A stretch of DNA of 64,000 nucleotides from Daucus carota subsp. sativus (taxonomy: Eukaryota; Streptophyta; Magnoliopsida; Apiales; Apiaceae). The stretch is from NCBI RefSeq assembly GCF_001625215.2, contig NC_030384.2, forward strand, positions 40,768,390 to 40,832,389. The letters are read 5' to 3'. A program made the translations under genes and the position numbers. Positions 1-64,000 of this stretch are shown piece after piece (position 1 is the stretch's first letter; every line of letters begins with the position of its first letter). The notes beneath the pieces are model-generated. The model worked only from the letters and a program-made list of their open reading frames with translations, did not search any database and had not been told where the DNA came from.

Positions 1-47
1 AACATATATGGCTGTCCATTTGATTTCAATTATGGCAACTGCTACAG

Positions 48-368
48 GCTTATAGGTTTGAACTGGAGGGAGAACTTGCTATTTTAAAGGAAGAAAATCA
101 AAGACTCAAGAAGCAGCAACAGGTAAGACGTGTAGATCAAGGTATTGTAATATTTATAAATGTGTTTTCATTCTTGGAGCTTGATTTGTAGGGTTCTTGA
201 CTAATAGTATGTTATAGTTTTTCTCGGACACCTTAAAATTTTAAATTCGTGTTCCACGCCTTTTATTTGATCATTCATGTGGTTCAGATGTTAGAGAATT
301 TCGACATGGAAGCTCCTCAAGCTCCTCCCAAGAACACTCTGTGCCGAACTTCAACTGCCCCATTTTAA
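48..368 (+). CDS. FD: FD-type bZIP transcription factor, last two exons (partial)
   Basis: Predicted exons 48-122 and 288-368, both in phase 0; the gene begins before the window. The first exon gives AYRFELEGELAILKEENQ, the start of a leucine zipper. It follows an intron at the place where group A bZIP genes are split, just after the basic region, so the DNA-contacting basic region lies outside the window. The second exon encodes a 26-residue tail ending RTSTAPF. This fits the C-terminal SAP motif, R-x-x-S/T-A-P, which in FD proteins is phosphorylated and bound by 14-3-3 proteins to join the florigen FT. By family knowledge the protein is a nuclear activator of floral identity genes at the shoot apex. 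An ABI5/AREB-like group A factor is possible, but those tails differ from this one. The neighbouring MCA gene supports FD by synteny. Confidence 0.8.
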
Positions 369-1247
369 GCTACATCAGCATGGTATTCCAGGAATATATA
401 GTGGTAGATTGTTTAGGTCAAGCTTTGTCTATTTGGGATCCAACTGTTTGGTAAATATAGTAAATCTGAAAAATGGATGCGTAGTATTAGTGTGGAAAAG
501 TTGATGTATCTCGAGGGCTCCATTGTCTAGTGACAATCTCCAACTTGACTATCAGTGTCGGGTTAAGTAAAGAATGCGAATCTAATTTGTCTTCATTTCA
601 AAAGGCTGCATTTTATATACTGAATATTTTTATTTATTTGTGGGGGTGAGATTGGATGCAAAAGTAGAAAGAAGATGGGTGGGGTCTACTGTCCTACCTT
701 GCTTTCTTTATGTTTATTTTTTGATTAATTCTGAAACAAAATCAGTAACACAGGAAAGAATAAAGTATAAAGAGTTCCGGGAACTTTAAAGTGCCACATG
801 GGGTTTTTTTTGTTTGTTAAACTCATGCTGATCAGCAGAAGACAGACGATGAAGAAGCACAAACAACCTTTGGGTGTAAGAATAGGGGGCTCTTATATTC
901 TTTAGAAGACGAGTGTAAGAATAGTTCAACGTTGTCTGGACTCGACCAAAGTAATCAAGAAACATCAGTATTCAAGTCGCGAATAAGCCGTCTATTATTA
1001 ATTTATTTCTCGCCGAGCTCATATTTCATTGTTTTGTTACCTTCGGGTAGGTGCAACCTCAGCCTCTTATGTGTTGAAAACTCATTATCATCTCTGGTTT
1101 CGTAGCTAGCTCAACCCTTCCAAACTACGCAAACCAGTTCGAAAGGTGACTCTTTAATTACTTGTAGACAAACTTAGTACCTTCCTAAATCTCTCACACT
1201 CCTAATAAGCATTGTTAAACAATGTTTAACCCATCTTGGCTAAGCCG
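369..1247. other. Spacer between FD-like and RING-H2 genes
   Basis: This holds the 3' untranslated region of the bZIP gene and the upstream region of the RING-H2 gene. It is AT-rich with stops in all frames. I see no repeat ends, RNA gene or coding segment in it. Confidence 0.5.
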
Positions 1248-1610
1248 ATGATGACGATGATGATCAAGAATTTCAGCTCTCTCGTCTGTAATATGTTGGT
1301 TTCACGAGGAATACAGATCTTACGGAAACCATCAAAGATTGTCAACTTCTTTGGCGCCCAAGATGACGATTTAGAGATTGAGCTATGTTGCGTGCGTTTA
1401 ACGAGGCTCAACGAGGAGGGGAAGCTCACACGAGTTCTGCCATGCATGCATGAGTTTCATAAAGGATGCATCTCCAGGTGGTTAGACTGGTACTGTAAAA
1501 CATGTCCGATTTGTCGGTTTCCGATGGCAGACAGAGAGAAGACAAGGAGAGAAGAGTTAACTGAGGAGATGGTGATTTGGTTTTCATCCTTCCATGCTGC
1601 TGGTTTTTAA
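1248..1610 (+). CDS. RING-H2 finger protein (RHA2-like) with a missing zinc ligand
   Basis: Intronless, 120 residues. The reading frame is open back to a TTG at 1236, but the first ATG is at 1248 and is taken as the start. A RING-H2 finger occupies about residues 47-89: C47, then C66-x-H68-x2-H71-x2-C74, then C86-x2-C89. The spacing and the CISRWL segment resemble RHA2A/RHA2B-type E3 ubiquitin ligases, which pass ubiquitin from an E2 to a substrate. The expected second ligand, the fourth residue of the first C-x2-C, is Arg50 (codon CGT at 1395-1397, one base from TGT Cys). Zinc site 1 should therefore be weakened or lost. The N-terminal 40 residues are mildly hydrophobic, as in the RHA2 group. 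It is either a recently disabled ligase or a base error in the assembly. Confidence 0.75.
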   Translation: MMTMMIKNFSSLVCNMLVSRGIQILRKPSKIVNFFGAQDDDLEIELCCVRLTRLNEEGKLTRVLPCMHEFHKGCISRWLDWYCKTCPICRFPMADREKTRREELTEEMVIWFSSFHAAGF

Positions 1611-2105
1611 GCTTTTTTACATTCACTTCACCTGGATTTCAAAAACTTGGCTATATCCACGTCGCACAATTAGTCTGTACATGTACATCTAGTAAGCTTC
1701 ATCGAACTAATATATCACCTTTTGCAAAGATAGCCGGATGATGCAACATCCTGCTTTTCCGGCAAGTTCGTCAAGTCAAATAGCTAAACTTGGAAAGTTT
1801 TCTACTTTTCTTCTAATTCAAAATAAAAAGAGACTATGGGACATGAGAATAGTAATATGTTTCTGTTTTTTCTGTGTTTTATACAACGTTTAGCCTCTAG
1901 AAGTATTGGAGGCAACTTTACACCACAAGATTAACTAAAAGAAATTATAGCCAGGCTAGGATTCAGTTAGAAAGGAAGTTACACATAAGACAGCTAAAAT
2001 TATCCCGACAAACAACAGCAACTATGATGAGGAGACTGGATTTTTCAAATTCTATATATGTTACTACCTATGCTTTATAGCGCTACTCAAATCTGTATAT
2101 CTTCT
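1611..2105. other. Convergent spacer, RING-H2 and MCA 3' ends
   Basis: About 0.5 kb of AT-rich DNA between the stops of two convergent genes. It should hold both 3' untranslated regions. No other feature was seen. Confidence 0.4.
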
Positions 2106-5100
2106 CTATGATTCCATGTATTGAAAAGGCGGGGGCCTCGTTTTAGTCTTCTCAGGGCCTGCAGACAAATACTACAATTAATTATGTCTGTGAGAAAATC
2201 ATGGTAAACTATTTTGCACATTATGCACAAATATAGTAGGACTGCAGAAGGATTTTAAGTGAGGGGAAAAAGCCCTCCTTCCCAGAAAAATTGTACTTAT
2301 ATCAACATCTGAGGTTAGTATGTCTATCCAAAAGAATTGGTTTTGCTTTTGAAATTTACAGTCTTACAAGGCGACTTTAATGAGCTGCATCTTTTATATG
2401 GAGAACGAAAAAAGAGAGCCAGCCAGCTAGAACATCAATGCATGCATCTCTGGGAACTAATACTTGTAAATAGCTACAGATGCACAACAGTAGGTTTATA
2501 CATAAAAATATATTTTGTTCTGCATATAACATACCATGAATTCCACGACTTTCTGCTTCTCGCCATTCTTGAACAAGAGCACAGCAGCAACACATTAAAT
2601 GTGAGAGAAAATCATCAAAGAAGCCTCCCTGAAAAAAAGTCAAGGCAAGGACATAAACTGATCAGTATTTTCGAAAGAAGAAATTTATAAGGCGTCGGTT
2701 CATAGGTGTTACCCTGATGTTTAGCATCTTTCGTAGCTTTCGTCTTATGCAACAAGTATAACAGCAGCAGGAAAGTACCAAGGAATAAGTCATCATTTGA
2801 TTGCAGGCTTCCGCAGGAGCTGATAACAAGACATATAATTAAGTTTTGCAGAATCAAAATTAAATTAACTAGCTATTACATGGTATCAGAGTTCTGCATA
2901 TCAAACTCCAAGGAACACATGTAATGCAAACAACTATACCTCTATAGATAGTGACTTAAATTATATATATACTATAAAAAAAATAGATGACACATCATAT
3001 GATGTGTCATCTTATCTATCAGAAAAGCTTGCGCTATCATAATACCAACCGTACTGACAGAGTGACAGGTATTATATAGAAGTTCTGCACATATATATAT
3101 GCATGGCAGTTGTATATCTGGGAGCAACTACAGACGCAACCTGATATTTGATATAAAAAGAAGGAAAAAAAATGAAAAGAAGAACTGATTCGAGGAAGAT
3201 GAAATTTGACTTAAGATGCCAAAGGAGTAGATGAAAAGAATGAATGATACTGGCCTATGTTAATGAGCATCACTATCTCGTGAAAATTTCTGTAGAGATT
3301 GAAATACTCAGGGAAGTGCAGCAAAAAGGACCTTTGAGAAAAAAGTATTTAGACCAACATAACTAATTATGTTGCATATGCATCTCATGTTTCTTTCTCT
3401 GTGTTCTCATTCAAATAATCAAGTGGGGTACTGTCAAGTAAAGGAAAGCTAATCGCTCAGTGGCCCTTTGATATGCAATCACAATAAATATGCACTTACA
3501 CATGTATTCGCCGTTTGCCACGCTAGCAATCCTTGAAAATGTCCCGCAAGGAAAGAAAAAGGTTTTAAAACCTGCAGCATTAATAAAATATAATGGTACG
3601 CTTATCTGAACTTGCAATGCTAAAAGACTTCCAAGAAAGTGAATAACGAAATCTAATACAATTAGTATACATCGTTTAAAACCTATGGGTATGTTTTAGC
3701 ACATTAGGCTACAATATAGCTATATAGAGACCTACTGACCTACCAACTTATTACAAGTAATTTATTTAATAATTTATGAATAAAAGGGGAATGCAGGAAT
3801 TAATTCGATTTAAGCAAAATGCAAATATTAGAGGAACCTTCACTACCTCGAGTCTCACCCATACTGTAAAGTTTTCTTGCATTTTGCAGGTTGATTAAAC
3901 AATTTATATCTAGTGAAGACCTTAATATCAGACTTAGCAGTTAGCACCACATCTTTTCAATCAACATAACGTAATTAACCAAGTTTCAGACATTTACTCG
4001 TCCTTTAAAGAATCATGACTCAGCATCAAAAAAATTTGAAAAGGAGAAACGTTAAGTACTTTCAGTCATATATATCTACCGATTGATGTGACCGTTGATA
4101 ACAGTCCACGTTCAGTCCGCAACAAAAAATATATATGCAGCATTTCAGATGCTCCAGTGAAATTTATGGAATATATGATTGGACCTATGTTGCTCAGACT
4201 TGGGTGCAGACACAACATGTTTCAAAAATTGGTCACATGGGTGATACATTATAATGTTTGTAATATACAAATATATTGGATCAGACATGGTAACAAAAAA
4301 TAAACATAATGCTAAAACTAAACATGATATTGTAGAGGTCTTTGCATATAACAGATAGTTTGTAGTTACCCAAAAAACAACCTACAGCTGTTGTTTTCTT
4401 AAGAAAAATATATTGAACTTCTACTTTTTTACATGCATTGACATTAATCCAACTACCAAGTAGTGTCTACTTCTATCTTTTTTTCCTTTTGCATCCCAAG
4501 TTCATCTCATATGAGATTGGCCAAAGTTTCTCATCGTGTCCCTGTGAGGTTGTGACACATGTATGGAGGCTGAAACAATGATGCAGAGTCAGAGAGTGGT
4601 GGGGTGGTACCATTGAAGGATAGAGTATCAAGAATTTAGTGGCCGAAGGGATTTCTAGATTAACGATCCATATTCTATATTGACCTCGATATGAGGATTA
4701 TTGCATCCTTTGTCCATAACCGCTAAAAAAGTCATTCCCACCAACTTTGTTGGACAATTACTTAGCCCACAAAAATATGAATAACACATTAAGTAGTTTT
4801 ATAAGATAATAACAACAATATAATAAAATACCTACTACAAACTTTTGGCACTCATGAATTAAACTAGTTCACCTGCAGTTTCGAGAAAATTCTTGCAGGG
4901 TAAGGAAGATTCCAATATGAAATTAGATGAAGCATGGCCAGTAATTATTGTGAATAACTAGTGCACGCGAACTATGATTTGGATTATCTCAATCTTTTTT
5001 TTACAATAAAAAAACAGTTGTGTATACTCAATATGTTACACCAAATACAGTATATTAGATTATGATCTAATTTAATTTACTGTTCTTTAATTCACCATAG

Positions 5101-7542
5101 CAGTCAACTGGAAGCTTTTGTTTACACCTAAGAAAATTCAGTAATCATGCTTACTGCAGAATATAAAAGGACAATTAGAAAACATTGTACAAAACTACAC
5201 TCTAAACTATCACTTCAATTTTATCTCCAAAATGAATAGGCAAAGGAGCTCGATAACTGAAAAAATGTAATCTCTATTCACCAAGTTTTTAAATGAAGGA
5301 ATGCACATACACAGGCTAGGTTTCGAACAACAGCCAAGTAAATCTGAATGCCACTCTTCATTCTTCTGTGGATCTCTTGTAGACAGCAGATCATGCCCTG
5401 ATGAAAACGAAGAAGTGTTTCTGCACATATTCATATTATAACTCAGTAAAGCAAACCAAAGTTAGAGTGTATATGAGAAGGAGAGTTGGTTTCTTTCACC
5501 GCTAGGTAGACATTAGATTTGGAATATAATCATAGAAGAGTGAAGCAGGCAAAACAGTTGTATTCTTTTCATATACAAAAGTTTGGCAGCTTGTAGGTTC
5601 TTGACTGCTGAACAGATTAAGACTAGTTTTTAGTTTGAAACTTCAGACCAATCAATACAATTGCAGGGTAAATTAACATACATACAGACTAGATTTGAAA
5701 AAGACGTGGCTGTTTATTTTAGTCTTTTTTTAGGGGCCTCACATGACTGCTCTGATTACATATTGGCATGGAACTAGCATGCAATCAACGGAAACAAAAT
5801 TGAAGAAAGCTGCTTAAACATAGGAAATCAACCTTGGAGTTGAGTTCGTCTCAGCTTTCATAGTATAGCAGACATCATCTTGGTCTTTGGCGCTACTAAC
5901 CACTGAATAATTTGACTCTGACTTGCTAGTAGTTTTTGCAGGCAAACTCTTCTCTGGTGATGAATTTACTGCTACAGCTTGTGTGACACTAATCAGATGT
6001 TGAATTACTTCACATTGACTTGGATCTAAATGCGCTTGAGAACGCCGCAGTTCTAGTTGAAGCTTTTCATTTTCTTTTTGGATGGCTTCCTTAAAAGGCA
6101 GGTTCGGATATGAACAAGAAAGGGTTTTCTTCAAAACAACAGTGTCATGTCTCGATGGCTCTCGTTTTAGAATAACATCTTGAATTTTTCTGTCATCCTC
6201 GTCAAATGTATATTCACGTTGGTCCATGTTGATTACTTCCATTCTTTCCTGCAAAATTAGAGTAGAAGAGGTTATATATACACATAAGCATGAAGAAGTA
6301 GCATGTCCAAAAATATATTCTATGAAAGAGGAAATTAGTTAATAGATTTTACACATTAACAGTGAGGAATAGCCCATGTTATTGTAAATATCAATTTGTG
6401 AAATAATGGTTTAACTATATTACTTACAAAGGAAGTTGTAATCCAACTTTTAATTTACATTCTGGATTTGACCCAGGGTCATGGACTAAAGAGGTTCGTC
6501 AGGATAGAAAATGAGAGTCGGAAGAGTACAGATATCACTGTTAGGGTCGATGAAGTATTTGTCAATGAAAGGCAGGCAATTAGTTCGACCAATGAAGGTT
6601 AATTAGTATGTCAACTCATGAAGATACATAAATTGAATAATACAAGATTTTAGTACTAAAACGAAGCAACTAGAATGTGGACACAGCTGACAGTTCTACA
6701 GCTTTTCTTTAGAGGAAGCTGTTAACCTTATCAAATTTTCAGGTTGTGAAACTATACTTCACAGTTCACACACATGCTCTACTATCTACAACAAACATAA
6801 AGAAGTTGGTAGAAACTGTTGAATTGAAGAGTTTGCAGTTTGCCCTTTCATATATAATATAGTGAAGAAAAATATTCAATGACAAGCCATAAAACAGCTT
6901 ATATTAATTCAAGTTCAGCATCGGATCAGGGTTATCACAACAGTAATAAGTAAAGAATTTTCTCAAAACACACAAGAAGTCAAGAATCGTTAGTCTCAAC
7001 AAAGTCCTCTGAATCGTTCAAACCACCCAAAGTACCACAACTCAACAAAATTAATGCAGCTAATGAAAACACTAATCAACAAAAATTCTAAAACCAAACG
7101 AACAACAATAATCACAAATAAAACAATGATATACCCTTATGCGCGCATTGTCCACAAGAGTAATAAGCGGAATAATCTTCAAATACTGATCAATCTCACT
7201 CTGAGCTCTCCTAAACTGATAAACAATATTCCAGCCCATAGCAAGCAAGTATAAAAAGCTCCTATCTTGACAACTCTTAACCAAAACATACGATCTCCTC
7301 AACGCATCCTCAAGCAATTCCAAGGGTTCTCGGGTTTCGGGGTATCTCTTCAGCTCAGAAATCTTGAGCTGCTCCAGCAAATTCCCAATCAATTTCAAAT
7401 GCAGAGCAAATTGCTTGCAATTCTTCTTGTGCATTCGAGCTGTGTTAGCTGCTTTGGCAATCAACCTAATTAAAGCAACAGCATCTAAGCCTGTCAATTG
7501 AGCAACATTTGCAATGTCCCCTAAATTGTCCCAAGACGCCAT
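2106..7542 (-). CDS. MCA1: MCA1/MCA2-type mechanosensitive calcium channel
   Basis: Predicted exons, minus strand: 7542-7135, 6248-5833, 5420-5311, 3571-3500, 2819-2713, 2628-2535, 2158-2106. All phases join and give 419 residues, close to Arabidopsis MCA1. MCA proteins are plasma-membrane proteins that raise calcium influx on stretch. Exon 1 carries the conserved N-terminal (ARPK-like) region with the calcium-influx part (WDNLGDIANVAQLTG; MGWNIVYQFR; IIPLITLVDNARIR). Exon 2 holds the EF-hand-like MDQREYTFDEDD segment and a predicted coiled coil. Exons 3 to 6 make the Cys-rich PLAC8 region (GCCSKPSLCFKTFFFPCGTF; SCCCYTCCIRRKLRK; SHLMCCCCALVQE). The last exon is only 53 nt and encodes the conserved tail PEKTKTRPPPFQYMES. 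Without it the frame would read into a spurious 40-residue tail. Whether it is MCA1 or MCA2 cannot be told from one locus; synteny favours MCA1. Confidence 0.93.
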
Positions 7543-8627
7543 GATCAAAACCCTAACAAACTAAACAATTCTGAATTTCTCAACCAATTAGCACAAAATC
7601 AAAACTTAATTATCATTTCAAGACTCTATATATAATACTATACCCCTCCATTGAATTTAATGAAGGGTGAGTTGGTTGGATTAAATGCAAGATTAAGTGG
7701 GGAAGTATGATTAAGGAAGGTAATTAAGGATGTAGGGGAAAGACGAAGTGATTTAAGGTAAGGAAGTGGGTAGTTTTGGTACTAGGTAGTTGCGTGGAGA
7801 AGATATACATACATTGTAGTTTGTGTGTATATACGTAGATGGGGGTGAAGTGGGGTGTTAAATTTAGTATCTGCTGGGTGTGATTTTTGTCAGGATTTAG
7901 TTGTGGTCGTAGTATATGTTTATACTCCCTCTGCTTCTGCGGAAGCATGAAATGTGTAATGCACTGCTGGAGTGTTCTTTCTCTTTCATGAACATGTTGT
8001 GGTGGCATATGTTAAATTACAGTTATACCCTTCCCTTTGCTGCTTGTATTATTTCTTGGTAATAGTAAAAAATTAATGACCACATATTAATAATTAATTT
8101 TTTATTTAAAATGAAAATTTTTGTGCATATAAAAAATTAATTATTAATAAAATTGGAGTTGATAAAAATACATCTACCGACTAAAAATAATTGTTAACGT
8201 ATGTTCATCGTCATCCACTGCAAAGTCCGAATAATAAAATAAAAAAATTTGAAATGGTGCGGAGGCATGGACCATGGTCGCTGGCAGTTGTAAAAGAATT
8301 TAATGGAACACCCTACTGTTGGTATAATGGTTGGTTGGCGGATAACATGTTTTGTTTGTTTATTGTGTGCTCTCGCTGATTCTTGTGCCAAGTGTGTCCC
8401 CGGCTCGAGCAAGACAGTGAGTTCCGGTTCAGCTTCCAAAATTAGCAGAGAGGTTGAAACATTAAAGCCTGCGTCAGGTAACTGGGCTGCTGTTACTATC
8501 CATGGGAATTTGTATGTGTGCCTTGGGCTTTTGAATTTGGGCTTCCTACTCTTAAAGCTCCGCTGGGCTCAGATCACGTGAATAGTGCACGTGGGAAGAG
8601 AATACTTTAATTTATTCAGATTCAGTA
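7543..8627. other. Upstream region of the MCA gene
   Basis: This is the promoter side of the minus-strand MCA gene. It contains AT-rich sequence and short open frames without family resemblance (for example 7724-8008 minus and 8303-8581 plus) and no conserved motif that I recognise. The first 120 bases upstream of the ATG probably include its 5' untranslated region. Confidence 0.4.
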
Positions 8628-9338
8628 CACCCCATGTCCCAGTCATTTCTATACAGTTTCCTCTTTGGGACGTCCCATCATTTCTATGCATTCCTAAAAT
8701 AGCAACTTTTAATAATGTAAAACACTATTACACCAACTACTTTCTTCTACTATCTTCATTTTATAATAATATAAACACTGTTACACCCACTACTTTTCCC
8801 TACTACTCCCTCCGTCCCATTTTAACTGCTTTTGACTTTTTTACACGTATTTTAAGATGTTAAAAAAGTCACATCTAAACATTATAATTTTTTATAAAAT
8901 TTATATCAAATAAAAGTTTAGAACCTAAACTTTTATTTGATATAAGAATTGAATTATTTTATTAAGTGTAGATATTGTTTTTTTACATCTCAATATATTT
9001 TTTTGCACGTATTTTAAGATGTTAAAAAAGTCACATCTAAACATTATAATTTTTTATAAAATTTATATCAAATAAAAGTTTAGAACCTAAACTTTTATTT
9101 GATATAAGAATTGAATTATTTCATTAAGTGTAGATATTGTTTTTTTACATCTCAATATACGTGCTAGAAAGTCAAACATCAGTTAAAATGGGACAGAGGG
9201 AGTATCACACATCTATAATTAAATACAAATGGGTCCCGCCACTTTACTCACTTTTCATCTAACTTTACTCATTTTTTACACTTTTTCTTGGTCTCCGTGT
9301 CCACACCAAATGTATACAACCTATTGGGACGGAGGGAG
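8628..9338. mobile_element. Stowaway-like MITE, interrupted by a second MITE
   Basis: Left end CACCCCATGTCCCAGT and right end (reverse complement) CTCCCTCCGTCCCAAT form imperfect terminal repeats. TA dinucleotides lie outside both ends (8626-8627, 9339-9340), as expected for TA-target Tc1/mariner MITEs. The element is split by the insertion at 8806-9202. The left end is diverged, so the outer pairing is less certain than the inner one. Confidence 0.55.
8806..9202. mobile_element. Inner Stowaway-like MITE with internal tandem duplication
   Basis: Terminal repeats CTCCCTCCGTCCCATTTTAA at the left and its near-perfect complement ending GGGACAGAGGGAG at the right, flanked by TA on both sides. 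Inside is a direct duplication with a period of 162 bases (copy 1 from 8844, copy 2 from 9006), nearly identical. It contains no coding capacity and would need a transposase from elsewhere. Confidence 0.8.
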
Positions 9339-9340
9339 TA

Positions 9341-10371
9341 TTGTTTAGTTTCTCTCGATTTTAATGAAAGATAACAACAAAATATAAGATTTTATTTTTT
9401 ATTATATAATTTTAAAGTATCCAGCCCATCTGGAAATATTTATTTAAACTCTATTGAGAACTAGTGAATAATTGTATGTTTTTTGAATTTGTAATAGATG
9501 TATACATGAGATATTTTAAATAAGAAAATGTCTTCAATCAAAAATAATAGTAAAAGATATCTTTTTGTATATATGACAAGAGATGTGTGGAATATTAATC
9601 ATAAGTTGTGATTAATAAAAATTAAAGATACCAAAAAGGAAATAAAAATGCAAGTAGACATATAAATGGAAAAATATAATATAATGAATATAAATGGATG
9701 GCTATAAATGCGGGAGTACCATAATCAGCGCCATAGGATACCCCAAATTTTGTCAGGTGAAATCTTAGGATACCTTCCAAATACAAACCCAGTTACTTTT
9801 CCATCCAATAACAAAATGCCACGTAGTCCGATTCTTTATTATTTATTTATTATTGTAAGTACATATACTTTGTATCTAGACATAGATAGACACTAAACTC
9901 CATCCATACATATCGCTGGTTCATTATTACGTGAAAATAAAAAATTCGAAAGGCCAGAAAAATAAAAATAGGGTTTTGGCGGGCACCAAAAGAGATTCAA
10001 AATAGCCCCCACAGCATAAATTCACAAAGCCCAAGAAAAATAAAGCTAATTCCTTTCAACCCTAACAGCATTTCTCACTCTCTCCCATCTCTCTACCCTT
10101 CAGGTTTGTGCTAATTAATTTAATATATCTATGTTTGTGTGTGGGTGTGTTAATTGTGTGTTTCTTGATTTGGGTTGTGGGTGTTATTAATTTTGATTTT
10201 TGATTATCCGGATATGTTAAAGTTTTGATTTTTATGCTAATTACAGATGGGGTTTTGTTGATTTTGTGTTTTTGACCGGGTTGAGCTATAAATGAAAATG
10301 ATTCACAATTGAAGCTATTGAAAATCTTGACTTTTTAGGGTTTCTGAGATTCTTAATTTACAGGTGAGGAG
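9341..10371. promoter_or_regulatory. Promoter and 5' UTR of the F-box gene
   Basis: AT-rich promoter region, then a pyrimidine-rich likely leader near 10060-10102 (CTCTCCCATCTCTC). A likely 5' UTR intron runs from a donor at about 10103 (CTTCAG/gtttgtg) to an acceptor ending at about 10363 (ttacag/GTGAGGAG), just before the ATG at 10372. No precise transcription start can be set. Confidence 0.5.
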
Positions 10372-12222
10372 ATGGTTAAGGTTTCACCACAGAGTAAAGA
10401 TTCCAAGAATTCCAAGCACAAGCCAAGGCTTAGGAGTTCAAATAATAAGTACTTGAGGCCAGGTGCCCTGGCTCAGATTCGATATTCCAAGGCAAAGGCC
10501 GCGCCTCGTGCTGATGCTCGGAAGGAAAGGCTTGGTGGTTTGGATGGTGTTGAGAATGTTGAGGGGAGTGGTGTTCAGATTGACGGTGCTAAGGGTGTTG
10601 TTGATGAAGGTCCTCTGTTTTTATCGCCTGTTAGGTATGGGTCTGGTCCCGTTGTTGGACCTTTCGATGTTGGCAGATGTAATTCTTTACAGAGAACTCC
10701 TAAGACTCCATCTGCTGCGGAAGACTGTGATTCTGACTCCAGGCTTGAGGCCCTTCCTGTGGATTTACTGGTATCATCCTCTTCTCGATTTATATGTGTA
10801 TTGAATTTTATGATTTGAATATTAAAGTACCAAGCTTTGATGTTTTGTGCTCTGCATTCTGTGTGAGATCTGGTTAATCCATACTGGGTGTTTTTGGTTG
10901 AAAATTGTGCTCATGATTATAGTAGTAGTATACAACTAGTGAGGTAATGCATTTTGTAGATCCTTCATTTCATAAAGGAAGCACTCAGAAATTCACAAAC
11001 ACATTGGGTAGTTAATATATATTGACCCTTTTTAATTTTCCAAACTTTGAGGAGGCGAAAGGAGACAAGAGGATCCATAACGATAGCCAGTATTAATGCT
11101 GATGTGATATATATTAGACGTATATATGTGTATATGGAAAGTTGCCGTCTGATCTGCTCTATTTGTATATCTTTTTTCCATCAAATTGTAATAACAGGCA
11201 CTTTGTCGTTTGTAACTTAATAGCTGCTGATTTAAACTATCCACTTCTTGTATTTATCTAATTTTGTGTTTGTTGTTTCCCTGCATATCTTTTTGTGTTT
11301 CAACTCTTTGCTTATGACAGATATCCTTTTGGCGAAAAACCGTTGTAATTAGTTATTAGTTGCAATGACATGACACGTATTTTTCGGAAATGAGCACTAT
11401 CCATTATTGACATGATATTAACATAATATGACAACAACCTTGTTGTGTATCATCTTGTTTGACATCAATATACATATTGCTTTACATTGGATCATTTGTT
11501 GGGATACTTTTTTAACATTGGTAAGACACGAGCACATGATTTCTTATAACAAATAGCTTAGTTTTAGTTTGAATTAAGTTGTGCACATTTTATTTCTGTT
11601 GAAGGTCAAGATAATGTGTCACCTGCACCATGATCAGCTTAAAGCTGTTTTCCATGTTTCGCAGAGAATTAGAAAAGCTGTAAGTCTCTCACTATGCACA
11701 CATCTTCCTGTTTCTGCGTATATTTATTGAATCCGAGATGTATAAGGGGAATTAACATAATGCAATCTGAGCAGGTTGTGATAGCTAGACAGTTTCATTT
11801 TAATTATACTACTCCAGATCGGTCTAGACAGGAGATGCTGAGAATCATGACGCCACTTCCTACAGAACACTGGCCTTTTAGGTAAATGCTTTGATGTACT
11901 TTATAAGCACTTATTTAATTAATGTTGTCAAATGAAATTCATTGTTTTGGAATTCTGCTACAGCAAGAGAGATGGCAGGGGGGTTGTTTTGCCAAGTCCA
12001 AAAACCCCTAAAGCACCAAAGCATGGTCCTCGCCCACCTTCTCGTATTAAATTATCCGAGGGGCCACAAATTGCAGCTGTTCTCTTCCAGGAGCCAACAT
12101 TTTCTGCACGGTGCATGGGTCCAGCTTTACATGAAACCTTGTTCAAGTCATTAGCTTCAAATCGTGTTCTGTTTTACGAGGATGAGCTGTGTAATGCTGT
12201 TGCTCAGAACAAACTCCGTTGA
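10372..12222 (+). CDS. F-box protein, FBS4 (At4g35930)-like
   Basis: Predicted exons 10372-10770, 11605-11679, 11775-11881 and 11964-12222; phases join and give 279 residues. The short F-box spans the exon 1/2 junction (LPVDLLVKIMCHLHHDQLKA, then VFHVSQRIRKA). Around it are a basic, disordered N-terminus and a conserved C-terminal part (ARQFHFNYTTPDRSRQEML; LPSPKTPKAPKHGPRPPSRI). This layout, with the F-box in the middle of a small protein without LRR or kelch repeats, matches the plant FBS (F-box stress-induced) group, most like FBS4. By family knowledge it would bind SKP1/ASK in an SCF ubiquitin ligase and interact with 14-3-3 proteins. It lies head-to-head with MCA, as the Arabidopsis neighbours At4g35920/At4g35930 would predict. 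Confidence 0.85.
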
Positions 12223-12545
12223 ATTATCATCATAGCTGCTTTCTTGTCTTCTGTTACTCTGTGTATAGTATGGTTTTGGCTCTCCAGTAGTAGTAATACT
12301 AGTGTTTAGTTTAGGTGTTGGAAGTTCCCCGGTTTTGAACAGCTGTTTTTCTGGATTAATGTGTTTTTTTATAAACCGGATTGATGGGGTTTAGATATGA
12401 ATTAGTATTACAAAAGCAATGAAATATGTATGATCAGGGACAGAGTGACAAGGTTTGGATATATGTTTATGGGAATAATTTAAATTTAAACAGGATTTCT
12501 GGAATAGTTATATGTATACAATCCTGTTTTCTGAAAGACATCTTA

Positions 12546-12879
12546 GGCTCTTTTGGAAGTCAGAGGTTTGACCGTTATAATCCGGTTTGACCGTTATAAT
12601 CCGCTAAAATTAGTGTTTGACCGTTATAATCCGCTAAAATTAGTGTTCGGTAGTTAGCGGATTGAAATAGAGGTTTGGATTCAAAACGCTAATTTTGAAA
12701 AAACTATTTTGAGGAATTTTTTGGGTTAAAGGTTTTGGTTTGTGTCAGAAAAAGTTAATCAAACAGTTTTACAAAAAACAACTAATTTAATCCGCTAATT
12801 AAAACATCTACTTCAATCAGCTAGCCTGAACATTTGATTAAATTTGCTAACAGCTAACCGCTAATCTCTAAACAGGGCC
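12546..12879. mobile_element. PIF/Harbinger (Tourist-like) MITE
   Basis: Left end GGCTCTTTTGG and right end, on the other strand, GGCCCTGTTTAG. TTA lies on both flanks (12543-12545 and 12880-12882), the 3 bp target duplication typical of PIF/Harbinger. Near the left end a GACCGTTATAATCCGC unit is repeated about three times, an internal tandem expansion. No coding capacity. Confidence 0.65.
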
Positions 12880-13032
12880 TTAATTTTATAATTTGCAGGA
12901 TATGTTAAACATATTATAGAACATAGGCAGCGTTCTGCGATTTATTAAAGTAATTATGTATGTTGATTACGTTATAGAGTATAATCTTTAACTTGCCGGA
13001 TGTTTAAAAAATCGTAGAACAAATAAAGTTAT

Positions 13033-13257
13033 ACTCCTTTTGTTTTTTTTATATGACCCTTTGACTTTTGGCACACACTTTTAAGTGCTTTGACTGGGTA
13101 GTTAAAAATATTATTTTTTAAATTTCCTTTTTCTGAATAATAATATATAATCAAAATTTTTATTCAGAAAAAGAAAATTCAAAAAATAATATTTTTAACT
13201 ACCCGGTCAAAGCACTTAAAAGTGTGTGCCAAAAATCAAAGCGTCATATAAAAAACA
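13033..13257. mobile_element. Foldback MITE
   Basis: Two arms of roughly 105 bases (about 13040-13150 and 13157-13257) are near-perfect inverted copies, for example GGCACACACTTTTAAGTGCT at 13070 and its complement at 13210. A short AT loop separates them. The left end (ACTCCTTTTG) resembles Stowaway termini. The right end may be truncated, and no clear target duplication was found. Confidence 0.7.
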
Positions 13258-14259
13258 AGCTCGTAAATAAATTTAAGATTCCCTAGAGTATAAATTTAAG
13301 ATTATACTCGTAAATATGACCCTTTATTAATGGATGATATATTATGAATTTAAGATTCCCTAGAGTATAAATTAAAATATTGTTAGAATTTTAATTAAAT
13401 TAAATAACAAACAAGCTCGTAAATAAATTTATGAGCATAAGCTAGCTCGTTAGCAAAGTTTATTAAACAAGCTCGTGAACAAAAATAATGAGCAGTTGGT
13501 GAGCAAAAATTCGTGAGGCATGTTCGTGAGCGTGAGTTAATGAGCAGTTTGTGAGCAAAAGCTCGTGAGACATGTTCGTGAGCGGTTCGCGAGCCTTTCG
13601 TGAACAGAGTTATTCCTTAATGAGTCGATTCTCAAACAATTTTTTTGGCTCGATCCAAGCTCGAGCTTGAGTTCGAGTTCGCTAATTTTTTAACAAACGA
13701 TACACGAGCACTCTAGAGTTCGGCTCAGCTCGTTTACACCCCTATCAAGAATCTCCAGAAACGAGGACTCCAAGAAACTTGATATTAATCAACAAACATA
13801 TATTTTATTATATCATACATTTTATAGTTATTCATATTTAAAGTAATATATTGTTTTAATTTAAATAAATTCTTATAAAAATTAGTTTACATATCTTGAT
13901 TAAGAAAAATTTAAATAAATTACTCGAATTTCGTAAATCCAATATGTCGACAATGTTTTGATGTTACAGGGGATTTTTTTTTTTTGTCATATATGTTGCA
14001 GGGGATTAATCGCACGGGATAATGGCAAGTAATAATCGCTTCATAGCCGGTAATAAGTAATAACACACAGGAACGCAGCTTCTCAAGTAAGCTTCACTGA
14101 AACGAAACCCACCCACGAAAAGAAAAACGAAATATAAAAAACCCCGCGTTTTTGACACCGCCAAAACCCTAGTCCACTCGTACTCATCCTCAAAATCCCC
14201 AAATTTAGAAATGAGGTCGTAACAATTATCTAGCACTCTAATTAAGAGGCGTGTTGAGA
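13258..14259. other. Repeat-rich spacer before RAD17
   Basis: From about 13410 to 13740 the sequence is built from irregular reiterations of GAGC/GCTCG words (for example AGCTCGTGAG, GAGCAAAAGCTCGTGAG). It looks like a decayed dispersed repeat and has no coding frame. The rest is AT-rich. The RAD17 promoter and leader lie immediately upstream of 14260, but no clear TATA box was identified. Confidence 0.4.
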
Positions 14260-17200
14260 ATGGGTAAACGAAGCAAACCAATTGTTGTTGTTTCTTCCTC
14301 AGATGACGATGACGATGATTTTCAACCTCAACGACGCAATCATACTTTCAAATCATCCGCACAATCTTCATTTTCGGTGCCGCCTCCCAGGAGATCGAAA
14401 AAACAGCAGCGTCTTTCGAACTCGTGTTCCAAATCGCGGACCGATTCTAATCCTTTTGATCAGGTTTCACTCCACTCTACTGCTTTGCTTACTAGAAGAT
14501 TTCTTTAATTTCATTTGTATTTTATTGTTTTCGTATGATTGTGTTACTGAATTCGTTTCGTAATGCTTATTTTTGGTTGCGGTTTTGCTTAGTTGTATAT
14601 GAAATCAAGTTAAAGCGTCACTTCAATGGTTTGCTAAATTTGTTAGATATCAGCCAATTACATGGTAGCATGGACTTTGGTGATTCAAAATATATAAGGA
14701 TAATAATTGTATGTTTAGACAATTATTTCGAATATCTCAATCTTTTAACTACAAATTGAATTTTCAAAATAACTTTACACCAATGACCCCACTATTTTTA
14801 CTCTTTGGTGTGTTGGCGATTAGAGCTCCATTTATCTTTTGTTCGATATTTAGAAAATAGTATTGTTTTGTTTTAGTACAAGATACAAAACACCATTGCA
14901 GTGGTGATTTCTAGTTTTTGTTCCGTAATATAGCAGCACACCATTGGAGTTGCTATTATGTGTATAAAGGGAATGCACTTTCTTTTAGAAATAATGACCT
15001 TCTGGCCATCAAAGTTTATAGGTGTGTATCCATCAGCCCCCAATATTTTTACTCATTCCTTTTGGGGATGACAGTTTTATCCAACCTGATGGATACCTGA
15101 CCTGTTCTGAACCGGATTTTTTTTGATATAGATCTTATTTTTAGACTCGAAAAAGTTTGGATTTGGATTTGGATCTCAGGTATTCCGAAACAAGACCCGA
15201 CCCGAAACCCGATTCAAACCCGACCCTAAACCGAAACCGGCTAAAAACCCTATACAAATTACTATATATCTGTGTGTGTGTTATATGTTAAACGTATAGG
15301 ATATATTTTGAAATATTACTAGGTATGTATATTTACGTTTTACTTAATTTTATATGCGTGATACAAAATTTACATTCATTTCATCAATATTACATTTTTC
15401 TTTAATTATTGTGCATTAAATAATCAAAATATAATAAAAATATAAATGATAAGTTGAATGATTGTAAACCATTAAATTAGCATGTTTCACGTGTTTATTG
15501 TTCTAAATGGAACATATAAAGCCTTTTTTTTATATTTGTAAATTTAAAAAAGCAATCATCACGTTTTTTTATACGTATATAATTTTTAATTTTTATTTAA
15601 TTTTATTTTTTAAGTGTCTGAATTAAACCCGAACCGAAACCCGAAAAACCCAACGGATCGGATTTGGATCTTTATTTTAGATATCTGAACCCAAACCGAA
15701 CCGAAATATCGTGGATCGGATCTGGATCTCAAGAAACCGGACCCGATCCGACCCGTTGCCATCCCTAATTCCTTCTAGTCCTCAATTTACGAGTTATATA
15801 CCAAGTTACCCTTTTAGCATGACACCGTATATAACCGTATAAATCGGATGGGCAAAATGACAATTCACAAAAAGTTAAAATTTATACATACACTTTAAAA
15901 CCCTAAAGATATTCTTAATGACTTTTGGCCCTTAAAGTTTATGGGTGTGTACCCATCAGCCCCTGTTTTGGAGAGGAAAACAAAGTGCATTCTCAATTTT
16001 GTCCTTCCGATTTATACCTTTATATACTGGCTGTCACATTATAAGGGTCATCCGGTATAAAACCACCCGTACATTGAGGGCTAAAAGGAATGAGTTAAAA
16101 TATAAGGGCTGATGGGTAGACACCCATAAACTTTATGTGCCAAAAAGTTATTTAGACTTTATTTTATCAATATTTTGTTGCTTATAATTTCTGATAGTCG
16201 AGATAATCTGTCGGTTTGTTTGTCTGTTGGTTTGGTTTTGTATTAAGGGCTCAATGTTTGATGTTGATACAATGCAGGTTAAATTGTTTTGTGAGGGATT
16301 CGATGATGGATTCACTGGGTTTCACATATTAGCTGGTGCGCTTTCCCTTTTTTGTCTTCTTTTTGTGATACAACACTAGCGTTTATACTACTCATTTCAA
16401 GTCTTGTTTCCCAAGTAATTTCAAGTTTGTTCAATTTAGTTATTGTCCCTCGGTATTGTCAATTGTGTACAACACAAGCTCATTGGTTTGATTGAGTGAC
16501 TGGTACAGGGTCAGTTTGAGACAATCATTTGTGTTGTAGTCTTTAGCAAAATATGCTATAACCCAGTCAAATGTCATCCCTGCTGCATGTGTGTATATGT
16601 CACTAAATTGTTAGCGCTAGTAAACACATTTGAAATTTACATCGAGGGGGAAAATTGCAGGTGATTCTGGTTCGGCAATTGTTAAACATGTGATATCAGT
16701 TGTCGATAATAAACTAAAACTGTCTGATGTGGAATACTGTTACTGTGTATTTCCTATGCAAACCACATTCCTTTAATTTGAGTACATCAGCTTGTAAGTT
16801 TCTGATATCAATTGTTGTCATGTGTTCGTGTTTAGGAACTGCAAATGTAGAGACAGAGTAGAGTTCTTAAAGAAAATCAGAGATATACATTTGGTTAGAG
16901 AGTGCAAAATCCTGGGTATTAGACGCAGAAAAGTTTGGTGCTAGTCTGTATGAGGATACTTTTTGACTTACATTTACCAGATATTATGCTTTTTGACTAT
17001 AAAGCGACTTACAACTGAGAAGAGTAATTATAGGCAATTAGTTAGCCAAGTAACTAGTTGACTATCACTTCTAGGTATTGTCTAATTGCAGAAAGCACCA
17101 CTATGAATTATGATCCTTATCCTGGTATCTGGCAACAGAAGTATTAATGCTACTTTTTTCCTACATATCGGAATATCTTTGCTCATCTTCTCCATTTTAA

Positions 17201-20200
17201 CAATCCAGACAAAAGGAATCAAAAGAAAGAATTATGGGTTGATAAATACAGGCCTCAATCTTTGGAGGAGCTTGCTGTTCATAAGAAGAAGGTAATTACT
17301 ACCCTTAAATTTTTTGCTGTCAATGGGAAGTTATAGATGTGTGATGCCGAAGATGTTTCAGGTTGAAGAAGTGAGGAAGTGGTTCGAGGAAAGGTTGAAT
17401 AGAGCGAAGGTACTGTGTGGTCTCTTTCTACTATCAATTCTGACATTATCTTTGAGCTTTGAAAGCTGAATGCCTTAATATTTTTCTATCATTTTCAGCA
17501 AGAAAACTATAATCATGCACTCCTCATAACCGGGCAAACTGGAATTGGAAAATCTGTATGTGCACCTTGTTATTATGCTCTATTCATGTATGCAGTGAAG
17601 TGAAACAATATTTTATTGTTTACCTGCCAATAAAGTAGCACATATAGATCAATTTTCTTGCTGAATGCATGAGCTTACCTGAAATGATCATTAATGCTTT
17701 ATCATCTTCTAGGAAACTGTCCGCGTGATTGCATCTCACCTGGGAGCCATATTATGTGAGTGGAAAACACCCACACCGACAATTTGGCAAGAGCATGTGC
17801 ATAACTCCGGTTCAGGTATGATAACCCCATCCATTGAAATAAACTGTGTTTTATTCGCGTCTGTCTGTGACCTCATTAAATATTTTTACTTAACTGATCC
17901 TACAAATGGTGTACACACTTCTGCTCTAGGGTATCTAAGCATCTGTGTGTCTAACTAGAAGGTGTACTCATTTCTGCTCTAGGGTATCTAATCCATCTGT
18001 GTGTCTAACTAGACCACGCACATACCCTGCATAGAGAACTATTTATCCTGAATTGATTTACAGGTTAAAATGATATCGGATCTATGGAATTTAGTGCAGT
18101 GTATCTCGAGCATAACTGATTTGAAAATTTTCACATTTATTTAGACACAGAACATGTGGATCTTCATTTTTTTTAATTGGTCATTAGTAATATTTTGAAT
18201 TTGAACATTTATAATACGTGCTTGCAATTAATTTACGCTGGCTGATCTTGTGTTCAGTTATGTAGTAAAGCAGAAGGCTATTGCTTGCGTCAGTCTAAAA
18301 AAGCCGTTTATTCTTGTTTTATATCTGGCAGGGATCCGCTACACATCAAAACTGGATGAATTTGAAAACTTTGTCGAAAGAGTTAGAAAATATGGATTAA
18401 TTCCTTCTTCTGATAGAAAGGGATCTCAAAAGACACATATTCTTCTAATTGATGACCTGCCAGTGATAAGCGGAAAAGTTTCTTATGAAAGACTTCGTAG
18501 CTGTTTGCATCTTCTTGTGCAATCAATTCATATTCCAACAGCCATAATAGTGACTGACTGTGGTCAATCGGACTCAGCAGATTACTCCATGCGCTGCTGG
18601 GAAGAGCTTCAGTTGTCTATTCAGAGTGCGGGGGGATGCAAGGTTACCTTTTTGACTACCATAATTTAGGGTTCACTTACCTGTCTTTTATTACTAATTT
18701 AAACTCTAAACTAGAAATCTGTTGTAGGTGGCTTTTAATCCAGTTACTGTTAACTCGATCAAGAAAACGCTTTCCAGAATTTGTAGAGAGGAACATAAAA
18801 CAGTGACAGCAGAACAAAATGATTTAATAGCAAAAGCCAGTGGAGGTGACATTAGGCACGCAATTTTATCTTTACAGTACTTTTGTCTGAAACCAAATCC
18901 GATGCTTTCTTTATCTTTATCCGATGGTACCCCAACCTATTCAGAAGAAAGATCCAAAATGTATGATGGAAATTCATTACCTTTTGGAAGAGATGAAACC
19001 CTCTCTCTTTTTCATGCCTTGGGAAAATTTCTCCACAATAAAAGAGCACCACAAAATTCTGTTGTATCAGGTATATCTAGAGTGACACTTTTTTTGAAAG
19101 ATATTCAATCCTCAAGGGTGTCTATTTTTGTCCTTTTGTGCTACCATCACCCTCACTTTTTGGGCTGGTGCAACAAAAACAAGACAGAAGCATCTTATTT
19201 GAAATTTTTCTCGATCTGTAGCTCTTTTTAATATGTGTGTGTGTGTGTGTATCTGTGTGTGTATGTGTTTATATATATGCATATATTTTCCTGTCTCCAG
19301 GGAATAATAGTAACTCAATTTTGCCTGTGATTGTCAAACCCAAACCATTGTAGCCTGTATGGCGGGCCAATATGAAAAAGTGGAATTATGGTCGATTCTG
19401 GTGAAAGCATAACCTCTGTAATGCAACCAAGACTGTTTTGCCAGGCTTAGTATATATGTATCTTTTGGCATTTATTTTGATGATCTTGCTCATGCAAAAA
19501 TGAAAAATAAAAAAATCTCTCATGCAGTAAAAATGATGGACGGGTCTTGGATATGGAATTAGCATCCTTAGTTGATAAAATATTTATTCTGCCAAGTGCT
19601 GACATAAATCCTGTTATTTATACGAACTCGTTGTAATTTGAGTACACATACAGGCCTAAGCCCTAAACTTTATTGCTATGTTGAGATTTTCCTGTTCTCT
19701 TCTGATTATCTCAACTGAATGTTCTTTTGGTAGACAAAGACACCTTCTGTTTAAAAGAGCAGTTTATAAGGTTGCCATTAAATATGGATGCTCCAGAAAA
19801 GGTTCTTTGTCAAGCACATGGACAAGCGAAGACTGTTACTGATTTTCTGCATGAAAATGGTAATATATGTGCTCCTTTCTTGTTGTAATTGCTAGAAGGT
19901 GTGATATTCTATTATACCTAACATGTTAGGTTTTACATTAGAAGATTTGATTAAAAGGGTAAAAGTTATTGGCCCAATATTACATTAGTAATTAAAAGAG
20001 TATTTTTCAGGAGATGTATTTTGCCAAGTAGTAAAATCTCTAACAGAAATTAACCTTGCAAAGGATCCATGTAGTTTGTTTCAAAAAGGATTTATAGCCT
20101 GTTAGTAATACCTTTTTATTGGTTCCAGCTTTGTCTTCGATAGTGATGGTTTAACAATTTTTGCACCTGAGAAGCAAGTATATGGGTGTAATTTATAAGG

Positions 20201-21618
20201 TGCGGGAATATATGCATTTACAAAAATACGGTATAATATTGAGCTTCGGATGCTGGTAATAAGGCATATAAAAAGTATTATAATATATGTATTTGGTGTT
20301 ATTCTCGATAAACTCTGCTAACAAATCATGAAAGTTCAGAGAATTGAATCAGATGCATAACTTAAGCATCATATCAACTAAATTTAGTTGTTGTTTTTTG
20401 GGGACTGATAAACACCAAATACCTTTTCCTTTTTGCTAATTAGCATCAAATCTTTGCTTTTGTCAAGTTAGTTTATATTAATTTCAAGTACAGTTAGTAA
20501 AATAGAAATTTAAAGTTAGGATAGTGCCACTGAAGGCTGGGTGCGTTGGTAAGCATCCCTGCTTATTAGTCTGCACATATCCATATGTCCAATATAATCT
20601 CTAATCATTTTTATTAATGTTAGACATAAAATCAATTGCAAGGTAATTATTCCATGATTTAAGTAAGTGTATGTATAGTTATAGTCATACCCTCCAGGTT
20701 TTTTTTTGACAATATGCCTTAAAAAATGTCACCTTTCTCATTTTAATATAATGCTCTAAGCAAAGAATAACTCTTAAGCTTTATATAATTAATGATAGCA
20801 GGCATGACTGGCACGTTTAATATAAATCTACTTTGTGACTGATTTGGTATTTAACTGCTAGCTTTTTGCAGCAAGCAACAACTTTTAACAATTGCATTTG
20901 CATTTATGCAGTCCTTGACTTCATCAATGAGGAAGCGATAAATGATGCATGGACTGTCTCCTCCTACTTGAGTGATGCTGATACTCTTCTTGCTTCACTG
21001 AATGGACTGCTTCTACGAAATTATGAGGCTAGTAACATTGTACAGTCTGCTGCTGCTTCAGTTGCTGCTCGAGGTGTGCTATTTGGGAACACTCATCCTT
21101 TATCGTCAAGGTATGGTGTTAATTAAAAGTTGTTTGTCACAGCTGTGGTTTAGTTAATATAAACTTTGAGTCATTTAGGTGGCACGCTGTTCGCCGACCA
21201 AAGATGTGGCAGGTTGAGAAATCAATGTGGCATAAGAAGGTTAGATGAAGTACTGCACATTGTTCTTCTACACTTTCTGATTTTTTTTATATAAATATAT
21301 GGTGTACATCGTTAACATGGTTGTGTTGGTTGCATCCTTATTGCCTGATGTTCTCTTATATACATTTCGGTCCTGCAGCGTGAGATGGTTAGCCAGAGAT
21401 CCGTCCCTTGTAATGGCATGAACTTAACTGATTTTTCAGTAATAACCACGGAATGGAGACCTTCCCTGAAATGGCTTGGATTTGAAGAATCTCATTCAGA
21501 AGATGTCCACAGAGTGACAAAAGATGGAAGCATGGTGCAGGATGACGGATATGATGATCCCATGTGTATTGATGAGCAAACCACTCAGACAACTGATGAT
21601 GAGATTGAGGACTGGTAA
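14260..21618 (+). CDS. RAD17: RAD17 checkpoint clamp loader
   Basis: Twelve predicted exons: 14260-14463, 16278-16335, 17209-17291, 17362-17409, 17499-17555, 17713-17815, 18332-18642, 18728-19070, 19734-19859, 20912-21110, 21179-21239, 21379-21618. All phases agree and give 610 residues, near the size of Arabidopsis RAD17. RAD17 pairs with RFC2-5 to load the 9-1-1 clamp on damaged DNA in the nucleus and activate ATR signalling. Visible features: an acidic, Ser-rich N-terminus (VVVSSSDDDDDDFQ); the RAD17 entry motif ELWVDKYRPQSLEELAVHKKK; Walker A GQTGIGKS near residues 143-150; Walker B ILLIDD near residue 222; SGGDIRHAI, a sensor 2-like segment; and a C-terminal tail with WHAVRRPKMWQVEKS. 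Intron 1 (1.8 kb) carries nested repeats. Intron 2 ends with a clear pyrimidine tract and restores phase without extra exons. Confidence 0.93.
14998..16145. repeat. Foldback repeat in RAD17 intron 1, split by a hAT-like insert
   Basis: A word like AAAGTTTATAGGTGTGTATC followed by CATCAGCCC occurs near 15010, again in the same orientation near 15937, and inverted near 16106-16136 (GGGCTGATGGGTAGACACCC). Reverse-complementing 16030-16130 also reproduces the sequence that continues from 15055 into 15768-15850. The host repeat is thus a palindromic element that was present before the 15063-15767 insertion. Confidence 0.6.
15063..15767. mobile_element. Non-autonomous hAT-like element
   Basis: Ends GGGGATGACA (left) and, on the other strand, AGGGATGGCAACGGGTCGG (right), flanked by ATTCCTTT (15055-15062) and ATTCCTTC (15768-15775), a 7/8 match to an 8 bp duplication as made by hAT transposases. 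Subterminal regions are rich in GACCCGA/ACCCGAAAC words, as in plant GGGATGGCAA-type hAT MITEs. The middle is AT-rich and non-coding. Confidence 0.65.
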
Positions 21619-23466
21619 AACTTACATAACTCAGAATGACAAACTTTACCTAGTCAATGGTAGGGTTCTTATTTGTAAATTGTGTAAATCCTGTGTATAT
21701 ATATGTTAAATTGAGTATTATTTTTTTTGTCGGAAAGTCTCTCCACTTCAGAATAAACGGCACAGTAACAATCAAATTTGGGGGAAACATTTGACATCAG
21801 CCAGATTATGTATTAAAAATGGCTCGCACATATGCATATACATCTGTATCCAGCACCAGCAGTGTCCAACTGAGGGTCTGTTTGCGCAATACTACTTCCA
21901 AAAAATAAGTCCTAATTTTTTTTTTGGGAAAAGGTTTTTTATTATTTTTTTTGGACATATATGTTGAATAAGTGTTTTGTATCCCTTATTTGGTAAAAAA
22001 TAAGTGTTTATTTCAAAAAAATAATAAAATTTTATGTTCTTTTCTCCAAAATTAAAGTTTCATATCCGAAAAATAAGATTGGCTAAAAGTGCAGAGTTGT
22101 ATGTACATTGGCTAAATACAAAATTGAGACACCTATGTCACTATGTGTCCTAATTTCAGAAAATTAATTTAGATAAGAATGAGTATAGTAGCTAATGGTG
22201 ACTAGCATCATTTTATTTTTTATTCCCTATGTCTCAATAATTCTTATATTTTCTTTTTATAGTATGATGCTCCCAAATTTTTATATTACATTTTTTTTAA
22301 AAATAACAAAATTTTATTATGTAAAATTGATCTCACTTGTTATTTCAATCTATTTTTTCCAAAATTAGACTAAATACCGTTTGATCTCATCATTTACTCA
22401 CTTTCATTTCTCATCAACACAATTTTATGTAATTTTTTTACCTTCATATCCATTTCTTATGTAAGAAATGAGAAAGGAGGAACTATAATATGCAAATTAG
22501 TTATATAATCAAATAAATATATAAATATATAATTATATCTGGGTATGTAAATTTCTATTAACCTCATGTTTGTCACTAAAAAGATCCTCTGGATAAATAT
22601 ATAATAAAAATTAAATTAATATATTAAACTAATTTGAAAATTTAATTAACAACAAAAATTAAATAAAATCAACCCGATTTATCTCATGGGCACTCAACTA
22701 AACAAGCCTCGGGAGAAACGGGAGGGGAAAAATAAGCTATGACGAGACGCGCAGCTCCTCATCGGCGTAACGACTGAACTACTCCGCGCTCATCCCTCCG
22801 ATTTGTAATCCCCTATCTCTTCCATCTTTATTGAAAGATTAGGTTAAAATATTACACAGATTTTTTTTTTTTCTTGTTGTTTATTGTTTTGCTTTTAAAA
22901 TCGATGATGTTTTGTCTCAAACGATCGATTAAATGAATACGTGTTGTGGTATATATAACGTTTACAATCGAATAAAATTGTGCTAATTAGGGTTTTGGAG
23001 TCTCAAGGACTTCTGAAACGTTGGAGGATTACTTGCTAATACAAGCTATGGGAGGAATTTGGCGTTTAAATTTGTTTTGGGTGATAAAATGCTGCTGCTA
23101 TAGAGAAGTAATGACATTATAACTTCTTGGATTTGTTTAATTATCTAGCGTATTAGGGTCGGGTTTTGGGAGTGTTAAAAGTTTTTTGTGTTTACGAGTT
23201 AGTTTTCACCAAGTTATTTGATTCCGTTTTAAGATATTTCGACGTTTTGATTTGAAAAGAATATTAGAATGAGGTTTATATATCCGAGAGTCCTAATGTA
23301 TTATCAATGAAATTGGGTGTCATGACAAACTAGAAAATTAAGTGCAGGCAAGCTAATAGAGGTTGTTAGAAGGTCATGATGTGGATGTTTTATTTCTTTC
23401 CTACCACATTCTTGCTTCTGTCCTAATGTCTTCTATCTGCTGTCAGATTTTACGATATTCTAGTTT
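21619..23466. other. Spacer and leader of the Myb/SANT-like gene
   Basis: AT-rich spacer. A probable MITE lies at about 22222-22489: left TTCCCTATGTCTCAATAATT, right end on the other strand GTTCCTCCTTTCTCATTTCT, with TA nearby on both sides. Sequence from about 22720 is less AT-rich and likely holds the promoter and 5' UTR of the gene starting at 23467, possibly with a leader intron. No start site could be fixed. Confidence 0.4.
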
Positions 23467-24656
23467 ATGGCTAGCTGGTCTACAAGGGTGAGGAGACCTA
23501 CAACAATCAAGCAGCAGCCTGAAGCTCAGTCAAGGGCCAAGTGGACATCATCTCTCACTAAAGTGCTTGCAGACTTGATGGTTGACCAGGTTACTACTGG
23601 AAATAAGCAAAACAATTCATTTGGGAAGAAAGCATGGGAGTGTATCTGCAAGGAGTTTCAAAAGAGTACGGGTCTTAATTGGGACAAAGAACAATTGAAA
23701 AATCGATATACTGTCCTAAAGAAACAGTTTGTCATGACAAAGTCCCTCCTTGATGACCCTGATTTCGTATGGGATGAGTTTACAGGTGCCATTGTGGCTA
23801 CAAATGAAGCTTGGGACAACTACATTGCGGTATGTTATCTTATTTATTGGTGTAAACTTGTTAACCATGACTAATATGTTCACTTGTCAATTTGGGAGAA
23901 CTCTCGCACCCCGGCCCCCCTGATTTGACAGGTTTAAATCTGGTCCATAATATGCGTACGGGCTTTGGGGGACACACGTCCCCCAGTTACAATCTATTCT
24001 GACAAACTTATCTACTACTTAATGATCCTTGAAAGGGTTTAGGAATCCATTGAATCATATTATCTATTTAGTTCACTTTATTGAAAATCATTTTGTTTTA
24101 ACTAACGAAACTGTTTCAGGAACATCCGGATGCTGAAACTCTTAGAAGTACAGGCTGCTCGCTGTACAAGCAGTTGTGCACAATATTTTTAGAAAATGGT
24201 ACAAACAACAATTATATAGAGGAAGGACTAGAATCAATATACTCTACTCCACATCATTTGAGTACGTTACAGGTAAAGGCTTCGACATCAGAATCAGAGG
24301 AGATCACTGAAATGGCTGATGACAGAGACAAGCTTCAACCAAATACTGCCTCTAGAAATGGTACACGCAAGCGAGGGCGCAAAGGAATAGATGATGTGCT
24401 TGCAAATGCAATAATGGAGATGGCTGCTGCCTCAAAGCTGAGGGCACATGCTGTCAAGCAACATAATGAAAGATACTCTATTACTGATTGCATAAAAGCA
24501 CTGGACGAGATTGAAGGAATTGATGATCCAATTTACTATGCTTCTGTGGATCTCTTTGATAATCGGGATGCAAGGGAGACATTTTTATCACTAAAAGTTG
24601 ACAAACGTCTGACTTGGTTGCTTGGCAAGTGTTCCTTTCTATCTGCTTGTTTATAG
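23467..24656 (+). CDS. Myb/SANT-like DNA-binding domain protein (LIMYB-like)
   Basis: Predicted exons 23467-23829 and 24120-24656, joined in phase 0, 299 residues. Residues about 22-115 form a Myb/SANT-like (Myb_DNA-bind_3) domain: AKWTSSLTKVLADLMVDQV, then FGKKAWECICKEF, LKNRYTVLKKQF and VWDEFTGAIVATNEAWDNYI. The second exon has HPDAETLRSTGCSLYKQL, typical of this family, an acidic/Ser spacer and a basic TRKRGRKG patch (possible nuclear signal). The C-terminal helix domain contains CIKALDEIEGIDD and ends near KRLTWLLGKC. The family includes L10-interacting MYB protein and many copies related to the Myb-like partner of Harbinger transposases. No transposase was seen beside it, so it is probably a host regulator. 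The last eight residues are less certain. Confidence 0.8.
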
Positions 24657-25392
24657 GCTGATAAATGAAGGCTGAAGCTATTCGAGTCTAATAACTAATC
24701 AAGAATCAATCAGTTTAGACTTTTAGTACATTGTACATTTCTAGCTTTACCCGAGACATGTATTTTAATTCAGTTATGTGGTAGGATTGTGATTTTGGCT
24801 ATCTCAGTCTCTGTAGAGTAGCATAACATTAATGATTGCTGTTGACATGTTTTATAAGAACACAAGGATGATGAATATATTTATAGTTCCTTCGTCTCCA
24901 AAGATTTGGAGAGCCAATATTTGATGTTTAAAAGGTTCATGTGTGAAATCTGTTTGTGCGTGAATCTGTCTGCGGGCTTGTGTATTCATGTGGAACATTG
25001 GTTCTGTTATTTAGGATGCACGAAGGACAAGCATCTCAGGCCTCAGCTGTAGCTGCTGCATAACTTCTTTGCTTTCTACTACCAATGCTTAAAAAACTCA
25101 TGCCCTTTGACAACTTAAATTTCATATGGGAATATAAATGGCTACAGCAGTTAAATACCAAAAACAGAGTATGATAACCAAACTTGACTCTTAACCACAA
25201 ATCTCAACTACCTGTTTGGCAAAAATTCTCTAGGCCATTCCTTGTACCAATTCAAAACTAAGTGTTTGGCAAAATGTGTACTGGCTGTGAATCTGCGCTT
25301 ACACTGGCATTCGGCGAAATCTGTTGAGACTAATCAAAACACTGTACACAAACATCTTGGTATCCAGTCGGTCAAAACTATTTAATATTTTG
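24657..25392. other. Convergent spacer, 3' UTRs
   Basis: About 0.7 kb between the stops of two convergent genes. It should contain both 3' untranslated regions. No repeats, RNA gene or conserved coding segment was noticed. Confidence 0.4.
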
Positions 25393-28300
25393 TCAACGAG
25401 GTAATATCATCTTCACATTGTGCAGCTCATCTATAGCTTTCCCCTGGTTGTAGACGGACTCAAAAGCATGCATCCACACATTGGCGAAACCAGTAACTGC
25501 CTGGAAAACATGCGGCAATCCCATTTGTAGATTGTTCAAAGTCATTGACCTTGTAACGCTAACTGCCTTTTCATATTTAGCTCTTTCATCCTCTGACTTC
25601 ACCCTAAGAATCGCGACCTTGGCACGCTTGTCTGCAACTGGATTCTTGGCCCCAGATGAATCAGGCATTGAGAAAGGACCATACTTGTTTTCTAATGCTC
25701 GTAGCTCACTTGTCTTCTTTTCAAACTCTTTGAAGACAGATTCCGATTTCTTCTTTTGCTTGTGCTCTTCTGCTTGTTGCACAACGATACCATGGATTAC
25801 GGTTAACAAGCTATTGATTCCCTCTGATGCAACTTTGTCCGGAGCATGATCGATAGCAAGATGCCATTCTTCGCAAAGGGAGTAGATAGCAGAATCTTGT
25901 TTCGTTTTGGAGACCGAGTTGTCGTTGAACTGGAAAAGACTAAGCCTTAGCCACCCTGAAAGCGACTGTATGTATTCTCGTTGAGCCTTTACTATGTTAC
26001 AGAAGGATATATGCCATTGCTGCACCTCAAGCTCAAGTTGAAGGGTAGATTGCCTGTGAATTTCGGAGGTTGGATTATTAGACGGGGTAGTGTTAAGGTA
26101 TTTGAGTTGCTGAACTATGTGCATCTGGACCTGGTGGCACTCATACATGCTCCTCCACATGCACATAAATCTGTTTAACAGGCAAAAAAACATAGTTAGG
26201 AACTAAAATTTTATTATTCTAATTTAAGACTACAAGCTGATAAAATTGGAGATAAATCCAGCACATAGTTGCCACTAATTGCTGAAAATGATAAATAAAA
26301 GCTAAAGCAGCAAGGTACATTACATGCAAATAAGAAAAAGTGTAAAAGTAGTATAGCAAAAAAAGTGTGTAAAAGTAGTCAAAAGAAGTGATCATGCACA
26401 GTACTACTGTGAAGAATAATGCTGACTTAACCAGTCAAAGGAGTCTTCCTACCCATACTACTCATGCTTAATAATCTCTGATCTGGGTACTGGGTTTCTG
26501 GCTAGTGCGCTGTCCCACATCCCAACTTATTATATCTATCTATCTATATATATATATATGAATAAATACACCCACACACAAAATACATGTAAATATCTAT
26601 TTATAATTTTATATACATGCAATATAAGACCTGCAAGAGATCCAGATATGATTTTTATTAGAACAATAAGAATGTCCATGAAAAGAAAACATGTAGTATC
26701 CCTTGCTCCTCTCACCGGATGTCAAGGACATGTACTTTAGTGTGTTGATTATCAAATAAATGCACAAAAAGAAAAAATAGCATTCAACTATTTCTTCAGT
26801 ATTTTACATTTCTTTCCCTCTAAGAATGAGTCTTTTATTCTTGGTGAATAGATCAGATATATTGCTTTAATATTTACATTATGAGGTATGAGTCACTTGA
26901 ATTTTATTCCGATCTTTTGGTGCGGTTTTGTGAATTTTAGTAGGGCCTCTGATCTTTTGGCGTTGCATTCACATTTCACAGAAAACAATGACCAGTGCAG
27001 AGTTCAACTAATGATTTCGAAGGATATTTTTTTGTTGGGATGAAAGCAAACTTTAATCATAACAAGTTTAAAGAAAGACATTAAAACTACTGAAAAGAAA
27101 GACTAACCCTTTTACAAGCTCAACAAGTTGTGGGTACAGCTCTGATTCTCTCAGTTTGATAATTTCAGCAGAGGTAGTTTCAATGCCTTGTGAAGCAACC
27201 ATCATCCTTGATTCCAATTTCTCAACCTCTTTCTTAGATTTTTCAGTCTTTATATAATCTGCCCGCTTCATCTCTAGCCGCCTCAGCTGCTTTACCCTTT
27301 TTTCATGTTCCATCTTAAGAGTCTCGGCATTCTAACAGAAAGCATATCATTTAATTGTATAATCAAGATCACAAGGAGAAGTCAAAAAGCTTAACAATTT
27401 ACATTAACTATCAAAACCTTGATTAAGGTAACTACTATGATGAGGGGACAACTTTATCAACATCTACTTGTTGTAACAAGATTTGGGGGATCACATCTTG
27501 TATAAATCCCAAGAAACTGTGTGAAACTTATACATCCGCAAACTCCTATGTACATTCCGAGAGAAATAAGCCAATAGATAATACACTTAACGACAAAGAT
27601 ATCAAGTAAAACTTGAATTATGAAAGATACGGTTTTAAGATATTATAATACCTTAACCTCCAAATAAAGTTTTTTCTCCCAAGCATAGAGTCTCTCTACT
27701 GTAGAACAATGACTCCCATTCAAATTATTGTGAAGCACTTCTTCATTAAACTTCCCAAACCCATCCATTTTTGAACTGGAACTCCCCCATGTCCACAACA
27801 ATGGACTCAAACTCTTCCCATAACCATAAACTTTCCCTGCAAGCAGAACAAAGGCAAAATATGGCTGTAACTATAGAATACTAAAGTCGCGCTTCCTATA
27901 ATCATTAAATATCACAAATGACTAAATCCAGATTGAATACTAAATTTAAAGGCCCATTTTCTTAAGAGTATATAAACGGTGAATGGGTTTAGTAATCAAG
28001 AATTTCAACATAGATTAGTACACCTACAGGTCCCAGAAAAGAGTGTGTTTCTAAGCATGTACAGAGCAGCCAGCAGGTGCATTAAACTCAAGCTTACAAT
28101 TTTTACTTGGAAACCAACCAATTTGAAAGCATCTTACCAAATTGTCAAACTCAAAACAAACCTAAATTATTACTGTACATATTGTAACCTGTAACATAAA
28201 TTCAACTCTAAATACAAAAAACATGGTTTGAAAAAGGACATACAGGACAAAGAACACAACAAAGCACATCATAAGCACAAGTGCTTATAAATAAAACAAC

Positions 28301-29061
28301 ACACAAACAAAATGTGCTTACATGTGCAAACCATAAACAGATCTAAAGTACACATGTTTTCTATTCTCTTAATTCAAAGGCATTCATTTTAGTACACATA
28401 TACATACAAATATATATGTAGTGATTTATGTATAATAAATAAAAGTACCTGTGGATCTTTGGTCGGAAAAACTAAAACTAGGAACCTCCAGCAAGGACGA
28501 AAGCTGATTCCCCGACCCCGCCGCCCTCAAAAAATACTCATCCAGCTCCTTTATGATCTCCACCAGCTCCTTACTCTTGGCCGACACCACCACCGCCATC
28601 TCCGCCGCCGGCTCCGGCGCCGTCGCCCTCACCGGCGTCATAACCACCTCCGACATCGTCGCCGTCGTCTCCTCCCAGTCCTCCTCCGTCGCCGCCGGCG
28701 ACGACGCCGGCATAAACGGGTCCCAGAAATCCCAACTCCCCTGCACCGGCGGAGGCGGCGGCGGCGGCCGCACGGCCGACGACGAAACGGTCGTAGACGT
28801 GCCCCACGAAGTGGGGCTCATCGGTGGCTGCTGCGGCCCCGGTACAGACACTGGCGGCGCCGTAACAGGGTGGTGCAGAGGCGTCTCCGCCGTAGCGAAC
28901 TGAAGTAAAGCAGATCCGGTGGCTTTTAGTGAGCGGAGATACATTGTATGTGAAGACGACAAAGCCTGTCTCGCTTCCACAAATGTTTTCATGTATCTCT
29001 TTCTCCCTCTGCATCTCGTCACCATCTCTTCTCTCTCAATCTTCGTTAAACAACTCCCCAT
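25393..29061 (-). CDS. DUF630/DUF632 protein (APSR1/NRG2-like)
   Basis: Predicted exons, minus strand: 29061-28449, 27836-27652, 27331-27108, 26170-25393; phases join, 599 residues. The start MGSCLTKIEREEMVTRCRGR is the DUF630 signature, with Gly2 and Cys4 as likely myristoylation and palmitoylation sites and so membrane attachment. Residues about 60-130 are Pro/Ala/Ser-rich (seven prolines in a row), encoded by a strikingly GC-rich block at 28560-28880. DUF632 starts near residue 210 (KVYGYGKSLSPLLWTW) and includes YAWEKKLYLEVKNAE, long charged helices (EHEKRVKQLRRLEMKRADY), MWRSMYECHQVQ, WHLAIDHAPDKVASEGI and a coiled coil near the C-terminus. Relatives include APSR1 (root growth under low phosphate) and NRG2 (nitrate signalling). 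The biochemical activity is unknown. Which subgroup this one joins is not clear from sequence alone. Confidence 0.88.
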
Positions 29062-30939
29062 CTTCACTCACAAATCTCCTTCGTATCTACAGATTATATT
29101 TATATTTTATACATTACTTCATCTTCATTACACGAACAGACAATGTTGATAGCAGTGTGTTATTTTATAGTAACAGTCATAGTAGTAGTGTTAGAGTGGT
29201 GGACGTTGGAAACCGTGCCATGTTGGAGTAGGGAGAGTTTTGAGTTGTTGACGAAAATGCCCTTGGGTTTTTGTTTTGTTTGTTTGTTGCAGTGTGTGTA
29301 ATGCACATGGGGCAGGTTAAAAAGAGGTACGGAGAGGACTGTGCATTCAGCATGCTTTTGTGTTAGAAGGGTAACTATGTAAACTTTGGGTTTCAACGGA
29401 CATTCCACTGTATGTTTGCTTTTAAATTTTAAATTCGTGTTTTTGTTTTAACAAAATCAATACTCCTTCCGTTTCAAATTAATTGCATTAAATAATCAAA
29501 ATATGTGGAGTAAAATTGATTTAATAAATATAAATAATAGATATGTGGAGTAGGATTGACTTTGGAAATATGATTTTGTATTGAAAGTTGAAGTGGATAA
29601 GTAATTTAAAACATTTTTTTTTTAAAAGTGGGCATATAAATTGAAACGGAGGGACTAACTGGGATTGCCTTGTTTTATACAGAATCACCGTTTCCTTGCA
29701 ATAAACAATAGAATCACAATTTAATTCATTGATTGATTGTAAAGCTCTGGGCATTAATTGTTAGTATCAACCTATTATCATCAAGAATGAGTATAAATAG
29801 GGACGGGATATACAACTTCAATTTACATGTTAATTAACAATTTATAAGATTTATTTGAATTGTGTGTTCTATTTGTTGCATATTACTATCAACATATTGA
29901 AATTTTTTCTCCAAATATCGTAGTATCTTGGGCACAACTAGAAATTATATTATATGCACATATAAACAAGATATAAACTAATATTTAATCCAAAATATAA
30001 AACTCATTATTTTTATTTAATCTTTATTCAATTCAATCTTTATGAAATTATAATACATAATTTTATTTGTAGTAAAAAAAATAAAAGTGATTGATATGCT
30101 ACTTTGCTATCATATAAATGTTATCTAAATATTTGATTTTGATAAACTAAACAAATTACTCATATTTTAGTTTGTATACAATATAATACCAAAATAATAA
30201 AATATTTTATTATAACGTTAAATTTCTAAAAAAATTTGGTCCGAAATCAACTCAGAAACATGAAGCAGTATCGATATATTTAAATATAATTAATAAATTA
30301 TAAATTTATCCACTGCTTTCTTATTAAATTTACTAAAAGCTATAGCTGCATATGGCCAGATCATAACTCATAAGTAGTGTATTGTAAAAATTTTATGGCA
30401 CACGAACCCCACTTTCATTTCCGTATATCTTTTAAATTAAATATTATCGGGACAAAATAATGCTGCGAATCTACCAAGAAAACAAGATCTTGGAACTCTG
30501 CAACTGACAATAAAGATTTAAATAAGCATATTTTGGACCCACCTTTTGGTTTAATTTAAAATATTAATTATTTATAAATAAAATAAATTTAATAACAATT
30601 TATCAATTTGTTGCATATTTGTTAGCTAAATAGTAATTGATACATAGTCATGTTATCAACGATAAAAGTGATATAGTTCATCTCATCAAAAAGTGGTTGT
30701 AACATGCTAGAAGGCATAACGCTCGTAAATTGCATCTGAGTTCTGCATATTTTGTATTATGAATGAACTCCTTCATACTCACATATTCTTTCTTTGCTTC
30801 AACACGTTCAGCATATATTCATTTCTTCTTTCTGGATGTCTCTCAAAGTACTAATGAAGCGCAAGATTGTATAAATACATATATGCAGGGTAGTGTTAAA
30901 TTTGCAGCAATACTTTCTTGTATAAGATATACAGTAGCA
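29062..30939. other. Divergent spacer between DUF632 and APX genes
   Basis: This holds both promoters. 29062-29160 is probably the leader of the DUF632 gene. A MITE occupies about 29461-29656. 29800-30760 is very AT-rich. An in-frame ATG at 30883 lies upstream of the chosen APX start. No other gene was seen. Confidence 0.4.
29461..29656. mobile_element. Stowaway-like MITE
   Basis: Left TACTCCTTCCGTTTCAAATT and right end AAATTGAAACGGAGGGACTA are complementary terminal repeats with TA at the outer edge, of the plant CTCCTTCCGTTTC type. The inside is AT-rich with a partly repeated ATATGTGGAGTA word and no coding capacity. Confidence 0.7.
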
Positions 30940-33900
30940 ATGAGGGTGCTAACCGCAGCATCAAGAAGTGTGGATGAGGAATATTTGAAGGAGGTAGAAA
31001 GGGCTCGTCGCCATCTTCGTGCGCTCATATCTAACAACAGATGTGCCCCCATCATGCTTCGCTTGGCGTACGCATTGAGAACCATCTCATTTGTTTATGT
31101 TCGAGTACTTTTCCTTTAGGTATATATCGAGTTTTGGTTACTTAACATGGTATTGCAGGTGGCACGATGCAGGCACTTACGATGCGAAAACGAGGACAGG
31201 AGGCCCAAATGGCTCTATCAGGACTGAGCAAGAGATTAAGCATGCCGCTAACACTGGTTTGCAAATTGCAATTCAACTATGTGGTACTTTTCTTAGTTAA
31301 ATTGCCTCCTTATTTATATAGTATCTTTTATTTATCCAACTACGTATTGCAATAATTTTATGCTGATGAGATCTATCTTCTCCTTCTCCTTCTCCTTCTT
31401 CTCCTTCTTCTGCTCCTCCTCCTCCTCCTCCTCCACATGCTGATGAGATCTTAGTTACCTGAAATTAGTCAATTACAGTAGAAATTTATTATTATTTTTC
31501 TTCTATTTGCAATTGTTTCAGAAGAGATAAAGGCCAAGAATCCGAGGATCACATATGCTGATCTTTACCAGGTGACTTTTTATACATGTACATATACAAA
31601 ATGCATTTCTTTACTGCTGTCATGAGTTGTAATGTTACATAAAAATAAATTAAGACATATTAAAAATACTAATATTAGTGTTAACATATCCTTTTCACTA
31701 AAGTTTAATTAGTGCATGTCGAAATGTAAAACGAACATTCTTTATTTCATATCTATAATTTCATTTTTATTTCATGTTACTTAGAGTGGTATTATCATGA
31801 AATTATATGTGTCCATTGTTTTATTTATGTTTTCAATTTTCATGTAAATTGAATTTCTATACATTTCCAAATTTTATTTATTAATTCAATATCAATTTTA
31901 TTTAGGGTTAATTATCTTGTTGGTCACTGAAGTGGGCTTAATGTATCAAATTGGTCACTGAACTCAAAACGGTATCAAAATGGTCACTGAATTGGTCATA
32001 AATATCAAACAGGTACCTTGAAATATAAGTTCAAGCAGTAAAAATATTATTTATAAAGTTTTACACATTATTTTTAAATGTTACCAAAACCAAGTAAAAG
32101 GTTATGACTTCTAATATTTATGATAATATATTTAGATTTTATCAAGTTTATTTATTATTTATTTTTAATTAAAACAAAGAAAATAACTATATAATAAAAT
32201 ATAAATAATAAATAAACTTCATAAAATATAAATATATTATTTTAAATACTAGAAGTAATAAACTTTTAGTTGGTTGTGGTAACATTTAAAAATAATGTGT
32301 AAAACTTTATAAATAATATTTTTACTACTTGAACTCACATATCAAGATACTTGTTTGACATTTATGATGACTTTAGTGACCATCTTGATACCGTTTTGAG
32401 TTCAGTGACCAACTTGATACATTAAGCCCATTTCAGTGACCAACTTGATAATTAACCCATTTTATTTATAGTTCAAATTAATTAATTTTAACTTAATAAC
32501 ATTAACAAATTATAAAACTAAAAAAATTATCAATATAACAAAAAAAATCTGGATATGTGAATGATCCAAATTTGGATCACAAATCTACATTTGGATCATT
32601 TTCTAAATTAATACCACTGAATTGATTTGAAATAGAACTGCCTCAGATTTAAAGAAACTTCATGTTTGGAGCTGCTTCCAGAGAAAGAAATAGAAATAGG
32701 AACCGCGGTGATTGCAGCAATCAAACAGAAGATGCGTCTAAATTACATAATTTAACAGACAGCAACAAAAGCAATTTTAATATCGAAAATTAATACAGGC
32801 ATAGAGCAACATTGCAGCGTAAAATCTGAAAATTAATTTTCAGATGTCACGCTTAATATAGCAACGGTAAAATTTCAGAACACGAATTATTTTTATGTTG
32901 GAATCTCATTATAATTAGTGAAAGACTGTGAAAATCATAAAATTATTTTGATAGATAATATATAGCATATCGGATATATTTATAATTATTTTTCTTTTTT
33001 AATCAACCTCAAGTACTGCTAAACAAATTAAATTTTAAAACTAGGAGTCCTAAGTTTAAAAAAACAAGAACAAATATATACTAAACCAAGCCGTAACTAT
33101 ACCAAAACAACTCTAATACGTCAAATCAATACTAATTATAATTATTTCTCAACCAACAACCAACACCAACTATAATTATTTCTCCAATCCAACCAACAAT
33201 CGAAAACAACCACAAACCAAGATATAATTACTTAAATTTGTCATCTATTTATATATTATTTAGACAAATTTATCCACTATTAATCTTACTAAAATATCTT
33301 ACTAAATTCAACCCGTTTCGGGTTTTGATTGACCCAGAACCTGGATCGAGTAAGATAACATAACCGGAACCTAATCCATTTCCCGAAATTGTCACCCCAC
33401 CTTTTGATGGATTATGAGGTTAGAGAGTGTTTTCTACTTTATTTTTCTTTTATGTTTTTAGATATTTTTCAAGGACGTCCATACTCCATAGGGTATTTTT
33501 GCTTCTTTTTTTTCACTTTTTTCTTCCTCCGTTCCCTCCTTTCTTGCTTCTTTATTATTTATACATTCATGAAAATTCTGAAAAATAGGCAATTTAATCA
33601 TTTAAAATACGAGAACAAATAACAAATAGGTCGTAAAAATATGTAAAATTATAGACTCATGAACTACTCAAGACCTACTTATCAATATCAATGTCTTGCA
33701 TGTTTATGTTTTTTACCTTTACTTCTTATTTATAAGCTACATTTTAGTTCACATGTCTTTCCATTAATTTTAAGTTAAAGAGTGTCAAAAAAATGCGAAT
33801 ATCTTGTTCTACACAACTATTTGATTGAAAGTTTACAGATCTATTTTAATTAAAATTACAGCTAGCTGGGGTTGTTGCCGTTGAGGTCACAGGAGGCCCT

Positions 33901-35127
33901 TCCATTAATTTTGTTCCCGGCAGAAAGGTACCGTTAAGGTCATGAGCTTGCTACCATATGTTGTATAGATTTTAATGACTTAATTTAGTGATTGACCTTG
34001 AGCATTCTTAGATAAAGTCTTTCAAATACATAGTTTTTCCTTAACAGGATTCACTGAATTCTCCAGAAGAAGGACGCCTTCCTGATGCAAAACGAGGTAA
34101 TATTTAAAAATTGTATATCATGTTGAATCATTTCTTGCACATTATAATGTATAAGAGTTATAAATTTTGATAATAGAGGTGAATGAACCAGAGTCATGAA
34201 GTTGTATTTAAAAAAATACCGTATAAAGACTACCCAAATTCATGCAAAAACTTGCATTGATCCTGGTTATGATCTTTCAATACTCGTTTACATCCCTGTC
34301 CACATACATTGCATACAAATTTATACAATTCGTAATATTTTTTTCTTCATATAGGATCATCGCATTTAAGGGACATCTTTTATCGAATGGGCTTATCAGA
34401 TAAAGATATTGTGGCATTGTCAGGAGGGCATACGTTGGTAACTTTCTTTTAGCTACATGCATAATTGAATAAGCTATCTATACCATATAGAAGTACTTGG
34501 ATCAGAGATACGCATATATTGTTGTAGGGAAAAGCACATGCTGATAGATCAGGCTTTGATGGAGCTTGGACAAAGGAGCCACTAAAATTTGATAACTCGT
34601 ATTTTGTGTAAGAATGTATTTAAAAAATACATATAATTATATCATTATATTATGCTACCATGTATGTCTCTAACAAATTCTTTCTCATTTACTAAAACAA
34701 TAAATCTTCTTACAACTAATCACAACAAGTTCATGATTATAGGGAGCTACTGTACGGTGACTCAAATGGATTATTGAAACTTCCAACTGACAAATCTCTA
34801 CTCGAGGACACTCAGTTCCGTCGTTATGTTGAATTATATGCACATGTATGAATGGACTACAAAGTGTATTTTTTTCTCTAAATTAGTGTATTCTTAAGTA
34901 TACTTGTTTCTATATACATATTGTTAACAATTTGAATTTGTCAGGATGAGGAGAAATTTTTTGAAGACTATGCTGAATCACATAAGAAACTGTCAGAGCT
35001 TGGATTTTCTCCGCCCCCTTCATCTTGTTCCCGAACAACAAACATAAAATATACAGTTGTCGCTGTTGTTGCTGCTGCATTTGTAGTGTTCCTAAATTAT
35101 AATGAAATTTATGGGGGAGATGAGTAA
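30940..35127 (+). CDS. APX: Ascorbate peroxidase, membrane-anchored (peroxisomal APX3/APX5 type)
   Basis: Nine predicted exons: 30940-31067, 31159-31283, 31522-31571, 33862-33927, 34048-34096, 34355-34437, 34528-34607, 34743-34845, 34945-35127; 288 residues, normal for the class. It reduces hydrogen peroxide to water with ascorbate. Distal haem residues Arg41, Trp44 and His45 ([16 protein letters not shown]), proximal His165 (LSGGHTLGKAH), ascorbate-contact Arg174, Trp181 and Asp210 are all present. After the catalytic domain a Ser/Pro linker leads to one membrane span ([15 protein letters not shown]), as in peroxisomal APX. The tail after the span ends [10 protein letters not shown] and is acidic. 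Peroxisomal APX usually ends in a short basic cluster used for membrane targeting, so the destination is uncertain. The start at 30940 gives the family-length N-terminus; 30883 would add 19 residues. Intron 3 (2.3 kb) holds two mobile-element remnants. Confidence 0.92.
31376..31437. repeat. CTTCTC/CTCCTC microsatellite in APX intron 2
   Basis: Run of TTCTCC triplet-like repeats changing to CTCCTC repeats, immediately followed by a second copy of the flanking word TGCTGATGAGATCT (31360s and 31437-31450). Intronic and non-coding. Confidence 0.75.
31905..32458. mobile_element. Mutator-like foldback MITE with 10 bp target duplication
   Basis: Left end GGGTTAATTATCTTGTTGGT and right end ACCAACTTGATAATTAACCC are complementary, and pairing continues over almost the whole 554 bp, leaving a small AT-rich centre near 32175. 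Both flanks carry the perfect direct repeat ATTTTATTTA (31895-31904 and 32459-32468). Duplications of 9-10 bp with long inverted repeats are typical of Mutator-like elements. It has no coding capacity and sits in APX intron 3. Confidence 0.8.
33298..33402. repeat. hAT-type MITE fragment in APX intron 3
   Basis: The segment CAACCCGTTTCGGGTT through TTTCCCGAAATTGTCACCCC matches, with changes, the right end of the repeat at 63299-63391. It looks like the degraded right end of the same GGGGTGGCAATTTCGGG family. The left end was not found. Confidence 0.5.
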
Positions 35128-36134
35128 ACAAAATATTAACAGCATCATTATAATACATTCAAGAAAGTGATGTTGTTTCATTCCCTATATTTATGTATAT
35201 AACTTATATAATAAATTGCTAATGAATGAGATATTTTGAGTTTATAAATTATGTAGATCTTAACATTAAATACACTTGTGTCTAGTATGTTAAAAGAACA
35301 CGAAGAACAATCTCTAACTTTATTGAATAGTAAAAACACACTAAAGATTTAATGAGACTATGTTCTCTCTAAAAATATTGGTTCACAAGCGATCTTTCAC
35401 GTGATTACATTATTTTACTCTTTTACAGAGTATACATAGTTTTGCTTCTGTTGGTGGATTATCAAATGGCCTTGAATATTTATTTGTTTATGATTTTTTT
35501 AATTAAATTGTATTCAATTGCTTTTGAGATGTCAATGATGGCGATATGAATTTGGACTCGTAATATTATCTGATAATTTCAGTGATGACGGTGATGGATA
35601 ATGTAAGTAATACGATAACTAGATCATTTTCTTTTTTAAACGATGAAGTAATTTGATAGATTGATTTTCAAGCATTGGTTTACGTTTTAGTTTGTTATAC
35701 TTTTATTTCCCCCCTCAATAGATTTAATTACAGTAAATAATTTCCGAGTCAATTTATTTCAAGTATAAATAAATCATTATAAAAGCCAAATGTAAACCCT
35801 AAATATTAACAACTGTTAATTACATTTCAATTATTTATTTTATTAAACTGATTCCTAGGTTTTAGGGTTTTACGGTCCTAAAGCCTAGAAATAATTAGAG
35901 TTTGGGGTCTAAATGCCTTAAACCTTCATCTTAAACCCCAACCACCAGCCAATTTAATTTGAAGTATATTTTTTTATTAAAAAAAATACTTAAAACATAA
36001 TTTCGTGTCGCGTTTGCGTCTTTATGAAACTAGAAAACGCTATTTTGTATAGCATTTTCGTTTTTAATAAAACGAAAAACGCCACATGATATAGGGTTTT
36101 GCTGTTTCTTTAAAACGTAATTTCATACGCGTTA
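35128..36134. other. Spacer downstream of APX
   Basis: 3' UTR of the APX gene followed by AT-rich DNA. At 35990-36130 AAACGC/AAACGT words recur in both orientations (ACGCTATTTTG, AACGAAAAACGCC), a short decayed repeat next to the LINE remnant. No gene seen. Confidence 0.4.
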
Positions 36135-36779
36135 ATGAATGATATTGAGCACCATGTGTGGCAAAACAAAACGTTAACAACTCAAATGGCGATGCAGTGG
36201 AGTGTTCAAGTTAAACAATGGAGAGATAGTCAGCAGCTGAAACTTTCGAGAAATAATTCTTCTGTGCAAAATAATGAGGCTAAAGTGTTTAAATGGCATC
36301 CTCCAAGTGAAGGCCGAATGAAGGTTAATGTTGATGCTCACATAGTTGCAGGATGTTCATGGTTCTCCTGTGGCTTAATTCTTAGGGATCATCAAGGGAA
36401 GTTTATTCGGGCAAGAACTCATAGATTCGCAGGCATAGTTCCGGTAGTCGAAGCCATTGGAGTATTGGAAGCTACCAGGTGGATTAACTCACTGGGCATG
36501 CACGATGTGGATATTGAGAGTGACTCTTTAGTCACAGTCCAAGCTATTAACAAGGCAGTAGAGAATTATCTGGAAGTTGGTGTGGTTTTTCAAAAATGTC
36601 GTGAGTTTTTGAATGATCGTAGAAACATTTCGGTGTCATTTGTTAAAAAGCAAGTGAACAAGGTAGCTCATTTAATTGCTAGAGTACCTTGTGAAGTTAA
36701 TTGCTTTATTGATCTGATGACTCCTCCACGGTCTGTGTTGGAGCCCCTTGAAAGCGAGAGTTTGATTATGATTATCTAA
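36135..36779 (+). pseudogene. LINE-derived RNase H-like ORF (5'-truncated non-LTR retrotransposon end)
   Basis: Open frame of 214 residues. A linker (HHVWQNKTLTTQMAMQWSVQ) is followed by FKWHPPSEGRMKVNVDAH, the start of the plant RVT_3 RNase H-like domain. Acidic residues lie at the expected places: Asp in VNVDAH, Glu in VVEAIGVLEATRW, Asp in DIESDS. It ends with VNKVAHLIAR, the usual closing motif. This region normally forms the C-terminus of plant LINE ORF2 proteins. No reverse transcriptase precedes it. 18 bases after the stop is an A-rich tract (about 36795-36816), consistent with the 3' end of a truncated LINE. The frame is undamaged, so a recent insertion or a captured single-domain protein are both possible. 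Confidence 0.75.
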
Positions 36780-38348
36780 TACATCTTTCCTGTTTAAAAA
36801 AAAAAAGAAAAAGAATGGCATTCTAGATATTAAGTGGGATATTTGTGAATGGGGCCCATTTTTCTTGATTTTCTCCCTTTTTCTTAACATTAATTTTTCA
36901 TGCGGATGTGTTGTTGTTACTTTACCCGCACAGAAACACCCGCCCGGCAACCCATACGCGTACTGAAACCCGCATCTGCAACCCGATCCGAAACTCGTTG
37001 AAAATTTCGCTCAATTTCGATCGCTTTATCTTTTGTCTGCAACACCTCGCTCTCTCTCTCTCTCTACACGCCTCTCATACACACACATATGTGTATATAT
37101 ATCTCGCGAGGATTTATATACATAAGCTTCAAATTCACAATCTAAAAAAGGATCGATTTCACACCTAAATGTTGGTGCTGTCATCATTTCAGTAAGTTGC
37201 AACATTTTCTCACTCCAAATCAACCCTAATTCAATTATCAACTAATTAGTAAGTAGCTGGAGATTATGTAAATGATGTATAGCTGTGCCCGTATTATATT
37301 GTTTTGATCTCATTGTACTTGGTTAGTTTTCCAAACTTTAATGTGATGCTTGAGCAGTTGATTTTGGTTGGTTTCGAAGATAATTTCATGTGTTTTTTGG
37401 ATGTATTATGTGTAGTTGCTGCAGTTGTGTGATTTTGTGGTTTGTGGTTTTAAGTACATTTTAGGATAAGAAGAATTAGTAGGTAAATTTGATGGAGATG
37501 ATGGGGGTGCTTTTGTAATGTCGATACAATTCTTCCATACCAACTTAGCTGCCCGGCGCTGAGTTAGTTTTGGTGAGGTTTTTTGGAGAATATTTTAGCT
37601 TTATTGAGTTGATCAGGAATAGAAGCTGAATGAATGCTTCATATCTGAGTAATGTAAAGCTCGGGAATATTCTAAAATGCACTTGTGTAGACAATTAGGG
37701 TATGATGGCGAGGGGAAAGCTCAGTCTATATAACAGTGCAAAGTTGAATTAGGTTAGTGATTAATAATTATTGCAACCTCTAGAGTCTCGGCTAGAACTA
37801 AACCTATCTCTGTAATTAGGCTATAAAATTCAACAGCCACTAATGATTATGTAATATGTAATTTAGTGGTAGCATGTTATAATTGCAAAGAATACATATG
37901 CTGTAATATACAAATACAATTAAAAAGCACCTAAAGAAGCTGCCTACTCACTGCTCTCAAGTTCCTGGTGCTCGGAGGGGCCTTCACCGCCCCGGAACTC
38001 AGGCACACTTTAGAATGCAGGGCTTTCAATAAGGCAAACATTCCAATATAAAAAGAATATACAAGTAAACTTTTGGAATAAGTCATTAGTTATGTGCTTT
38101 TGTTTCCCCATTCTGATTGTGTGAATAAGTTGATGGAATTATGGATATCTTATCTTTATTTGTCTGCCTGTTATTGTAATCTGTGTTAATTTACCAATAC
38201 ACTTAGTGTCTCTTCGAGGATGAGGCTTCAAATTTATCTTTCCCCAGATTGGTGTTCCCATATCTTAAAGCGTTACTGATAACTTATGTAATTTTGTAGG
38301 TGCACCAAGTAAAAAAATTTCTGCTGAATTTGAGATATCAGCTTTTTA
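36780..38348. promoter_or_regulatory. Promoter, leader and probable 5' UTR intron of the dentin-like gene
   Basis: A CT-rich run at about 37049-37064 and CACACACATATGTG lie in the likely leader. A donor-like CATTTCA/gtaagttg near 37191 and an acceptor at about 38299 (TTTTGTAG/GTGCACC) would define a 1.1 kb leader intron ending about 50 bases before the ATG. These are inferred from splice signals only. Confidence 0.45.
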
Positions 38349-41300
38349 ATGCCTGGCAACGAAATTGGAGACCGGGTTCATAATTTTTTTGAACAGGAGC
38401 ACTTGTCCCGGGGACAAAATCAATCACAAATTGCAGATGTGAATTGGGTGGGAGTTAACAACAACCGGTGGAATGGTAGCCAGAGGCAATATGATGATAC
38501 ACTGAGTTTTAGAACAAAGGACTACATTCCACAGCAATCTGGTATCCGTCCTGGCTACTAGTACTTGCAGACTTCTAACTTTTCATATTGCACTTCGATT
38601 ATAACGTTTTCTTCTTATCACGGATATCTAAAATCATCTACAGCGTACAAAATCAGTTAACTTCTACTAATAGTATGCTTAGATTTGATCATATTGTGTT
38701 CTTATACATTTATTATGGAGTAAAAGATAACGTGAAATACACATTCTGAATATGATCTTAATTAATTATTTGCCACTTCTAAGACTTGTGTTATTTTTTT
38801 CTGTCATGCATAGATCCTGAGGCCCACACCATTCAATCTCGACAGGCGCAGTATGGTTTTTGCTCACCGCCTTTAGTAAGGCCTGCATTGGCTAACAACC
38901 GATCTTATAACCAACACCCAGATTTGGATGGAAACATCTATGGTCACCAAGTTTCGCAGAGAAGGCCGGAGGAAGCAAATTTTTTGGGAGTGGGTGCAGA
39001 ATCATATAGGAACAATTCAAATGGAAGAGGCTTCTCTATGTATGGACCAGCACAAGGGAGTGGTGCTGAGCATCCCGCAACCTCAGGCAGATTGGATACT
39101 TTTGAATCTCCTGTTAGTTATGATTTTTTTGGGGGTCAGCCCAAAGTGAATGATCGTCCAGTGCTGTTACAATCCTTACCTCCGCCACAGTCTGGAGTTG
39201 GTGACATGCATCAATTGCAGCAACACCTTATGTTTAGAAAGATGCAAGAACTTCAAAGGCAAGAGGATATTCAGCACCTGCATGCAAGGCAACAATACTC
39301 AGTGAAACAGGTAACTGCTTTCACTAAAAAGGAAGCTGGAAAGAATTCTCATGACTTTACTAATGGCACTCCAGTTTCTGATGCATATCATCCCTGGACA
39401 ACTGAGATGCCAGCAGGAAACAGAAATAGGCTCCACCATGCTTCCACTGCTATGCAAGGATCAAGTGGTGGACTTACATCTTCTCCGGGGCAAGTTCAGG
39501 CATTAAACTCGGTTAATTTGGTCCGTCAGCAGCTTGATCAATCTCTTCCGGGAGTTCCTGTATCTGGTTCAAGGGATAACTTAAACCAAGATCAATTTGC
39601 AAGGGACAAGCCTTTGCAGCAAATGACAACATATAACAATTCTTTTCTGAGTAATCAACATGCTGCGTTTCCTCAACAGGTCACCATGAAGGATGATCGT
39701 GTAAATAGTAGACAGGTTTTTCAAGGAAAAGATATGTTTGGATACACTTCTCATCAAGGTCAAAGTAGTCAGATGAATTTGGAAAACCATAATCAACCGA
39801 GTCCCCAGGGAAAAATTGAGGCTACACAAGAGTTCCAGGAGAAGCGGAAGGTAATCGGTATGTCAGAAGTATCACACGATAAAATAGTTGAGCAAGCTCC
39901 TCATTCACAAAATTCAATTGCCCTAGATCCTGCTGAAGAGAAGATTTTATTCGGTTCTGATGATGGTAGTATATGGGATGCATTTGGAAAGACTGATGAT
40001 GGGGTGTCAAATTTGCTAGATGGCACAGACTTTATGAATGGATTGCCTTCTATTCAGAGTGGCAGTTGGAGTGCTCTGATGCAGTCTGCTGTTGCAGAGA
40101 CTTCTAGTAGCGATGTAGGGCATCAGGAAGACTGCACTAATCTGAGCATTGAGAATCCTGATTTTTCTGCCAGTAATCATCAGTCTTTATCTTATGAGGC
40201 GGAAAAACATCAGACAGCGTTGGTCAATAACAATTTGTCGATCTCGTCAGCCTTTACTTTTGGATCAGTTGCCCCTTCTGATGATACTAATAGCAATCAT
40301 ATTCATGCCCAAGGAGTTCTACAATTTGGACATAAAATTTCACAAGAACATGTTGCAGGGTTGCAAAGCAACTCTTCTCACAGACCCACTCAGCAGTCCC
40401 TGGCAGGAGGAAGTAATTGGCTTAGCAGTAAGAATCAAAGATATGGAACTGCTAGTCATACTGTGGATGCAGAAATAAATGGAAGGAGATATTCGAATCA
40501 TGGGGCTCTGTCGCAAAATGGAGTTAGCCAACCTTTTAAACCATATAACTTAAGTGTTACCAATGGTGTAACACCCAATGGGCAAAAAATCCAGGAAAAT
40601 GAAAATTTTGTACATAACTATCAAATGACTGGACAAAAGCCAGTTGTGCATGAGGCTATGATACACAAAAATGGCATGCGCAAAGTTGATTCTATAAGCA
40701 ATTCATCTGCTGAACTGGAGCAGCTGAGGTCTACAACTGGAAGTTCACTGGCGAATGCTGCTGGTGAGGTACTAAAATCAACCAAATTATCAGTGAGTGA
40801 GGAAGCTAGTTTATTTGGTGGTTGTAAACCAATGGAAGCCTCGCTGAGGACTCAAGAAAGTGAGAACTCTCGAAAAGTGGAGCATCTTAGAAAGGTGCCT
40901 CAGCTTGTAAAATCAGCATTTCATAGTTCGGAGGAGGAGGTTAATATGAAAGCTATAAACACAGTTAGTAAGAAGACGAACGATAATGCCAGCTATCGAC
41001 CCAACATGTTTCATCACAATTTTACTGCTGGTCGAGGGGAAAAGGATTTAGTGGATGCTAGTGGTCCACAGAGTTTGGCTGGGGGAAAGCAGAAGTCTTC
41101 TAAACAGGCTGATCAGAAATTTGCTGGCCCTCGAAAGTTTCAGTTTCATCCTATGGGAAACTTGGATGAGGATGTTGAGCCATCTTATCAAATGAGGGGA
41201 GCTAATAATTACAAGATGATGCCTTTGCACAACTCTCAGGGATTCAGAAGCCAGGATGCAGGGTTCTTTCGGCAGTCTAATCTTTTGGGCCAATTTCCTA

Positions 41301-44300
41301 ACAGCTGTAGTGAAAAGGAGAAGGTGAATTATGGAAATTATTTATGCATATAAAAATTTGTATTCGTGTTTTTACCGAACATTTTGTTTACTAGATGTGA
41401 AAGCTATTAATTTACAGGGGCAATTGTCTGATCATCATGGAGATGCCAGCAGAAACGAGGCATCACTCAAGGGCAATCGTGCTGGATATGTGCCGTCAAT
41501 GTCTTCTGCCAATAATAAACCTGTTGGGATGAGCACATCTTATTCAAGGTACCAGAGGATTATGAAGATAGGATTGTGATATTATCAGTATCTACTCTTG
41601 ATAATTTGTTCTGATGCATGCTCTTCTAGTGGTATCTTACAGTTTCCGCTTTCAGTTATTCATTATTATTTTTCGTATAAATTATAGATTATATCTGCAT
41701 GCCGTTGGTGTATTGGTTCAATAAAAAATTTGTGTTGCATTTTCTTGTTCCGTTTCGAACTAGAAATAAATTTGTAAGTACATTTATGCATCTTATTTAC
41801 TGCAGTGAAAATATGCTGGAGCTTCTTTGTAAGGCAGATATTAAGGAGCGTAGTACAGAAAGGCACCTTACCCCTACGGGACACAGTTCCTTGTCTCAAA
41901 CTCCTGAAGCAGAAAGCTCCAATGGAACTGTTGGTTGCCTCCAGGATAATCAATCCTCTGCTATTCAAGGTTATGGGTTACAGCTGGCTCCTCCATCACA
42001 GCGACCAGGTTTGAACCATGTTCCTTCAAGCCCTTCTCAGACAGTTAAATATATCTCTTCGACTCAGGATAGTGTTGTTACAAGAGGTATGGGTCTGAGG
42101 ATGTTGGAACCCGCTGATTTGGATCAGTCCATGCCTTCTCCTCATGAAGTAAGTCAGAGAGAATTTAAGAATAAAAGAACTGTTATTCCTGCGCACACAG
42201 CCAGGGAAGAATCGCCGCCTAAAATGCAAGAAAACGTGTCTTCTGATTCTGGGTTTTCATATCCAAGAAGCCAACTTCAGGACCAACTAATTTCTAAAGC
42301 AAGTGGACAGGTATCAATCAATTCTCATACTATACATGGCTATCAGTTTGCAGGACATTCTGTGCTTGATGCAGCAGGGAGTGCTCCATACGACAAAAGT
42401 ACTTCATCTCTAAACATTTCTAGGTCAACTCCAACCAACTATCCTCATGACAGAGTTTCTGCTGATAAAAATTCAGCAGGGGACCTGTTGTCAGTTTCCA
42501 AGTCAATTACTACTGGAACCTCTAGTGACGGTGCACCTACAAACATGTTATATAGTGTACAGCCTAATGTTTCACCACAGCAACGTTATGTAGGCACTCA
42601 CGCTTGTCATTCCCAGCCTAAACCTAATTTGTCTAGTCAATCAGATATTGTTGAGTCAACCTTCTCTGTTCCGCACAATTTAGTGGACCAAGGTCCGACA
42701 TTGATGGATGAGTTTCCATCTGAGTTTTGTACGGGCTTCTTGCATCCGCAAGGTTTGGTTTTTGAAAAAGAGCATTTGGGGAAGGATAACTCCTGTCTGC
42801 AGCTGTCATCTGGAAGCAAAGACTTGATACAAAAATTAAAGGAATCACCGAGTCAAGAGCCCAATATCCAACAACTACATCGAGCACCTCCAGTGAACCC
42901 CCCTTCAACTCAGAGAGATATTGAAGCCTTTGGTCGCACTTTGAAACCAAATAACTTCATCCAGCAAAATTTTTCTTTAGTGAATCAAATTCGAGCGATG
43001 AAGAGTGTAGAGACTGATCCAAGTAATAGGGGCTCAAAGAGACTGAAAGGTCCTAATAATAGACTGATGTCTGAGCAAGTTGTTTTGAGGACAGGTCAGC
43101 CATATGAAGATGATGCTATGGTGAAAGATCCTCCTTTTTCAACTTCTTCTGTTTCAGAACCAGATGATAATGGGGGCACAAATGTATCTTCTTATAAAAT
43201 TGAAAAATTGCCATCTCAAGATGTGCTTAAAGATCAGATAGAGTCTGAAAATTTTCGACATGGTGGTAGTACAGGTTCTATTAGAACTGAGCACCTGAAC
43301 ATCAGTCCGCAGATGGCTCCATCTTGGTTTAATCAGTACGGAAGCTTTAAAAATGGGCAGATGTTGCAAGTGTACGATGCCAGTAAAGCTGTTACTTTAA
43401 AGACTGTCGAACATCCACCCAGGCAGTCCTTCAATAATATGCATACGGACTCACAAGTGCACACAAATGCTGTCGCTGATACAAATGAAATCAGTGCTAA
43501 GCTGCTTAGCACTGATCTCATGTCACTCCAATCATTGCCTAGAGATGAATTGTGTGGAAATTTGGTCATTTCAAGGCCAAAGAAGCGTAAATGTGCTTCA
43601 TCTGAGCTTCAATCCTGGCAAAAAGAAGTGTCACAGAGTTGCCCAGATCTTCAGTGTCTGAGGTGGTTTGGAAACATCACTTGCTTCTATAAATCTCTAT
43701 CACCTTTTAATCTTTGTCTTTATCTATGCATACTTTTCTTAAAGAACTAAGATAAAACTAAAGCTCCCCAAGATTGCTTGCATACAATTCTTGTTGATGC
43801 GGAGACTAGGTTTTAAGTTTGCGTTATTTGCTATTTTTTTGACAATTATTCTTGATAAGTTGGTATCTTTCAACTGAATTTTGGTCCATCTGAATAAAGG
43901 TGTTGAATTTTGAACTTGTATTGCTTGCATTTTTGCTCAAATTTTAATGTAAAATCCCACCGTCTATGAATTATTATATAAAAAGCAGGCATATATATAC
44001 ATATACATATTGTGAAAAGTGGAGATTTTTAACATATCATTCAAATCAGAATTTATGTGCTTTATTCACCGAGTTAAAAGTATAGTATTCTTGTAAATTG
44101 AAATTTATATGTCTTAATCACCGAGAAGTTCTTATATATTTTAACCTTCTTAAAACTTACTATCGGATAATTTATAGGTATATGTTATATCTCTTATTCA
44201 TGGTACAGAGTAGGAAGGGGGAGTGGAGTTGGCTAAATCGAATAATGCATATAATTCTGCCTCAGTATAATTTTTTATATTTGTAACTTGTTTTTTAAGA

Positions 44301-46778
44301 TAGTTATTCTACTGTTTGCAGAGTGGCAGAAGAAAACTGGTCTAAAGCAGCAAAACGACCAAGTGAAAAGGTCTGTTTTGTCGCTATATATTTTCTTATT
44401 CATGAAGTCCTGTTGAATTTTTGCAGCAAGTCCGTAACTATTAGTATTCCTTTTCTTTTCCCCTTAAAATGTTTTATCATCCCGTAGGTTGAAGATAATG
44501 TTGATACAATTGAAGCTGGGTCGCCAATGCCTAGAGCAAGAAGACGACTTAGCTTAACAAGACAACTTATGCAGCTACTATTTTCGGCTCCTCCAGAAGT
44601 GATTCTCTCTGCAGAAGCTAGATCGAATTATGAAACTGTGACTTATGTTCTTGCAAGACGAACACTGGGTGATACATGCAGCTTCATGTCTTGTTCTGAT
44701 GGGGAAAACTTGTATGTTAAACTTTTACCAAGCTGTTTGAGACCTAGTGTTATCTTCATGCATGATCATGTGTTTGTATTCAAGAGTAATACCTCCCTAA
44801 CGATGTCTGTGATAATTAGTGATAACTATTTTGTAGACAAGCGGACAAACGTAAATCGTCAGATAAAAGCCATGAGCAGCGCACTTCACAAGTCATGGAA
44901 GACTTCATGGGTAGAGTGAGGAAGCTAGAAACAGAATTATCTAGGTAATGCATCTCTTGCCTATTAATCTCTTTATGTGTGCAGATTTTACTTTCAGCTT
45001 ATATTGTAAATTGTTACTGAAAGAATGCACTGTGAAATGCTTGATTTTTTAGTATGCCGCCTGCTTCCTTCTTCTGTTGTTTGTCAACACATCTTGCCTT
45101 TTCTGTAGAGTGGCATATTTGTAGATATGTTATGTTCGTGCTACACATGAAACCTAGAGCAAAGAATTCTGCCATCTTTTAATTTTGTGTATCTTCTAGG
45201 TTTGGTACCCTAGTCGAGGTTAATTTTAAGTTAAAAGTAAGTTATGTTATAGAATACAATAACGGAAAAGGTGACGATGCTATGCATATAAAATTGATAT
45301 TTCTAGTCCTAGTTTACAATGTTAATCTAGGACTTGTACGGTTGTACATATACATCTAAATATGATTATTATTAAGGAAATTGGTTGTTCAGGTGAAGAT
45401 ACAACTAGATATTCCTCTTTGATAGAATAATCTCTGCCCAGTACTCCCTCGTAGATTTGAGAGAGGTTAGAGTTCTTAATTTGAAAGCAGGATCTCAGAT
45501 ATCTGTCTTGGCCCTTATGCTACCCACATTCTTCGCTATGATTTGGTTTTGCTAACATGCTTCTTGCATTATCCTTGCCAAACAAGTAATACACTCAAAG
45601 TCAGCACTAGGCTAGCAGCACGGACATCTTATATATGTGTGTCAGTTACATTCTTTATATATGAGGATTCTAATCTTTCTTTTTCTGATTTATACAAGCA
45701 CTCAAGGGGCCATCTCAAGTAGGTGAACGTAGTAGACATCGTACCGACCCCACAAACTTTCGGGGGAGAGGGGTCTGCCTCTGCCTTTCTACACAAACTT
45801 TAATAGAAGATCCTGCTAATGCATTATAGACAGGGTTAAAAAGTGTCTTGATTTCGGATATAGGGTTGGGTTGGGTTGAAGTTGAGGGTGACCAGGGCCG
45901 CAATTTCGGATATAGGGTTGGGTTGAGGTTGACAGACTCGGGTCAGAGGTTTGACCTGGCCTGAAATAATAATTCATTTAAAAGTATATATTGTAAATAG
46001 TAAATAAATAAATATTAATTAACCTGATTTTCCGGGCAATTTTGGGTCAACCTAAGCTGACCCGAACCAGAAAAACTCCAATCCATATTCGTACTTTTCA
46101 GGTATGATTTTGCCACCCCTAAGGGTACTGAGGAACGCTGATGGAAACCAGATGTTGACAAACGATGTTATTGTACATAGCAGTTTTCTTGGTCCCTAAC
46201 CTCCTTTACTGCCCTTCCCGATTTTTTTGTGTTGTCCATGCTCATAGAATTGATCATTTTTTCCGGTTGTATCAACTCAAATTCTGGTTTACACACCCGT
46301 CCGAACAATCTTGGAAAGTAATCAAATCTACGGCTGGCCTCCAACTAGAAAAGTAAATGTGTGTGCATAGAGTTAAGTGGTTGTGTGAGAGGAATTAGTC
46401 TGATTGCTTTCTTATTATTAAATGATCAAACACTTGTGTGGTCCTAAATTCTTTTTGTTTTTTCTAAATATTGTTAAGTGATTCTTTGTTACCAGGGGTG
46501 CTTGTTTACTTTCTAATCATTAAAGTCTATTACTGTGGTACAGACTGGACAAGAGGTCATCAGTCTCAGACTTGCGAATAGAGGTCCAAGATGTGGAGAA
46601 AATTTCTATTATCAACCGGTTTGCCATGTTTCACAGCCGCTTGCAAAGTGATGGTGCCGATACCCAATCTTTGCGCGGTGCATCTGCAAATTCTGAGAAA
46701 CCCTTCCCCCAAAGATTTGTTACTGCAGTTCCATTGCCTAGAAATCTCCCAGATAGTGTACAATGTCTTTCATTATGA
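38349..46778 (+). CDS. Dentin-sialophosphoprotein-like plant protein (At5g07940/At5g07980 type)
   Basis: Eight predicted exons: 38349-38541, 38814-41323, 41418-41548, 41806-43662, 44322-44370, 44488-44711, 44837-44944, 46544-46778; phases agree, 1768 residues. It is mostly low-complexity Ser/Asn/Gln sequence and probably disordered. Recognisable blocks: MPGNEIGDRVHNFFEQEHLS at the N-terminus; QHLMFRKMQELQRQEDIQ, a Gln-rich helix; GSDDGSIWDAFG and SIQSGSWSALMQSAVAETSS near residues 443-490, the family hallmark; a basic nuclear signal RPKKRKC near residue 1536; and a conserved C-terminal part with RRRLSLTRQLMQLLF, a short helix VMEDFMGRVRKLETEL, and NRFAMFHSRLQSDGA. Its molecular role is unknown to me. 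Probably nuclear. The long internal exons show no frame breaks. Confidence 0.85.
45840..46135. repeat. hAT-like repeat in the last intron of the dentin-like gene
   Basis: CAGGGCCGCAATTTCGG near 45893 and, on the other strand near 46132, TTAGGGGTGGCAAAATCA resemble the ends of the GGGGTGGCAATTTCGGG repeats seen elsewhere in this window. The left side contains a direct duplication of ATTTCGGATATAGGGTTGGG (45853 and 45903). No clean target duplication was found. Confidence 0.45.
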
Positions 46779-47349
46779 TAATTTATTCTTGGTTTAGCTG
46801 TATTTACCTTCTTTGTGTGGCATTACTAGCTAGTTATATACAGGCATTATTATACAAAGAGCCACACATGGAAATGCATAGGAGAATGGAAAAGTAGATT
46901 GTCTCGGTTGAAAGAAACTGAAGCTACATAGTGTTGTGCAATATACCACTGGCTAGCCAGATTGTTGAGATATTCAAGCCAATTTTGTGCATTCCTGAAT
47001 TTACTTTCAAGAGTATTTGGATTATGGCTACTTTTTGTTGGTAATATGATCATTATAGATTTGGCCATCCATTCACTCCCCTAAATTATAAAAGTCCGTT
47101 TGAATAATTTGTGTGAGTATCCGTTCTGGCAAGGAGTGTTTTATGAGGTGCATCTTTATTAATTATTAGGTTCAAGTTCAAGTGTGTTTGTGAATTTTGA
47201 GGACAAAATAGGAACATATCCCAATTTGCAGTTAAAGCAAATAGACTTGGGAGGATTTTAATTTGCTTGCTAGATTATGTTATACGTGATTTTGATTCTC
47301 GAAATCCTAAATTATTTTATCACTGATCACTAAATACAAAAATGTGTCA
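46779..47349. other. Spacer: 3' UTR of the dentin-like gene up to the LTR element
   Basis: AT-rich 3' flanking DNA ending at the 5 bp target site of the LTR element. Nothing else recognised. Confidence 0.4.
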
Positions 47350-47354
47350 CATTA
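47350..47354. repeat. Target site duplication, left copy (CATTA)
   Basis: CATTA directly before the TG of the left LTR, repeated at 56538-56542 after the CA of the right LTR. Five-base duplications are standard for LTR retrotransposon integrases. Confidence 0.9.
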
Positions 47355-48367
47355 TGTTGATAGAGGAATTTGGTAATCAACAAAGATGAGGTTCATGGCC
47401 GGAATCAAGATCCGTGACGGTGGTTTTGGTCGCCGGAGAGTGGTGGTTGTTTGTTTTAGGGGGTGGCTGAGATTAGGGTTTTGAGTTGGTCTCACGTGCT
47501 CTCAACTCATGATCCCCCAATGTGCCTACGTACCCCTATTTATAGGGGATCAAGCCATACGTAGTTCTATTGGACCAAGAGTCCTAGTTTGATCAGGACT
47601 AGGCCTCTTGGCGATAAGGTCGGAGATAGGCCGAAGGCCCATCTTGGAGAATCCTACTCCTGTTAGAATTAGTCTTGAGTATGACTACCCCAGACTCCTA
47701 ATCCAAATAGATCACGGATTCAACGATATCTCCACTACGAGAGATAGCATCTACCACGACTCTTATGGAGAAGTTATCTGGGAGAGCCATGGCTAACCCC
47801 TCGAGGTGCAGGGACATGTCCTCACCTCTCGGTGAGGTCTTCATCTTCAAACAAGGTAGACAAGGAGCCAAATTACACGATCGTCTCAATCCCCCGATGA
47901 GGGCTAACTCACCAGAATACAGGATCCAGACATATGATCGGCCTTCATATTACCCCGGAGGGCCTTCAAGAATCATGATCACCTCAAGCCCCCACACAAG
48001 GGTTAACTAGGCAGATTACAGGATTGAGGATTATAGATCATGCCCGGATGAGCCCGGGAACTGTCAGATGAGCCTGACAACTACCAAATGAGCTTGGTAA
48101 CTACCAAATGAGCTTGGTAACTAGTCTTCATATCCCCCGAAAGGGTCGTCACGGAGACTCACTCATCCTCCCTCACACATCATTTATTCACATCGGTAGC
48201 TTTGCCAAGTCAGAGGACGCGCCCTAACAGAGAGGACACGCCCTCCCTCTCCTTGATCTTTCTCACCTTCATGCCAGCGTCTTGGGACAGGGGGCCGCGT
48301 CTCCCGGAATATCCCCGGGAAAGACGCGCCCTGCCCTTTATCTTCTCATCCAAAAACCAACACAACA
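47355..48367 (-). repeat. LTR (3' LTR by element orientation)
   Basis: 1013 bp, apparently identical to 55525-56537: small open frames fall at the same offsets with the same translations, and I saw no mismatch by eye. A minus-strand TATA box TATAAATAG lies at 47536-47544 (plus strand CTATTTATA). Near 48070-48125 a TACCAAATGAGCTTGGTAAC unit is tandemly repeated. Confidence 0.93.
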
Positions 48368-48383
48368 AGTACTCCCCAGATTC
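48368..48383 (-). other. Polypurine tract next to the 3' LTR
   Basis: On the minus strand the bases just before the LTR read AATCTGGGGAGTACTT, the only purine-rich run at an LTR border. This is where a plus-strand primer is expected. Confidence 0.6.
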
Positions 48384-48634
48384 GGTTGTCATCGAAGATG
48401 TCAAGGGAATCTTCGTTCTCTCCCTTCATCAAAGATGTCTTCTTTAACCTACACCTTGAGTCGTCCTGCTTCCTAGATACTTGACCAGGCGCGCCCTCTC
48501 CCACAGGCGCGTCCTCTTTCGTTCAAAATTACCGGGTCCTGTCCTTTGCGATGACGCGGCTATTCAAATTTGATATTTAAAATCGAAGTAGGCCGTACCT
48601 GAGAGGACAGCTGTCAGCGATCCACCCTCCTTGC

Positions 48635-48643
48635 TATAAATAT
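48635..48643 (+). promoter_or_regulatory. TATA box of the antisense gene
   Basis: TATAAATAT, followed by a pyrimidine-rich CTTCACTTTATCTTCTC start region about 30 bases on. A likely leader intron runs from about 48786 (CCCAG/gtacgt) to an acceptor at about 49249 (TTTACAG/CTGG), before the ATG at 49315. This promoter faces against the LTR promoters. Confidence 0.6.
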
Positions 48644-49314
48644 CTCTTACCTTTTCTTCTTCACTTTATCTTCTCCCATCTTGCGTTTTTTCTCTTACCA
48701 GCAAGAACTTTTCCGACCACGATTGCCGGCGTACCACTGTTTCTAAGCGCAAACTGACCGGGGAGATCATTCACCACGTTCCCAGGTACGTTTCCTCATC
48801 CTTTTTATCGATTTTCACCGATTACATTGTTAGATTTGTTCAAATGACCCCTCAACTTTCTTGCTCATTGCTTGTTATGTTCTTGACTGTTTGTGTATAT
48901 ACATATATGTGTATCTATACTCGTAAAACCTCATCGTACCTCCCTTTGATTCCCCAACTTCGCAAGTCGTACCACCTGAACCTGTTTATGTGCTGTCAAC
49001 CAAACAACCCTCTCCTTCCCTAGGCGCGCCCATTAGGAAAGACGCGTCCTTCCGAACGTCACCTGTCCTTCCCTTCCTCTTATCACCACCAGGGCGCGCC
49101 TTCATCCTGAGGCCCTTGTCCCTTTCCAAAAATAACTCTTCATAAGGTAGACACATCCACACACTGATATCTTTCATTTGTAGCACACGCATCTGCCCAT
49201 ATTTATGCTTTTCTCAAAGGGCGCGCCCTCACCACCTATTTGTTTACAGCTGGCAGACGGGGGCGCATCCTTTGCTTTCTACCCGTTCAGAGACTTCCTT
49301 GCCCTCCTGCTGAA

Positions 49315-51614
49315 ATGAAATCTTCTTACTTAGCTACTCCCCGGGCTACCAATCAGATTATTCACCCAATCGAGATCACTAGCTCTCCTGCTACTGGCGA
49401 TCAGTCGATGGACTATGACACCCCATTCGAGGAATGGACTGATACCTCTGAGGGCGCGCCTGCTCGCAGAGGTAAAGGAAAGATATATCAACTGATCTCT
49501 TCTTCATCAGACCACAGTGTCCCTTCTCCCCCAAGTGATAAAGACTCTGACTATGAGCCCCCAAAGGGCACGTTGTTTCGTGAAGATGCTACAGAAGAGG
49601 ATTTTTCCCAAGGCGCGCCCGGAGGGCGAACACCCGCCATTCCACCTTCACCTGAATCCTCTCCTGAACCCTACGTCCATCCTCCTATAGAAGAATGGGA
49701 AGAAGACGTGGACTGGTCCGAATATGGTGACATGGAGCTTTCTTCCACGATGGTCGAGGAAATAAAAAAGAATAGGGGCAAGTTAAACTGCGTAGACCAA
49801 CCTTCCACGCTTTCCTGGGAAGAACTAGAGTGGACGATGGATTACTACGATCAGAAAGGAACAGCAGTAGTCCCTCTTGAAGAGATGAGGGCACATCGTT
49901 TCGACATAGGGAACTGCAGGATTCCTCGCATGGTTCTGACCCCCAGGCATGTAAGCCTCGGAGCAGGCGTGCCCCTCCATCCTTATTTTGAACAAATTTT
50001 AGAGTGGTTCGACATTGCTCCTATCCAGTTGTCGCCTAATTCGTACAAACTGGCGGCAGGGCTATACATCTTGTACAAGGAGGAAGGATATGGCGCGCCC
50101 TCTATGGAGGAACTGAGTTTTTTCTTCAGACTTACTAAGAACTCTCCTGGCTACTTTTACCTTACCATACGATCTCAACACCGTCTTAAAGGTTTCGGCG
50201 AAGGGCGTGCCTCCCATGTGAAAAGGTGGAGGGACCCCTTTTTTTATGTTTATAACACCAAAAGAATGAGGACGCAATTTAACATCTCCCCTGGTAAGAA
50301 TACTCTTTTCAAGGTGCGCCCTTATTTACCCTTCCTTCACTAATTTGTTCCTCATCTTATTAGCGGAACGTGGTATGCCGTCTCTTGATAACGAAGCCCT
50401 TGAGAGAGCACAACTCATCCTCCACTTGCCCTCTCAAAGGAAGAATATAACAAACTTGGTGACCACTTCTGCTTTAATCGAGGCCGGGTTCCTTTCTCCC
50501 ATGATAGGTACCAAAGTGGGTCCGACCACCTTCAGGAATGGAAGACCTCTTAAGAATAAAGGAAGCAGGGTTCTCAAGGCAGAACCTGAGGAATACACGT
50601 CTGACGCAGCCTCCCCGAGGGGAGGATGTGGGCGCGCCCGGACGACGCAAAATGAAGGCGCGCCCCTTTTTCAATATGCGCATTATACATTATTTGCATG
50701 TGTGTACATCCCTTTTTATAGCCATCTCTGGTGTACCCAAGATAACACATTCTTTACTATGTGCAGGTATGGCCGAAGTTCCTTCATTCTTCTCAAGGAA
50801 GAAGCCAAATCTGGGGGAGGACGCGTCTCTCTCGCCCGGCTTTCCAAAGCGGGGCGCGTCTAACCGTGTTTTCCAGAAACCACCCTCCAAACTGGATACC
50901 GTTTCCACGGGGACACCGCGCTCTAAAAAGCCTCGAGTCAGCAAGAAACACAACCCTGCTCAACCTTCAAGCCTGGCTTCAAGGGTCCTAGGCGACATCG
51001 GCGACACCGTCCTATCTGATAACGAGGTGCAGGCGTGGCGCGCCAAGTTAGACTCCGAGAAAGATGATTGGATTCTTAAGGCAAGCTGTGAGATGCTGAT
51101 CCACAATATGGATCGTGATGACGCTAAAGCTGCCCAGGAGGCGCGCCTTTCTAACCTTGAGAAGGAGAACTCCCAGCTCAAAAGGGAGGCTAAGCAGCAT
51201 GACAAAGCTCTCAAGAAGGCCGAGGATGGCAAGTTAGCCGTCGAGAAGGAACTCAACATTGAAAAGGCGCGTTTTGAGAAAGAGGTGGCTGATCTCAAAC
51301 TGGAGAATTCCTCTTTGGCTGATGACAACAAACAACTCTTGGAGGATAAGGAGAAGGCGGTCGAGACATCGTTCACAGAGGGACTATTCAGCTATGTTGC
51401 TACCTTCCTCTCCGGGGAACCAAACTACAATTGGCTTCCGAACTTTGGGAAGGCTGCGGCTGATTTCATGGCTGAATTTCCTTCTAAGAATCCAGAGTTG
51501 ATGGCCGCCAAGAAGGCAGAGTTAGCTGAGACGCTGGCCAAAGAGGCCACAGCCGAGGGGGCGCGCCCAGGGGGCGGCACTCAAGCTGGGGACATGTCCA
51601 AGGACGCGCCCTGA
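49315..51614 (+). CDS. Antisense ORF protein of the LTR element (putative gypsy-type transposon domain plus coiled coil)
   Basis: Predicted exons 49315-50293, 50364-50507, 50536-50703 and 50767-51614, about 712 residues; the donor at 50703 is the least certain. The N-terminal 130 residues are acidic and Ser/Pro-rich (WTDTSEGAPARRGKGK; EEWEEDVDWSEYGDMEL). About residues 200-330 resemble the plant 'putative gypsy type transposon' domain (PF04195): HPYFEQILEWFDIAPIQLSP, YKLAAGLYILYKEEG, then TKNSPGYFYLTIR. After a basic linker (GTPRSKKPRVSKKH) a long heptad-rich coiled coil follows (LSNLEKENSQLKREAKQHDK onward), then SYVATFLSGEPNYNWLPNFG and a Lys/Ala tail. The gene reads opposite to the LTRs. 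Many Gly-Ala-Pro or Arg-Ala residues come from GGCGCGCC motifs inside the exons. Function is unknown; such proteins are often annotated as transposase-like, but none of the catalytic motifs of a transposase is visible. Confidence 0.7.
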
Positions 51615-52012
51615 GTCGCTTAACTTTAATCTTTTGACGGTGCAGGCCCGTTCTAAGCCTTGCAAGTTGTATTATAAACTAATTTTCTGGATTCGTGACT
51701 GCATGTTCTTTTGATTGCATGCTCAACTTTAATCTTTTGGCGGCGCGCCCATGCTCTTTCGCATTTCTTAATTTATGGGGAGGGCGCGCCCTTATGAATA
51801 TTATGCTTTATATTTAGTATCACCGTCCCTTCTCGCATTGCTTACATGTAGCTTTCATGATGCCATCAGTTAATGTTATTATTTATCGGAGGGCGCGCCT
51901 TCAGAGGGTCATGCCTATCTCCCATTATATCTAGGGCGCGCCTTTTCATAACATGCAGAACGAAGCTGTGTTTTAGCTCTTTTAAGTCAAGGGACGTGTC
52001 CTGGGAAGACGC

Positions 52013-52168
52013 GTTCTTCCCTTATCTTGTCTTCAATTCTCCTTACTGGACAGGAGACCGCGTCTCCCGAGCCATGTCTGGAGAGGGCGCGTCCTTCCCT
52101 TATCTTGTCTTCAATCCTCCTTACTGGACAAGAGACCGCACCTCCCGGGCCATGTCTGGGGAGGGCGC
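52013..52168. repeat. Two 78 bp tandem units
   Basis: The unit containing CTTATCTTGTCTTCAATTCT and GCCATGTCTGGAGAGGGCGC occurs at 52013-52090 and 52091-52168 with a few changes, and each unit ends in GGGCGCGTCC. Confidence 0.8.
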
Positions 52169-52612
52169 GTCCTCCCCTCCACATGATATACAAAAACGGC
52201 TACAACACCTCGGAAGAGTCGTCGTATCCCCCGGAGGGGTCGTCATATCCCCCCGGAGGGGTAGGTCTTCCTATCCCCGGAGGGACGGTCTTCGTCTCCC
52301 TCAGAAGGGTTGTCTCAGCGAATGTACACTCTCCCATAAGAAGAGCCTTCTTACAACACATCAGACAGGTCCTTCTTTAACATGAGGTCGCGCCCCCGGG
52401 GAGGCGAGGACACCCCGTCAAAGGCACGCCCTTGGTCTTCATCTCATTGTCAACTTCTTACAAGGGACGCGCCCCTCGGTCACCTCCGAAGAGGGCGTGC
52501 CCTCCTCCACATATTACAGGACGTGGGTGGACGGAGGTCGGTCGCGTCTCTCCATCAACACTCTCAAGTAAGGCGTCCCTCCTTGTGACTCGGAGGACGC
52601 GTCCTTTTCAAG

Positions 52613-52860
52613 CAACACCAAGGGTCGGTCGCGTCCTCCCTTTATAAGCAGGAGGACGCGTCCTCTTCATGGGACACGTGTGACCTGGAGGACACATCCC
52701 TCCTTCCGACACGGAGGACGCGTCCTCTTCATTAAGATACGCAACATCGGCGGATCAGTCGCGTCACGGAGGGCTGCGCCCTTCCGTTCAGACTAGTCTC
52801 TTCAAGGGTCGGTCGCGTCCTCACTTTATAAGCAGGAGGACGCGTCCTTCCTTTATATAG
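52613..52860. repeat. Duplicated GGTCGGTCGCGTCCTC block
   Basis: AAGGGTCGGTCGCGTCCTC followed by CTTTATAAGCAGGAGGACGC appears at about 52619-52668 and again at about 52805-52853, separated by 186 bases. It is rich in GGACGCGTCC palindromes. Confidence 0.7.
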
Positions 52861-52940
52861 GACTCTTAGCCCAATTCATGTCTTACTTAGTTAAACTAAG
52901 TACATACTTGGCCCAACAAGGACCTAGCCAAATTTGGCTA

Positions 52941-52990
52941 TAACAAGTACTCCCCAAATTTTCTTGATATTGGAGATATCAGGGAAATTT
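52941..52990. other. Relic PPT/LTR junction inside the element
   Basis: TAACA/AGTACTCCCCAAATT followed by GGAGATATCAGGGAAAT resembles the true border at 48363-48410 (CAACA/AGTACTCCCCAGATT followed by GAAGATGTCAAGGGAAT). It appears to be an older copy of the LTR end and polypurine tract, now internal. Confidence 0.6.
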
Positions 52991-53819
52991 TTACTCCATA
53001 CCACACATCCTCTTCCGAGAGCGCGTCCGCGCATAGAGGCGTGACGTAAGCCACTTCTATTCCTCGACATTCCAAGATGCAGGCTGTGCACAAGCCTTGC
53101 ATGTATATAATGTCGGTGTCTTTGATCATTTAGCAAAGTTGCTAAGCATGAGGCTGTCGCGTCTTCTTGATGTGTTCATAAATAATAAGCAATCTTTATG
53201 TAGACAAAAGAAAACAGGGGGCACGGCCTATCTGTCGTTGACAGTGGCGCAGCTTCGCTTATTCCTTCCAAAGGACACATTCAACCATAACATTCGCGCC
53301 AATGAACTTCAACAAAAGAAGGGCGCGCCTTCGCTGTGCGAAGGTTTGTGGCTTTTTTTTTTTTTTTTTTTTTTTAGCCTTAGTGTATCCATGGTACCTG
53401 GGAATAGTAAATATAAGGCGCGACTTACAGAGTGGCGCTGCCTTGTTATAACATGACCCCTTTTAATTCTTTTTGTTAAAGAATTGCCTAAGCAGAGGGC
53501 GCGGCTGATGGCGCTGCCTTGCAATATTTCTTTTCTTTCAAGGACTGTATAAGCAGAGGGCGCAGCCTTACTTGTAATGTGGGCTCTTTTGATCTTTTCC
53601 AAGGATTAAGTAGAGGGCGCGACCTTTGGCGCGGCCTTTGGCGCAGCTTTACTTTTTCACGCGTGAATCACTTGCTTAAGAAAATCAAGAGGACCACTCC
53701 CCAGTCCATACATCTTCCCATATGGGGCATCACGAATCTTATCGTGGTTTACATAACTCCGGTGCATCGCACAGGTCCCAGAGCTCATAGCTCAATGGGG
53801 AATGAATAGTATAAAATGT

Positions 53820-54033
53820 TATCCAGAGCATATCATGGATATGTAAGATCCAGAGCGTATCATGGATGCGCAAGTATAATGTCCAGAGCGTATCATGGAT
53901 GCGCAAATATAGTATCCGGAGCGTATCATGGATATGTAAATAATCATAGCATCCAGAGTAGATCGTGGATGACATCCAGAGCGTATCATGGATGGTTAAA
54001 ATTCATAGTACCCAGAGCTGGTCATGGATAATT
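53820..54033. repeat. Tandem repeat, about seven units of 23-37 bp
   Basis: Units start ATCCAGAGCGTATCATGGAT with variable tails (ATGTAAG, GCGCAAGTATAATG, and so on). The plus-strand translation shows repeated SRAYHG but has no plausible gene context, so it is treated as non-coding. Confidence 0.8.
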
Positions 54034-55080
54034 TGGTAACCTTTGAAAGGGCTTAAGTGTACCTTGATCAAAGACCTTGCAGGTATCATGCTACGTTCCT
54101 GTAGAACGGAGGGCGCGCCCTCATCAAGATGGACAGCTCCTTTAGCATGTTGGACTTGACCTGCACTTTATCATGTATACGACTTAATACTGATGGTCAG
54201 TGTTACCTCACGACGCGCCCTGTTAGGGGAAGACGCGTCCTCCCAAATTATCAACCCTGGAAACATGACTTTGGAACTCGGGGTGCGTCCAACTAGGAGG
54301 AGGCGCGTCTTTGAAGCATCTCCCTTCTCAACCTTATTATCCTGAGGGCGCGCCCTCATGCGCTTCCTCAAGTGATGAGTACTTCCGAGAGGGCGCGCCC
54401 CAGGGAGGGACGTGACCTCTTCAAGACTAGTGAGCTCCTTCCTGAGTATATTTGTCTTCACAAAATATCATATGAAGCAATTAATGCATCAGACATACCA
54501 GAGGGCGCGCCCTGTCAGAGGGAGGCGCGCAATTCGTTCTCTGATAAAATACTGGTTGGATATGGCGTACCCCTTTAGGAGGGCGCGCCTTGTTGGAGGA
54601 AAGTGCGACTACTCCTCACGGAGAAGAGGTGTACTCCTCTTAAAGGTAACACCATATTACCTGTGAATTTACACATGTGGTAGTCTTAGGGAACCAAATA
54701 CTGGGGGAGTTTAGTATTTACCTGAGGGCGCGCCCGGTCAGGGGAAGGCGCGCATCCTTACGACTTTTCGAGCTAGGTTCCATCTCAATAGCTCGCCCTT
54801 CGTAACTTTCCCGTTCATATCATCACATGTGGTCAGGCCTTCAACATGCGCCTCTCGCGAACCTCAAATTACTTGCTCTGGGGAGGGCGCGCCCCTTCAG
54901 AAAACCGTTGAGGCTTCCAGGGAGGCGATCTCCTTCTCGTAAAGACTCAAACCACAACAGACTTGTTAGCAATAACATGCGAAAGCATTGTGAGAATCTT
55001 ACCCGGAGGTGCGCCTTCTTCGGAGGTGTTAGGGAATTCGTTCCTCACGGTGGTAGTCGAGCACCACATCACTTGGAGGC

Positions 55081-55240
55081 GTACCCTGTCAGGGGGAGGT
55101 GTACCCTGTCCAGGGGAGGTGTACTCTATCCGGGGGAGGTGTACCCTGTCCAGGGGAGGTGTACTCTATCCGGGGGAGGTGTACTCTGTCCGGGGGAGGT
55201 GTACTCTCTCCGGGGGAGGTGTACTCTGTCCGGGGGAGGT
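55081..55240. repeat. Eight tandem units of 20 bp
   Basis: Exact 20-base period: GTACTCTGTCCGGGGGAGGT with small variants (GTACCCTGTCCAGGGGAGGT). Eight units are followed by a partial ninth. It lies 280 bases inside the 5' LTR of the element. There are no spacers, so it is not a CRISPR-like array. Confidence 0.92.
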
Positions 55241-55504
55241 GTCAGGTCTCCGAAAATCACATCCTTCGCTGACTCCCCGGTCCAGAAAACCCTGATCACA
55301 AATTAGGTTACCTCCTAGAATTTCGTTGATGATTGTCCTCCTTCAAACTCCCGATGGAGATATCGTCCTTTTTCTGAAAAAGTAGATGAAGGTCTCCTCC
55401 TCTTTTGTGCTCTAGCCATCGCCCTGCCGGAAAACGCTCCTCCTCTACGTGCGAATCTCCGTCGTGTGACATCTCTTCCTCCTAAGATGAAGATCTTGAA
55501 TAGC

Positions 55505-55522
55505 CCCTCCTTCTAGCGCCAA
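55505..55522 (-). other. Primer binding site next to the 5' LTR
   Basis: On the minus strand the LTR ends CTATCAACA, then AAT, then TGGCGCTAGAAGGAGGGG. The TGG start pairs with a tRNA CCA end. I cannot name the tRNA with confidence. Confidence 0.6.
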
Positions 55523-55524
55523 TT

Positions 55525-56537
55525 TGTTGATAGAGGAATTTGGTAATCAACAAAGATGAGGTTCATGGCCGGAATCAAGATCCGTGACGGTGGTTTTGGT
55601 CGCCGGAGAGTGGTGGTTGTTTGTTTTAGGGGGTGGCTGAGATTAGGGTTTTGAGTTGGTCTCACGTGCTCTCAACTCATGATCCCCCAATGTGCCTACG
55701 TACCCCTATTTATAGGGGATCAAGCCATACGTAGTTCTATTGGACCAAGAGTCCTAGTTTGATCAGGACTAGGCCTCTTGGCGATAAGGTCGGAGATAGG
55801 CCGAAGGCCCATCTTGGAGAATCCTACTCCTGTTAGAATTAGTCTTGAGTATGACTACCCCAGACTCCTAATCCAAATAGATCACGGATTCAACGATATC
55901 TCCACTACGAGAGATAGCATCTACCACGACTCTTATGGAGAAGTTATCTGGGAGAGCCATGGCTAACCCCTCGAGGTGCAGGGACATGTCCTCACCTCTC
56001 GGTGAGGTCTTCATCTTCAAACAAGGTAGACAAGGAGCCAAATTACACGATCGTCTCAATCCCCCGATGAGGGCTAACTCACCAGAATACAGGATCCAGA
56101 CATATGATCGGCCTTCATATTACCCCGGAGGGCCTTCAAGAATCATGATCACCTCAAGCCCCCACACAAGGGTTAACTAGGCAGATTACAGGATTGAGGA
56201 TTATAGATCATGCCCGGATGAGCCCGGGAACTGTCAGATGAGCCTGACAACTACCAAATGAGCTTGGTAACTACCAAATGAGCTTGGTAACTAGTCTTCA
56301 TATCCCCCGAAAGGGTCGTCACGGAGACTCACTCATCCTCCCTCACACATCATTTATTCACATCGGTAGCTTTGCCAAGTCAGAGGACGCGCCCTAACAG
56401 AGAGGACACGCCCTCCCTCTCCTTGATCTTTCTCACCTTCATGCCAGCGTCTTGGGACAGGGGGCCGCGTCTCCCGGAATATCCCCGGGAAAGACGCGCC
56501 CTGCCCTTTATCTTCTCATCCAAAAACCAACACAACA
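55525..56537 (-). repeat. LTR (5' LTR by element orientation)
   Basis: Second copy of the 1013 bp LTR, with the same TG...CA ends and minus-strand TATA box (55706-55714). As the 5' LTR it would drive the minus-strand genomic transcript towards 48368. Confidence 0.93.
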
Positions 56538-56542
56538 CATTA
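56538..56542. repeat. Target site duplication, right copy (CATTA)
   Basis: CATTA directly after the right LTR, identical to 47350-47354. Confidence 0.9.
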
Positions 56543-56985
56543 CATTCCATTTTATATTTAATCTGATCAAACCGATCAACCCAATTAAGCTGAACAAACC
56601 GAACCCCCGACTTTAATAAAATTTATGATGAATAATTTTATGAAATCAAATCTAATTAAATTTGGATTACTAAATTACTGGTTAGCCGCCCGGCCCCCAA
56701 CGTTTAACACCCGACTTCATACTTTTTAATTTTAATTATAACACAACGCGGTACATAACTTAAATAAAATGGAAGAAAAATACTTTTACCGGAATATCCA
56801 AAAACGACAACGACTTTATAGTTTTTATTATTGGCGACAAACTACTGCATCACCTCTCTCTCTCTCTCTATCTCACCTGAAAATATCTCTTCGTTCTCCG
56901 ATCATCTCCGCTTTCCACCCCTATACATACACACATGTATCTATACATCCACATCAATCAATGATATCGCCGATCTAGTGAGGAT
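56543..56985. promoter_or_regulatory. Promoter and leader of the transporter gene
   Basis: 443 bp between the target duplication of the LTR element and the ATG. It contains an AT-rich proximal part and a CT run at about 56853-56871, common in plant leaders. The element therefore replaced or displaced everything further upstream. Confidence 0.5.
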
Positions 56986-58324
56986 ATGAACGTGATCGGC
57001 GCCAGCACGAATCGTGTATCGCCTCGGGGCGACCGCAACGCAGCTACGAAATTACACGCCGAATCATTCAGCATTGAAGAAATTCACAAGCATAATTTAA
57101 TTCGTAATAATAATAGTGCTGATACTGGATCATCTCCCAGAAAGATTATTGATAAAGATAGAGATAGAGATAGAGATCCGATTATTAATGTAGATGATGA
57201 TTCCACGCACCACAAGTTATCGCTTACCACAAAGTCTGTGTTATCAGCTGCTGATATACTTAAGACTCTGTTTTTTGTACTCGTTTGGTATACTTTCAGC
57301 TTGTTCTTAACATTGTAAGTCATATTTTTCGATGCTCCTATGTGTTTAGCCTATAATTTACAAACTTATATTGCCGAGATTAGTCATTTGCAGCTGGTTT
57401 ATCGAATAATGTTATAATGTATGTTTTTCGTGTTCGATCAAATGTTGATTAATTTTGCTTATAGTTAAAATTTAATGATTTGTTTTAGGGAGACTCGCGA
57501 TTTCAAGTAGTGTAATGCACTACTTGTATGTAGTTTGTAGAAGATGTAAGCTAAAGTTGATTGTAATGATTTTATGTATGAGTGATTTGTTGATGTGAAT
57601 TCAACTATCTTGTGTTTGGTTAAGGTACAATAAGACTTTATTGGGTGAAAATATGGGCAAATTTCCAGCTCCTCTTTTGATGAATACGTTCCACTTTGGG
57701 ATGCAAGCTATATTAGCAAAGGCTATTACATGGATATGGTCTAGTAGGTTTCAGCCTCCCGTGTCTATGTCGTGGAAGGATTATTTTATACGAGGTACAT
57801 CTGCCTTTTAACATTCTCTACTGGTTAAACTTATGTATCATTATTTATAAATACTTCGTACAGTTTGTGATGTTATCCCGCTTTGTTTTTAATTCATGCA
57901 ATTAAGATGAATTAGTGGGTATTAAACTAGTTTTAGATTATGAAGAAATATTAGCAGTAGTTCTCTCTCTCCCTTAAAATATTAGTTTTATTAGGAATAG
58001 TATTGCAGCATCAAATTAGAAATAAGTAAAATCTGCAATAAGTATGTAAAAAAGTGTACTTAAGCCCCCCTCTAGACTAAAATCTTGGGCCTTATGTTTT
58101 AGTAAATCTATTAGTAACAGCCATCTGAAATGTTGCGGAGTTCAAAAGTTTATGAATTAATATGACTGCTTAAACTATTGGCCAAGTATATGTGTGGTGC
58201 ATCACAATGGCCAGAGACTGAGATCTTATATCTGCATGTTGGTTCATTAGCAGCCGCTATGAATTGGTATGCATATTCCCCCTTATACGAAACGCAGTAG
58301 CTCATTATTTTCATATGAGCTGAA

Positions 58325-58369
<45 letters not shown>

Positions 58370-61300
58370 AAAAAAAAGTTTTCTTACATAATATCTTCGT
58401 CCTTCGGTTCACTTCTAAGCTTACGTCGCCCCCTGCCCCCCAAAAAAATCGCAGTAGCTATCACTTGAGAGCAATGCCATAAAAACAGATTGCTAATGAT
58501 GTTGAGAACCAGTAGAATTCATCATTTCCTGTTCATTAGGGTAAACAACTCTGCTGCACTATTTAAATGGTCACCAAGCTCAGGGTTAAACTTCCACCCT
58601 GTGCGACTGCAGCTATCATATCAATGAAGTCATAACTTATGCGAGTACTGGACAAATATTAAAGTTGCTTGCACTGGCGGATCCTGATCCGAACTTAAGA
58701 CAAGTCAAATATCATTATAGATTTACTAACTTCAGACCAGCACTGCGGCACATATATGAGATAATAACCATATTGTATAACAGTGTTATTTTCATAAGAT
58801 CATCAACCTATCTTTCACATTCTGAAATCTTTTCATAATTTCTTCATTTTCAATTATTTGAGAAACATCTCTTTCAATATATGTTATTAAACAATAACTC
58901 AACCAAATATCTCTCATTCAATTTTGAAGTGTAGTTTAACTTTTAACAAATTACATAGATGAAAATCCCATCTCAACTGTTGCAGTTGCAACTGGGAGAA
59001 CCGATGCCAATTTTATCAACACGTAAAGCAAGGAAAACCAAGATCTTTGTGTTTTCATATGTTTCCCTTTGCTAACTAATGATTAGCAGAATAAATGTTA
59101 TCCTCCACATAAATAGTGTCATGCGTTTGCAGATTTCTTTGTGCAGAAAGTCACTTTTAGAAAATCGTTCATGTTTTCATTATGCATGAAATTAAATTGC
59201 TTTCCCCACTGCTCTTCTAGAAAGCCAAGATTTATGCGGCAGAAACGGAATACAACATCGATTTTGCCTTCAAAGGCTCATATACTACTCTTCATTAATT
59301 GAGTATTATTGTGAGAGCAGAAAGTGAATTTTATATCAGTTTCCAACTATAAGTTTGAAAAAGTAAAGAACTTTGGTAAATGCTTTTGTCCTACTCACAA
59401 TACTCTTAAAGTCTTGATTGAGCTTGATCTTCAAGATAATTACATGATAGATGCAACTTGTTTGTAATTAAGTATTATAGTGAGAGCACAAGTGACTGAG
59501 CTTTTGGTAAAACCAGTTTCCAACCGTAAAATTGTAAAAGCAGAGCCCTTTTTGGTAAGTCCTTTACACACACACACATCTCACGACCTATGTTATCCGG
59601 CTCTAAAAGTGTCCATGTATTGGACTCTTTTTTGTTATTGGAAATTTTGCATTTCCATACCAATATCCGAGTGTTGAGAGTTTGATACGGGTACTTGAGG
59701 TTTATTAAAGAGTACTAGCAACATTGTTCATGACCTTAATTCAAACGATGACGCTATGGAGTGGTTTTCTCCTTAAACACCAGGATGTAATAGTCAGGCG
59801 GATGAAGTAATCAAACTCAAAAGACTGAAGCAGCAAAGAAAATGGTTTAGAGCCTTTCAAATAATTGTATAAGCTCAAAAAAGAGCTGCTAGATGCCTGG
59901 ATATTTTGATTAGAGATATCTTCTTTGCCATATATATGAGCGTCCGTGCCAATTGTTGTACACATTACTTGTATTTTTATTTTCTGTTGATTCTGAAGGA
60001 GCTGGGTTCCTATATTATTCATTTGCATCTCTTTGAGGCACACATATTTATGATCTCTTAGTACTTGACTATCATTTTTTTTGTGACTACTTTAATTGAC
60101 TTATCTAACAACTAATGCTACAGATGGACTTTACTTTTCACAGTTGTACCAACAGCTATTGGAACGGCACTGGATATTAACTTGAGCAATGCATCTCTTG
60201 TTTTTGTGTCTGTTACGTTTGCCACAATGGTTGGTCTTTCTATTTTATAAGTTAACTTCTACCAGTAGTATGAAACTGCTCAGTTTCTTTTTTTATATGT
60301 GAATTCATATATTCTATTGCATCGCTTTTACTGCTAGAAATATGTGCTCCTTATATTGGTTTGGTGTTTCTTTCTTTTTTGCAGTGTAAATCTGCATCCC
60401 CAATATTTCTTCTTCTATTTGCTTTTGCATTCAGGTAAAAATAATTGCAAGTATGGTCTTTTGTACATGTAGTTGCATCCTATGTGAACAATTTTAATGC
60501 CTCATAAAAATTATGGTTTTGTGAATTTTGTTGTCAGTGTTCCTGAGTTGTTAAATTTAATCTGCTTTCTTATAAAATTCATTCCGAAAGTGGGACAGAG
60601 AGGAAAGTAAGTGGGGAAGGTAAATATACCCTTACTGCTTAAATTAATATTTTTAAACAAAAATTAAAAGGATAAAATTTTAATTTAGCTAATTATATGC
60701 TTTCCTTCTAACTCGGGAGCACGTGATTGAAAGTAGTTTTACTCTAGAACTTTGAAGTCAAGAGCAAGTGATAAAACTTGTTACAGTTTATTTCATATTT
60801 TCCTCTTGCATTTCTTTGCTTTCCACCCTTAAAAAATTCGGGAGAGAAATTGTATTTTACCTTCGTTAAGTTTAAAAATAAGGCTTTGCGTAAAAATAAT
60901 CTCTTTCACTGCGGTTTTTGACTAGAGCCATTTCAACAATACTTATGTACACCATATATTTTCTGCCTATTAACTTCAAATGTCTTGTGAAAGGTTGGAG
61001 TCTCCAAGCGTCAAGCTCCTAGGCATCATCTTAGTTATATCTGTTGGAATACTGTTGACAGGTTGGTTGGTAACATTCTTCGAATATTATAATCAACCAT
61101 CTGTTGTGTTTTGTTATTTGTCAGTTGATACAATCAGTATTCTGTTCGCTGTGACTCTGGGTTATACACTGATGTAGTTCCTTACTTTGCACTACTTAAA
61201 GGGTGAATTTAAAGTGATGCATATTTAATTTTTTTTCCGTTATATTCTCTTGATATCTAATTTTTGTAAACGAGAAAATACCCTACATCTGACCATGAAC

Positions 61301-62325
61301 CCAGTGCAACTTTCCAGGCAGCAGGTTCCTATTAATTACAATGTAACCTTAGGATTGAGAGATATAAAGGACATCTATAGTGAACCTAGATTATTATTAA
61401 CATATCATAACTATCTCTACTTAACCAATTTTTTTTTAAATAAATGGTCATTTCAGTTATCTGGTTTTTGTGAAGGAGGCTACCATGTATACAGAGAGGA
61501 ATTTAATGCCTATCTAGTTTAAACCTCCAAATTCCTTTTTGTTACGTTGACCTGTATTCTGTTGACTTGATCAGTTGCAAAGGAAACAGAATTTCAGTTT
61601 TGGGGTTTCATTTTTGTCATGCTTGCTGCTTTTATGTCCGGCTTTCGTTGGACAATGACTCAAATCCTCCTTCAGGTACTGTATGTGACCGCATGTTACT
61701 CTTTATTCCACATTCTACTCCAACTTCTTTTCTTTTCTGTCTGTGTAGATGACTGTATATTTGTTAGTTTCTTAATTCTTCTCTGATTGACCTAATTTGT
61801 CTACTCTTTCGGGTTGGATCGCTTGTACCTGCCAATTCCACGTCCGATATAAAGAAAGAAGTATATGGTACGCTTAAAAGTTTCAGTCCTATGCATTTTG
61901 TTGTTTGAGATTTGAAAATTCATATGCGTTTCTATCCTCATATATTACTTGATCTAATTGGAACTAGTTAAAGATGATCTGCCTTGACCTCAACCAGAGG
62001 CTAAATACCACTCACACAAATTTGGTCTCTACTTTTTTTTTCTAGCACATATATCTTTGATAATGATATATCTTAATTGTGTTATTCCACCACGGATCAG
62101 GTTTCATATTGGCATGAAATGTACATGTCTTATACCAGCAATTGACTGATGTAAAATGCCTACTAAAAGTTGGCTCTATGTTAGTTCAAGAAAAATACGG
62201 ATACTTGCCCACTGAATTGTTTTTCCCCTGAAACTACAAGTCGTCAATTGAGTGTAGTGGACAAACTATATTTATTTGGTCGTCATTTTGGTGAAAACTT
62301 TCCACCATTGCTTTAAACATGTTGA

Positions 62326-62361
<36 letters not shown>

Positions 62362-62968
62362 TGGGGAGGGGGGGGCTAATTGTTATATAAGCAAGCGTCT
62401 TTTAGCTGTTGACGTTGTCTTCTTGATTTATAGGAGACCAACTCTATCTAGCATTGTTAATATGTGTGATAAAGTAGCAGGTTTCTAATTACATTTCTAT
62501 CCTCAATTGGTGATGCTCAGGTCTGAAAAATCCCCTGACGCTAATGAGTTATGTAGCTCCAGTTATGGCAGTCTCAACCGGTATACTGTCTCTCATTTTT
62601 GAACCATGGGATCAATTCAGTAAAAATGTTTACTTTAATAGCTCATGGCATATTACTCGTAGTTCCTTGCTGATGCTTTTTGGTGGAACTCTCGCCTTTT
62701 TCATGGTGAATAACCTTCTCTTTTTCATTTCATATTGTGGATCTTTTTGTCAACAGAACTTCTTTTACTTGATCAGCAAAAATAAATAAATTCTCTTTTC
62801 TTATCATTCTTCACAATAGGTTATTTCTTTCTAAGTATACACAGCCCGAAACCTGACTCGAAAAAGTACGAATTAGGGTTGGGAATTTTGTATTTCGGGT
62901 TGGGTAATTTTTTATCCGAAAAACTCGGGGCGGGTTCGGGTTGCCCTAGTGTACCCGAACCCGACCCG

Positions 62969-63029
<61 letters not shown>

Positions 63030-63578
63030 TATGGTAATTCCTGACAAAAAAATATATATATATTATGGTAATTATATATATTTATATTACAAAATTACAT
63101 ACATTTATGATATATTTATATATTATTAAAAATATTTTTATTCACATATAATCTCGTTAAAAAAAATATGTAGTTTTTAAATATTTTATAATAAATATAA
63201 TTTTTTTAATCAAAATAATTATTTTTTAATAGATTTCGGGTCAACGGGTCATTTTCGGGTTAATCGGGTACTGAACATGTCGGGTTCGGGTTGAAATTTT
63301 CAACCCGTTTCGGGTCGGGTCGCCCCAAGAATTGGACCGGGTAAGACAACCCCACCCGAACCCGACCCATTACCCGAAATTGCCACCCCTATGTGTGTGC
63401 TAATTTCTGTGTGCGTGTATGTGGAGGGGGGGGGAAGAAGACAGTGTGGTTTTTCGAATGTGTTATGGAATTTTTGTTCCTTTCCGTGCAGGTATTAACC
63501 GAATACATTCTTGTCTCTGTAACTAGTGCTGTGACGGTGACTATAGCTGGAGTTGTCAAGGAAGTTGTCACAATATCG
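56986..63578 (+). CDS. Triose-phosphate-translocator family transporter (At1g06470-like), 3' partial
   Basis: Nine predicted exons: 56986-57314, 57625-57794, 60144-60229, 60385-60434, 60994-61061, 61575-61675, 61855-61867, 62521-62705, 63492-63578; the last exon(s) lie beyond the window. The seventh is a 13 nt micro-exon (AAAGAAGTATATG). The 80-residue N-terminus is hydrophilic, with a DRDRDRD run coded by a GATAGA repeat. Membrane segments follow: DILKTLFFVLVWYTFSLFLT, then YNKTLLGENMGKFPAPLLMN (TPT signature region), VVPTAIGTALDINLSNASL, FATMCKSASPIFLLLFAFAF, SVKLLGIILVISVGILLT, VAKETEFQFWGFIFVMLAAF, SGFRWTMTQILLQKE, LTLMSYVAPVMA, and VTSAVTVTIAGVVKEVVTI. It belongs to the nucleotide-sugar/triose-phosphate translocator superfamily. 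The substrate is not predictable. Golgi or endomembrane location is likely, because no plastid transit peptide is evident. Confidence 0.9.
58329..58367. repeat. (CA)n microsatellite in transporter intron 2
   Basis: About 19 uninterrupted CA units in the 2.35 kb second intron. Confidence 0.95.
62326..62361. repeat. (GT)n-(GA)n compound microsatellite
   Basis: About eight GT units run directly into about nine GA units, followed by a G-rich tract, in the intron after the 13 nt micro-exon. Confidence 0.9.
62843..63391. mobile_element. hAT-type MITE containing a long (AT)n tract
   Basis: The right end reads, on the other strand, AGGGGTGGCAATTTCGGGTA. The left end begins near CCCGAAACCTGACTCG. 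Both subterminal parts are rich in CGGGT/ACCCG words that are inverted relative to each other (CGGGTTCGGGTT at left, ACCCGAACCCGACCC at right). An (AT)27 run occupies 62971-63024. It lies in the intron before the last visible transporter exon. A target duplication is not clear. Confidence 0.55.
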
Positions 63579-64000
63579 GTATGATATCTAAATTGGCGCT
63601 GAGGACATTTTTTAAGATTTCTAGATTTAAAAAAATTCCAGCATGCAAAGATAGAGAAAGAATACCTGTTATAGTATGCTTTAGGAAGTAAAATGCGAAC
63701 AACTTTCTCATTTGCACATCTTTTCATTATCTACAATGCCTTATAATATGTCATAGCAAGTGTCAGAAACATCAAGTAAATACACTAATCAAAATTTAAT
63801 ATAATATATAATGAGCTTAATTTTTGTTGCCTATTACAACTATACTTGATTGACATTATTTGGATGGAAAGTACTAACTGACTATGCACTTAAATCAATT
63901 TTCTTCTCTGTATAAAAGTGCCACGGAATGTGTGAGTTTTCATGGCCAAGTGGTTTGATATCTGTGTATACCATCTACAACGCATAAATTTACCAATAAA
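63579..64000. other. Intron of the transporter gene, open at the window end
   Basis: AT-rich sequence after a donor GTATGA at 63579. No further exon with the family's C-terminal FHDEFT-like motif is visible before the window ends. Confidence 0.6.

Follow-up and report, generated by a model that had tools for sequence, protein, structure and literature searches.

A palindrome selected as DNA, putatively bound by an antisense TRP28-type protein, in a young carrot LTR retrotransposon without visible gag-pol

The analysed stretch of the carrot (Daucus carota subsp. sativus) genome, 64,000 nucleotides of contig NC_030384.2 that we call the window, holds an LTR retrotransposon in which two features coincide: an intact antisense gene of the TRP28/Transposase_28 type, such as Retand elements have previously been shown to carry, and a dispersed palindrome, GRCGCGYC, which is selected at the DNA level where it lies in the exons of that gene. 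The palindrome is the new part of the finding; the gene is the known part. Our best joint reading, to which we assign a probability of roughly 45%, is that this is a very young, non-autonomous Retand-type element (Tat, Ty3/gypsy) that lacks pol and is copied in trans, the palindrome being a putative binding site and the antisense protein the best candidate for its binder.

The two LTRs showed 0/1013 differences and the element is flanked by a perfect 5-bp duplication (TSD), which bears out the recent insertion claimed in a preliminary description of this locus. That description had also placed the gene against the grain of its element, and rightly: the PBS-like site, PPT, and LTR TATA-like box all point to the minus strand, while the gene lies on the plus strand (Table 1). 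The plus-strand sequence AACAAGTACTCCCC, spanning the LTR-PPT border, was also present in 7 of 11 plus-strand loci scanned. Besides the tandem arrays of the table, a 78-bp tandem repeat lies at 52010-52178. A genome search for other copies recovered four sister insertions with perfect TSDs, bringing the 5-bp TSD to 5/5 copies of this long family (window included); TSDs of this length are general for plant LTR elements. A six-frame Pfam scan of 51615-55524, with stops read as X, found no gag-pol domain: five frames matched no family, and the sixth gave a single, chance-level match (E=0.09). The proposed non-autonomous character of the element is supported. LARDs by definition lack coding capacity, and the earlier label "LARD-like" holds in that this is a long LTR element without gag-pol, but it fails in the strict sense because the element has a gene, one that is intact and under purifying selection.

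Table 1. Features of the element and its antisense gene (window coordinates)
Feature	Position	Strand	Basis or remark
LTR (3' LTR in element sense)	47355-48367	-	1013 bp
LTR (5' LTR in element sense)	55525-56537	-	same sequence as the other LTR
TSD CATTA	47350-47354		partner at 56538-56542
PBS-like site TGGCGCTAGAAGGAGGGG, starting with TGG	55504-55521	-	3 nt inside the 5' LTR
Weak purine-rich PPT CTGGGGAGTACT	48368-48379	-	adjoins the 3' LTR
LTR TATA-like box TATAAATA	near 47537-47550	-	direct sequence reading
20-bp tandem array, 8.4 copies, close to PBS	55075-55242		repeat detection
33-bp and related tandem repeats	53820-54029		repeat detection
TATA box TATAAA (48635), 5' UTR, 5' UTR intron (48786-49290)	48635-49314	+	splice sites predicted
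First coding exon (exon A), ATG at 49315, 326 aa, TRP28/Transposase_28 region	49315-50293	+	PF04195 match
Intron GT...AG	50294-50363	+	predicted
Second coding exon, 3' boundary approximate	50364-50638	+	relatives similar in frame B to about 50638
Last coding exon, stop 51612-51614	50767-51614	+	dN/dS about 0.1
24 GGCGCGCC palindromes, core variant of the 41 GRCGCGYC	48488-54893		motif count
Displaced U3 start and old PPT of short-relative LTR, now internal	51977-52955		7/7 short relatives

The model of the antisense gene is a sequence prediction, in which the donor at the end of the second coding exon is placed approximately; the GTNAG donor of the intron that follows exon A was found in 28 of 29 loci, counted from the sequence contexts. 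Exon A matched PF04195 with E=1.3e-4 and 22.6 bits, under the curated cut-off of 26.2 bits, and the place of this candidate TRP28 ORF near the 3' LTR, as well as its orientation, fit Retand. More distant TRP28 subfamilies showed about 45-55% identity. Predicted structures were of no use, with a mean pLDDT of 36.0 for exon A and 41.6 for its conserved part. The accessible text of PMC11963269 gives TRP28 as predicted to bind DNA and reports antisense TRP28 ORFs in 97% of the Retand clusters with recent activity, so the gene loses the rarity first ascribed to it.

Measured against its relatives, this gene is under strong purifying selection, as had been anticipated, with a median dN/dS of 0.082 for exon A (40 usable of 351 pairs) and 0.098 for the last exon (79 usable of 276 pairs). 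Neither a reverse transcriptase nor an integrase was found in the element, the LTRs are identical, and the gene is not neutral, so none of the observations named beforehand as refuting the earlier picture was made. Within the pol-less family itself, selection on the gene is weakly shown: the exon A protein is 100% identical in four copies (window included), and the last exon of a fifth, more diverged copy, L042, has a dN/dS of 0.12 against the window. Exon A of L042 is spread over two frames with stops, yet its LTRs differ at only 2/1013 sites; an intact gene in cis was thus not needed for a recent insertion, which fits action in trans. The same broken copy also suits a plainer account, quite improbable in our estimation, in which this is an ordinary non-autonomous Retand element, its GC-rich words are a by-product of composition or duplication, and its antisense gene is a passenger in pol-less copies. 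The accessible text of PMC11963269 does, after all, describe Retand members that are non-autonomous, as well as antisense genes of the TRP28 kind.

The autonomous partner that the preliminary description postulated now has candidates with related LTRs, in the form of 12 pairs of LTRs that are separated by 11.2-12.5 kb and have related antisense loci between them. Among the best 150 of 2325 candidate matches, an RVT_3 domain (PF13456, RNase H) lay on the strand opposite to that of the antisense gene in 7 of these 12 larger relatives, in open frames of 2168, 2172, 1549, 2170, 2156, 2159, and 600 aa; their pol is known here from coordinates and frame lengths alone. We tentatively read RVT_3 as a marker of the additional RNase H (aRH), which in autonomous Retand members sits between RH and INT; Ogre elements have aRH too (PMC6317226). 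By eye, no PF17921 (best 150 of 2382 candidates) and no PF03732 (best 150 of 3548) was seen inside the 12. The inserts of two long LTR pairs were also considered as partners: that of L052 has a 514-aa frame without any Pfam family match, and that of L058 was rejected, having copia-type frames with RVT_2 and Retrotran_gag_2. Judged from sequence, larger relatives, about 12-13 kb in length, probably copy the element in trans.

GRCGCGYC, which the preliminary description had overlooked, occurs in 41 copies in 47355-55524; they are found in exons, in the intron, and in the 3' region, and only 2 of the 41 fall in the LTR. Its core variant GGCGCGCC has 24 copies in the element against a shuffle mean of 0.07 and none in the remaining 54,807 bp of the window; genome-wide it occurs 5383 times, versus 337 for the reversed word. 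The association of the motif with elements was judged from the window, these genome-wide counts, and the 50 genome sites listed first. Among the papers listed by literature searches, no description of the GRCGCGYC palindrome was found, and the abstracts matching GGCGCGCC concern other subjects.

The exonic copies are conserved as DNA. Four-fold sites in palindromes were conserved in 117/121 cells of exon A, versus 820/2021 outside, and in 138/148 cells of the last exon, versus 452/1158 outside; that is, synonymous conservation in relatives was 93-97% inside the palindrome and 39-41% outside it. Because the larger relatives are akin to one another, these pooled cells are not independent, and single-comparator tests gave p<0.05 in 19 of 20 cases, the exception being L036 (p=0.064). 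The footprint is 8 bp wide: conservation stands at 0.89-0.97 up to 3.5 bp from the centre, falls to 0.55 at 4.5 bp, and is 0.39 beyond 15.5 bp. Higher synonymous conservation and a footprint of just this width imply that the palindrome is selected as DNA. In 2000 codon shuffles, which preserve protein and codon usage, none reached the 6 palindromes of the last exon (mean 0.57, maximum 4) and one reached the 3 of exon A (mean 0.32). In L013, CpG was kept at 32/36 positions inside palindromes versus 59/122 outside. For the exon sites, the footprint, the shuffles, and this CpG retention all argue against a neutral by-product, as does the irregular spacing of the sites (18-790 bp), even though some of them sit in tandem duplicates (the 78-bp repeat). 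Outside the exons, the two LTR palindromes were no better conserved against the larger relatives than sequence elsewhere (0.831 vs 0.885); in the 3' region, short relatives showed a slight palindrome excess (0.953 vs 0.936), and L013 and L033 showed none (0.875 vs 0.883, 16 bases).

GRCGCGYC is most likely, on this sequence evidence, a binding site. CAMTA proteins recognise CGCG boxes, and a host factor of this kind might bind the palindrome and drive transcription of the element while TRP28 does something else, an explanation that we consider unlikely. The core is indeed CGCG, and the commonest contexts among 64 sites (GCGCGC 26, ACGCGC 12, ACGCGT 9) fit the CGCG box, which a reference title in PMC13290587 likewise associates with CAMTA as a DNA-binding family; the conserved unit, however, is palindromic and, at 8 bp, longer than that box, and the sites extend across exons, intron, and 3' region rather than gathering in the LTR. 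A role in RNA, such as kissing-loop dimerisation or packaging, is disfavoured and in our judgement very improbable. Retroviral dimer signals do use perfect palindromes of the GCGCGC type, but in 128-nt folds around the 39 internal sites the 8-mer was mostly paired (mean unpaired 0.16 sense, 0.19 antisense), with 1/39 sites over 0.6 unpaired on each strand, as against a mean of 0.44 and 24/100 over 0.6 at random sense positions, a contrast that may be due in part to the GC-richness of the motif.

We favour instead, by analogy with VANC in VANDAL transposons, the antisense protein itself as the probable binder. An element without gag-pol would be copied by its larger relatives while it keeps its TRP28-type gene, which has its own predicted TATA box, intact. 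GRCGCGYC is carried in many copies by the element, its short satellites, and the larger relatives; TRP28 would recognise its own family in trans, gene-less copies included, and its binding would control the transcription or silencing of the family. The conserved palindromes thereby suggest a built-in self-recognition system. The fuller proposal casts the Tat/Retand TRP28 protein as a factor for sequence-specific self-recognition, one that would bind the dispersed GRCGCGYC palindromes and lift silencing in trans; drawn from the same analogy, it is tentative and somewhat unlikely as it stands.

Among the gene-less copies are 11 short non-autonomous relatives from a single stretch, none of which has a frame of at least 180 codons and each of which carries 7 to 11 copies of GGCGCGCC. 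The LTRs of short relatives match window 47355-48237, with no continuation into 48238-48367. In 7/7 short copies examined, that match was joined directly to one of 51977 or 52083 onwards, after which came the PPT sequence of window 52942; at the junction of L043, about 38 bp match both 48200-48237 and 51977-52014. As to origin, we lean toward a gain by recombination, in which the block from 48238 to about 52082 entered a short-relative LTR and supplied a new U3 end, PPT, and antisense gene, while the former U3 start and PPT stayed behind inside the element as relics. In the reverse course, the short family would have arisen by losing what lay between two similar stretches. The LTR tree separates long copies from short ones, with a support of 0.999 for the long clade, and is compatible with either gain or loss of the gene. 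This scenario is compatible with every functional explanation of the palindromes.

VANDALs are not LTR elements, and Spm is a DNA transposon; both nonetheless offer parallels. Like Arabidopsis VANDAL with its VANC anti-silencing system, the carrot element combines a dense, element-associated motif under selection with an element-encoded candidate binder and possible action in trans; in the accessible text of PMC5735166 and PMC10398659, however, the VANDAL motif is located mostly in tandem repeats outside coding sequence and its binding is demonstrated, whereas the carrot motif is palindromic, CpG-rich, also exonic, and mostly irregularly spaced, with binding putative. PMC10398659 likewise mentions TnpA, a protein that Spm itself encodes and that is connected with the demethylation of Spm. 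Closer in kind is the Retand lineage (accessible text of PMC11963269 and PMC6317226), which shares the antisense gene, here a candidate TRP28 ORF, adjoining the 3' LTR, the 5-bp TSD, tandem arrays, and non-autonomous members, the larger carrot relatives adding RVT_3 on the opposite strand; the carrot family differs in lacking any gag-pol and in its dispersed selected palindrome, of which the accessible text of PMC11963269 makes no mention. Maize Grande gene23, as presented in the accessible text of PMC7264820, is also antisense, has a promoter of its own, and is situated between pol and the 3' LTR, and its protein is nuclear; Grande has gag-pol, unlike the carrot element, and a palindrome goes without mention in that text.

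The function of antisense genes in plant retrotransposons is called unknown in the accessible text of both PMC7264820 and PMC11963269. A palindrome selected at the DNA level, also within the antisense exons, gives the antisense protein a concrete candidate target and reduces the question of that target to a simple binding experiment. If the proposal is true, TRP28 would be the LTR-retrotransposon counterpart of VANC, exploited by gene-less and pol-less satellites, and the retention of the antisense gene in nearly all recently active Retand elements would be explained.

The carrot element had been described as very young, with identical LTRs and a perfect CATTA duplication, and both features held: the 1,013-bp LTRs aligned with zero differences, and CATTA was present on both sides. 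Four more full-length copies, each with a different perfect 5-bp duplication (CTTTG, ATTAA, CTCAC, and AGTAC), carried 0 to 3 LTR substitutions. As the preliminary description had it, the PBS-like and PPT-like sites pointed to the minus strand and the gene to the plus strand, and a Pfam scan of the remaining 3.9 kb found no gag-pol domains. The element is a pol-less, new member of an already known sort of element. Of recently active Retand clusters, 97% were reported to carry antisense Transposase_28 (TRP28) ORFs, and non-autonomous clusters were reported too (PMC11963269); that survey mined its elements by RT, so that pol-less ones fall outside it. Recombination between copies is suggested by the long-family copy L039, because its LTRs are near-identical and its exon A protein (exon A being the first coding exon of the antisense gene) fully identical to those of the window copy, and its internal region is only ~95% identical.

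The antisense protein had been proposed to be under selection or to help the element, and strong purifying selection was indeed observed relative to relatives, with a median dN/dS of 0.082 for exon A (40 usable of 351 pairs, the others being saturated or too close) and 0.098 for the last exon (79 usable of 276 pairs). Between the window and the relatives L013 and L033, exon A gave dN of 0.103 and 0.059 and dS of 0.948 and 0.691, respectively; the long-family copy L042 was omitted from this set because its best match was too short. Last-exon dN/dS was 0.12, 0.16, and 0.11 against L042, L013, and L033. The exon A protein had 109 scored matches (of 560 candidates) at identities from 100% down to 40%, and its match to TRP28 (PF04195; E=1.3e-4) was under the curated cut-off. 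At the intron 3' of exon A, a GTNAG donor was kept in 28/29 loci (counted from sequence contexts), and the stricter GTRAG in 11/29.

Twelve larger relatives are the likely helpers of this pol-less family. Their antisense proteins were 67 to 72% identical to the window's, and their LTR pairs were spaced 11.2 to 12.5 kb apart (query, the LTR of larger relative L015; 40 of 487 candidates scored). The autonomous partner anticipated earlier was partly borne out, for LTR relatedness (78 to 90% identity in 11 of the 12 fetched loci, the exception being L018, with no window-like LTR stretch) and for the LTR-PPT border AACAAGTACTCCCC, which a scan covering plus-strand loci found in all four of the 12 that lie on that strand (L015, L019, L027, and L028). 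An RVT_3 RNase H domain lay opposite in strand to the antisense gene in at least 7 of the 12, a lower bound since the best 150 of 2,325 candidates were scored, within open frames of 2168, 2172, 1549, 2170, 2156, 2159, and 600 aa.

Among the short, non-autonomous relatives, the 11 contained in a single stretch had no frame of ≥180 codons; the twelfth, split across L052 and L053, had a 514-aa frame that matched no known domain. All 7 short copies examined had their match to window 47355-48237 joined directly to one from 51977 or 52083 on, followed by the PPT sequence found at window 52942; therefore, the block from 48238 to ~52082, which carries the antisense gene as well as a U3 end and a PPT of its own, lies within what relatives have as LTR. 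Because long and short copies fell into separate groups in the LTR tree, gain by the long family and loss by the short family are both possible histories.

Locations of features in the window and at related loci (genome searched, 441,086,747 bases in 11 contigs)
Feature	Location	Strand	Observation
Window	C4:40768390-40832389	forward	
Exon A	window 49315-50293	plus	
Last exon	window 50767-51614	plus	
Tandem array	window 53820-54029		33-bp units, within the element
Tandem array	window 55075-55242		20-bp units, within the element
Open frame outside element	window 36114-36779		221 aa, RVT_3 reverse-transcriptase-like domain
Two frames outside element	window 25393-29067	minus	DUF632 and DUF630/DUF632 domains; probably parts of a single host gene
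L013	C7:28186834-28190874		antisense coding region one 876-codon open frame, as if introns were open or retained
L039	C1:19054294-19063502		LTRs ≥99.7%, exon A protein 100% identical to window copy
L056-L058	C4:10220353-10250000		copia-type frames (RVT_2, Retrotran_gag_2) between two short-family-related LTRs
Further short elements	C1:37743665, C6:8461661, C4:33925262, C4:27074972		related LTRs at a spacing of 4.27-4.6 kb; probably additional non-autonomous satellites

The element is dense in an 8-bp palindrome, GRCGCGYC, that is undescribed as far as literature searches go. Its core variant, GGCGCGCC, occurred 24 times in the element (200 dinucleotide shuffles: mean 0.07, maximum 1) and was absent from the window's remaining 54,807 bp. 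A logo built from 64 CGCG sites was the palindrome AGGRCGCGYCCT; 41 sites matched GRCGCGYC, 18 to 790 bp apart, and those in exons represented all three reading frames. Genome-wide, GGCGCGCC was counted 5,383 times versus 337 for the reversed word, and GRCGCGYC 8,823 versus 1,840. On contig C1, the first 50 GGCGCGCC sites of the listing divided by eye into 38 in five clusters, two of them known relatives (L054 and L015), and 12 isolated ones. Within L015, the 6.2 kb holding its RVT_3 domain (4052931 to 4059128) had zero GGCGCGCC. Three exon A palindromes carried by 22, 23, and 25 of 27 aligned sequences were missing from the window, which at two of these sites (49966 and 50204) has GGCGTGCC, as after CpG deamination.

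Four-fold sites were compared between the window and 24 (exon A) or 20 (last exon) larger relatives, from which its synonymous divergence is saturated or close to it. Within window palindromes, 117/121 cells in exon A and 138/148 in the last exon were identical, versus 820/2021 and 452/1158 outside, where CpG-forming four-fold sites had identities of 0.33 and 0.39. Because pooled cells are not independent, separate tests were also made for the 20 relatives that have both exons: p was <0.05 in 19/20 (L036, p = 0.064), and in 20/20 with L013 replacing the window. Identity was 0.89 to 0.97 up to 3.5 bp from the palindrome centre, 0.55 at 4.5 bp, 0.38 at 5.5 bp, and 0.39 past 15.5 bp; deviant far bins (0.09 at 8.5, 0.71 at 11.5, and 1.00 at 12.5, the last with 2 cells) held few cells. 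CpGs were kept at 32/36 inside versus 59/122 outside palindromes in the alignment with L013, 27/30 versus 71/114 with L033, 67/71 versus 216/259 with L042, and 66/70 versus 219/249 with L039. From PPT to intron 1 (48368-49290), identity to L013 plus L033 was 0.957 in palindromes versus 0.808 outside. The two LTR palindromes were no better kept in larger relatives (0.831 versus 0.885 elsewhere), and 3' region palindromes showed little gain in short relatives (0.953 versus 0.936) and none in L013 plus L033 (0.875 versus 0.883, over just 16 motif bases).

The most fitting interpretation of the palindrome is a site where a protein binds double-stranded DNA, because it is held by selection in exons and also occurs in an intron, flanking DNA, and gene-less copies. 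The main rival for the identity of the binder is a host CGCG-box factor. The natural candidate is the antisense protein, which would bind the palindrome of its own family, because its gene is the family's only protein gene found, TRP28 is predicted to bind DNA (PMC11963269), and the counterpart in Grande is reported to be nuclear (PMC7264820). The closest working analogue of this putative binding by the antisense protein is the VANDAL anti-silencing protein VANC21, reported to bind a short motif that its own transposon family carries at high density and to counter silencing there (PMC5735166); the antisense protein may have a comparable effect. With the selected palindrome, the function of the antisense gene can be put to the test.
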